Below, one piece after another: positions 1-41,547 of a DNA stretch of 41,547 bases. The first letter of the stretch is position 1; every line of letters starts with the position of its first letter. Both the position numbers and the translations under genes were made by a program. The notes beneath the pieces are model-generated. The model saw only the letters and a list, made by a program, of their open reading frames with translations. It did no database searches and had not been told where the DNA came from. Origin of the DNA: Akkermansia muciniphila (GTDB taxonomy: Bacteria > Verrucomicrobiota > Verrucomicrobiia > Chthoniobacterales > Chthoniobacteraceae); NCBI GenBank assembly GCA_945874745.1, contig CAMCIN010000004.1, positions 1 through 41,547 of the forward strand. The letters run 5' to 3'.

Positions 1-383
1 AGTGCCAGCGCGCTGGTGGGGCTCCTTTTCTGGACGGTCGTTGTGCTTTGGTGGCTGGCTTGAAGCGGAGGGCACCCCCTCCTCGTCCGGTTCGCGGGGC
101 AAGGAGCAGGTTCTCCGCCCCCTCCGGGGGCAAGCGGGGCGGCTGGCGGGGCGAAAACTTAGCCGAATTCGGACGCTACGCGTGGTCAGTCGGAGCGGCA
201 CCAGTCAAGCAAGCGGAGGAGGGCCAAGGATGCAGTACGGGCAGAGAGTTGTTGCGCAGGCAAAGATGGCGGCCTGCTGGAAGGGTCGCCTCAGGAAACG
301 GCCTGTTCCGGAAAACAGCGCGGCCGCCTGAAACGGGTCCAGGCGGCCGGGTGTGAGAGGGAGCTCCGTCTGTCGTTGCGCGC
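1..383. other. Left-edge non-coding stretch downstream of nrdA
   Basis: No convincing gene is visible. Two overlapping plus-strand ORFs (2..331 and 48..356) are rich in Arg, Gly and Ser and resemble no family I know. The minus strand has no ORF in the track. I saw no tRNA T-loop, tmRNA or RNase P signature. The one clear element is a hairpin just after nrdA, listed separately. Confidence 0.5.
321..349 (-). terminator. Probable nrdA terminator hairpin
   Basis: CGGCCGCCTG and CAGGCGGCCG form a perfect 10-bp stem around a 9-nt loop, about 35 bp beyond the nrdA stop. Read on the minus strand, the hairpin is followed by CGCTGTTTTCC, so a short T-run lies on the nrdA side only. The T-run is short and not immediate, so this is a moderate call. 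Confidence 0.5.
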
Positions 384-3230
<2,847 letters not shown>

Positions 3231-3318
3231 TGGAGGCGGATGCGTGAGGACGACTGGCGAGGCGGAAAAAAAGGGCTGAGGACGATGGAAGAGCTGGCGG
3301 GGGGACGCCGGATACGGG

Positions 3319-4512
3319 TCAGATCAAGTCGTCTTCGTTGGAGTTCCGAACGCTGCCGCTGGTCTGGTACTCCGTGACGCGTGTCTCGAAGAAGTTTTTC
3401 TCCTTTTTGAGAAAGATGACCTCATCGAGCCAGCCGAAGGGGTTGTTCCGGACGCGGGAAAGCACCGGCAGTCCGAGGCTGCTCAGGCGGCGGTCGGCGT
3501 TGTATTCGACGTAGTCGAGGAACTCCTGCTGGCGCATGCCTACGATGTCTTCGGGCAGGCAGTCGCAGACGAATTCCTTCTCCAGTTCGACACCTTCGCG
3601 CATGAACTCAACGAGTTCGGCGCGGAAAGCCTCAGTCCAGATGTCGGGATTTTCGTTGATCAACTCCGTGAGGATGTAGCGGCCCAAGGCGATGTGGTTG
3701 GATTCGTCGCGGAGGGTGTACTGGAACATCTGTCCGATGCCGGTCATCTTATTCTGCCGGTGCAGGGAGAGGACCATGGCAAAGAGGGCGTAAAACTGGG
3801 TGCCCTCCATGACCTGGGTGATGGCAAAAAGCGCTTTGGCGAAGGCCTGCTTGTTGACGGTCTGGGTCAGGTCGATGCCCATTTTCAGGATCGGCATGTG
3901 CCTGGTGATGAAGGCGTTTTTCTTCCGGATGGACGGGATGTCCTGAAACTTCGCGGTCACCTCGTCCAGATCAATGTTGAGACTGCCGATGATGTGCAGG
4001 AGGGAGTCCATGTGGATGGATTCCTCGGCGATGTGACGGAGCGAGGCGTGCTTGAGCTCTGCGGCGGTCAGGTTGTCCTCGATGACGTGCAGGACAGAGT
4101 CGCCCACGATGCCTTCGGCGGCGGAGAAGTAGCCGATGCTCATCTCGATGATCCAGCGCTCTTTGGGGGAGAGGGCGTTGGTATTCCACTGGTGGGCGTC
4201 CTTGGACATGTCGATGACGTCCGGCTCCCAGTGGTTGGCCTTCATCTGCTTGTAGATGCGGTAGGCCTCCGTGTACTTGAGCGGGAGGACGTTTAATTCC
4301 GCGGAACGGTGGCCGTTGATGACCATTTTTCCGGCCAGCCGTTCCCTCGCCTTGGTCTTGTCGAGCCGGAAGGTTTTGTTTCGAAACTGGTAGACGACAA
4401 CATCGCCTTCCTCCTTTGCGGAGACGTCACCATGGATGCTGGTGAAGTTGAGGGGGTCTGCTGGACTGAGGGAAACAAGGTCTGGGTCGAGGGCGAGGAG
4501 AGCTGAACTCAT
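3319..4512 (-). CDS. nrdB: Ribonucleotide reductase beta subunit, tyrosine-less (class Ic-like)
   Basis: This 397-residue R2 subunit supplies the radical initiator to NrdA. Metal ligands can be read directly: Glu133 in SAAEGIVGD, Glu164 and His167 in EESIHMD, Glu236 in VMEGTQF, and Glu270/His273 in RDESNH. The position four residues after His167, where class Ia enzymes carry the radical tyrosine (E. coli Tyr122), is Leu171. Chlamydia trachomatis R2, the type member of class Ic with a Mn/Fe cofactor, has Phe here and also uses Glu as first ligand. The blocks LSLHRQNKM and KEKNFFETRV match the Chlamydia protein closely as I remember it. I infer a radical-free heterodinuclear cofactor. The ATG at 4512 follows a long leader with a predicted NrdR-type site. 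Confidence 0.93.
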   Translation of the reverse strand: MSSALLALDPDLVSLSPADPLNFTSIHGDVSAKEEGDVVVYQFRNKTFRLDKTKARERLAGKMVINGHRSAELNVLPLKYTEAYRIYKQMKANHWEPDVIDMSKDAHQWNTNALSPKERWIIEMSIGYFSAAEGIVGDSVLHVIEDNLTAAELKHASLRHIAEESIHMDSLLHIIGSLNIDLDEVTAKFQDIPSIRKKNAFITRHMPILKMGIDLTQTVNKQAFAKALFAITQVMEGTQFYALFAMVLSLHRQNKMTGIGQMFQYTLRDESNHIALGRYILTELINENPDIWTEAFRAELVEFMREGVELEKEFVCDCLPEDIVGMRQQEFLDYVEYNADRRLSSLGLPVLSRVRNNPFGWLDEVIFLKKEKNFFETRVTEYQTSGSVRNSNEDDLI

Positions 4513-4797
4513 AGGATACGATGTGGCAATGGGGCTTTGGCTTCGGCGAAAAACGGAGTGGTTGTGAACTGTCGAAGGGGCAGGGAACTGGAGCGGAGCG
4601 GTCGAAAATGTGTTGGACGGTAGGTATCTAGAGGAAAGTAAAGCCAGGCGCCGAATGCCCCGGGCGAAGCAGAAGCCGTTTCGAGGCGGTTTTGCGGGCT
4701 TGAGACCCAGCTAAACCCATCGGAATGAAATCTGACCGAACAACCGGAGGGACCATTTTGAGGTGGGGCCGATCGAGGGTGGTTGGAGCAGGCGCCG

Positions 4798-4810
4798 CCA
4801 CTATTAGTGG
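4798..4810. promoter_or_regulatory. 13-bp palindrome near the NrdR-like box
   Basis: CCACTATTAGTGG is a perfect palindrome around one central base. Its centre lies about 33 bp from the centre of the NrdR-like box. NrdR boxes usually occur in pairs 31-32 bp apart, so this may be a diverged second site. It is three bases shorter than the consensus core, so this is a weak call. Confidence 0.3.
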
Positions 4811-4831
4811 GGGCTGTTGGAAAAGAACAGG

Positions 4832-4865
4832 CAACATATAGTGGTTTGTGGCGGTCTGAAGTCAA
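4832..4865 (-). promoter_or_regulatory. Candidate nrdBA promoter overlapped by an NrdR-box-like site
   Basis: On the minus strand, TTGACT (plus 4860-4865) is followed after 18-19 bp by CTATAT/TATATG (plus 4835-4841). The second hexamer lies inside CACTATATGTTG, which matches 11 of 12 core positions of the remembered NrdR-box consensus (ACACwATATATwGTGT). NrdR boxes commonly overlap the -10 of RNR promoters. No nrdR gene is in this window. Confidence 0.5.
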
Positions 4866-5032
4866 GAGACCACAAGCCAAAGAAACCGAGTTTTTTGAGT
4901 GGGCGGGCGCCCGTTTTGGCACGAATTTTGATTCTCAGAGGGGCGGATCTCGGCAGAGCACCTTCGCGGGGATTGCCGTCTCTTCCGTCCCAGCATACAT
5001 TAGCCAACTCCACCTGTGTTTTCCTTCCCTTC

Positions 5033-5827
5033 ATGAACTGGCTTCGCAAGATTTTCCAATTCCGCGAACAAACCCACGGCGACGTAGTAAAGCCCTTCCT
5101 CGACCATCTCGAGGACCTGCGCTGGACGGCCATCAAGATGGGCACGGCTCTGGTCCTCGGGATGATCGTGGCGTTTTCCTTCGTGAAGGAGGTCACCGCC
5201 CTGGTGATGAAACCGGTCGCGGACCTGGGGGTGAAGCTGTTTATGCCCGGGGTGACTGACGGCTTCATGATCTCTCTAACGATTGCGTTTTATGCGGGGA
5301 TTGTGCTGAGTTTTCCTTTCTTGGTTTATTTCCTGGCAGAGTTTGTCCTCCCCGCCCTCACCTCCAAGGAGCGGCGGATCCTCCTGCCGGCCATTGGGGC
5401 GGGCTTTGTGTTGTTCGCCATCGGCGCCGTGGTCAGCTACTGGTACATCCTCCCCGCCACGTTGCAGTGGTTCACCAACTACAACACCTCGATGGGGATC
5501 ACCCAGCAGTTCGACGCCAAGATCTACTTTGGATTCGTTTCTCACCTGACTATTGCCTGCGGGTTGCTGTGTGAATTGCCGGTGGGCGTTTTGGGCCTTG
5601 CCGCCCTCCGGATCATCAACTACCCGATGCTGGCCAGGACGCGCCCCTACGCCATCACCGCGATCTTGGTGCTCGTCGCTCTCATCGCCCCGACCCCGGA
5701 CCCCTTCACCTTTATCGGTCTGTCCCTGCCCGTCATCGCGATTTACGAAATCTGCATCTGGATCGTCTGGCTGATGGACCGGCGCCGGATCCAGGAGGAA
5801 GCGGGCGAGATCCGCACCCTAGACTAG
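5033..5827 (+). CDS. tatC: Sec-independent protein translocase TatC
   Basis: TatC is the inner-membrane receptor for twin-arginine signal peptides and exports folded proteins. From the ATG at 5033 the protein is 264 residues, the normal size. It shows the N-terminal FLDHLEDLRW signature before the first membrane segment, about six hydrophobic helices, the SKERR loop that matches the conserved HERR glutamate region, GLLCELPVG with the second conserved glutamate, and APTPDPFTF before the last helix pair. The ORF track starts 72 codons earlier at 4817, but that extension is not TatC-like. No tatA or tatB is adjacent. The start has a pyrimidine-rich leader and no Shine-Dalgarno sequence. Confidence 0.93.
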   Translation: MNWLRKIFQFREQTHGDVVKPFLDHLEDLRWTAIKMGTALVLGMIVAFSFVKEVTALVMKPVADLGVKLFMPGVTDGFMISLTIAFYAGIVLSFPFLVYFLAEFVLPALTSKERRILLPAIGAGFVLFAIGAVVSYWYILPATLQWFTNYNTSMGITQQFDAKIYFGFVSHLTIACGLLCELPVGVLGLAALRIINYPMLARTRPYAITAILVLVALIAPTPDPFTFIGLSLPVIAIYEICIWIVWLMDRRRIQEEAGEIRTLD

Positions 5828-5878
5828 GAAGGGTTCACGGAGGGTACCGTTTCGCGATTTCCCATGAAAAAGGCAGTG

Positions 5879-5976
5879 ATCCGCAGATGAAAAAGATGCC
5901 ACAGATCAAGGAAAAGGTGCCAGAGGAGACCCTGTATGGTTTCTTCTCATCTGCTCCATCTGTGACATCTGCGGAT
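5879..5976 (+). repeat. CAGAT 9-nt-phased repeat element, copy 1
   Basis: The element is bounded by inverted termini ATCCGCAGAT and ATCTGCGGAT. The left arm has 9-nt units ending in AGAT or CAGAT; the right arm has 9-nt units starting ATCTG. The T-rich centre contains TATGGTTTCTTC. It lies between tatC and lysA, preceded by ATGAAAAAGG as in copy 2. Confidence 0.85.
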
Positions 5977-6016
5977 AGACTTCTGAACAACAGGCTTAGG
6001 TGCTCTCTTGGAGAGC

Positions 6017-6043
6017 CTGCGAGTTTCCCTACCCAAACGTGGG
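6017..6043 (+). repeat. Paired 27-nt motif, copy A
   Basis: CTGCGAGTTTCCCTACCC and the following AAACGTGGG match the segment at 23727-23753 in 22 of 27 positions. Each copy lies 40-50 bp downstream of a CAGAT element. Copy A is preceded by a perfect GCTCTC-TTG-GAGAGC hairpin and sits 59 bp before the lysA start. The function is unknown. Confidence 0.5.
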
Positions 6044-6101
6044 TTTGAGTGCCCCGAAAGCTGCCTTAGTCGACCGGTTTGATTTCCCACCCCTTAAATC
6101 C

Positions 6102-7379
6102 ATGCACATTGAAAGCGATCTGCTCCGAAGCCTAGCCGAAAAGGTAGGCACCCCGTTCTGGCTGTACTCCGCACCCACCATTCGGGAGCGGATTTCCGAG
6201 ATCCGCGAGGTGACTGCGGACGGGGTGCAGGCCCGGTTTGCGATGAAGAGTTGTCCGGCGACCCGCGTGCTTGAGGAGATGCAGAAGGCTGGGATCTGGA
6301 TAGACGCGGTGTCCGGAAACGAGGTGTTGCGCGCGATGCATGCAGGGCATCCGGGCGGCCAGCAGCCTCCCGTGATCCTCTACACGAGCGACGTTTTCCG
6401 GGACAACGGCCTGCCCGTAGTGCTGGAGCAGGGAATTTTGCCGAACGTGGGCTCCGCAGGAATGCTGGCGGACTTGGCGGCGGCGGGGTACCGCGGGGAC
6501 GTCTCGATCCGGGTGAACCCCGGGTTCGGACACGGGCATGTCAACTCGTGCGACACGGGCGGGCCCAGTTCGAAGCACGGCATCTGGCTGGAGCAACTGG
6601 GGGAGGTGGCGGCCAAGGCCGAGGCCGCGGGACTGCGGGTGGTGATGCTGCACGCACACATCGGGAGCGGGCCGCGTTTTGAAGAGCTTTGCGAGAATCT
6701 GGAACGTTTGGCCGGTGAATTTGCCGCGTTGTTGCCGCAGTTTCCGCACCTGCAGGGGGTCAGTCTGGGTGGGGGAATCCCGCACAATTACAGGCAGGCC
6801 GACGCGCAGATTCCTCTGGCGCCTCTGCGGGAACTGTTCGCGCGCTGCCGCGAGACGCTTTGCCGGGCAGCGGGCCGTCCGATCCGGGTGGAGATCGAGC
6901 CGGGGCGCTATTTTGTGGCGTCGGGCTGCGTTTTGGTGGCGCGTGTGGCCGATGTGAAGACCACCTCGACGAATGAAAAGGGACAGGGGGCGACCTTTGC
7001 GATGGTGGACGCCGGTTTTGTCGACTTGGTGCGGCCCGCGATGTACGGGAGCTACCACCGGATCGAGGTGGTCGCACAGGACGGGGGCGAGCGCGCGGTT
7101 GGGCCGATTGTGGTGGCGGGGCCCCTGTGTGAAAGCGGGGATGTTTTTACGCGGGACGACGCCGAACTTCTGGTGCCGCGGGACCTGCCTCAGCCGGTCG
7201 CTGGCGATCTGCTGGTGCTGCACGACGCGGGCGCCTACGGCTACGCGATGAGCTCCAACTACAATTCCATCGGCAGAGCGCCGCAGGTGTGGCTGGAGGC
7301 TGACGGCAGCACCTCGCTCATCTCCCGGCGCGAAACGTTGGAGGATTTGCTTCGCGCGGAAGTGAACGAGGCGATCTAG
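6102..7379 (+). CDS. lysA: Diaminopimelate decarboxylase
   Basis: LysA is a PLP enzyme that decarboxylates meso-diaminopimelate to lysine, the last step of lysine synthesis. From the ATG at 6102 the protein has 425 residues. The fold-type III features are visible: the PLP lysine Lys49 in RFAMKSCP, HAHIGSG, SLGGGIP, EPGRYFVA, and the family C-terminal GPLCESGDVF with the active-site cysteine and glutamate. The ORF track begins at 6000, but those 34 extra residues overlap the paired 27-nt motif and are not LysA-like. The FAMKSC context resembles the E. coli-type enzyme more than the common YAxKAN type. It appears monocistronic, facing the end of the sugar-acid operon. No Shine-Dalgarno sequence is visible. 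Confidence 0.92.
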   Translation: MHIESDLLRSLAEKVGTPFWLYSAPTIRERISEIREVTADGVQARFAMKSCPATRVLEEMQKAGIWIDAVSGNEVLRAMHAGHPGGQQPPVILYTSDVFRDNGLPVVLEQGILPNVGSAGMLADLAAAGYRGDVSIRVNPGFGHGHVNSCDTGGPSSKHGIWLEQLGEVAAKAEAAGLRVVMLHAHIGSGPRFEELCENLERLAGEFAALLPQFPHLQGVSLGGGIPHNYRQADAQIPLAPLRELFARCRETLCRAAGRPIRVEIEPGRYFVASGCVLVARVADVKTTSTNEKGQGATFAMVDAGFVDLVRPAMYGSYHRIEVVAQDGGERAVGPIVVAGPLCESGDVFTRDDAELLVPRDLPQPVAGDLLVLHDAGAYGYAMSSNYNSIGRAPQVWLEADGSTSLISRRETLEDLLRAEVNEAI

Positions 7380-7395
7380 GCGGACGGACTGCCGG

Positions 7396-8682
7396 TTACC
7401 AGCGGGTGGCCTGGAACTTCCAGCCGGGCACCTTCTTCTGCATTTCGGGTTCGTCGTCGCGTTCCGTGAGGCCGCAACGGAGGTAGTTCTGGTGGGCGCG
7501 CTCCAGGGCGGGACGGTCAAGTTCCACTCCCAAGCCGGGGCCCTTGGGCAAAGCGACGCAGCCGTCCTCGATGGGCATGCGGCCGCCGACGATGATTTCC
7601 TCCCACTGCCAGGGGTAGTGGGTGTCGAGGGCGTAGGTAAGGTTGGGCATGGCGGCGCCCAGATGGGTCATGGCGGCGAGGGAAATGCCGGCGTGATTGT
7701 TGGAATGCATGGAAACGCCCTTGTCGAAGGTGCGGCAGAAGGCGGCCAGCTCCATGGAGGCACGCAAGCCGCCCCAGTAGTGGTGGTCGGTAAGGATGAT
7801 GTCTTCCGACCCGTGGCGCACGCTTCCGGGCAACTCCGCAAAGGAGGTGGTGCACATGTTGGTGGCCAGCGGGAGTTTGACCTCCTTGCGTACGGCGGCC
7901 ATTCCTTCCTGACCGCGGGTGGGGTCCTCGAAGTATTCCAGGACGCCTTCCAGTTCCCGTCCCCACTTGATGGAGGTTTCGACACTCCAAAGCGCGTTGG
8001 GATCGTGCCGGATGGGGACATCCGGACCGAAGGCGGAGCGGAGCGCCTTGAGTGCGGCAACTTCCTGGGCGGGCTCAAAAACACCCCCCTTGAGTTTGAT
8101 GGATTGAAACCCGAATTCGCGGACCATGGCCTGTGCCTGGGCAACGATGCCTTCGGGATCCAGTGCGGCGGCCTGCCGGGCGGCGGCCCACCCCGTGGCA
8201 TTGGGATCCGTGCCGAAGGCGAGTTCTCCGCCGGCGCCCTCGTACTTGTAAAAAAGATAAGCGGAGTAGGGGACCCGTTCGCGGACGATCCCCCCCAGCA
8301 GCGTCGCCACCGGGACCCCAAAGGCCTTGCCCGCGATGTCGAGGCAGGCGACATCCATGGCGCTGAAGAGTTGCACCACCTTGCGCTGGTCCCAGGGCGC
8401 CTGCCCGCGCGCGAGGGAGTCTTCGGGCTTGAAATGCTGGCCCAGTTTTACCTTCAGCGCATGCCAGTTGAGCGGGTCCGAACCGAGTACGACGGCGCGG
8501 GACTGTTCCAGGAGCGCATCCACCGCGACGCTGCCGGGGACCTCCGCGAGGCCCGTCAGCCCGTTGTCCGTGACCAGTTCGACCACTGTGCGCAGGGCGT
8601 ACGGGGCGTGTAGGCCGGCTGCGTTGAGCAGGGGCGGATCGCCGAGGGCGATCGGGGTGATGTGCATTTCTGTGATGCGCAT
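7396..8682 (-). CDS. gudD: Glucarate dehydratase (enolase superfamily)
   Basis: This enzyme removes water from D-glucarate to give 5-dehydro-4-deoxyglucarate. The 428-residue protein aligns by eye with E. coli GudD. It has the AGLHAPYALR capping segment, the K196-L-K198 catalytic pair in SIKLKGGVF, metal ligands Asp227 in RHDPNALW, Glu252 in YFEDP and Asn275 in LATNMCTTS, the catalytic His326 in HSNNHAGIS, and the family tail VPGWKF. It is the last gene of the seven-gene operon, 65 bp after the aldolase gene. The leader before the ATG is pyrimidine-rich. Another acid-sugar dehydratase of the same superfamily is possible, but the tail and the HSNNH motif favour glucarate/idarate. Confidence 0.82.
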   Translation of the reverse strand: MRITEMHITPIALGDPPLLNAAGLHAPYALRTVVELVTDNGLTGLAEVPGSVAVDALLEQSRAVVLGSDPLNWHALKVKLGQHFKPEDSLARGQAPWDQRKVVQLFSAMDVACLDIAGKAFGVPVATLLGGIVRERVPYSAYLFYKYEGAGGELAFGTDPNATGWAAARQAAALDPEGIVAQAQAMVREFGFQSIKLKGGVFEPAQEVAALKALRSAFGPDVPIRHDPNALWSVETSIKWGRELEGVLEYFEDPTRGQEGMAAVRKEVKLPLATNMCTTSFAELPGSVRHGSEDIILTDHHYWGGLRASMELAAFCRTFDKGVSMHSNNHAGISLAAMTHLGAAMPNLTYALDTHYPWQWEEIIVGGRMPIEDGCVALPKGPGLGVELDRPALERAHQNYLRCGLTERDDEPEMQKKVPGWKFQATRW

Positions 8683-8747
8683 AGGGAGGATGAGGAGAAA
8701 GGCTGCGGGTTGCGGAGACTGTTTTTAGGGGTTCAGGAGGCGCTTGC

Positions 8748-9515
8748 TCAGGCGGTGCGCATGGCGGCGAGGGACTGGCGCAGACCGGCGACAACGGCTG
8801 CTCCGTCGGAACCGAAGGCCAGCACCGAGAAACCTTCTTCGCGCAGCACCGGGATCTGGGCCGGGGCCGTGGCGAGGATGCCGGCGGCCTTGCCCGCCTT
8901 GCGGGCGGCGGCGGCGACGGCGCGGCGGGCTTCGAGAAAGCGCGGGTGCTCAAACTGGCCTTGGATTCCCATGTTGGTGGTGAGGTCGAGCGGGCCGATG
9001 AAGAGCACGTCCACTCCGTCAACCGCCGCGATGGCGTCGAGGTGAGCGAGGGATTCTGGGGTCTCGATCTGCGCCATGGTCACGAGGCGCTCGTGGCAGT
9101 GGGCGTAGTACTCGTCGAAGTCCTGGCCGAAACCGGCCGCCCGGTTAAACTTGGACACGCCGCGGTGGCCGTGTGGAGGATAGCGCACGGAGGCCACGGC
9201 CGCCCGCGCCTCCTCCTCGTTGTTCACGTAGGGTACCATCACGCCGCCGGCGCCCAAATCGAGCACGCGCTTGAAGCGGGCCGGCTCGTTGTTGGCGATC
9301 CGGACGATGGGCGCCACGCCCGAGGCGGAAACCGCGTGCAACTGCTGGAGGAGAGTTTCCTCGGAGCCGGGGCCGTGTTCCTGGTCGAGCATGAGCCAGT
9401 CGAAGCCCGAGCGCGCGGCGATTTCCGCGGTGAGCGGGGAGCCGAGGTTGATGAAGGTCCCGGCCAGCCAGTCGCCGGCGAGGACCCGGTTGCGGAAGAG
9501 GGGCTGCGTGCTCAT
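8748..9515 (-). CDS. garL: HpcH/HpaI aldolase, 2-dehydro-3-deoxyglucarate aldolase-like
   Basis: This class II aldolase is predicted to cleave 5-dehydro-4-deoxyglucarate into pyruvate and tartronate semialdehyde. The 255-residue protein has His47 in LDQEHGPGSEE, Arg72 in PIVRIANNEP, the GAGGVMVPYV strand, the metal glutamate in AQIETPES and the metal aspartate in FIGPLDL. The start is set by ATG at 9515, which overlaps the preceding stop (TAATG), so translation is probably coupled to the reductase. The order reductase-aldolase-dehydratase is that of a glucarate pathway. Within HpcH/HpaI, related substrates such as 2-keto-3-deoxy-L-rhamnonate cannot be excluded. Confidence 0.82.
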   Translation of the reverse strand: MSTQPLFRNRVLAGDWLAGTFINLGSPLTAEIAARSGFDWLMLDQEHGPGSEETLLQQLHAVSASGVAPIVRIANNEPARFKRVLDLGAGGVMVPYVNNEEEARAAVASVRYPPHGHRGVSKFNRAAGFGQDFDEYYAHCHERLVTMAQIETPESLAHLDAIAAVDGVDVLFIGPLDLTTNMGIQGQFEHPRFLEARRAVAAAARKAGKAAGILATAPAQIPVLREEGFSVLAFGSDGAAVVAGLRQSLAAMRTA

Positions 9516-10387
9516 TAGGAGAGGAAGAGTTTGAAGAGGGCCTGGGTGCCGTTGTCTTCCCAGCCGCGGGCGGCGACCTGGTCGTAGAGCTGCTTGGCGT
9601 TGGCCAGTCCGGGCAGGTTCAGCTGCATTTCGGCGGCGCTTTCCAGCGCGATGCCCATGTCCTTGATGATGTGCTTTACGTAGAAGCCCGGCGCAAAGTC
9701 GCCCGAAAGCGCGCGCGGCGCCAGCGTAGTGAGCGCCCAGCTGCCAGCCGCCCCGCCGCTGATGCTCTGGTGGACGGCGGAGGGATCGAGCCCGGCTTTT
9801 TGTGCGTAGGCCAGCGCTTCGCACCAGGCGACCATGCCGACGGCCACCGCGATTTGGTTGGCCATCTTGCAGTACTGGCCCGCCCCGGCGGCGCCATGCA
9901 GTGCGATGTTTTTGCCCATCAGTTCGAAGAGCGGCTTGGCCCGCTCAAACGCGGCGGACTCCCCGCCGACCATGATCACCAGCCGGGCTTCGCGTGCGCC
10001 GATGTCGCCGCCGGAGACCGGGGCATCCAGCGACGAAAGCGAGCGTTTTGCGGCCGCCTCGGCGATGCGTTTTGCCAGCAGCGGGCTGGAAGTGGTCATG
10101 TCGATAAGCAGCGCGCCCGGCTTGGCGCTTTCGATGATACCACCCGCGGCGAGGTAGTTTTCCTCGACGTCCTTGGGGAAGCCCAGCATGGAGATCACCA
10201 CGTCGGCGTTTGCCGCCGCCGCACCGGCGGAAGCGTGCCAGTGGGCGCCGGCGTCCACGAGGGCGTCAGCCTTCTCGCGGGTGCGGTTGTAGACGTGCAC
10301 CGAGTGGCCGGCGCGGAGCAGATGGCCGGCCATGCTGCGTCCCATGACGCCGGTGCCGATGAATGCGATAGAGAGAGGAGTGGACAT
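9515..10387 (-). CDS. garR: Tartronate semialdehyde reductase / beta-hydroxyacid dehydrogenase
   Basis: This NAD(P)-dependent enzyme of the 3-hydroxyisobutyrate dehydrogenase family is predicted to reduce tartronate semialdehyde to glycerate. From the ATG at 10387 it is 290 residues, the family length. It has the Rossmann motif GTGVMG near the N-terminus, the substrate loop SLDAPVSGGDIGA, and the catalytic-lysine helix GAGQYCKMANQ. The ORF track extends 100 codons further upstream, but that part lacks family similarity and overlaps the FAH gene region. It is followed without gap by the aldolase gene. The aldolase product supports GarR over 3-hydroxyisobutyrate dehydrogenase. Confidence 0.84.
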   Translation of the reverse strand: MSTPLSIAFIGTGVMGRSMAGHLLRAGHSVHVYNRTREKADALVDAGAHWHASAGAAAANADVVISMLGFPKDVEENYLAAGGIIESAKPGALLIDMTTSSPLLAKRIAEAAAKRSLSSLDAPVSGGDIGAREARLVIMVGGESAAFERAKPLFELMGKNIALHGAAGAGQYCKMANQIAVAVGMVAWCEALAYAQKAGLDPSAVHQSISGGAAGSWALTTLAPRALSGDFAPGFYVKHIIKDMGIALESAAEMQLNLPGLANAKQLYDQVAARGWEDNGTQALFKLFLS

Positions 10388-10434
10388 GTTTGAGAAGTAG
10401 AGGGTGGGTTGGGCTGAATGCGTTGTGGAGAAAA

Positions 10435-11292
10435 CTAGGGCGCGTTGCGCGCGTGCTGGCGGGAGGAGCCGAGGCCTTCGATGCCCAGTTCCACCACGTC
10501 GCCCGCCTTGAGGAACACCGGTTCCGGTTTGATGCCCAGGCCCACCCCGGGAGGAGTCCCGGTGCTGATGACGTCGCCGGGCAGGAGCGTCATGAACTGG
10601 CTGATGTAGCTCACCAGCTGCGGCACCCCGAAAATCATCTGCGCGGTGGTGCTGTTCTGGAAGGTCTTGCCGTTGACCGTCAGCCACAGCTTGAGGTGGT
10701 GGGGATCGGGGATCTCGTCCTGCGTGGCGAGGAAGGGCCCGATGGGGGCGAAGGTGTCACAGCTCTTGCCCTTGACCCACTGGCCGCCGCGTTCGAGCTG
10801 CCAGGCGCGTTCGCTGTAGTCGTTGTGCAGGGCGTAGCCGGCGACGTGCTGCAGCGCGTCGGCCTCCGACACGTAGCTGGCTTTTTTGCCGATGATGACG
10901 GCCAGTTCCACCTCCCAGTCGGTCTTGTGGGAACCGCGTGGAATAAGCAGGTCGTCGTCCGGTCCGACGAGGGCGGAAGTGCTTTTGAAAAACAGGATGG
11001 GCTCGCGCGGCGGCTCCATGCCCGATTCCTTGGCGTGGTCCGCGTAGTTAAGGCCGACGCAGACGATCTTGCTCGGGCGCACCAGGCAGGGGCCGAGGCG
11101 AACCGAGGGATCCACCGTGGGGGCGGATGCCGCGTGCGTGGCGGCCCAGGCGCCGAGTCGGGTGAGACCGTCGCCGCCGAAAAAGGCTTCGTCGTAGTCG
11201 GAGCCGAACGCGGAGGCGTCGATGCGGCGGCCGTCGGGGAGAATTAGACCAGGTTGTTCGTGGCCGGGTTGGCCGAAGCGAATGAGTTTCAT
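10435..11292 (-). CDS. Fumarylacetoacetate hydrolase-family protein, acyl-pyruvate type
   Basis: This is a 285-residue FAH-family hydrolase. Members with this N-terminus (MKLIRFG, then GLILPDGRRIDAS) include 2,4-diketo-3-deoxy-L-fuconate/rhamnonate hydrolases and ureidoglycolate lyase-like proteins. Visible features are KIVCVGLNYADHAKE, the metal ligands in WEVELAVIIGKK, the aspartate in NDYSER, and the GDVISTGTPPGVG loop. It lies between an SDR dehydrogenase and GarR. The SDR-FAH pairing suggests that the SDR oxidises a 2-keto-3-deoxy sugar acid at C4 and this enzyme splits the diketo acid to pyruvate and a hydroxyacid. The substrate is not determined. Confidence 0.82.
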   Translation of the reverse strand: MKLIRFGQPGHEQPGLILPDGRRIDASAFGSDYDEAFFGGDGLTRLGAWAATHAASAPTVDPSVRLGPCLVRPSKIVCVGLNYADHAKESGMEPPREPILFFKSTSALVGPDDDLLIPRGSHKTDWEVELAVIIGKKASYVSEADALQHVAGYALHNDYSERAWQLERGGQWVKGKSCDTFAPIGPFLATQDEIPDPHHLKLWLTVNGKTFQNSTTAQMIFGVPQLVSYISQFMTLLPGDVISTGTPPGVGLGIKPEPVFLKAGDVVELGIEGLGSSRQHARNAP

Positions 11293-11341
11293 GGGTGCTG
11301 TATGGGGTAAAAAGAAGCGCGTGGGTTTTTGGCGCGCCAGA

Positions 11342-12106
11342 CTATTGGGCGTTCCAGCCGCCGTCGGGCGTGAGGGTGGTGCCAGTGTGGAAGCTGGCCT
11401 CGTCGCTGGCCAGGTACAGGGCGGCCGCCGCGATTTCCTCGGGCTTGCCCATCCGGCCCATGGGCTGGGTGCTGCTCATTTCCTCGTAGGCCTTCTGCGG
11501 GTCCGGGTATTCCCTGAGGCGGGCGCTGACAAAGGGCGTCTCGACCCGCCCCGGGCAGATCGCGTTCACACGGATCCCGTCCCGCGCGTGGTCGATGGCC
11601 ATGGCGCGAGTCAGTCCAACCACCGCGTGTTTGCTCACGGTGTAGGCGAGCCGGTCGCGCACCGCAAAAAGGCCGCCGATGGACGCGATGTTGACGATCA
11701 CCCCGTGCTTGCGCGCGAGCATCGAGGGAAAGAACGCCTTGGTTACATTGAACACCCCCCGGACGTTGACCGCGTACACCCGGTCCATGTCCTCGCCCGT
11801 GGTGTTTTCCATGGTGCCGACGTGTCCGATACCGGCGTTGTTCACCAGGATGTCGAGGTGGCCGGCTGCCTCCGCGATGGAGCGCGCGACGTCGTCGCAG
11901 CGGGCGGTGTCCAGCACGTCGAGCGGAAGGAAGGTCGCCCGTTCTCCGGAGGCAGCGATCCGTTCGGCGGTGGCGGTGCCTGCGGCAGCGTCGCGGTCGG
12001 TGACAAAGACCCAGGCGCCGGCGTGGGCGAAGGTTTCGGCGATGGCCGCGCCGATTCCGGAACCGGCGCCCGTGACGAGGGCGGTTTTATTGCGAAGGGA
12101 GAACAT
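11342..12106 (-). CDS. Short-chain dehydrogenase, sugar-acid type
   Basis: This classical SDR of about 254 residues is NAD(P)-dependent. It shows the cofactor motif TGAGSGIGAA, the NNAGIG strand, the catalytic Ser in NIASIGG and the YxxxK pair in AYTVSKHA, then CPGRVETPF. I set the start at the ATG 12106 (MFSLRNKTALVTG); the track uses a TTG three codons earlier. Close relatives include 2-keto-3-deoxy-L-fuconate dehydrogenase, which fits the FAH hydrolase encoded 49 bp downstream. The dehydratase genes upstream would supply its substrate. Other secondary-alcohol substrates are possible. Confidence 0.82.
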   Translation of the reverse strand: MFSLRNKTALVTGAGSGIGAAIAETFAHAGAWVFVTDRDAAAGTATAERIAASGERATFLPLDVLDTARCDDVARSIAEAAGHLDILVNNAGIGHVGTMENTTGEDMDRVYAVNVRGVFNVTKAFFPSMLARKHGVIVNIASIGGLFAVRDRLAYTVSKHAVVGLTRAMAIDHARDGIRVNAICPGRVETPFVSARLREYPDPQKAYEEMSSTQPMGRMGKPEEIAAAALYLASDEASFHTGTTLTPDGGWNAQ

Positions 12107-12169
12107 GGGTTTCAAAATAGGAAGGGGTGTGGGGGAGGAAGCGGGAAGAAGGCTGAAGGAAAAGACGGG

Positions 12170-13357
12170 TCAGGCGGGCATGCAGGCGGGACCGGTGGGT
12201 TCGAAGCTCTTGTACACGATCGAACATTCCTGATGGCCGAGTGCTTCGCTGGCCGTCTGGGCGCCGGCGGCCACTGCGAGGATCTTGGCGTAAATCTCGT
12301 TTCCAACCTCCTCCAGGGTGGCCTCCCCCTCGAGGATCTTGCCGGCGTTGATGTCCATGTCGTCGCTCAGGCGGCGGTAGGTTTCCGGGTTGGCGCAGAT
12401 CTTGATCACCGGCGAAATGGCGGAACCCACCACCGAACCGCGCCCCGTTGTAAACAGCGTGATGTGCGAACCGCACGCGATGAGCTCGCCGATTTCCTGC
12501 ACGTCGCTGATGTTGGGGAAGCCCCAGCGCACCTCGCCGTCGGGCACGACATCCAGCAGGTAGAGGCCGCCACGGTCCGGGACGTCGCCCGGTTTGAGGA
12601 TGCCGTCGATGGGGGAGTTGCCGCTTTTGCAGTAGGCGCCCATGGACTTTTCCTCCTGGGTGGTGAGGCCCCCCTCGGCGTTGCCGGGCGCGAAGCTGCC
12701 GTGCCCAAGGGCCGTGTAGTAGCGCGCGGCCTTGTCCACGCAGGCGAGGAGTTCGGGGGCGAGTTCCGGCCGTGCCGCCCGCGCCGCCATGATCGCCTCG
12801 CAGCCGATGAGCTCGCCGGTTTCCTCGAAGATGGCGCCCGCGCCCTCGGCGATGAGCCGGTCAAAAGCGCGTCCCACCGCCGGATTGGCCGTGATGCCGC
12901 TGGTGGCGTCGGAACCGCCGCAGACCGTCCCGATGATCAGGTCGCTGACGCCCATTTCCGTGGTGGGCGTGGCGGCGAGCTGTTCGAGGGCCGCGCGGAT
13001 CCAGCGGTGCCCCTCGGCGATGGTCTTCCGGGTGCCGCCCTCCTGCTGGATGACGATGGCATCCGCCGGTCGGCCGGAGGCGCGGATCTCCTCGAGCAGC
13101 GCGGCCCGGTTGAAGCCTTCGCACCCGAGGGAGACGAGCAGTGCGGCGCCCACGTTGGGGTGTGTACAAAGCTGACGCACCATGCGGTAGGCGTACGAGT
13201 TCGGATAGCACCCAGGGAAACCGATCAAATGCACCTGCTGGTCCCGGAAGGGGAACACGATTTCACGCGCGACGTGGTGGGCGCACTCGACCAGATACAC
13301 CACCGCGGTGATGTTGCGGATGCCTTTACGGCCGTCTTGGCGGAGGAAGCCTTTCAT
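12170..13357 (-). CDS. UxaA/GarD-family sugar-acid dehydratase, large subunit
   Basis: The 395-residue protein corresponds to the C-terminal catalytic part of altronate or galactarate dehydratases. Visible family segments are MKGFLRQDGRKGIRN, SLGCEGFNRA, GTVCGGSDATSG, the FTTGRGSVVG loop and the conserved DDMDINAGKI. The start ATG at 13357 overlaps the stop of the SAF-domain gene by four bases (ATGA), so this is a split two-subunit form of an enzyme that is one chain in E. coli. The track extends upstream to 13762 in a frame that is only a shadow of the small subunit. In this operon the likely substrate is galactarate, which would feed GarL, or a deoxy-sugar acid for the SDR and FAH enzymes. 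Sulfolactate lyase (SuyB) is a less likely relative. Confidence 0.85.
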   Translation of the reverse strand: MKGFLRQDGRKGIRNITAVVYLVECAHHVAREIVFPFRDQQVHLIGFPGCYPNSYAYRMVRQLCTHPNVGAALLVSLGCEGFNRAALLEEIRASGRPADAIVIQQEGGTRKTIAEGHRWIRAALEQLAATPTTEMGVSDLIIGTVCGGSDATSGITANPAVGRAFDRLIAEGAGAIFEETGELIGCEAIMAARAARPELAPELLACVDKAARYYTALGHGSFAPGNAEGGLTTQEEKSMGAYCKSGNSPIDGILKPGDVPDRGGLYLLDVVPDGEVRWGFPNISDVQEIGELIACGSHITLFTTGRGSVVGSAISPVIKICANPETYRRLSDDMDINAGKILEGEATLEEVGNEIYAKILAVAAGAQTASEALGHQECSIVYKSFEPTGPACMPA

Positions 13358-13674
13358 GGGGTGGGCTGGAAGTAGCTGTGCTGGTTTTCGCGTTCGAAGG
13401 TGGGGAGGTAGTCGCTCTTGATGTTGTGCGTGTGCACGTGCTCCCCTTCGGCGATGGCGCAGACGGCGGAGCCGATCGGCACCCCGTACTTGCAGATTTT
13501 CTCTCCGGCCGCGATGGGCCGGGCGGCGACCTTGTGTCCGATGGGGAGGCGCTTGCCGACCGTGAGCACGGTCTGGCCGAGGTGCAGGGCGTCTCCGGGC
13601 TCGAGCGTGGAGAGGACCGTGAGGACGTTGTCTGCTTCGTGGAGCCGGAGCAGCTGGGGGGAGGAAGTGTTCAT
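13354..13674 (-). CDS. UxaA-family dehydratase, small SAF-domain subunit
   Basis: This 106-residue protein is a SAF domain, found as the N-terminal part of altronate/galactarate dehydratases or as a separate small subunit. The signature GHKVAARPIAAGEKI followed by KYGVPIG and GEHVHTHNIKSDY is clear, and the HVHTHN stretch is the recognised family core. I chose ATG 13674 (MNTSSPQ); the track start at 13719 adds residues without similarity. It is the first gene of the operon and overlaps the large-subunit gene by four bases. Translation begins after a pyrimidine-rich leader (GTCCTCTTCTCC), with no Shine-Dalgarno sequence. Confidence 0.86.
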   Translation of the reverse strand: MNTSSPQLLRLHEADNVLTVLSTLEPGDALHLGQTVLTVGKRLPIGHKVAARPIAAGEKICKYGVPIGSAVCAIAEGEHVHTHNIKSDYLPTFERENQHSYFQPTP

Positions 13675-13707
13675 GGAGAAGAGGACCCGTATTGAGAACC
13701 ACGGGGG

Positions 13708-13736
13708 GCGGGCTGCCAAAGGAAAAAGAAGCCCGC
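13708..13736. promoter_or_regulatory. Inverted repeat upstream of the sugar-acid operon
   Basis: GCGGGCT and AGCCCGC form a 7-bp inverted repeat with a 15-nt spacer. It lies 34 bp upstream of the first operon gene and within the 142-bp region divergent from nagZ. CTGCCAA also recurs directly 23 bp apart here. It could bind an unlinked regulator; there is no regulator gene in the operon. Confidence 0.25.
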
Positions 13737-13816
13737 TGCCAAGGTTCCATTCCGTGTCGCAAGCGAAAATCCTGCTTCAGCTCGCGCCCACTTCGGGGGA
13801 GAGTCCCTCCCTACAC

Positions 13817-14911
13817 ATGAGCGCACTTGGCCAACTTCTTCTCACCGGCGTGCCCGGCACCCGGCTGGACCCCGAGACCGCAGCTACCTTCCGCCGGATC
13901 CAGCCCGGCGGCTATATTCTGTTTGGCCGCAACATCGAATCCCCCGCCCAGCTGCGCGCCCTCATCGACGAGCTGCGCGCCCTGAGCACGGTGGAGCCGG
14001 TCGTCACGATCGACCAGGAGGGCGGCCGCGTCTCCCGGCTGCGGCTCATCGGCCACGAGCCACCCAATGCCAACCAGCTACGCGACGCCCGTAATCCCGA
14101 GCTCATCACCCGCCACGGCCGCATCACCGGCGACCTGCTGCGCATGTTTGGCTTCAACTTCGACCTGTGCCCCGTCCTCGACATCTCCTTTGACGACGAG
14201 GCGGACAATTCCCTGCGCGGCCGCTGCTACGGCAACTCCGTCGGGGAGGTCGTGCGCAACGCGACCCTTTTCAACGACGCGCTGCGCGGAGCCGGCATCC
14301 TGAGCTGCGGTAAGCATTTCCCCGGCTACTCGCGCGCCCCCCTGGACGCGCATCACGAACTGCCCGTGATCGCCAACTCGCGTGAAGACTTGGAGGCCCA
14401 CGAACTCAGCGTGTTCCGGCACTTTGCAAAGCAGGTCGACGGCATGATGGTCGGGCACGGCCTGTATCCGGGCTTGGGCGAGGGTGCGCTGTGTTCGTCG
14501 CTGTCGAGCCGGATCATCCGCGACCTGCTCCGCAAGGACATTGGCTTCGAAGGGATGGTGGTCACCGACGACCTCGACATGGGGGCGATTCTCAACCACC
14601 ACGGGCTGGAGGAAACCATCCGGCTGGCGATCACCGCCGGCAACGACATGGCGATGATCTGCCACCGTGTGGCCTGTGTGGAGGAGGCCTTCGGACACCT
14701 GCAGCGGGTGCCCGCCGCCGACCTGGACCGCGCGCTGGAAAGCGTGGCCCGCTTCAAGGCGCGCATGACGCCCCCGGACCCGTGGGATGAGGCGGAGTTT
14801 CACCGGCGCGATCTGGAGGTGCGCCAGTTGCGCGCCGACACGCTGGGGGCGGAGGCCGCGGACCAGCGCAGCCCGGAGGATGGCAAGCGTTCGCCGGTGG
14901 AGCTGTACTGA
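13817..14911 (+). CDS. nagZ: Beta-N-acetylhexosaminidase, GH3 (NagZ-like)
   Basis: NagZ removes N-acetylglucosamine from muropeptide fragments in the cytoplasm during cell-wall recycling. From the ATG at 13817 the protein is 364 residues with no signal peptide. GH3 motifs are present: IDQEGGRVSRL, the flexible-loop signature GKHFPGY (about 165-171) with the Asp-x-His pair D177-A-H179 that acts as general acid/base in NagZ, and TDDLDMGAIL (250-259) holding the nucleophile. The track start at 13418 would add 133 residues antisense to the SAF gene and is rejected. The C-terminal 40 residues are charged and not conserved. It is transcribed divergently from the sugar-acid operon. Confidence 0.88.
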   Translation: MSALGQLLLTGVPGTRLDPETAATFRRIQPGGYILFGRNIESPAQLRALIDELRALSTVEPVVTIDQEGGRVSRLRLIGHEPPNANQLRDARNPELITRHGRITGDLLRMFGFNFDLCPVLDISFDDEADNSLRGRCYGNSVGEVVRNATLFNDALRGAGILSCGKHFPGYSRAPLDAHHELPVIANSREDLEAHELSVFRHFAKQVDGMMVGHGLYPGLGEGALCSSLSSRIIRDLLRKDIGFEGMVVTDDLDMGAILNHHGLEETIRLAITAGNDMAMICHRVACVEEAFGHLQRVPAADLDRALESVARFKARMTPPDPWDEAEFHRRDLEVRQLRADTLGAEAADQRSPEDGKRSPVELY

Positions 14912-14942
14912 AGGCGGGCGTCTTTAGAACCGTACAAGGGAT

Positions 14943-14990
14943 TTGACTTCCGTTCGCAAATTTGCGAACAATGGAAGAGGAGGGAAGGCC
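14943..14990 (+). promoter_or_regulatory. Toxin-antitoxin promoter, palindromic operator and strong RBS
   Basis: TTGACT (14943-14948) is followed by the perfect 18-bp palindrome GTTCGCAAATTTGCGAAC (14952-14969) and AACAAT as a weak -10. A strong Shine-Dalgarno sequence AGGAGGG (14978-14984) stands six bases before the GTG at 14991. The palindrome sits in the promoter spacer, the expected place for autorepression by the antitoxin. Confidence 0.65.
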
Positions 14991-15362
14991 GTGCCCAAAA
15001 CAAAAGTCGTGTTCTATAGAGAGGAAGACGGTTCCGTTCCGGTGCTTGAGTGGCTGGGTGGGTTGCCCGTAAAGGCTGTCGCCAAATGTCTGGTCAGAAT
15101 TGAGCGGTTACAACAACTCGGTCATGAACTGCGCCGCCCTGAAGCCGACCTTCTACGGAATAAAATCTACGAGTTGAGAGTGGGCTTACAGGGAGCAAAC
15201 TACCGCATCCTGTACTTTTTTCTCGATGACATCGCGGCTGTTCTTGCGCATGGCCTCGTCAAGGAGAGCGGTGTGCCACCGAAAGAGATTGAACGGGCCC
15301 TTGAGCGGAGGAAGCGGTTTGAACTGAATCCGAAAAGACACACCTATGAGGAGGAAATTTGA
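14991..15362 (+). CDS. HigB/RelE-like toxin (phage Gp49-like family)
   Basis: This 123-residue protein resembles Gp49-like/HigB toxins, ribosome-dependent mRNA interferases of the RelE fold. The characteristic core is IYELRVGLQGANYRILYF, then a hydrophobic strand and HGLVKESGVPPKEIERAL, matching the family pattern of a YElR strand, YRilY strand and a K-rich helix. I start at GTG 14991 because it follows AGGAGGG at good spacing; the track's TTG 16 codons upstream lies inside the promoter. The antitoxin gene follows after one base. Base composition looks lower in GC than its neighbours, and the strong Shine-Dalgarno sequence is unlike them, so recent transfer is plausible. Confidence 0.85.
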   Translation: MPKTKVVFYREEDGSVPVLEWLGGLPVKAVAKCLVRIERLQQLGHELRRPEADLLRNKIYELRVGLQGANYRILYFFLDDIAAVLAHGLVKESGVPPKEIERALERRKRFELNPKRHTYEEEI

Positions 15363-15363
15363 G

Positions 15364-15711
15364 ATGAAACAGAAAGAGCCAACGACCGATGCGAGTGCAA
15401 TCATTCGGAAGCGGTTCTTTGAGGGGAAACCTCACCGGCTTGCGGAGTTGGAAAAACTGCACGCTGACGACGCGGTCGCGAGAAAAATTGTCGCGCTGCG
15501 CACAGAAGCGGGCCTCTCGCAGAGGGACCTTGCAAAGCTGGTGGGTACGACTGCCTCGGTCATCTGCCGACTTGAGGACGCCGATTATGAAGGGCATTCT
15601 TTGGCGCTGCTCAACCGTATCGCAGCGGCATTGGACCGCCGCGTCGAGATTCGGTTCGTCCCCCTGCGCGGCGCGAAGCGTTCCAGCAGGCGGGCGGTTG
15701 CCGCTGTTTAA
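15364..15711 (+). CDS. HigA-like antitoxin, XRE helix-turn-helix
   Basis: This 115-residue protein has an HTH_3-type DNA-binding domain at about residues 43-100: KIVALRTEAGLSQRDLAKLV followed by GTTASVICRLEDADYEGHSL. It is expected to neutralise the adjacent toxin and repress the promoter at the 18-bp palindrome. The start is ATG 15364, one base after the toxin stop and nine bases after GAGGAGG; the ATG at 15346 used by the track lies before that Shine-Dalgarno sequence. Gene order is toxin first, as in higBA systems. Its tail is basic (KRSSRRAV). It converges with the cvfB-like gene 30 bp away. Confidence 0.85.
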   Translation: MKQKEPTTDASAIIRKRFFEGKPHRLAELEKLHADDAVARKIVALRTEAGLSQRDLAKLVGTTASVICRLEDADYEGHSLALLNRIAAALDRRVEIRFVPLRGAKRSSRRAVAAV

Positions 15712-15741
15712 GCCTGCCACGCCAGACCAACTTTCCCCCCG

Positions 15742-16581
15742 CTACTTCTTCCCGAGGGCGAAACCGCCCTCGACGAAGTGGATGCGTCCTTTGCGCAGCA
15801 GCACGCCCAGGGCCTGCTTGAAGGCCTTCTTGCTGGTGGCAAACTTGTCCCGGATCGCTTCCGGCGTGCTTTTGTCGTCGAAGGGCAGGGTGCCGCCGGC
15901 CGCGGTGAGGGCGGTGAGGATTTCCTGGGCGAGGGGCGCCACCCGCTGGTAGCCGGCCGGGTCGAGCCGCAGGTCGATCTTGCCGTCGTCGCGCACCGAA
16001 CGGATGTAGCCTTCGATTTCGTCCCCAGGGACGAGGTCGGTGGAGAGTTCCGTGCGGTAGAGTAGTCCCCAGTGGGCGTGGTCGACCACCGCCTTGAACC
16101 CAAGGTCGGTTTCCTCGGCGATGACCAGCGAAACGGCTTGGCCCTCTGTGTATTCCGGAAAACTCAGGTGGATGTGCCGGTGGAGCCGGCAGGAGGCGAC
16201 CAACCGGCCCGATACCTTGTCCAGAAGGACGATGGCCACCACCCATTCGCCCGTGCGCAGGCTGCGGGTCTGCTCGCGCAGCGGGAGGAGCAGGTCCTTG
16301 TCCAGCCCCCAGTTGAGAAAGGCGCCGATGCCCGGCCGCACGCCGACGACCTCTAAACCGGCGACCTGGTTGAGTTGGGCCAGCGGCTTTTTGACCGTGG
16401 CCACCAGCCGGTCCTCGGAATCGTGGTGCACGAAAACCTCCACCGAATCGCCCGGCTTGGTTCCGGCGGGAATCTGGGCCCCCGGCAGCAGAATCTCGCC
16501 CAGATTAAGCCCGTCCAGGTACAGGCCCGGGGGCGCTTCTCTGAGTGCGGTGAGACTCCACGTTTTGCCGGGAACGATCAT
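15742..16581 (-). CDS. CvfB/YitL-like S1-domain RNA-binding protein
   Basis: The 279-residue protein matches the CvfB architecture: tandem S1-like OB folds followed by a C-terminal winged helix. Visible parts are an N-terminal OB fold with GLNLGEILLPGAQIP and GDSVEVFVHHDSEDRLVAT, a second S1 motif GIGAFLNWGLDKDLLLPL, a third with GFKAVVDHAHWGLLYR, and a winged helix (FATSKKAFKQALGVLLRKG) near residues 240-272. CvfB proteins bind RNA and influence virulence factor expression in Staphylococcus; the role here is unknown. Such proteins are sometimes mislabelled GntR regulators. It may be the third gene of a pgm-hscB-cvfB run, but a CAGAT element separates it from hscB. Confidence 0.85.
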   Translation of the reverse strand: MIVPGKTWSLTALREAPPGLYLDGLNLGEILLPGAQIPAGTKPGDSVEVFVHHDSEDRLVATVKKPLAQLNQVAGLEVVGVRPGIGAFLNWGLDKDLLLPLREQTRSLRTGEWVVAIVLLDKVSGRLVASCRLHRHIHLSFPEYTEGQAVSLVIAEETDLGFKAVVDHAHWGLLYRTELSTDLVPGDEIEGYIRSVRDDGKIDLRLDPAGYQRVAPLAQEILTALTAAGGTLPFDDKSTPEAIRDKFATSKKAFKQALGVLLRKGRIHFVEGGFALGKK

Positions 16582-16691
16582 CCCGGCACCTTAGACCCAG
16601 TACGCCCAAGCGGCACGAACGAAAACGGGCGCCCCCCGGACAGTGTTCCCAGCAGGTCACTTTGCGCGGGCTTCTCATGAAAAAGGTAGGA

Positions 16692-16767
16692 ATCCACAGA
16701 TGTCTCAGATGCCGCAGATGTTTTTTATGGTTTCTTCTAATCTGTTGAATCTGTACCATCTGCGGAT
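16692..16767 (+). repeat. CAGAT 9-nt-phased repeat element, copy 2
   Basis: Termini are ATCCACAGAT and ATCTGCGGAT. The left arm reads as three units ending CAGAT, the right arm as units AATCTG, AATCTG and CATCTG in 9-nt phase, with the T-rich centre GTTTTTTATGGTTTC. The right end abuts the hscB stop codon. It shares the ATGAAAAAGGTAGG flank type with copies 1 and 6. Confidence 0.88.
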
Positions 16768-17385
16768 TCAACTCTGGACAGCCGATTGGGCAAGGCGCAC
16801 CCGGGATTCGCGTAACTGGACCCGCCAGCGCTGGAGGAAGACCATTTCACGAAGGACCTTCCACAGCGAGTCGAGCAGCTCAGGCGTCCTTCTTTCCCAG
16901 ATGGTGTCCGCCGCGTGAATCTGGGTTTCGCAACGCTGCCAGTGGTGCTCGACCCTTTGGCTGAGCTGCTCCAGATCGTGCCCGAGGGAGAGGCGGTCGG
17001 ACTGCAACAGCGCACGGCTCAGGGGGGATTGCGTGGCGGGTTGCTGCGCGTGAAAGGCCTGCAGCTGCCGGTCGAAGGTCGCGATGCTCATGAACAGGTC
17101 CGTCAGCGCGTCGGTAAGCTGTGTCCCGGACTGTGCCGCCGTGCGGTCGGGGCATTCCAAATGGAGGACGCATTCCAGCCGCTTGACCGGGTCGCGCAGC
17201 AACAGATGCGCCCCGACCAGTTCTTGAAACCGAGTCCCAGCCTCCGGATCCGAATTGGTGTCGGGATGCCAATGGGCGGCAAGTTTGACAAACCGGGACT
17301 GCAGGGTTTCCCGCTCGATCCAAGGGCGCACGGGCAGGCCCAGGGTCTCGAAGGCGGTGGGCAGGGAAGCGGGTTCAGACTGCAT
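16768..17385 (-). CDS. hscB: HscB-like J-domain co-chaperone
   Basis: This 205-residue protein has a J-domain at about residues 10-75 with the HPD motif at 40-42 (AAHWHPDTN), which stimulates Hsp70 ATPase, followed by a helical C-terminal domain as in HscB, the iron-sulfur assembly co-chaperone. The CVLHLECP segment is near the usual J-to-C-terminal junction. ATG 17385 overlaps the stop of the phosphohexomutase gene by one base (TGATG), implying coupled translation. The track start at 17433 is an out-of-context extension. No iscU, hscA or fdx is nearby, so the partner Hsp70 must be elsewhere. It could be a general J-protein rather than a true HscB. Confidence 0.75.
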   Translation of the reverse strand: MQSEPASLPTAFETLGLPVRPWIERETLQSRFVKLAAHWHPDTNSDPEAGTRFQELVGAHLLLRDPVKRLECVLHLECPDRTAAQSGTQLTDALTDLFMSIATFDRQLQAFHAQQPATQSPLSRALLQSDRLSLGHDLEQLSQRVEHHWQRCETQIHAADTIWERRTPELLDSLWKVLREMVFLQRWRVQLRESRVRLAQSAVQS

Positions 17386-19352
17386 CAGGCGTTCCCCAAG
17401 CGCGCCGCGGCGTCCTGCTGAATCCACTGCCACAGGCTTTCAAGCTGGGCGCGCACGGCGGGCTTCAAGGCCGCGAGATCCTCCGCGCTCAGGCTGGCGC
17501 CAGCCGGGGGCAGCGCCTTTGCAAACAGATAGAATTTGATCTTGGGCTCAGTCCCCGAAGGACGCACCGCAATCCGCCGCCCGTCGGCCAGCTCCAGGAT
17601 CAGCATGTTTTCCTTGGGGATGGGATCCCCCTCCACGTCGGTGAAGGATTCCGTCGCAAAGTTGCGCAGCCCGACGACCCGGGAGCCGTCTGCTTCCTGC
17701 GGCGGGTGCCCGGCGTAGGAAGCCGAGAGGCGGGCGATCTGCGCGGCGCCTTCCGCGCCCTCGAAAGTGAGTGAGCCGTTCTGCTCCTTAAAGTAGCCGT
17801 GCTTTGCGTACACCTCGTCCAGCAGTTCGGGGAGGGTCAGGCCTCGCGAATGCGCGTACGCGGCCACTTCGGCAAAAACGATGGTGGCGCCGTTGCCGTC
17901 CTTGTCGCGGACGAAGTCGGCGGCGCTGTAGCCGTAGCTTTCCTCTCCGCCGCAGACGTAATAACTGGAGTGCTCGAGCCTGGCCGCACGCGTCCGGGCC
18001 TCCGGCAGCGAGCGGTATTGGGCGCGGATTTCCGCGGGGAGCGCGTGTTCGTATTTGCCGAGCTTGGCGCCGATGTACTTGAAGCCGGTGAGGGTCTCCA
18101 CGCAACGCAGGCCATTGGCCGTGGCTATCTGCTTCTGGAGGTCCGTGGTCACGAAGGTCTTGATCAGTACGCAGCGCGCGGCGTTTTCTGCGGTGATCAC
18201 CCCCTGTTCCTTGAGCTTGAGCACGCGGTAATAGGCCATGAGCGAGCCGATTTCGTTGCCGCTCAAGAGCTCCATTTCGCCAGCCCGGTTGCGCACCGCC
18301 ACCCCCATCCGGTCGCAGTCCGGGTCGGTGGCGATGACCAGATCCGCCCCCTCCGCCCTGGCCTGCGCGATCGCAAGCGCGAGCGCCTCGGCGTTTTCGG
18401 GATTTGGGCTTTTGACCGTGGGAAAGCGCCCGTCGGCCACTTCCTGCGCCGCCACCGTCGAGTGGTGGAAGCCGAGTTTTGTGAGCATGGGACGAATGAT
18501 GGTGCCGCCTGTGCCGTGGATGGAGGTGTAGACACAATGGAGCTTGCCGGCGGCCGAGATCAGGGCCGGGTCCAGCACCAGGCTTTCGAGCCGGCTCATG
18601 TAGGCGGCGTCCGCCTCGGGCCCGAGGACGGTGATGGTGCCCTGTTCGGAAAGGGGCAGGGGGGTATAGCTGTCGGTGTCGAGCGCGTTGACTTTGGCGA
18701 TGATCCCGCTGGCGTGGGGCTCGACGACCTGCGCTCCCTGGTCAAAGTACACCTTGTACCCGTTGTCGTGCGGCGGATTGTGGCTGGCGGTCAGGACAAT
18801 GCCCGCCTGCGCGTTTTGCTCCCGCACCGTGAAGGAGAGCTGCGGGGTGGAGCGGGCCCCGGCGAACAGAAAAACATCCACTCCGTTTTCAGAAGCCACC
18901 TTTGCGCTTAGCGCCGAAAACTCTGGCGAAAAAAAGCGGGTGTCGTGGGCGACCGCCAGCGCGGGGCGGCCCGGCTTTCCCGAGAGGGCGTGGTACTCTT
19001 TGATGTAGGCGGCCAGTCCCTGGGTGGCGCGCGAGACGTTGAAGCTGTTCATCGCGTTCGTCCCTACGCAGGGGTGCTCGGGGCGGCCGAGCGCCTGTTC
19101 CCGGCCCCGTTCCGCGGCAGTGACCGTCCGGGCAATCGTGCGCCCGCGCAAGCCGCCGGTGCCGAAGGCGAGGGTGCGGAAAAATCGGTCGTTGAGCTCC
19201 GCCCAGGCCCCGGAGTCTACCAGTTCGGCGACGCTTGCATGCACGACTGGATCTGCCGAAGTCGACAGCAGTTTTTGCAGGTTGGCTGCGCTGCTTTCCA
19301 GGAGGGCGCCGGTTTGGACGGCTTCGGCGATGCGTTGGCTCAGATCGTTCAT
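17385..19352 (-). CDS. Phosphohexomutase (phosphoglucomutase/phosphomannomutase)
   Basis: This enzyme interconverts hexose 1- and 6-phosphates. From ATG 19352 it has 655 residues, longer than typical bacterial PMM/PGM (about 450-580). The phosphoserine loop is GIVLTASHNPPHDNGYK (Ser190), the metal-binding loop is ATDPDCDRMGVAV, the sugar-binding loop is GGEESYGY, and the phosphate-binding loop is VRPSGTEPKIKFY near the C-terminus. These are the four domains of alpha-D-phosphohexomutases of the PgcA/PGM2-like group. The upstream 43 codons in the track (MKPAQKGKASFG) are not family-like. It is translationally coupled to the hscB-like gene downstream. Confidence 0.92.
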   Translation of the reverse strand: MNDLSQRIAEAVQTGALLESSAANLQKLLSTSADPVVHASVAELVDSGAWAELNDRFFRTLAFGTGGLRGRTIARTVTAAERGREQALGRPEHPCVGTNAMNSFNVSRATQGLAAYIKEYHALSGKPGRPALAVAHDTRFFSPEFSALSAKVASENGVDVFLFAGARSTPQLSFTVREQNAQAGIVLTASHNPPHDNGYKVYFDQGAQVVEPHASGIIAKVNALDTDSYTPLPLSEQGTITVLGPEADAAYMSRLESLVLDPALISAAGKLHCVYTSIHGTGGTIIRPMLTKLGFHHSTVAAQEVADGRFPTVKSPNPENAEALALAIAQARAEGADLVIATDPDCDRMGVAVRNRAGEMELLSGNEIGSLMAYYRVLKLKEQGVITAENAARCVLIKTFVTTDLQKQIATANGLRCVETLTGFKYIGAKLGKYEHALPAEIRAQYRSLPEARTRAARLEHSSYYVCGGEESYGYSAADFVRDKDGNGATIVFAEVAAYAHSRGLTLPELLDEVYAKHGYFKEQNGSLTFEGAEGAAQIARLSASYAGHPPQEADGSRVVGLRNFATESFTDVEGDPIPKENMLILELADGRRIAVRPSGTEPKIKFYLFAKALPPAGASLSAEDLAALKPAVRAQLESLWQWIQQDAAARLGNA

Positions 19353-19526
19353 GTGTATTAAAGTTTGCGAATCGGCTTCACCGTGTAAACGCCAGAGGCA
19401 GGGCAATTGGTTCCGAAGGGGGTGGTTTTTCGCTCTCCCCCCTAGCCCGAAACTTGCTTTGCCCTTTTGCGCAGGCTTCAAGCCCGGCCGCCCCGCGCGG
19501 GCAGCCCGTCATTGTAAACTTTCATC

Positions 19527-19988
19527 ATGACCCACGAACAGCGTTTTAGCAGTCTTCAACTCCAACTCCCGCAAGCGCCAAAGCCCGTCGCCGTCTACCG
19601 GCCGCTGGTGGTCTGCCAGCAACTGGCCTATGTCTCGGGCCACGGCCCCGTCTGTCTGGACGGGAGCCTGATCCAGGGCAGGGTGGGGGCGGAACTGACC
19701 CTCGAGGAGGGCTACGCCGCGGCGCGGCAGGTGGGATTGGCGATTCTTTCCACGCTCAAGGCCTACTTTGGTTCTCTGGACAAAATTGCCCGCGTGGTGA
19801 AAGTACTGGGCATGGTCAATTCCGCTCCTGAATTTTACGAACATCCCAAGGTCATCAACGGTTGCAGCGAACTGTTTGCCCAGGTGTTCGGGGAGGAACA
19901 CGGCATCGGAGCGCGGAGTGCGGTCGGCATGGGGCCGCTGCCGGGGAACATCGCGGTGGAAATTGAAGTGATCTTTGAACTCGTATGA
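19527..19988 (+). CDS. RidA-family (YjgF/UK114) protein
   Basis: RidA proteins hydrolyse reactive enamines and imines, such as 2-aminoacrylate, released by PLP enzymes. This 153-residue protein has the family length and signatures: AYVSGHGPV, LTLEEGYAAARQ, the KIARVVKVLGMVNSAPEFYE strand-helix, and GARSAVGMGPLP followed by AVEIEVIFEL, in which the arginine is the expected carboxylate-binding residue. It belongs to a longer RidA subgroup rather than the archetype. Its stop overlaps the start of a PLP enzyme gene (ATGA at 19985-19988), a functional pairing consistent with enamine detoxification. Confidence 0.88.
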   Translation: MTHEQRFSSLQLQLPQAPKPVAVYRPLVVCQQLAYVSGHGPVCLDGSLIQGRVGAELTLEEGYAAARQVGLAILSTLKAYFGSLDKIARVVKVLGMVNSAPEFYEHPKVINGCSELFAQVFGEEHGIGARSAVGMGPLPGNIAVEIEVIFELV

Positions 19989-21100
19989 CGCCTTGGACTG
20001 AATGGATGCGGTTGGACAATGAGGACGAGGTGCCTTCGCCGGCGCTGGTGCTGCACATGGAAAGGGTGGAGCGCAACCTCGCCCAGATGCTGGCCATGAG
20101 CAGCGGGCCGGCGACGCTTCGGCCCCACGTAAAAACCCACAAGCTTCCCCAGATCGTGGCAATGCAAGTGGCCATGGGCATCACCAAGTGCAAGTGCTCC
20201 ACCATTGCGGAAGCCGAGATGGCCGCCACCGCAGGCGCGCTGGACATCCTCCTGGCGCTGCAGCCCGTGGGACCGGCCGTCGGCCGGTTTCTGCACCTGA
20301 TCCGCGCGTTTCCAGAGGTGCATTTCTCTGTGATTGTCGATTCCCCGCTGGTGGCGGCCGAGCTCAACCAGGCGGCCCTCGAAGCCGGCATCAGAATCGA
20401 GGCGTTGCTCGACTTGGATGTCGGCATGGGCCGTTCCGGAATCCTGCGCGGCGACCTTGCCGCCACCCTGTACGCCGAGATGAGCGAACTGCCCGGAATT
20501 CACGTCGGCGGGCTCCACGCCTACGACGGCCACATTCACCAAAGCGACGTCGGGGACCGCACCGAGGCCTGCAACCGTTCCTTTGAGGCGGTCGAATGGC
20601 TTCGCGGCCAGTTGCTCGCCTCCGGTTTTTCGGTCGCCAAAGTGGTGGCCGGAGGCACTCCCACTTTCCCAATGCACGCCCGCCGGGAAGGGGTGGAATG
20701 CAGTCCGGGTACCTCGGTGCTTTGGGACGCCGGCTACTCCAGAAAGCTGCCGGACTTGGAGTTTCTCCCAGCCGCCACGCTCCTGGCCCGGGTGGTGAGC
20801 CGGCCCGGGGTGGCCAGGCTCTGCCTCGATTTGGGGCACAAGGCCGTCGCCAGTGAAATGCCGCACCCCCGGGTGGTCTTCCCCGACCTGCCCGACGCCC
20901 GGGCCGTCATGCACAGCGAGGAGCACCTGGTGGTCGACACCGCCCGCGCCGCGCAGTTCCCGGTGGGCACCGTTGTGCACGGCATTCCGTGGCACATCTG
21001 TCCCACGGTCGCCCTCCACAGCGAGGTGGTTGTCGCCCGCGCCGGCCTCGCCTCGGACACCTGGCCGGTGGTTGCCCGCGCCCGCAGGATCACAATTTAA
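19985..21100 (+). CDS. D-threonine aldolase/D-serine dehydratase-like PLP enzyme
   Basis: This fold-type III PLP enzyme of 371 residues is in the alanine-racemase-N/DSD superfamily. The PLP lysine is Lys50 in RPHVKTHK. The barrel contains ALLDLDVGMGRSG and VVAGGTPTFP. Near the C-terminus the metal motif is His337-x-Cys339 (WHICPT). As I recall, eukaryotic D-serine dehydratases bind zinc with HxC while D-threonine aldolases use HxD, so D-serine dehydratase-type elimination is favoured. It is coupled to a RidA-family gene and followed by a dipeptidase gene. The substrate is unproven. Confidence 0.82.
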   Translation: MTPWTEWMRLDNEDEVPSPALVLHMERVERNLAQMLAMSSGPATLRPHVKTHKLPQIVAMQVAMGITKCKCSTIAEAEMAATAGALDILLALQPVGPAVGRFLHLIRAFPEVHFSVIVDSPLVAAELNQAALEAGIRIEALLDLDVGMGRSGILRGDLAATLYAEMSELPGIHVGGLHAYDGHIHQSDVGDRTEACNRSFEAVEWLRGQLLASGFSVAKVVAGGTPTFPMHARREGVECSPGTSVLWDAGYSRKLPDLEFLPAATLLARVVSRPGVARLCLDLGHKAVASEMPHPRVVFPDLPDARAVMHSEEHLVVDTARAAQFPVGTVVHGIPWHICPTVALHSEVVVARAGLASDTWPVVARARRITI

Positions 21101-21138
21101 GGTGTCCTCTCGGTGTCCTCCGCTGAGGCAGAGGTGTG

Positions 21139-21209
21139 ATCCACAGATTTCGCAGATGTGAGAAATGTTTTATGTTTTTTTATCTGCGGCATCTGTGCGA
21201 TCTGCGGAT
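21139..21209 (+). repeat. CAGAT 9-nt-phased repeat element, copy 3
   Basis: Termini ATCCACAGAT and ATCTGCGGAT bound a 71-bp element. The right arm shows three clean 9-nt units (ATCTGCGGC, ATCTGTGCG, then ATCTGCGGAT). The centre is T-rich (GTTTTATGTTTTTTT). It lies between the D-serine dehydratase-like gene and the dipeptidase gene and is preceded by GTG as in copies 1, 4 and 5. Confidence 0.88.
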
Positions 21210-21242
21210 ACAGCTTTGAAAGCCTCAGCCCCCCTTTGAACT

Positions 21243-22364
21243 ATGCTCCTCATTGACGCGCATCTGGACCTCGCAATCAACGCCATCGAATGGAACCGAG
21301 ACCTGACCTGCCCGGTGGACGCTATCCGTGCGACGGAAGCGCATCTGACCGACAAGCCCGACCGCGGCCGCGGGACGGTCAGTCTGCCGGAGTTGCGGCG
21401 GGCCGGGATCGGGGTGTGTGTCGCCACGCAGTTGGCGCGGGTCGAGCTGGATGCGTGGAGTCCCATCAAGGGTTGGCGCTCGCAGGCGCAGGCCTGGGCG
21501 ATGACGCAGGCCCAGCTTTCGTGGTACCGCGCCATGGAGGAGGCGGGGGAGATGGTCCAGATTCGGGATGCCGCCGCCCTCACCGCGCAGGTCGCCAACT
21601 GGGAGGCCGCGTTGGAACGCAAGGACGGCTCGCACCTAAAGCTGCCCGTGGGGTACGTGCTTTCTTTGGAGGGGGCAGATTCCCTTGTCTCGTTGGATCA
21701 CCTGCACCGCGCCCACGCTGACGGGCTTCGGGCGATCGGCCCCGCCCACTACGGCCCGGGTGTGTACGCCAACGGCACCGACTCCACGGGCCGGCTCAAC
21801 GAAAAGGGGCTCGCCTTGCTGCAGGAGGCGGCTGGGCTCGGGTTGATTCTGGATGCGACCCACCTGTGTGATGACGCGTTTTTCCAGGCTATGGACCTGT
21901 ATCAGGGCCCTGTTTGGGCGAGCCACCACAATTGCCGGGCCCTTGTCCCCCACAACCGCCAGCTCAGCGATGAAATGATCCTCGCTCTGGCACGGCGCGA
22001 CGCCGTTATCGGCGTGGCGTTTGACGCCTGGATGCTGGCTCCCAATTGGGTGCGGGGGCAGACGACCCCCGAGGCCGCCGGGGTGAGCCTCCAGACGGTG
22101 GCCGACCACATCGACCACATCTGCCAGGTGGTCGGCTCCGCGCTGCACGTGGGCATCGGGTCGGATTTGGACGGTTGCTTTGGCACCGAACAGACGCCCC
22201 GGGATCTGAATACCATCTTTGACCTGACGCGGCTCCCCGCAGTGCTCGCGGAACGGGGCTACTCCCCCACGGACGTCTGGACGATTCTGTGCGGAAACTT
22301 TCTCCGCAAGCTCGGCGAGTCGCTTCCCGAAGGCAGCCCCCGGAGCTTCCCCCAGAACCCGTGA
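21243..22364 (+). CDS. M19-family dipeptidase (renal dipeptidase-like)
   Basis: This zinc dipeptidase of 373 residues belongs to family M19, which cleaves dipeptides and tolerates a D-residue at the C-terminus. Metal ligands are visible: His7 and Asp9 in DAHLDL (usually DGHNDL), the bridging Glu in SLEGADS, and the His residues in DATHLCD and ASHHNCR. VGIGSDLDGC is the substrate-side motif. No signal peptide is present, so it is probably cytoplasmic despite the name membrane dipeptidase. Its position after the D-amino-acid-type PLP enzyme suggests salvage of D-amino acids from peptides. Confidence 0.88.
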   Translation: MLLIDAHLDLAINAIEWNRDLTCPVDAIRATEAHLTDKPDRGRGTVSLPELRRAGIGVCVATQLARVELDAWSPIKGWRSQAQAWAMTQAQLSWYRAMEEAGEMVQIRDAAALTAQVANWEAALERKDGSHLKLPVGYVLSLEGADSLVSLDHLHRAHADGLRAIGPAHYGPGVYANGTDSTGRLNEKGLALLQEAAGLGLILDATHLCDDAFFQAMDLYQGPVWASHHNCRALVPHNRQLSDEMILALARRDAVIGVAFDAWMLAPNWVRGQTTPEAAGVSLQTVADHIDHICQVVGSALHVGIGSDLDGCFGTEQTPRDLNTIFDLTRLPAVLAERGYSPTDVWTILCGNFLRKLGESLPEGSPRSFPQNP

Positions 22365-22581
22365 GCGCCAGAATGACAGGGCATCGTGCCGGTGGTGCTG
22401 GTGGCTGCGGGCTGCGGCCGGTTGGTTTCTCCTGCCGGGGGCGCTGACGCCTTCGGCGGTGGCGCTGGCCTGGGCCTGAGCCGGCCCAGCGCGCCGAGTG
22501 TTTGCGGGCCGCATTCTGGCATGATCGCTGCTTCGCATGGCCCCGTTCCCGACCTTTCACATACCCAAGATAAACTGCTCC

Positions 22582-23604
22582 ATGAGTGACACCATCGCCC
22601 CGAAGAAGTCGTCCCTCCGCTCGATGTTCACCGATTACACGGATTCTAACTTTCTCCGTTGGCAGGGTTTTCTTAATTTTTTGATCTTTGTTTCTTGCGT
22701 CACCATGGCGCTGGAGACGGTCCAACCTTTCGCCACGGAGCAGGCCTGGTTCATTACAGGAGTGGAGGTCGTGGCCGTCGCCTTTTTCACCCTCGATTAC
22801 CTGGCCAACCTTTATTTCGCCAAGGACAGGATAAGGTACTTCTTCAGTTTTTGGGGAATGGTGGATCTGCTGTCCATTCTGCCCAGTTACCTGTTGCTGA
22901 TGGATTTCACCGCCCTCCGCGGGGCCAAGGTGTTCCGCCTGCTGCGCGTGGTCCGGGTGCTGCGGGTGCTCAAGATTGCACGCATGGCGCTCCAGCAAAT
23001 GAGCATTCCTGGCAACAAGGGCAACCCGATCGTGGCCAACCTCCGGATCTATCTGATCGCGCTGTTCTCGGTCATGATGATCTCGAGCACCCTCATGTAT
23101 CACTTCGAGGGAGGGCTTTACACTAAGGAAGTCATGGAGGCAGGCCAGGCGGAGCTCGACGCTAAGCTGGCGCAGGATCCTGCCGCTAAGGAACTCCCCG
23201 AGGAGGAGCGAAAGTTTGTTCCCAGCGACCCGGTCGGCGGGCAACCGGTGCCCGTGGACAAACACTTCTTCACCTCGATTCCGGCGGCGATGTGGTGGTG
23301 CATTGTGACGCTCACCACGACCGGTTACGGGGACATGTATCCGGTCAGCTTCGGGGGCCGGGTCGTTGCCGGCGTCACTATGCTGCTGGGGTTGGTGCTC
23401 TTTGGGATCCTCATGAACATTGTGGGCAAGACGCTCATGGTGCTCCTCTTTGGGGAGCAGACGGATGACGGGCAAGGCGGCCACGGCCAGGAGGCCATGG
23501 TCAAATCGATTCTGGCCATGGGCCTGATCAGCGGGATCCAGTACGACGAACTGCTCGCGCTGCCCGCCGAGGAGTTCAAGCGCAGGATCCGCCACGGACT
23601 CTAG
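22582..23604 (+). CDS. Voltage-gated (Kv-type) potassium channel
   Basis: This 340-residue six-helix channel has S1-S4 at residues 28-135. S4 carries positive charges at every third position (KVFRLLRVVRVLRVLKIAR, 116-134). The pore has selectivity filter TTTGYGD (245-251), then S6. The loop between S5 and the pore helix (about 178-228) is an unusual charged turret of roughly 50 residues, much longer than in KvAP. The short C-terminal tail ends DELLALPAEEFKRRI; no CNB or RCK domain is seen. The start is ATG 22582 (MSDTIAPKKS); the earlier track start adds 15 residues. It sits alone between the dipeptidase gene and hprK. Confidence 0.9.
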   Translation: MSDTIAPKKSSLRSMFTDYTDSNFLRWQGFLNFLIFVSCVTMALETVQPFATEQAWFITGVEVVAVAFFTLDYLANLYFAKDRIRYFFSFWGMVDLLSILPSYLLLMDFTALRGAKVFRLLRVVRVLRVLKIARMALQQMSIPGNKGNPIVANLRIYLIALFSVMMISSTLMYHFEGGLYTKEVMEAGQAELDAKLAQDPAAKELPEEERKFVPSDPVGGQPVPVDKHFFTSIPAAMWWCIVTLTTTGYGDMYPVSFGGRVVAGVTMLLGLVLFGILMNIVGKTLMVLLFGEQTDDGQGGHGQEAMVKSILAMGLISGIQYDELLALPAEEFKRRIRHGL

Positions 23605-23610
23605 GGGGTG

Positions 23611-23677
23611 ATCCGCAGATGGCGCAGATTTGACAGATGTTCTTTCGTGGTTTTCCCGACTGCTTTAAATCTGTAGG
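23611..23677 (+). repeat. CAGAT 9-nt-phased repeat element, copy 4 (decayed right arm)
   Basis: The left arm is intact: ATCCGCAGAT, GGCGCAGAT, TTGACAGAT in 9-nt phase, followed by a T-rich centre. The right arm is reduced to one ATCTGTAGG unit and lacks the terminal ATCTGCGGAT. It starts seven bases after the channel gene stop. Confidence 0.8.
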
Positions 23678-23726
23678 TTTTGAGCGTAAATTTCTGAGTT
23701 AGGGTTTTACGGGCTTTTTTGGGCAA

Positions 23727-23753
23727 CTGCGAGTTCCCCCACCTAAACTCGGG
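23727..23753 (+). repeat. Paired 27-nt motif, copy B
   Basis: CTGCGAGTTCCCCCACCT followed by AAACTCGGG matches copy A (6017-6043) in 22 of 27 positions. CGAGTT and AACTCG can form a 6-bp hairpin. Like copy A it follows a CAGAT element, here by 50 bp, and is preceded by a GCTTTTTTGG run comparable to GCTCTCTTGG at copy A. Confidence 0.5.
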
Positions 23754-24031
23754 GCTAATTAACAGAGAACATGCCCTTTCATCTGAGGATGACTGCCAGG
23801 TCCATTTGGAGTGAGCTTTCGGAGTGAGCTAGTGGATACCCACCGAAAACAGCGGGGAACCAGCGGTTTATTCAGAAAGGGCCGACGGCAAGGACCTAGG
23901 GAGTGGCGCCCCGCAGCAGGCACCGCCGCGAGGGCGTTCCGGAGCGCCGGGCGGGACTTCCCCGAGTGCGGCAGTTCCCAGCGGTAGCGCTTGGTCTTGC
24001 AGGAGGGGCGGGGGGCGTGGAGGCTCTTTCC

Positions 24032-25000
24032 ATGGACAAACCCGACCCCGTCTATTCTGCCATCCCCGTGGGAGCGTTCTTCGAGCGCCATGGGGCGGCT
24101 CTGAAAATGGAGCGCCTGGACCATTCCTCGATCGGCATGGAACGGGAAATCCGGGAGCCGACGCTTAATCGGCCGGGGTTGGCGCTGTCGGGTTTCTTCA
24201 CCTACTTTGCCGAAAAACGGATTCAGGTGTTTGGGGCCGCGGAGCTGTCGTATTTGGGGAGCTTGAACGTGGTGGAAGCCCAGGGGCGTTGCCGTTCGTT
24301 GTGCGGGCGCCCGATTCCCTGCATCGTGATTGCGCGGGGGTTTGAGCCGCCGGCCTATCTTTTGGGGGAGGCGGCGGCGGCCGGCATCGCGGTGTTCATC
24401 AGCCAGATGGTGACGATGAACTTTTTGAATGCGGCGACGATCGCCCTTTCGCACGAGTTTGCTCCTTCCAAGAGCGAGTACGGCTCCATGGTGGACATTC
24501 TGGGGGTGGGGACGCTGATCCGAGGCTCGAGCGGGATCGGCAAAAGCGAGTGCGTGCTGGGGTTGTTGGAGCGGGGACACAGCCTGGTGAGCGACGACAT
24601 CACCCGGTACCGCGCGATCGAAGGCAGCGAGTTGCTGGGGACGTCCCCCGATCTGACGCGGCACCACATGGAGGTGCGGGGGCTCGGGGTGATCAACGTG
24701 ATGTCGATCTTCGGGGTGGGGAGCGTGCGCCTGGAGAAGCGGCTGGATCTGGTGGTCACGTTGCGGGACTGGGCGGAAATGGAGGATGTGGACCGGACCG
24801 GGCTGGACCAAAGCTATTTTGAGATCCTGGGGGTGCGGGTGCCGCACGTGACAATTCCCGTGCGGACTGGGCGGGATCTGGCGCGCTTGGTGGAGGTTGC
24901 CGCGCTGGATCAGAAGCTCAAGGGGATGGGGCACCACAGCGCGCAGGAGTTCAACGAGCGGCTGCTGGCGTTAATGCAGCAAAAGGGGTCGTCAACCTGA
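24032..25000 (+). CDS. hprK: HPr kinase/phosphorylase with His-to-Tyr change
   Basis: HprK phosphorylates and dephosphorylates the regulatory serine of HPr. From ATG 24032 it is 322 residues. The N-terminal HPr-binding domain is followed by the P-loop GSSGIGKSE (165-173), LVSDD (185-189) with the catalytic aspartate, and the family signature EVRGLGVINVM. The position of the conserved histidine of the IHGVLVD motif in Bacillus subtilis is Tyr150 (SEYGSMVD; codon TAC). That histidine takes part in catalysis in characterised enzymes, so activity may be altered. The gene precedes ptsH and ptsI by 36 bp. GGAGG nine bases upstream supports the start. Confidence 0.92.
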   Translation: MDKPDPVYSAIPVGAFFERHGAALKMERLDHSSIGMEREIREPTLNRPGLALSGFFTYFAEKRIQVFGAAELSYLGSLNVVEAQGRCRSLCGRPIPCIVIARGFEPPAYLLGEAAAAGIAVFISQMVTMNFLNAATIALSHEFAPSKSEYGSMVDILGVGTLIRGSSGIGKSECVLGLLERGHSLVSDDITRYRAIEGSELLGTSPDLTRHHMEVRGLGVINVMSIFGVGSVRLEKRLDLVVTLRDWAEMEDVDRTGLDQSYFEILGVRVPHVTIPVRTGRDLARLVEVAALDQKLKGMGHHSAQEFNERLLALMQQKGSST

Positions 25001-25036
25001 ACCTAGGTGCTATACTCCCGCGTTTTAACCCCAACC

Positions 25037-25300
25037 GTGACGAAAGACCTGACCATCCAAAACCGCCTGGGACTTCACGCGCGCCCCTCAGCCATGTTCG
25101 TGAAGACGTGCAACCGTTTTAAGTGCGAAATCTGGGTGGAAAAAGACGGGGAGAAGGTGAATGGGAAAAGCATCATGGGACTGATGATGCTCGCCGCCGG
25201 GCTCGGTTCGCTGCTGCGCGTCAGCTGCGAGGGGGAGGACGCTGAAAAGGCGATGCTTGAGATTGAGCAACTGCTTGCCAACAAGTTTCACGAAGACTGA
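25037..25300 (+). CDS. ptsH: Phosphocarrier protein HPr
   Basis: HPr carries phosphate from enzyme I on a histidine and is phosphorylated on serine by HprK. From GTG 25037 the protein is 87 residues, the usual length. The active-site His14 is in NRLGLHARPSA, and the regulatory Ser45 is in NGKSIMGLMML, matching His15 and Ser46 of well-known HPrs. The track starts at GTG 25007, which adds ten residues not seen in HPr. It lies between hprK and ptsI (24-bp gap), probably one operon. No Shine-Dalgarno sequence precedes either GTG. Confidence 0.93.
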   Translation: MTKDLTIQNRLGLHARPSAMFVKTCNRFKCEIWVEKDGEKVNGKSIMGLMMLAAGLGSLLRVSCEGEDAEKAMLEIEQLLANKFHED

Positions 25301-25324
25301 CCGGAAGGCTGCTCCGCGCCTGTT

Positions 25325-27088
<1,764 letters not shown>

Positions 27089-27094
27089 CAGTCG

Positions 27095-27110
27095 GCCCGC
27101 TCGGTCGGGC
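27095..27110. terminator. Small hairpin between convergent ptsI and hypothetical gene
   Basis: GCCCG and CGGGC can pair around a six-base loop in the 22-bp gap between two convergent genes. There is no T-run on either strand, so this is a weak candidate for a shared terminator. Confidence 0.28.
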
Positions 27111-28151
27111 TCAGGGAATCAGCGAAATCGCCTTGGCCCCCTCCGGAGGTGGAGCAGGCTTGGCCACGATGTTTGCGATCTTGGGCGGCAGGTCCAGCTT
27201 GGTCTGCTGGGGCTTGCTGAAGGTGTAGATTTGGATGTTCTCCCCTAGCTGCAGGTATCTGGGGGTCTTGCTCGTTTCCTCAATGGCTGCCACGCGAATG
27301 CCCGGCTTGAGGGGGAGTCCGCCCAGGGGGCCGGGGGGGAACTTGGGGGCGGCCGGTGCGGCTGCTCGGCCCTTGCCGGGGGCACCGGTGGCCCCGGGCG
27401 CCGGCGTTTCGGGTTCCATCTCCGCGTAGACGAGCAGCTTCTCCCCGCTGATTTCAATCTTGCCCTTGAGCAGGTCCGGAGTCACCCAGTCGAACTCTTT
27501 GAATTCTGCCCAGTCAGGATCCTCTTGGGCGACGGTCCCGGTAATCACGGTCCCGTTTACTGTCGCCGTGAATTCGCCTTTCTTGCCCCGGGTGACGTCG
27601 GAAATCGAGGTATCATTTCCCCCAAGGCCTGCGAGGTTTCCGAGGCCTTGGTCTACGCGGATTCCCGCGTGTTCGTTCCCCACTTCCGAGACGATGACCT
27701 GCCCTTCGGTTCGCCATACTTCCGCGGTGCGCTCTGGAAAGTGAACTGTTTCCAGAGCGTCCTTTCCCAGAAGCGTCACTTTGACCATGGAAGGCCGGTG
27801 GGCTGCCTGCTGCGGGGCCACGACGGTGCCGTACTTAAATGTAACCGTCCAAGCGGCCGGTGCCACCGGCCGGATCCACAAGGCCGTTGCAGCCCCCGCG
27901 CTTTGCGCGGCTCCCGGGGCGGCCTGGGTGGGCGGCACGCCGGCGCTCGCGGGGGCGGCCGCTCCGGGGTTTTGTGCGAGGGCTGGAGGCACTGGCAATA
28001 GGAGGACTGCCTGCAGCAGGGTAAACAGGGGAATACAGGTCAGTCGGGAGGCCGCGCCGAGGGCTTGCCTCGCCGTTCTTGTGGAGCGCCCCGCCTGGGG
28101 AGTAACCGCCGACTGGCACACCGGGTTCTTGGGGAAACTAAGAATAGCCAT
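27111..28151 (-). CDS. Secreted hypothetical protein, Ala/Pro-rich
   Basis: I do not recognise this 346-residue protein. It has a long basic N-region, a hydrophobic stretch (IPLFTLLQAVLLLPVPPALA, about 40-59) ending in ALAQ, consistent with a signal peptide, then an Ala/Pro/Gly-rich linker (60-90). A compact segment follows (residues about 95-225) with TWTVTF-like beta character, then a Pro/Ala/Gly-rich linker near 245-275, and a C-terminal LQLGENIQIYTFSKPQ segment before another Pro-rich stretch. It is divergent from the giant pseudopilin gene with a shared 120-bp upstream region, so a periplasmic or envelope partner role is possible. A perfect TATAAT lies only 13 bp before the ATG, so a near-leaderless mRNA or a later start is possible. 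Confidence 0.7.
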   Translation of the reverse strand: MAILSFPKNPVCQSAVTPQAGRSTRTARQALGAASRLTCIPLFTLLQAVLLLPVPPALAQNPGAAAPASAGVPPTQAAPGAAQSAGAATALWIRPVAPAAWTVTFKYGTVVAPQQAAHRPSMVKVTLLGKDALETVHFPERTAEVWRTEGQVIVSEVGNEHAGIRVDQGLGNLAGLGGNDTSISDVTRGKKGEFTATVNGTVITGTVAQEDPDWAEFKEFDWVTPDLLKGKIEISGEKLLVYAEMEPETPAPGATGAPGKGRAAAPAAPKFPPGPLGGLPLKPGIRVAAIEETSKTPRYLQLGENIQIYTFSKPQQTKLDLPPKIANIVAKPAPPPEGAKAISLIP

Positions 28152-28159
28152 ACAGGAAA

Positions 28160-28180
28160 AAATATTATAAAGTTTACTAA
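28160..28180. promoter_or_regulatory. AT-rich divergent promoter region
   Basis: This is the most AT-rich stretch near here. On the minus strand TATAAT (plus 28164-28169) is a perfect -10 for the secreted hypothetical gene; on the plus strand TATTAT overlaps it for the pseudopilin gene. No good -35 hexamer is evident on either side. Confidence 0.4.
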
Positions 28181-28271
28181 GTTTCCAGCTCTTTCAGAGT
28201 TGGAATGCCCTCACCCCCGTTTAGTTCCACCCCCTTCAGACAAAACTCCGGTTCGCCGGATTCCAGATCTT

Positions 28272-31200
28272 ATGGCTCTCAAAGATCACCCCCGTTCCGG
28301 TCAGAGAGGCGCGGCTCTGATCATTGTGCTGAGTGTCGTCGCGCTCCTCTCGGTCATGGTTATTGCCTACCTGGGGAGTTCGTCCCGACAGATGAACCTG
28401 TCCCAGAATGCCGTGGTCAACCTCAAGGGCGCCGAAGTTGCCTCGCTTGCCTCCGGTCAGATCATTTCCGATCTGCTCCAGGAAATCAGGGCCGGCTCGG
28501 TGGAGGTCCTTCCCACCGGAGCGCCCTCCCCAATCTTCTACGCGGCGACCGCACTGGGGGCCGCCCCAGACCGGAGCTCCGTGACGACCACCGCCGGCGT
28601 GCCGCCGCCGAACCTAGTCAAACAGAGCGCCAGCGGCAAAGCCGCCTACGATGCGACGACCAAGCTCGGCGCCCTGCCGGCCTATCCGCAGGCGGATCTT
28701 TACCCGGTTGTGGCCAGGGCAAGCGGCGTGGCTTCGGACACCGGGGCGGGCGCGGTTTCGTTGTTGCGCTGGAACCGGCCGCTGCTGCTCCCACGTGCCA
28801 AACCGTCGGACGCGTTGAACTTCACACCCGCCACCACCGGCAAAACCCGCTTTGCGGGCAGCTCCAACCAGGCCTTTCAATGGAAGGCTCCCGACTGGGT
28901 GTACCTGCAGAAGACTGGGGCCAATCCGGTTGCCTATGACCCCGTCCTGAAGGCCGGCGGCGCCAATCCCGTCATTGCGCGGTACGCCTACCAGATGTAC
29001 GACATCGGGGGCCTTCTGGATTTGAACGTGGCCGGCTACGATCCGGACACCTCTGTAGTGGGGCCGGACATGGCGGCGCGCAGGGGCTCCATCGGGCTGG
29101 CGGATCTCACGCAGGTCGGTTTGACGGCTGCTCATCTCAAGAAACTCGTCGCGGAGCGCAATCCTTCGACCCTCGCTGACAAGGACACCCCCGTCGGCCA
29201 GCTCTCTTTCGGCAACCGCTATGTCAACTTTCTGCTGGATGGCCAAAAAAACCTTGGCTTTCTGCGGGTTGCCGGAGGCACGGGCACCTCAGGGGTGACC
29301 AACCGCGCTTTCTCCAGCCGCCAGAACCTTTTGAGTTATCTCCAGCAACTGGGCACCACGGACGTGGAAAAGGCGACCCTCGTCGAAGGGCTCCAGAGTC
29401 TGACCCATTTTTCCCGCAGCCTGGAACAGCCCTCCTTCAAGCCCGGCTTTTTTGACCCCAAGGCCGCGGGCTCCACCCCCAAGACCCCGGTGTTTACCCG
29501 CCCCACCATCGTGCCGCCCGCGGGCAAGATCGACGACGCCCTCTACCCAATCAGCGTGGTGCCAAACAGCATTCTGGGCATGGGCGACACCCGCAAAAGC
29601 ACTGCCTTGGGCGGACCGCTCCCCTGGGACATGGGCCTGGGCAATAACCGCGGCGGCAACGACGCCTGGGGGACGGTCAAGGAGAGGGCGCCTTCCTCCC
29701 CGGACACGCGTCCTTTGCAGGATGTGATCAATCCCGGGTTTCTGGAAGTCCGTGTAAAGACCGCCTTTAAGCGGTTGGATGGAACGGCCGCCCTGGCTGG
29801 CGAGCCGCTGGTGAAGAAGCGCTTCCCTTTGGAGCGGCTTGCGTGGCTGACTTACAAGGGCCCCAGCGCCGATCTCAACGCTTCCGACGAGCTCTACAAT
29901 CCGGGCGGGACGGTGCTCGCCATCTACGATGCCTTCGGTCTGACCTGGACGCGGGACCCCGCCGGCTATTGGTTTTGGGCGTACGACCACGGCAAAAAGG
30001 GGGGAGTCTACAAGCTCGAGGATCTCATTGGGATTGCGGCGCTTCCTGCAAATGCCCCCAAGGGTGCCAAAAACCTGCCGCGCGAACCGGACTTCTTCGA
30101 GCTGCTCAAGGCCACCATCGGAGTGGGCTCCCTTGGAAAACCCGGCTCCGTGCAGCACCGCACCAGCCAATCCTGGGATGTGGCCACCTATTACCAGGCC
30201 CGCGACCGCAACTCCACCTTTCAGCTGCTCGAGATCGCTGCCAATATCATTGACCAGTATGACGCGGACAGCTTTCCAACGCTGCTCCGCCTGCCCAACC
30301 CGGACCCCTCCCTTGCTGCGGCCGCCTACCGCTATTCTCCGCCGCTCTTTTCCGCCCGGGGAATGGAGGATCTCCCCTACTTTTACCGGTTCCACTGGCG
30401 GGGCATCGAGGATTCGCAGGACAAGCCGAACAAACCGCTTCCCGGCGGCGCGCCTGCCGAGATTACGGGCAGCCTGGCAGCCTACTCCGGCGCCGGCTTC
30501 AAGTGCGGGACGACCTTTCTTATGGGCTTTCCCGAGTTGTGGAATCCGCATGCGCTTAACGGCACTGGCGTGCCCGCCAAACTCGCGCCGACCCAGTTTC
30601 GAGTGTTGGCCGCGAGTGAAACGCCGCAGGACTTGATCGTCTCACCGATGGATCCCTCCGACCCGCTGGACAAGGGGTTTTCCAACCTGCCCAAGCTCGG
30701 AAACCTTCCCAAGGCGGATCTGACCAGCAAGTTGTGGATGCAGTTCGTCAACAATGGCTGGAACGATTTCTGCATCCAGCCGGTGGGTCATTTCGCGTAC
30801 ATGTTTCCCAACGCCACGGCAAGCACGTGGACCCAAACCTGGCTGCATGAACAGGCCTTCAGCACGCAAAGCGCGTACATGAACCTTAACAGCACTAGTT
30901 GGAGCTGGGACTGGTCTTTTGACAGCCTCCAAACCACGAGTGTGGCGAGGGGGTTTACCTACGACCACACCTCCAGAGGGCTTTTCTGGTGCGGGGTCTC
31001 CAAGCTGGAGGAGGGGCCCGGCTCTCTGTTCGTCCCCAACCGGGTGGCAAACCTCTTTCTCGCACTCACTCCGATGTGGAAGATCCCCGCTGGGGTCGCG
31101 ACCGAAGACGACTTCCTGAAGCAGTACATGCTCCCCATGCCGACAGGCTGGCCGGATGGCTCTGGCCGCTTTATGTGGAAGCAACCCCCGAAGGTGGACT

Positions 31201-33938
31201 CCGTCTCAGAATTTCCGTATCCGGGTGACTCCCAGTTCCTGTACCGGCTCAAGAACGGGGAATCCTACACCTGGGACATTCTTGCCAACAGCTACCAGCT
31301 GGTGCGCTGGCCGCTGACGCCCGACCCCTTCAAACTTTTTTTCGCCGCGAGTTACACGGTGGGAGAGGGGGTGCGGGGGCCCGGCCCGTTGGCCCTCTAT
31401 AGCGGCGCCCCGATGCTCAAGGTGAATGCTCCGGCGACCAGTTTTTCGGGAGGGTACAGCCCCGGGCCCGAGCCGAGCTTCCCTCCCTACCGGAGGTACT
31501 TGGTGGCCATGACTGACCGCCCCGGAGTTCAGCGGGTGTTGTTGGAGAGCAACCCCACCTTCACCGTCCCGCCCATGAGCCCCTCTCCGTGGAGCGCTGG
31601 AAACCAGGTCAGCAACAGGGTGGTGGACATGCGAGGCACGGAGCTGACCTTCAGTCTGGGCAACGCCAACGTTTTCCGCGAACCCTCGGTGCTCTGCCAG
31701 CCCGGCCTCCCAACCGGAAGCAATCTGGCGGCCGGAGCAGACAATTTTTTCAGCAAGAAACCTTACAACGGCTCGGTACAAGGCACCGATGGAGCCAGCT
31801 GGGTCGGTTTTTCCATGGGAGAGGTGCCCAGCCAGTACATTGCCATGGGGAAGATGTTCAAGCGGGACAAAAACACCGCCTACGACAAGTGGGGTAGGGT
31901 GAATTTTGTAGTAGATAGAAACGACCCTGCCCAAGATGTTTTTCAAAACAAACGCGGGGACCAGCGCACCGATCCCTCCCCCAACTACATGGTCACGGGC
32001 TCGGGTTTCCCTTCCGAATATTATAAGCTGCGTTTTTTCCAGTTCCCCGTGACCCTCGCCGGGATCCGCAACAACACCAAGTTTACGGTGCGCGTGCAGT
32101 ACCGGGATCCCATCTCGCAACAGTGGGTTACCTACGATGAGCGGTTCATGGAAACGGATCCCGGGGATAACGGGCGGTGGAGCTCCATGCCGGTCCTCGG
32201 GAAATCCGAGATCACCCCCGTTTCCAATCCGCCGCAGGACAGTGGTGGCAATGTGGCGTGGAAGGACATGCGCCGCCCCATCGGCTGGAACGCGCCGCTC
32301 ATCACCTCCTACGACCCGCGCTCACCGCGGTTTGGCCACCCGATGCGCTACGGCTACAACTGGCCGGAAAGTATCCGCGGGACCGCTGCCAACAAGCTCC
32401 AACAGCTCAACCCTTCCCCTTCCACTCTGGGAGACTCCGGTTTCTTCCCGAAAACCACCCCTTCGGTCGGCAAGCACAACAGCACCGACCGCCCGGCCAG
32501 CGCCGTTATTGATCTTCCCGCGGGTTCCAGCGCGCAAACCACGACGCCGCGCTGGCTGGCCCCTGCATTTTGGCACAACTGGATGATATGGAGTTATGAC
32601 GGAGAGCCTTACAGATCGGTCTACGATTACATTATTGGAGCCAAACCGGCGGATACGCTGAGGGGGTACAGAGCCGAGTGGTGGGCGGGTGGACGGGATC
32701 CGCTCACCAAGAAAATCATTTACCAGTTTCCCTCCAACAATGCCTACGACTACGGCTGGCTCCCTCGCCTAGCCAATCCTGCGCCGGCTGGGGCCTTTCC
32801 TGCTTCCAGCATGCCGAATAAAAGGGCAGGCGTCACGCCGGACAGTACGCTCCCAAACTTCTGGCAGGACAGTCCCGGCGGCGCCTATGCCGATGCTCTG
32901 CGCATCGGGGATTTCTCCGAGAACATCGCTCCCGCTCCACCGGTTGGTAACGACTCGAGCGCGCCCTACCGGCAGGCCTACGCGGATCCAGACGATGTGG
33001 TGCGGCGCGCCTCGGGGGCGCTGGCTCCACTGGGCGGGTATTCCACAGCCGTTCCGATCGAGGGCCTGCCGCAGGGGCAGGGGAATACCGCGGCGGCGTC
33101 CAACCGTCCCGTCATGCTCAACCGGCCCTTCCGCGCAGTCGCGGAGATGGGGTCCGCCTTCCGCGGTGCGCCTTGGAAGCAGGTGGACTTTTTCCTCCCC
33201 GAGTCCGCGGACGCCGCCTTGCTGGATGTGTTTTGTTTGAGCGAGCCGCCTCCGCTTCCTGTGAGTGGCAGTTCCGTGGCGCTTTCCGCCGCGCCGCCCC
33301 TGGTTGCGGGCAAGGTGAATCTGAATACGCGTCAGGAACCGGTGCTTCGCGCGATGCTTGCGGGCGCCCTCAAGGACGAGACCATCACCACGAGCACCGG
33401 CAAGCTTTCCGCGGCAGCCAGTGGGGAGGCGGTAAAGGCCGCCCAGGCGCTCATCGACCGGACCACCGGGACAAAGCCGTGGCAGGGGCCTCTGGCAAAC
33501 AACGCGGAGCTGGTGGGTAAACTCTTCGCCAAAGACCTGACGCCCGCCCCTGCTGCGACAGATCCAGTGTACACCTCCACGGTCTATAAAACCACCACGG
33601 AGCCGGCCCGGAACCCTGACGTCGCAGCAAGCAAATCCACCCTCAACTGGCATTTCACCGGGCTTTCGTCCGACTTACACAACGCCTTTTCCGCGACCAA
33701 GGACCGGAAAACAAAGCGGCTCCGGGAGAGTATTATGCGGGCACTGGCCGACGGGGGGCAGACCCGCGTCTGGAACCTTATGTTTGATATCGTCGTGCAG
33801 TCTGGAAAGTTCAGTGCGGTCGCCTCCAAGCTCAACGATTTCATCAAGGACGGAGAGACCCGCCTCTGGGTGTTTGTTGCGATCGACCGGCTCACCGGCG
33901 AAATTCTGGACCAGCAGGTGGAGTGGGTGACCGACTAG
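28272..33938 (+). CDS. Giant GspK-like pseudopilin, Verru_Chthon cassette protein A type
   Basis: From ATG 28272 this is a 1888-residue protein. The N-terminus RSGQRGAALIIVLSVVALLS (about 8-27) is a prepilin-type basic leader and hydrophobic helix, closest to the minor pseudopilin GspK. Near residue 1683 it has GKVNLNTRQEPVLRAMLAG, which resembles the NxNT helix-hairpin segment of GspK. The rest is a large exported region rich in Trp, Tyr, Asn and Pro with no repeats I could see. This layout fits the verrucomicrobial Verru_Chthon cassette protein A family. Its usual B, C and D pilin-like partners are not adjacent. The track start at 28065 overlaps the divergent gene and is rejected. It is likely inner-membrane anchored, projecting outward. 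Confidence 0.83.
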   Translation: MALKDHPRSGQRGAALIIVLSVVALLSVMVIAYLGSSSRQMNLSQNAVVNLKGAEVASLASGQIISDLLQEIRAGSVEVLPTGAPSPIFYAATALGAAPDRSSVTTTAGVPPPNLVKQSASGKAAYDATTKLGALPAYPQADLYPVVARASGVASDTGAGAVSLLRWNRPLLLPRAKPSDALNFTPATTGKTRFAGSSNQAFQWKAPDWVYLQKTGANPVAYDPVLKAGGANPVIARYAYQMYDIGGLLDLNVAGYDPDTSVVGPDMAARRGSIGLADLTQVGLTAAHLKKLVAERNPSTLADKDTPVGQLSFGNRYVNFLLDGQKNLGFLRVAGGTGTSGVTNRAFSSRQNLLSYLQQLGTTDVEKATLVEGLQSLTHFSRSLEQPSFKPGFFDPKAAGSTPKTPVFTRPTIVPPAGKIDDALYPISVVPNSILGMGDTRKSTALGGPLPWDMGLGNNRGGNDAWGTVKERAPSSPDTRPLQDVINPGFLEVRVKTAFKRLDGTAALAGEPLVKKRFPLERLAWLTYKGPSADLNASDELYNPGGTVLAIYDAFGLTWTRDPAGYWFWAYDHGKKGGVYKLEDLIGIAALPANAPKGAKNLPREPDFFELLKATIGVGSLGKPGSVQHRTSQSWDVATYYQARDRNSTFQLLEIAANIIDQYDADSFPTLLRLPNPDPSLAAAAYRYSPPLFSARGMEDLPYFYRFHWRGIEDSQDKPNKPLPGGAPAEITGSLAAYSGAGFKCGTTFLMGFPELWNPHALNGTGVPAKLAPTQFRVLAASETPQDLIVSPMDPSDPLDKGFSNLPKLGNLPKADLTSKLWMQFVNNGWNDFCIQPVGHFAYMFPNATASTWTQTWLHEQAFSTQSAYMNLNSTSWSWDWSFDSLQTTSVARGFTYDHTSRGLFWCGVSKLEEGPGSLFVPNRVANLFLALTPMWKIPAGVATEDDFLKQYMLPMPTGWPDGSGRFMWKQPPKVDSVSEFPYPGDSQFLYRLKNGESYTWDILANSYQLVRWPLTPDPFKLFFAASYTVGEGVRGPGPLALYSGAPMLKVNAPATSFSGGYSPGPEPSFPPYRRYLVAMTDRPGVQRVLLESNPTFTVPPMSPSPWSAGNQVSNRVVDMRGTELTFSLGNANVFREPSVLCQPGLPTGSNLAAGADNFFSKKPYNGSVQGTDGASWVGFSMGEVPSQYIAMGKMFKRDKNTAYDKWGRVNFVVDRNDPAQDVFQNKRGDQRTDPSPNYMVTGSGFPSEYYKLRFFQFPVTLAGIRNNTKFTVRVQYRDPISQQWVTYDERFMETDPGDNGRWSSMPVLGKSEITPVSNPPQDSGGNVAWKDMRRPIGWNAPLITSYDPRSPRFGHPMRYGYNWPESIRGTAANKLQQLNPSPSTLGDSGFFPKTTPSVGKHNSTDRPASAVIDLPAGSSAQTTTPRWLAPAFWHNWMIWSYDGEPYRSVYDYIIGAKPADTLRGYRAEWWAGGRDPLTKKIIYQFPSNNAYDYGWLPRLANPAPAGAFPASSMPNKRAGVTPDSTLPNFWQDSPGGAYADALRIGDFSENIAPAPPVGNDSSAPYRQAYADPDDVVRRASGALAPLGGYSTAVPIEGLPQGQGNTAAASNRPVMLNRPFRAVAEMGSAFRGAPWKQVDFFLPESADAALLDVFCLSEPPPLPVSGSSVALSAAPPLVAGKVNLNTRQEPVLRAMLAGALKDETITTSTGKLSAAASGEAVKAAQALIDRTTGTKPWQGPLANNAELVGKLFAKDLTPAPAATDPVYTSTVYKTTTEPARNPDVAASKSTLNWHFTGLSSDLHNAFSATKDRKTKRLRESIMRALADGGQTRVWNLMFDIVVQSGKFSAVASKLNDFIKDGETRLWVFVAIDRLTGEILDQQVEWVTD

Positions 33939-33968
33939 GGGTGTGAGCCACAGATGACCAGGGGAGTG

Positions 33969-34055
33969 ATCCACAGAGTCACAGAGTTTCACAGATGCTC
34001 CTGAGCACTTACTCTGTTGAATCTGAAATCTGTAAAATCTGCGGGATCTGCGGAT
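33969..34055 (+). repeat. CAGAT 9-nt-phased repeat element, copy 5
   Basis: The left arm starts ATCCACAGAG (one change), and the right arm has four 9-nt ATCTG units ending in ATCTGCGGAT. An extra partial left end, GTGTGAGCCACAGATGA, sits just upstream at about 33941-33957. The element lies between the pseudopilin gene and the convergent GntR gene. Confidence 0.85.
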
Positions 34056-34114
34056 AGTATCCGAAAGAGTGAGGCCCAGGCTTCATCCTGCCTCGCTTCC
34101 CAGGTCCTGACGAA

Positions 34115-34786
34115 TCAGACAATCGTGCTGTTCTGGCGGAGGGTGCCGGCGGAGCGGAGGTGGAAGAGCATCGCTGCCCGGGCCGTTTCGCCGTCCCTCC
34201 TTTCGAGGGCATCCAGCAGCGAAAGGTGTTCCCCGTAGCCGCGTTCAAGCGTCTCAGGACGCTCGGGCGCGGCAAGGTACGAGAGGCGCTTGAAAGCCCA
34301 GATCTTGCGGATGGTTTCCCGCAGGGCAAAGTTTCCCGAGCGGTCCGCAATCGTGAGGTGCAGGGCGAAGTCAAACCTCTGGGCGGCCGCCGGCCACTCC
34401 GCGTGGGAATGGGGGCGCGCCTCCTCGGCATGCACGCGAAGCCGCGCGAGGTCCTCCACGCTTAGGTGCAACGCAGCCCGGGCGGCGGCAGGCGGTTCCA
34501 GCCATTCGCGCAGTTCGTGCAGTTCTACCAGCCAGTTCTCCGCCCCCGGCCGCACCACGGCGCGCTTGTTCATTTCCAACGTAACAAGACCGTCGGCGGC
34601 CAGGCGCTGCAACGCCTGAACCACAGGGGTACGGCTCAAGCCGAGTTGCTTTGCCAGCAGCGTGCTTTTGATTTCCCCGCCTCCTGTGAGCGCCCCGCTT
34701 ACGATCTGAAGCAGGATTTGTTCATACACCGCCTCGACGCGGGTGGCTTCGGGACGGGAACCTTCAGGAGAATCCTTGACGGGCAT
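34115..34786 (-). CDS. GntR-family regulator, FadR (FCD) subfamily
   Basis: This 223-residue repressor or activator has an N-terminal winged helix (about 14-75) with STLLAKQLGLSRTPVVQALQ and LAADGLVTLEMNKRAVV, followed by an all-helical FCD ligand domain (about 85-215) with FDFALHLTIADRSGN. FCD regulators bind small carboxylates or sugar acids. I chose ATG 34786 (MPVKDS); the track start at 34900 would cross the operator region and overlap the divergent start codon. It is divergent from an oxidoreductase-aminotransferase pair, with two similar palindromic sites between them that it probably binds. Confidence 0.88.
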   Translation of the reverse strand: MPVKDSPEGSRPEATRVEAVYEQILLQIVSGALTGGGEIKSTLLAKQLGLSRTPVVQALQRLAADGLVTLEMNKRAVVRPGAENWLVELHELREWLEPPAAARAALHLSVEDLARLRVHAEEARPHSHAEWPAAAQRFDFALHLTIADRSGNFALRETIRKIWAFKRLSYLAAPERPETLERGYGEHLSLLDALERRDGETARAAMLFHLRSAGTLRQNSTIV

Positions 34787-34800
34787 GGGTGTGGGCGCTG

Positions 34801-34816
34801 AAAGTGGATTCACTTT
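34801..34816. promoter_or_regulatory. Candidate GntR operator 1
   Basis: AAAGTGGATTCACTTT is a perfect 6-4-6 inverted repeat, 15 bp upstream of the GntR start codon. It shares AAAGTGRATWCAC with operator 2, 85 bp away. GntR/FadR regulators typically bind short palindromes of this kind, so autoregulation is likely. Confidence 0.6.
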
Positions 34817-34885
34817 GATCCGTTTGACTCCAGACCCTAGCTGTCCCCGTGTGGGATTGAAAGGGGGAAGGCGCTTCGGATCAGG

Positions 34886-34898
34886 AAAGTGAATACAC
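34886..34898. promoter_or_regulatory. Candidate GntR operator 2 abutting a start codon
   Basis: AAAGTGAATACAC matches operator 1 in 11 of 13 positions and keeps the GTG-N4-CAC palindrome core. It ends on the base before the ATG of the oxidoreductase gene and overlaps its only Shine-Dalgarno-like sequence (AGGA), so bound protein would lie directly on the translation start region. Confidence 0.6.
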
Positions 34899-36203
34899 AT
34901 GCCTGCCCCCCAGATTGCCGTACACCAACTCCGTGCCGGGATGGTCGGACTCGGAATGATTTTCGAGGAAACCTACCGTCCCTTTTTCGAGCAGGCCCAC
35001 ACCCAGGGGGTCTACGACCCCGCCTTCGGCTTGGTACGGGTTCCTTTGTGCGCAGTGGCCTCGCGCACGGGCCTGCGGGCGGAGGCCTATAAAAGGGCGG
35101 CCGGCGAGCGCATCAGCCCGTTTGTGAGCTGCAAGGAACCGGACGCGCTGGCGGGGCTTTTGGATGCGGGGGTGGATTTCGTCTGCGTGGCTTCTCCGGA
35201 TGACCGGCACTTTGAGGCGGCGCTGCGCGCGTTGCGGGCTGGCAAGCATGTGCTCATCGAGAAGCCGTCGGTGTTGAGCCTGGAGGAACTGGACGCGCTG
35301 GAGGCGGCGGCGCATCAAAACGGTGTGCTCGCGAAGGTGGTCTACCACAAGCTGTTGGATCCGGATCACAAAAAGCTGCGGACGCTGGTGGCCGAGGGGG
35401 AGTTGCGGCACGTCAACACGGGCTACTGCACTTTGCTTGAACCCAAAAGCATCAGCTGCGGGCAGTTCGCTGAGTGGATTGCCGGCCGGAACCCGGGCAC
35501 CTACGTGGCGGTACACTACATCAAGCTGATTGACTTCACCTTTGGCGGGAGGCTCAAGAGCGTGAGCTGCACCGGGCAGCGAGGGCTGGTGGGGGCGGCC
35601 GACGGACCCACCTGGGATTCCACCCAGCTGCGTCTGGTCTACGGTTACGCGGACGGACGCGAGGCGGCTTTTGATATCCACACCAGCTGGGTGACGCCCG
35701 ACAATTTTCCGGGTTACGTGGACCAGGAGGTGCAGTTCCGTTTCGACAACGGGGTGTGGAACGCCCACAGCCGCAAACGTGGGGTCGAGTGCACGGTGGA
35801 GGGGCGCACGCCGCAGAGCCGCAAGATAAACATCAACAACCACTACAACGGCGCATTTTTGGAACCCTGGGGGGAGCGGTCTCAGCGTGGGTACGGCCTC
35901 GAGGTGTTGGAACGTTTTGTGCGGGAGGTGGCGCGGGTCGAGTACGGCGGGGCCGCTGGAGAGCGCCCGCAAAGGCTGCTGGCAGCCCGCCAGCTCTCTT
36001 ACAACGACGTCTCGGCAGACCGGCAGACGGTGGCCGCGGTGCAGGCGATGGAGGCCATCCTCGCCAGGCACGCCGCCGGCACGCCCAACTGTGTGGTCGA
36101 AGTGGACCACCGCCTGGGCGGCCTGGTCCTGCTCACCCCCGGCAGCAGCGCAGCCGAGGTGCTGTATGCAGGCAGGGTCTGCGCTGAGGCACTCCCCGGC
36201 TAG
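34899..36203 (+). CDS. Gfo/Idh/MocA-family oxidoreductase
   Basis: This NAD(P)-dependent sugar or inositol dehydrogenase-like protein has 434 residues. The N-terminal Rossmann domain has GMVGLGMIFEETYRPFF (15-30) as cofactor loop and GKHVLIEKPSVLS with the family EKP lysine near residue 127. The C-terminal domain is longer than usual, with VAVHYIKLIDFTFGG and NHYNGAFLEPWGER. It has no signal peptide. The start ATG follows a predicted operator and weak AGGA. It is 62 bp upstream of an aminotransferase gene and divergent from a GntR gene. Substrate unknown; oxidation of a sugar hydroxyl followed by transamination is a reasonable inference. Confidence 0.85.
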   Translation: MPAPQIAVHQLRAGMVGLGMIFEETYRPFFEQAHTQGVYDPAFGLVRVPLCAVASRTGLRAEAYKRAAGERISPFVSCKEPDALAGLLDAGVDFVCVASPDDRHFEAALRALRAGKHVLIEKPSVLSLEELDALEAAAHQNGVLAKVVYHKLLDPDHKKLRTLVAEGELRHVNTGYCTLLEPKSISCGQFAEWIAGRNPGTYVAVHYIKLIDFTFGGRLKSVSCTGQRGLVGAADGPTWDSTQLRLVYGYADGREAAFDIHTSWVTPDNFPGYVDQEVQFRFDNGVWNAHSRKRGVECTVEGRTPQSRKININNHYNGAFLEPWGERSQRGYGLEVLERFVREVARVEYGGAAGERPQRLLAARQLSYNDVSADRQTVAAVQAMEAILARHAAGTPNCVVEVDHRLGGLVLLTPGSSAAEVLYAGRVCAEALPG

Positions 36204-36265
36204 ACGCGTTGCGGCGCCTGTTTGACCCCTCATCTTTTTTACCTGTTCAACCGATTCCAAGCCTT

Positions 36266-37657
36266 ATGTCCACGCCCCTCCCCGTCGAACCGTTGCAGCA
36301 TGCCGGCGAGCCCCTTTCCAACGAAGTCCGGCGCCGTCTGCTCGCAGTGGAGCCGCATTCAATCCGCACCTTCACCCCAAGCGGGGCGGTGCTGGCTAAA
36401 AGTGCGGGCTCCTATCACTGGACGCCCGAGGGGCGCAAGTTGGCGGACTTCACCAGTGGCGTGCTGGTGATGAATCTCGGGCATAACCCGACGCGTTGGT
36501 GGCAGCGGGTGCACGGCTATATGGGGCTCGAGAAAATGGGCGGGGCCGGGGACTTTTTTGAATCGGTGACGCTCAACGGGTACAACGCGATCACGGAAAT
36601 TGAGACGGTCTGCTGTGAGCGGTTGATCGCGCTATTGCAGGCGCAGCCGGGCGGGGCGCGCTGTGAGCAGGTGCTTTGGGCCGCCAGCGGGAGCGAGGCG
36701 GTGCAGAAGGCAATTTGGGCGGCCCTCGACCGGAGGGAGGGGGAGGATATTATTTTGAGCACCCGGCATGGGTTCCATGGAAAGAAGGGGCTTTCCAATG
36801 CGGTGACCGGCAGCGAGGCAGACAAGGAACGTGATGCACGGGTGCGCTTTATCTCCTTTCCCCGGGAGGAGTGCATCAGCGTTGAGCGCCGGAGACAGGC
36901 GCTGGATCTGGCCCCCTACGAGGCCGAGTTGCAGGGGCTTTGGGACGCATTCGGTTCGCGGATTTGCTGTCTGGTGACGGAGCCGTATCTGGGCGGGGGC
37001 GGTTCGTTTCACCCGCAAAAAGAGTACCTCCAACTGCTGGAGCGCTTCTGCCGAGAGCATGACATTTTGTTCATCCTCGACGAGGTGCAGGCGAACTTCG
37101 GGCGGACCGGCGCGCTGTTCGCCTTTTCAGAATACGGGGTGGAACCGGATCTGGTTGTTTTGGGGAAGGGCCTCGGAAACGGGGTGGCGGTGAGTGCGGT
37201 GGCGGGGCGGAGGGATGTGTTTGCTCGGATGCACTATGGCGAGGCCTCGGACACCTGGAGCGCCAATCCCCTGGCGAGTGCCGCAGTTTTGGCGACGTTG
37301 GACGAGTTTGCTGTGAGCGACGTGCTCGGCCATGCGCGGTTGCTTTCGGGGGTGCTGGAAGAGGGGCTGCTGCGATTGCGGGAATCCGGAGCGGTGGCGC
37401 ATGTGCGGGGGGAAGGGGTGGTTTGGGGTGTGGAGTGCAAGGCGGTGGGGGCCACGCCGGCCGAGGCGGTGGCACGTTTGTGTGTGGAGGCCTGTTATCT
37501 CGGGGACGCTCAGGGCCGGGCGGTGCACCTCCTCGGTCCTCTGGCGGGCAAGGTAATTCGGGTCAGCCCGCCGCTGGTGATGCCGCTGGAGGAAGCGCGG
37601 GAATACTTGGAAGTCATGCGGGAACGCTTCAGCGCGGTGGCGCGGAGTCTGGCGTAG
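36266..37657 (+). CDS. Class III PLP-dependent aminotransferase
   Basis: This 463-residue enzyme has the class III fold. Visible motifs are FTSGVLVMNLGHNP, the cofactor loop AASGSEAVQKAI, RHGFHGKKGLS, FILDEVQANFGRTG with the PLP aspartate, and VVLGKGLGNGVAVSA with the Schiff-base lysine, then DTWSANPLASAA for the phosphate contact. Class III members use omega-amino acids, ornithine, 4-aminobutyrate, glutamate-1-semialdehyde or amino sugars; the substrate here is not clear. ATG 36266 is preceded by a pyrimidine-rich leader. It forms a likely operon with the Gfo/Idh/MocA gene under the GntR regulator. Confidence 0.87.
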   Translation: MSTPLPVEPLQHAGEPLSNEVRRRLLAVEPHSIRTFTPSGAVLAKSAGSYHWTPEGRKLADFTSGVLVMNLGHNPTRWWQRVHGYMGLEKMGGAGDFFESVTLNGYNAITEIETVCCERLIALLQAQPGGARCEQVLWAASGSEAVQKAIWAALDRREGEDIILSTRHGFHGKKGLSNAVTGSEADKERDARVRFISFPREECISVERRRQALDLAPYEAELQGLWDAFGSRICCLVTEPYLGGGGSFHPQKEYLQLLERFCREHDILFILDEVQANFGRTGALFAFSEYGVEPDLVVLGKGLGNGVAVSAVAGRRDVFARMHYGEASDTWSANPLASAAVLATLDEFAVSDVLGHARLLSGVLEEGLLRLRESGAVAHVRGEGVVWGVECKAVGATPAEAVARLCVEACYLGDAQGRAVHLLGPLAGKVIRVSPPLVMPLEEAREYLEVMRERFSAVARSLA

Positions 37658-38074
37658 GAAGAGAGCGGCTGCGGAAAGTCAACGGGCCCTTCGCGCTATG
37701 TTTTTGGCGCGAGTGGCGTGCCGGGATGCGAGGGAGGTGGGCCTGTCCGTGCAGCCGCACCGACGCACCCCATGGCAGCGCCATTTGGGACATCATTTTA
37801 CGGGGTTCCTTGCTGTTTTCGGTGGGTGCCTTTTCCTATCGCTCCGGAGAGAGCGGGTAGGCATCCACAGATGGCTCAGATTCCGCAGATGTTTTTAGGG
37901 TTTCCACTCCGCTGCTCGTGTTGAGAAAGCTGCGGCTCGTACGGGGGGATTTCGCAAGTGGAGTGCGCCTGAATGAGAAAATGTAAACAATTCACGTTAA
38001 TGATTTTAAGGGTGTCCGATTTGACAACTCAAAATTCTGGGTTCTGTTGCGGGCCGTCGGTCCACCCTACTTAA
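37658..38074. other. Intergenic region before the secreted glycoside hydrolase
   Basis: This 417-bp stretch holds CAGAT element copy 6 and no supported gene; short ORFs across it (37698..37898, 37718..37924) run through the repeat. Downstream of the repeat the sequence turns AT-rich (37975-38035). TTGACA at 38021-38026 could be a -35 for the hydrolase gene, but no good -10 follows. Confidence 0.5.
37863..37890 (+). repeat. CAGAT 9-nt-phased repeat element, copy 6 (left arm only)
   Basis: ATCCACAGAT, GGCTCAGAT and TCCGCAGAT follow in 9-nt phase, then GTTTTTAGGGTTTCC as in other copies. No right arm with ATCTG units follows, so this is a half element. It shares the GGTAGG flank with copy 2. 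Confidence 0.82.
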
Positions 38075-41000
38075 ATGAAAACTACATCGCCCTTGGTGCC
38101 ACCCCTGGCGCCGCCCTTGTCCCCACCTTTGTCACCCCCCATAGCCCCGCCCCGGGCACGCCGTGCTTTTGCATGGTCTGTCCTGTGGTGTGCGCTGGCT
38201 GCACTGTTCCCACTCCTCACCCAGATTCAAGCCGCCTGGCAGTGGAGCCAACCCCCCGTGTTGGTCCATGTGCAGTCCACGCGCCGCGGGCACGTCTTTT
38301 ACAAAGGCGAAGCCGTGGTGCTCAAGTTGAGCGGTCCCGGGGCGTCGCGTTACATCATCCGCGACTATTACGGCAACACGGTCGAGCAGGGGGGACTCTC
38401 GAGCACCTCCCTGGCCCCGGCGGTGCGCGAACCGGGCTGGTACAAGGTGAACCTGCACGGTGGAAACCAGGGCATGCCTTTCGGCGACTCCGTCGGAAGC
38501 GGGATGTTCTGCATTCTGCGCGACGATCCAAACTTTCCGAAGATGCCGGTGCCCGGCACTTTCGGCGGCGAGGGACTGGTCGACGAGGTGACGCGGGGCG
38601 TGCTCGGGTACGGGCCGCAGCGGCACAAGGTGGACAACGCGGCCGCCGCAGATTCTGAAATCCCACGCCTGGAACGCGAGCTCGGGCTGGACCAGAAATA
38701 CTACCTCCCCTACGACAGCTACCGGAAGCGCGACCTACTGGTGGTGTTTCCCAACGGCACGTGGGACCAGGCGGGAGTGCGCAAGATTGTGGAGCGCTTC
38801 AAGGGGGTGGTGAAGTATTGGGAGCCTCGGAACGAGCCGAACTTCAGCACCAGCGCCACTGCCTTTGTGCAGAACGAGCTAAAGCCGTTCTACGAGCTGG
38901 TAAAAAGCATCGACCCTTCTTTGAAGGTGCTCGCGCCCGGGGCGGTCACGGTCGGTCCGCCGATGGCCGGCTGGAACGAAGAGTTTTTCCGCGCAGGTGG
39001 AGGGAAGTACATCGATGCGTTTTCGTTCCACGCGTACAACTGCGTCAACGGCGACCTGGGGCTCACCCGCATGTCCCTCGACCAGGTCAACACGTGGCTC
39101 AACAAGTACAACCTGGCTGGCATGGAAAAGTGGCAGACAGAGCAGGGCTTTCTTGGGCCGGTGTACGGCGCCTACCAGCCCCGGATGCAGGGCCGTTGGA
39201 CGATGCTGCAGATGATGGTGTACGAGCAGTACGGGATCCCTAAGGAACACAACCACTACTGGTACGACCGCAACGGCGGCTTCTGGGATGAGCCGCGTTG
39301 GGTGCAGAACGAGGACGGCTCGCTCAATCCGGTTGGCGTGCTGCTGCGGGTCTGGTCGGAGGAGCTGGCGGGAACGCGCTTTGCCTCCTCGCTGGATTTC
39401 GGAAATCCGGGGAACAAGCTGTTTGTGGGCAGCATTTTCCAGGGGCCTGGAAAACAGGTGGCCGCATTGATGACCTCGGGGGAAACGCGCGGGCGGCTGG
39501 AGCTTTCGGTGACCGGCACGAGCTCCGTGAAAGTGATCTCGCCGTTTGGGGGCGAACAACAGCTGGCGGTGGTCAACGGCAAGGTGAGTGTGGCGGTCAG
39601 CGAGCTGCCCACCTACGTGGAATACACCGGCACGCTGTCGGTGGCGCCTTCCAACTGGGGTGCGAATCTGGCGGTGCAGAGCGGGGTCAGCGCCGCAGCC
39701 TCGGGCTCGACGGTGCACCCGATTGACGGGGGAATTAACAACACGATCACCAAGGTGTTCAACGGACAGCTCGACACCTGGTACTGGAGCCAGGGCCGTG
39801 ACGCACGGATTTGGGAGAGCAACAACGCGACCTACCCGGCCTGGTTTGAGCTGCGGTTTCCCGCGGACACGACCATGGATCGCGTGGTGATCTACGCGGG
39901 GATTCCGTGGCAGTGGGATGGCTCGATTCTGGACTACGAGCTGCAGGTGGAGCAGGGCGGCCAGTGGGTGTCGCTGGAGCGGGTGCAGGAGCCGGTCAAC
40001 ACGTTCCGGGCGTACACACAGACAAACCGCACCACGGTAGACAGTTTCTACAGCGAGCGCTGCGTGTTCACCCACAGCTTCGCGCCGGTGACCACGCGGA
40101 AGATCCGGCTGCTGGTCAACGAGGTGACCTGGGGCGGCGCATCCAACAAGGACTTGAAGGATGCGGGGGCCCAGGGCGGGGAGCATCAGCTCAATCTGCG
40201 TGAGATCGAGGTGTACCGTTCCGGGCTGGCGGTCGCGGGTGGCAGCGCACCCGTGGCGGTGGCGGACAGCGCCGACTGCCCGCGCGGAGGGGGGGTGTCC
40301 ATTCCGGTGCTCGCAAACGACACGGCGGGTGCGGCGGGGCCGTACCCATTGAAGTTGCTGAGCGTGAGCAGGCCCTCCCGTGGCAGCGCGGCGGTTTCCG
40401 GCGACCAGGTGGTCTACAGCGCCTCCCCCGGACTGAGCGGAGCCGACTCGTTTAGCTACGTGGTGAGCGACGGCTTCTCCACGGCAACGGGTGTCGTCAA
40501 TGTCCTGGTTTCAGCCACGGCTGAGGCGCTGCGCCCGGACACGCACGGGCTCTACGCCGAGTGGTACAACAATGCGGACTTCACCAGCCTCGCCTTTGCG
40601 CGGGTCGATCCGTACGTGGACAACAGCTGGGGCACCAACGCCCCGGATCCGGCGGTGGACCCCGGCTCGTATTCCATCCGGTGGACGGGCAGGCTTACGC
40701 CCAAGTTCACGGAGGCGTACACGTTGTACACGCTTTCTGATGACGGTGTCCGGCTTTGGGTGGACGGCAAGCTGCTGATCGATCACTGGTCAACGCATGC
40801 GGGCGCCTGGGATCAGACGACCCTGCCGCTGGTGGCCGGGCAGCCGGTGGAGGTGAAGCTGGAGTATTTCCAGGGCGGCGGCAGTGCCCAAATGACCTTC
40901 CACTGGAGCAGTCCCAGCCAACCGCGGGAGGTGGTGCCTTTCGACGCCCTGACCGTGGGCGCTGCGGGCCCGCTGATCGCGCCGGCGAACAAGGCGCCCG

Positions 41001-41547
41001 TGGCGGTGGGAGACGCGGTGTGGACGCCGGTGGGCATGCCGGTGAGCGTGAGCGTGCTTGGAAACGACCGCGATCCGGACCTCGGTCCCGCGGAGCTGCG
41101 CGTCAGCGCGGTGGGCACGCCGGCGAACGGGACGGCGGTGTTGAACGGCGGCGTGGTGCAGTACGTGCCTGCCGCCGGGTACCAGGGCGTCGACAGCTTC
41201 ACCTACACCGTGAGCGATGGGGATCTCACCGCGACGGCGACCGTAAGCGTGACCGTGGCGGGCCCCGACCCCACGCGGTTGAGCGGGCTCAAGGGCGAGT
41301 ACTTCGGGAGGATCGACCTGACCACACCGGTGCTGGCCAGGCTGGATGGCACGCTCAATAAAAACTGGGGCGAGGTGTCGCCCGATCCCGCGCTGCCCAA
41401 GGACGGCTACTCGGTGCGGTGGACGGGTACGGTGACCCCGCGATTCAGCGAGACCTACACCTTCGCCGCTACCTCGGATGACGGGGTGCGCGTCTGGGTA
41501 AACGGTGCGCAGATTGCCCAAAACTGGAGTGACCACGCGCCGACGGA
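38075..41547 (+). CDS. Secreted multidomain glycoside hydrolase (partial, C-terminus off window)
   Basis: The ORF track misses this gene because it runs off the right edge; I translated it from ATG 38075, giving at least 1157 residues. An unusual Pro-rich leader (PPLAPPLSPPLSPPIAPP) and RARR precede a hydrophobic signal segment ending near residue 55. A clan-A-type (beta/alpha)8 hydrolase domain follows, with acid/base Glu254 in PRNEPNF and probable nucleophile Glu356 in QTEQGF. Then come an F5/8C-like carbohydrate-binding domain (about 525-715), a cadherin-like domain (725-815), a PA14 domain (825-960), a second cadherin-like domain (975-1068) and the start of a second PA14 domain (from 1072). 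It probably attacks an extracellular polysaccharide; the GH family could be 39-like but is not certain. Confidence 0.85.
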   Translation, partial: MKTTSPLVPPLAPPLSPPLSPPIAPPRARRAFAWSVLWCALAALFPLLTQIQAAWQWSQPPVLVHVQSTRRGHVFYKGEAVVLKLSGPGASRYIIRDYYGNTVEQGGLSSTSLAPAVREPGWYKVNLHGGNQGMPFGDSVGSGMFCILRDDPNFPKMPVPGTFGGEGLVDEVTRGVLGYGPQRHKVDNAAAADSEIPRLERELGLDQKYYLPYDSYRKRDLLVVFPNGTWDQAGVRKIVERFKGVVKYWEPRNEPNFSTSATAFVQNELKPFYELVKSIDPSLKVLAPGAVTVGPPMAGWNEEFFRAGGGKYIDAFSFHAYNCVNGDLGLTRMSLDQVNTWLNKYNLAGMEKWQTEQGFLGPVYGAYQPRMQGRWTMLQMMVYEQYGIPKEHNHYWYDRNGGFWDEPRWVQNEDGSLNPVGVLLRVWSEELAGTRFASSLDFGNPGNKLFVGSIFQGPGKQVAALMTSGETRGRLELSVTGTSSVKVISPFGGEQQLAVVNGKVSVAVSELPTYVEYTGTLSVAPSNWGANLAVQSGVSAAASGSTVHPIDGGINNTITKVFNGQLDTWYWSQGRDARIWESNNATYPAWFELRFPADTTMDRVVIYAGIPWQWDGSILDYELQVEQGGQWVSLERVQEPVNTFRAYTQTNRTTVDSFYSERCVFTHSFAPVTTRKIRLLVNEVTWGGASNKDLKDAGAQGGEHQLNLREIEVYRSGLAVAGGSAPVAVADSADCPRGGGVSIPVLANDTAGAAGPYPLKLLSVSRPSRGSAAVSGDQVVYSASPGLSGADSFSYVVSDGFSTATGVVNVLVSATAEALRPDTHGLYAEWYNNADFTSLAFARVDPYVDNSWGTNAPDPAVDPGSYSIRWTGRLTPKFTEAYTLYTLSDDGVRLWVDGKLLIDHWSTHAGAWDQTTLPLVAGQPVEVKLEYFQGGGSAQMTFHWSSPSQPREVVPFDALTVGAAGPLIAPANKAPVAVGDAVWTPVGMPVSVSVLGNDRDPDLGPAELRVSAVGTPANGTAVLNGGVVQYVPAAGYQGVDSFTYTVSDGDLTATATVSVTVAGPDPTRLSGLKGEYFGRIDLTTPVLARLDGTLNKNWGEVSPDPALPKDGYSVRWTGTVTPRFSETYTFAATSDDGVRVWVNGAQIAQNWSDHAPT

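Follow-up and report, generated by a model that had tools for sequence, protein, structure and literature searches.

The window analysed here, 41,547 nucleotides in all, carries on its minus strand the two genes of a class I ribonucleotide reductase (RNR). nrdB (3319..4512) encodes the radical-generating subunit (R2 or beta), a protein of 397 aa of what will be called the Leu type. It scores 222.6 bits against Pfam PF00268, 316.6 bits against NCBIfam PRK07209 (cut-off 309) and 253 bits against the C. trachomatis structure PDB 4d8f, which confirms the preliminary description of this open reading frame as NrdB; the strand had been left unstated. Directly downstream, starting 88 bases past the end of nrdB, lies nrdA (384..3230, minus strand), coding for a class I catalytic subunit of 948 aa with an N-terminal ATP-cone. 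NrdA displays C363, C584 and C599, the pair Y902-Y903 and a C-terminal CESCQ; by their motifs, C363/C584/C599 and Y902/Y903 are taken to be the counterparts of E. coli C225/C439/C462 and Y730/Y731. The protein ends in Cys-Glu-Ser-Cys-Gln, placing a CxxC at its extreme end, and the spacing is presumably tighter than in the C-terminal cysteine pair of E. coli. Downstream of nrdA, a terminator-like hairpin of 12 pairs followed by a T-rich tail (321..349, minus strand) is probably the end of an nrdB-nrdA operon, with the reserve that 7 such sites were observed in the region for 6.6 expected by chance, so that a hairpin is weak evidence here. No match to the NrdR-box consensus was found in the window at up to 3 mismatches, nor to a sigma-70-like promoter in positions 1-6200.

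To fix the register of the metal site, NrdB was aligned, by profile and pairwise, with C. trachomatis 4d8f and 1syy, S. erythraea R2c 6y2n and E. coli 1mrr. Against the C. trachomatis, S. erythraea and E. coli structures the alignment is free of gaps from E133 to L171. All six metal ligands are intact, in the arrangement E133, E164-x2-H167-x3-L171, E236 and E270-x2-H273. The first of them, E133 (codon GAA, 4114..4116; all codons cited are on the minus strand), falls on C. trachomatis E89 and E. coli D84. The second and third, E164 and H167 (4012..4023), correspond to E120 and H123 in C. trachomatis and to E115 and H118 in E. coli, while E236 (3805..3807), E270 and H273 (both within 3694..3708, together with D269) are in register with C. 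trachomatis E193/E227/H230 and E. coli E204/E238/H241. In profile and pairwise alignments alike, Leu171 (codon CTC, 4000..4002) falls on the radical tyrosine Y122 of E. coli and on F127 of C. trachomatis. Both observations from which the present work started, a leucine at the radical position and a Glu rather than an Asp as first ligand, as in Chlamydia, are thus borne out, and the alignments put no tyrosine there. The residues of the radical path are kept: W95 (4228..4230; E. coli W48), D269 and the C-terminal Y382 (3367..3369; E. coli Y356). With Tyr265 (3718..3720), the equivalents of C. trachomatis W51, Y222 and Y338 are all conserved. As far as its sequence goes, NrdB is certainly tyrosine-free at the radical site and endowed with a class Ic ligand set. 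Leucine is found in all homologues of the same type, so that Leu171 reflects neither a sequencing error nor chance.

The NrdBzc (class Ic) group is described by the ligands E-E-H-E-E-H, a second-sphere Glu and Asp, and a radical site occupied by ‘Phe, Leu, or Val’ (PMC6370689, citing Lundin 2009). NrdB fits this RNRdb pattern at all eight residues, E133, E164, H167, E236, E270 and H273 plus the second-sphere E163 and D269 (C. trachomatis E119 and D226), and leucine is one of the three residues named for the radical site. A profile built on the Leu clade points in the same direction, reaching 334 bits with C. trachomatis class Ic and 285 bits with S. erythraea R2c, against at most 163 bits with the remaining structures and 45-62 bits with class Id entries. 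An AlphaFold model of NrdB, computed from a 40-sequence alignment (mean pLDDT 84, pTM 0.81), was used for a fold search, in which ranks 1-14 were all occupied by C. trachomatis R2 or S. erythraea R2c (E <= 4e-17); the next match, at E 1.7e-12, was more than 4 orders of magnitude weaker. C. trachomatis R2 (PDB 1syy, 4d8f, 4m1i) is the best match in both sequence and fold, with 35-38% identity in fold alignments. It shares the ligands, E119/D226, W51/Y222/Y338 and the lack of a radical tyrosine, but NrdB has Leu in place of Phe, Thr266 in place of Ile223 and T238/Q239 in place of I195/F196, belongs to a different clade and, unlike in C. trachomatis, its gene precedes nrdA. In S. erythraea R2c (6y2n) the first ligand is likewise Glu and the radical site holds Phe; the fold is the same, with a Foldseek rmsd of 1.9 across 305 columns.

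Aligned with the signatures of classes Ia, Ic, Id and Ie, as the preliminary description had proposed, NrdB carries that of class Ic and those of neither Ia/Ib, Id nor Ie. Class Ia/Ib calls for an Asp first ligand and a radical Tyr, where NrdB has E133 and L171. Class Id (NrdBi: F. johnsoniae, L. blandensis, F. ignava) resembles NrdB in its Glu first ligand and its metal-centred oxidant, but is marked by a Glu-x3-Lys-x2-Trp signature starting from that Glu (PMC6754362). Similarity of NrdB to this group is weak, and G137, V140 and L171 stand in the places of Lys (+4), Trp (+7) and the retained Tyr. In class Ie three carboxylate ligands are lost and a modified Tyr is expected, whereas all four Glu are present here and the Tyr is not. 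R2lox was discarded in view of Y382, the C-terminal radical-path Tyr, of the adjacent nrdA and of R2lox models scoring far under the cut-off. The ferritin-like protein of class O resembles NrdB in that its radical site is occupied by Phe or Leu, but it is short and ends just past the C-terminal Tyr (PMC9531940); here 15 residues follow Y382, and the partner of the Leu-type NrdB is, unlike that of class O, a full-length class I NrdA with an ATP-cone.

The association between first ligand and radical position was followed among relatives. A first count on 204 R2s always found Leu (100) and Phe (23) with a Glu first ligand and Tyr (81) with Asp. A larger alignment brought together 123 Leu, 25 Phe, 18 Ile/Val and 84 Tyr rows, 250 in total with near-copies and repeated or overlapping fetches included; there too, Glu goes with Leu, Phe, Ile or Val and Asp with Tyr, with zero exceptions. 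After thinning to <=80% identity, 66 sequences were left, in which Glu is paired with Leu (25), Phe (12), Ile (3) or Val (2) and Asp with Tyr (24). Leu171 and Glu133 occur together in 123/123 Leu-type rows and in 25/25 once thinned.

Leu-type R2s are found in the genus of the window, in many verrucomicrobial families and in other classes of the phylum. They form two subclades with about 51-54% identity between them: EESIHMDSLL, to which the query and its family belong, and EENIHADSL[LV], which covers most of the other families together with a Fimbriimonadaceae genome. The latter, from Armatimonadota (L039), has a Leu-type nrdB 54% identical to that of the window, with no nrdA match in the ~6 kb fetched on each side of nrdB, and suggests a transfer between phyla. 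A MAG titled ‘Chlamydiae bacterium’ (L036), whose Leu-type nrdB shares about 80% identity with that of the window, is probably a mislabelled verrucomicrobial bin. A Phe type resembling that of C. trachomatis, up to 73% identical to it, also exists in Verrucomicrobiota of the same order, in families f4 and f13 and in G014, which belongs to the same family as the window. Similarly, the verrucomicrobial family f16 (L192-L196; genomes of ~2.2-2.5 Mb) carries a Phe-type class Ic R2 close to that of C. trachomatis, so that Phe and Leu types are both present in the phylum. In another genome of the window's genus (G005, L222), the Leu type is accompanied by a second R2, with an Asp first ligand and Tyr, on a different contig; its match in the first search was flagged as containing a stop codon.

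In an R2 phylogeny, another of the checks that had been proposed, the grouping of the Leu clade with class Ic references depends on whether distant outgroups are included. In this main tree, from which the two trait columns were removed and whose rooting is assumed, Leu sequences form one clade (100/100), with a viral Ile/Val clade as sister (99/91) and, next out, a clade of Phe enzymes (96/93), some of them from Paceibacterota and Krumholzibacteriia genomes. A 100/97 branch sets the Leu and C. trachomatis clades apart from the Tyr enzymes. A first tree with distant outgroups kept the Leu clade (92/82), but very long branches were joined and the relative placement of Leu and C. trachomatis clades was unsupported. 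The branch leading to the Leu clade is itself long, at 2.79 changes per column in the main tree, and metal preference may therefore have shifted along it. In the same tree, S. erythraea R2c falls inside the Tyr/Asp enzymes (96/92), and owing to it a single origin of all Glu-type R2s is rejected (p-AU 0.011). Consequently, the change from Asp to Glu together with the loss of Tyr seems to have occurred at least twice, S. erythraea R2c having apparently made it independently.

The pocket that surrounds the radical Tyr in class Ia is made up of two Phe and an Ile (PMC3824934). Of the two Phe, F240 (3793-3795) is present in all Leu-clade rows and F244 (3781-3783) in all but the tandem paralogues described below. 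In E. coli numbering, the pocket residues are F208, F212 and I234, equivalent to F240, F244 and Thr266 (3715..3717; C. trachomatis I223), respectively. At the Ile position, Thr266 is found in 123/123 Leu rows and Thr in 18/18 viral Ile/Val rows, whereas Ile is kept in 25/25 Phe types and 81/84 Tyr types; the thinned set was examined as well. T238 and N272 are also common to the Leu and viral Ile/Val clades. As these are sister clades and a single event may account for the pattern, the pairing of Thr266 with Leu is an association and no proof of coupling. We put forward tentatively, as an idea more likely wrong than right, that the two clades make up a distinct ‘aliphatic-pocket’ subclass. In it, the missing aromatic side chain would be paired with the change of the pocket Ile to Thr, and the T266 hydroxyl, in contact with the metal-1 water or hydroxide, would make the metal preference or the potential of the cofactor differ from that of C. 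trachomatis class Ic. In any case, the Leu/Ile/Val plus Thr pocket offers a mutagenesis-ready comparison with the Phe plus Ile pocket of C. trachomatis.

Gene order also separates these groups. Considering unthinned rows, nrdA lies downstream of nrdB in 107/107 Leu-type rows where nrdA was seen, and upstream in 108/109 rows of the Phe, Tyr and viral types. Two genomes of one genus (G325, L190:3500-5829, and G415, L191:3496-5858) display two tandem nrdB before nrdA. The second NrdB, 51-53% identical to the first, keeps the six metal ligands, W95, D269 and Y382, but Y265 is changed to Asn, the pocket F244 to His and W120 to Asp, and the segment before the C-terminal Tyr is remodelled with loss of the NFFE motif. 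This second copy could act as a helper, in the manner of yeast Rnr4, or represent a new metal site.

The genome to which the window belongs, 94% complete, encodes one PF02867 protein and one PF00268 protein; no PF13597 protein (NrdD) was found in it, and no class II or III RNR back-up. With sole catalytic and R2 subunits and no NrdD, the enzyme must be under selection to work. Many relatives devoid of a Leu-type nrdB have a different PF02867 protein, which in the one checked (G012) is a B12-dependent class II enzyme.

The literature already admits leucine at the radical site of class Ic enzymes, and NrdB is not novel in that respect. Besides the criterion cited above, ‘phenylalanine or leucine’ is given for class Ic (PMC12918982), and leucine, isoleucine and valine are documented in R2c (PMC3824934, citing Hogbom 2010). 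Class Ic outside Chlamydia was also known, from haloarchaea (PMC3824934), and S. erythraea 6y2n is a further case by its sequence. The preliminary description, which presented a leucine variant as extending the class beyond Chlamydia within the PVC group, therefore stands for the wide extension, over many verrucomicrobial families, and not for the novelty of the leucine or of class Ic enzymes outside Chlamydia. Our literature search retrieved no Leu-type R2 with measured cofactor, metal or activity and no paper on the cofactor of a verrucomicrobial NrdB; the occurrence of Thr266 with this type, the inverted order of the two genes and the tandem second NrdB of two genomes look unreported. A viral ‘subclass Ic-like’ RNR has been described whose radical site is occupied by Ile or Val (PMC12918982). 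Judging from their residues, the viral contigs of our set (18 rows, L229-L246) probably belong to this virioplankton clade: they combine Ile/Val with EEHEEH ligands and, as in the Leu clade, T238, T266 and N272, but differ from it in having Ile/Val instead of Leu and nrdA upstream of nrdB. A search of a phage collection gave no match at >=60% identity.

Taken together, the ligands, the NrdBzc signature, the nearest structures and folds, the outgroup-free tree and the absence of class Id and Ie signatures make class Ic the best reading. We consider it likely that NrdB provides a class Ic-type RNR with its radical-generating subunit, and that the oxidant is Mn(IV)/Fe(III). The class proposed at the outset is upheld by these lines of evidence; the Mn/Fe centre itself is inferred from relatives, and the identity of the metal does not follow from a Glu first ligand alone, as class Id (Mn2) has Glu too. 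According to this model, apo-NrdB would take up Mn(II) at site 1 and Fe(II) at site 2, then react with O2 to give Mn(IV)/Fe(IV), and a one-electron reduction via W95 and/or Y265 would then produce the working Mn(IV)/Fe(III) state. At every turnover, this centre would pull an electron from NrdA C584 by the usual path, running through W95-D269-Y382 in NrdB and Y902/Y903 in NrdA. Leu171 would be inert, occupying the place of Phe127, and Thr266 may fill or hydrate the space freed beside Mn1 by the smaller side chain. The ATP-cone of NrdA would confer control of overall activity by ATP/dATP.

Other oxidants have to be weighed against the Mn/Fe centre. The metal could be different, either Mn2(IV,III) formed via superoxide or H2O2 as in class Id or a high-valent di-iron centre, with the Leu and Thr pocket matching it. 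The pocket does differ from that of C. trachomatis in every Leu-type sequence, and class Id likewise combines a Glu first ligand with a metal-centred oxidant (PMC6754362). We nevertheless hold this to be unlikely: Glu-x3-Lys-x2-Trp is missing (Val140, and Gly137 at the Lys position in 123/123 Leu rows), the second-sphere residue is E163 where NrdBi has Cys or Ser, class Id retains its Tyr, and its structures give the low profile scores reported above. Still less probable is a tyrosyl radical moved from the Y122 position to another near-metal Tyr, such as Y128 or Y241. Within the Leu clade Y128 never varies, and Phe takes its place in Phe, Ile and Val types, but E. coli, a Y122 user, has Tyr in this column too, Y241 is common to Phe, Tyr and Leu types, and no near-ligand Tyr is exclusive to the Leu clade; moreover, the replacement of Asp by Glu parallels the known metal-radical class.

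An inactive or non-RNR paralogue, of the type of an R2lox-like oxidase or a dead beta-prime, would also explain the loss of the radical Tyr, since R2lox and beta-prime proteins have lost it as well. It is, in our view, scarcely credible given that Tyr382 and the C-terminal tail are conserved, that nrdA adjoins nrdB in all the Leu-type loci where it was seen, and that the genome holds no second R2 while R2lox models score far below the cut-off.

Returning to the Mn/Fe reading, if NrdB does depend on this pair of metals, a tyrosine-free metal-radical RNR would be common in a large phylum whose members mostly live freely, instead of being peculiar to the obligate intracellular Chlamydia. This would weaken the case for its origin as a resistance to host immune radicals, a nitric oxide hypothesis for class Ic repeated in PMC4118035. 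The organism itself would then need both Mn and Fe for replication, this enzyme being the only RNR found in its genome.

Follow-up and report, generated by a model that had tools for sequence, protein, structure and literature searches.

Genes and repeat elements of the locus

The window analysed here is the whole stretch of 41,547 nucleotides, and it carries three neighbouring genes on the same strand whose products all match Pfam families above the gathering cut-offs. The first gene (19527..19988, + strand) encodes a 153-residue, Rid1-like protein of the RidA family (PF14588, 62.6 bits; also PF01042), whose nearest characterised Rid1 proteins are PA0814 and ACIAD3089. The codon at 19914..19916 (+) specifies Arg130, which the homologue alignment equates with the catalytic arginine of RidA. 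The second gene (19985..21100, +) encodes a 371-residue fold-type-III metal/PLP enzyme of the D-TA/DSD superfamily (PF01168, 67 bits; PF14031, 64.1 bits) and overlaps the first by 4 nt, through an ATGA stop/start sequence at 19985..19988 (+). Its PLP-binding lysine, Lys50 (codon at 20132..20134, +), is invariant in 108 of 108 homologues and in all references. The His and Cys of its metal motif, His337-Ile-Cys339 (20993..21001, +), are kept in all 108 homologues as well, including order-level relatives at ~28% identity. The third gene (21243..22364, +) encodes a 373-residue M19 dipeptidase (PF01244, 152.6 bits). An earlier note on this DNA had described a RidA gene overlapping a PLP enzyme gene with His337 and Cys339 in an HxC motif, followed by an M19 gene, and our gene calls and alignment agree with it on all of these points, ORF coordinates included.

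By their Pfam matches, the flanks of the triad are unrelated to it: a phosphoglucomutase gene on the opposite strand and an ion channel gene. Genes for HPr kinase, HPr and PTS enzyme I follow the ion channel gene consecutively (23903-27088). Elsewhere in the window, a Gp49-like (HigB/RelE type) gene and an overlapping HTH gene (14943-15711) are likely to form a toxin-antitoxin pair, judging from their Pfam families.

The 142-nt gap between the PLP and M19 genes holds a dispersed inverted repeat, the CAGAT element (21139..21209, no strand assigned), with arms of 20 nt. It occurs at 20 places in the genome among the matches listed, and a related dispersed repeat at 16640-16780 has 45 genome matches; together they represent a family of dispersed intergenic inverted repeats of the CAGAT/ATCTGCGG type. 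Several consecutive copies of this family lie upstream of a second M19 gene in the source genome (G000:C108:5212-5583). The CAGAT element is found at the same site in a sister genome, which encodes a PLP enzyme 96% identical to that of the window. The intergenic RNA is predicted to fold into a hairpin of -53 kcal/mol (z -4.1), and the gap yielded no site resembling a promoter or a terminator. Co-transcription of the PLP and M19 genes across the element is plausible, and the predicted hairpin might tune M19 expression.

Conservation of the gene grouping

We scanned GTDB genome contigs, which yielded 80 relatives of the PLP enzyme, and then used family profiles on their loci. Upstream neighbours were counted in 75 distinct loci with sufficient upstream sequence and downstream neighbours in the 61 of these with at least 3 kb downstream; operon totals were counted on distinct contigs. 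In 51 of 75 loci a Rid gene lies immediately 5′ of the PLP gene, so that about one-third of the relatives lack a RidA gene at this place. In the next positions 3′ of the PLP gene we found an M19 gene in 27 of 61 loci and a GntP-family permease gene in 17 of 61. At least one partner gene is present in 47/61 loci and none in 14/61, while 18/61 have the Rid-PLP pair with neither M19 nor GntP. The gene orders include Rid-PLP-M19 and Rid-PLP-GntP-M19. Where M19 directly follows the PLP gene in the loci listed, the gap is 22-102 nt, with the sister genome as the one exception (183 nt).

The grouping recurs throughout Verrucomicrobiota with differing flanks, and extends to Bacteroidota. Annotated records show RidA/D-TA/membrane dipeptidase in Hymenobacter volaticus and gluconate:H+ symporter/DUF4833/RidA/D-TA/membrane dipeptidase in Parabacteroides distasonis; the Parabacteroides locus also counts among those with a GntP-type permease. 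Homologues of the PLP enzyme are present in Planctomycetota too. Two sets of neighbours were rejected. An apparent 400-residue protein fused to M19 in several relatives is a shadow ORF, read out of frame across the GntP gene, and the DUF1549/PSCyt2, glucose/sorbosone dehydrogenase-like and ABC-ATPase genes are unlinked neighbours, their places varying and mostly on both strands.

The presence of the genes is correlated across 97 genomes. The PLP gene and strong matches to M19 occur together in 24 genomes, with the PLP enzyme only in 2, M19 only in 1 and neither in 70; the corresponding counts are 24, 2, 2 and 69 for Rid and 24, 2, 5 and 66 for GntP. The correlation remains significant among the genomes of a single family, with p-values of about 1e-7 (M19), 1e-6 (Rid) and 1e-5 (GntP), which are optimistic because the genomes are related and kinship inflates significance. 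In two genomes (G032 and G038) a close Rid homologue adjoins a GntP gene on a different contig from the PLP gene, indicating that Rid is tied to the transporter as well. We conclude that RidA-PLP-M19 is a conserved bacterial operon whose grouping far exceeds chance, with a GntP-family permease as a fourth recurrent member in relatives. The recurrent order and the co-occurrence over the 97 genomes thus bear out the earlier proposal that the three genes act as one module, a conserved functional unit.

The PLP enzyme belongs to a separate clade

We compared the PLP enzyme with characterised members of its superfamily by sequence, predicted fold, phylogeny and active-site residues. Its best sequence similarity is to D-threonine aldolases (146 bits with AxDTA versus 79 bits with chicken D-serine dehydratase). 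The AlphaFold2 model (pLDDT 94.5) matches the aldolases best (4v15, TM 0.89), followed by the dehydratases (TM 0.82-0.86). In an IQ-TREE phylogeny built without OngC, the window family forms a clade of its own (support 100/100) on a stem of 2.02, apart from an aldolase clade (100/98) and a clade of DSD, D-THA dehydratase and 3llx (100/99). The enzyme is therefore outside the characterised D-serine dehydratase clade, in a separate third clade.

The active site, compared by sequence alignment, combines features of both groups. Lys50 corresponds to Lys59 of AxDTA. The aldolases have HxD as their metal motif and the dehydratases HxC, in agreement with the AxDTA structure paper, which describes a His+Asp metal site in the aldolase and a His+Cys site in the dehydratase and 3llx, and reports that the aldolase base His193 is absent from the latter two (PMC4401734). 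In the His193 column, at best 71 of the 108 homologues have a His; the window His falls at this column in one of two alignments and one column off in the other. The Gln-Lys pair beside PLP in aldolases is Ser-Thr in the window enzyme, as in dehydratases, and T51, T73 and P226 are also dehydratase-like, while Tyr180, Lys286 and Pro340 are aldolase-like. Six residues (K70, H183, R269, R296, R365 and R367) are kept in nearly the whole clade and differ in most characterised relatives, which makes them candidates for determining substrate specificity.

The earlier note had taken HxC as the mark of a D-serine dehydratase rather than an aldolase, and had suggested aligning the motif with both. The first half of this reading stands: every homologue has HxC, as the dehydratases do, and none has HxD. 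The assignment to D-serine dehydratase does not, as the enzyme lies in its own clade and is nearest to the aldolases in both sequence and fold. Two alphaproteobacterial relatives outside all three clades also carry HxC, and the motif is shared by all sampled clades other than the aldolases, including clades with no assigned function. Consequently, HxC speaks against the known type of aldolase without singling out D-serine as the substrate. One distant HxC relative, on a plasmid of Loktanella salsilacus (L123, 3494-8131), is encoded in line with nagA and the genes for an M81 metallopeptidase and a ROK kinase. This setting hints at amino-sugar derivatives as substrates of some HxC members.

The Rid protein, the dipeptidase and the permease

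The matches of the Rid protein rank 3d01 first, Rid1 PA0814 second (76 bits) and Rid1 ACIAD3089 fourth (56 bits); both Rid1 proteins outscore 2b33 and 5yu2. Arg130 is kept in at least 97% of 73 Rid homologues, and the three references in the alignment all have it. By these sequence matches we classify the protein as Rid1-type. In vitro, PA0814 and ACIAD3089 act as 2-aminoacrylate deaminases, and they also complement a ridA mutant (PMC5619798).

In the M19 enzyme, H7, D9, E143, H169, H207, H228, R239 and D308 are conserved over 44 homologues, and we take the metal-ligand and catalytic positions among them to correspond to those of renal dipeptidase. The reading frame has no space for a signal peptide, so the enzyme should act in the cytoplasm. 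The second M19 of the source genome, encoded on contig C108, is 54% identical; its gene adjoins an MFS permease gene and an M81/MlrC-like metallopeptidase gene (L119, 3965-8546), possibly another peptide-use cluster.

The source genome has one PF14031 protein, and its other Rid proteins are a strong PF01042 RidA on contig C242 and a second Rid on contig C74. Its single GntP is also encoded on C74, with 56.6% identity to an operon GntP; the genome thus has a permease, although the window operon has none. The GntP family includes the D-serine transporter DsdX, and an operon GntP scores higher with a gluconate transporter model (320 bits) than with DsdX (252 bits). These scores mean that the permease does not decide between D-serine and D-glucosaminate-like chemistry.

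Proposed function and alternative explanations

We propose that the three genes are one cytoplasmic operon for degrading a D-configured beta-hydroxy amino acid, and we give this reading a probability of about 0.58. The M19 enzyme would act on a dipeptide whose C-terminal residue is a D-amino acid and free this amino acid. By homology of the active sites, the PLP enzyme would then bind it as an aldimine through Lys50, with a divalent metal on His337 and Cys339 activating the beta-hydroxyl, and would dehydrate the D-beta-hydroxy amino acid to an enamine. Rid1, as Arg130 and its tested relatives suggest, would convert the enamine or imine to a 2-oxo acid and ammonia, sparing PLP enzymes from damage. 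In many relatives, the GntP-family permease of the same operon would bring in free substrate. The PLP enzyme is probably a D-beta-hydroxy-amino-acid dehydratase or deaminase in the general sense; D-serine is the simplest and leading candidate for its substrate, and is unproven; D-Thr, D-3-hydroxyaspartate and D-glucosaminate are the other candidates. The earlier scheme, in which D-serine is released, undergoes elimination and is hydrolysed by the Rid protein, therefore survives in its class of chemistry, which is likely, and with Arg130 and the M19 active site intact. Its placing of the enzyme among the characterised D-serine dehydratases is not borne out by the phylogeny.

The conserved order and co-occurrence, the HxC motif, the dehydratase-like residues and the chemistry of Rid1 count in favour of a dehydration operon. 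The fold and sequence nearer to the aldolases, the long stem (2.02), the non-diagnostic HxC, the GntP scores and the partnerless loci count against it. We suggest, as a tentative possibility, that the PLP enzyme represents a third functional class within the fold-III metal/PLP superfamily, distinct from both the D-serine dehydratases and the D-threonine aldolases. The class would be a dedicated deaminase of another peptide-released D-beta-hydroxy amino acid, and its operon in Verrucomicrobiota and Bacteroidota, gut Parabacteroides among them, would supply a dipeptidase, an imine hydrolase and a permease as its partners.

Two alternatives change the reaction of the PLP enzyme. In the main one, which we regard as unlikely, the enzyme would deaminate D-glucosaminate (2-amino-2-deoxygluconate) or a like amino-sugar acid, forming a 2-keto-3-deoxy sugar acid, with GntP importing the substrate and Rid1 clearing the imine. 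OngC, a fold-III PLP deaminase with a RidA protein in its cluster, carries out this conversion and also accepts D-Ser and D-Thr (PMC9537276). GntP permeases are typical of gluconate-like acids, the operon GntP matches the gluconate models best, and a distant alphaproteobacterial relative adjoins nagA and a ROK kinase. However, such a pathway has no place for M19, and the recurrent neighbours identified include neither a D-aminoacylase nor a KDG kinase, a hexosaminidase or an SSS transporter. Less probable again is a retro-aldolase, acting on D-threonine or D-3-hydroxyaspartate to give glycine and an aldehyde. Its similarity in sequence and fold, the shared Tyr180, Lys286 and Pro340, and a window His at or beside the His193 column all point that way, but all 108 homologues have HxC in place of the HxD of every compared aldolase, the His193 position is not conserved, and aldol cleavage needs no linked imine hydrolase.

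Two further alternatives concern how the genes are connected. The triad could be neighbours serving separate pathways, with M19 in general peptide recycling. The 142-nt gap with its repeat, the 18/61 loci with the Rid-PLP pair lacking M19 and GntP, and the second M19 gene elsewhere would fit this arrangement; M19 lying closely 3′ of PLP or GntP in 27/61 relatives, the same grouping in Bacteroidota and the co-occurrence of M19 with the PLP enzyme make it improbable. Renal dipeptidase, of the M19 family, is a dehydropeptidase. By analogy with this activity, M19 might free 2-aminoacrylate from dehydroalanine peptides, with Rid1 mainly serving M19 and the PLP enzyme acting in parallel, and Rid and M19 do co-occur over the genomes searched. 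Yet the Rid gene of the window overlaps the PLP gene by 4 nt and Rid adjoins PLP in 18/61 loci without M19, and we consider this the least probable explanation, with very little chance of being right.

Comparison with known systems

Our search of the open-licence literature, which mostly leaves subscription papers outside its range, found no description of a RidA/DTA/M19/GntP module. The operon gives the group annotated as 'D-TA family PLP-dependent enzyme' a concrete, testable role and fixed partners, and since Parabacteroides distasonis and Hymenobacter carry it, the proposal is testable in cultured bacteria.

The window Rid protein shares sequence, length and the catalytic Arg with the Rid1 proteins PA0814 and ACIAD3089, and differs in a conserved His39 in place of Gln. 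Rid genes are described as clustering with PLP enzymes that produce such enamines (PMC4433059). In the passages of that paper on Rid gene neighbours, neither D-serine dehydratase nor the D-TA family was found. The D-TA/DSD partner differs from the neighbours given there and extends the known Rid neighbourhoods by a new PLP enzyme. Compared with the M19 dipeptidases 3fdg and SCO3058 (3id7), the window enzyme has the full set of metal- and substrate-binding residues, but lacks a signal peptide, and its nearest solved structure scores ~74 bits.

With the Zn D-serine dehydratases (chicken 3anu and yeast DSD1) and D-threo-3-hydroxyaspartate dehydratase (3wqc), the PLP enzyme shares the PF01168+PF14031 architecture, HxC and Ser-Thr near PLP. 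It differs from them in its separate clade, its lower scores (79 bits; TM 0.82-0.86 versus 0.89 for aldolases) and the family-only conserved K70, H183 and R365. The D-threonine aldolases (4v15, 7dib) and BhcC (6qkb) are closest in sequence and fold and share Tyr180, Lys286 and Pro340, whereas the window enzyme has HxC for HxD and His193 is not conserved in its family. The Pseudoalteromonas ong cluster for oxidative chitin use (OngC and OngD) also joins a RidA protein to a fold-III PLP enzyme, OngC, which deaminates a D-configured beta-hydroxy amino acid. Counterparts of its D-aminoacylase, KDG kinase, hexosaminidase and SSS transporter were not identified among the recurrent neighbours here, where M19 and GntP occur instead, and OngD has 127 residues compared to 153 in the window Rid.

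Many relatives resemble E. coli dsdCXA in that a GntP-family permease adjoins a PLP-dependent enzyme of the D-amino-acid dehydratase type. Unlike dsdCXA, the operon contains RidA and M19 and has no recurrent LysR regulator, and DsdA has a different, non-homologous PLP fold. The operon suggests a route by which abundant freshwater and gut bacteria may use the D-amino acids of peptides through an enzyme unrelated to DsdA.
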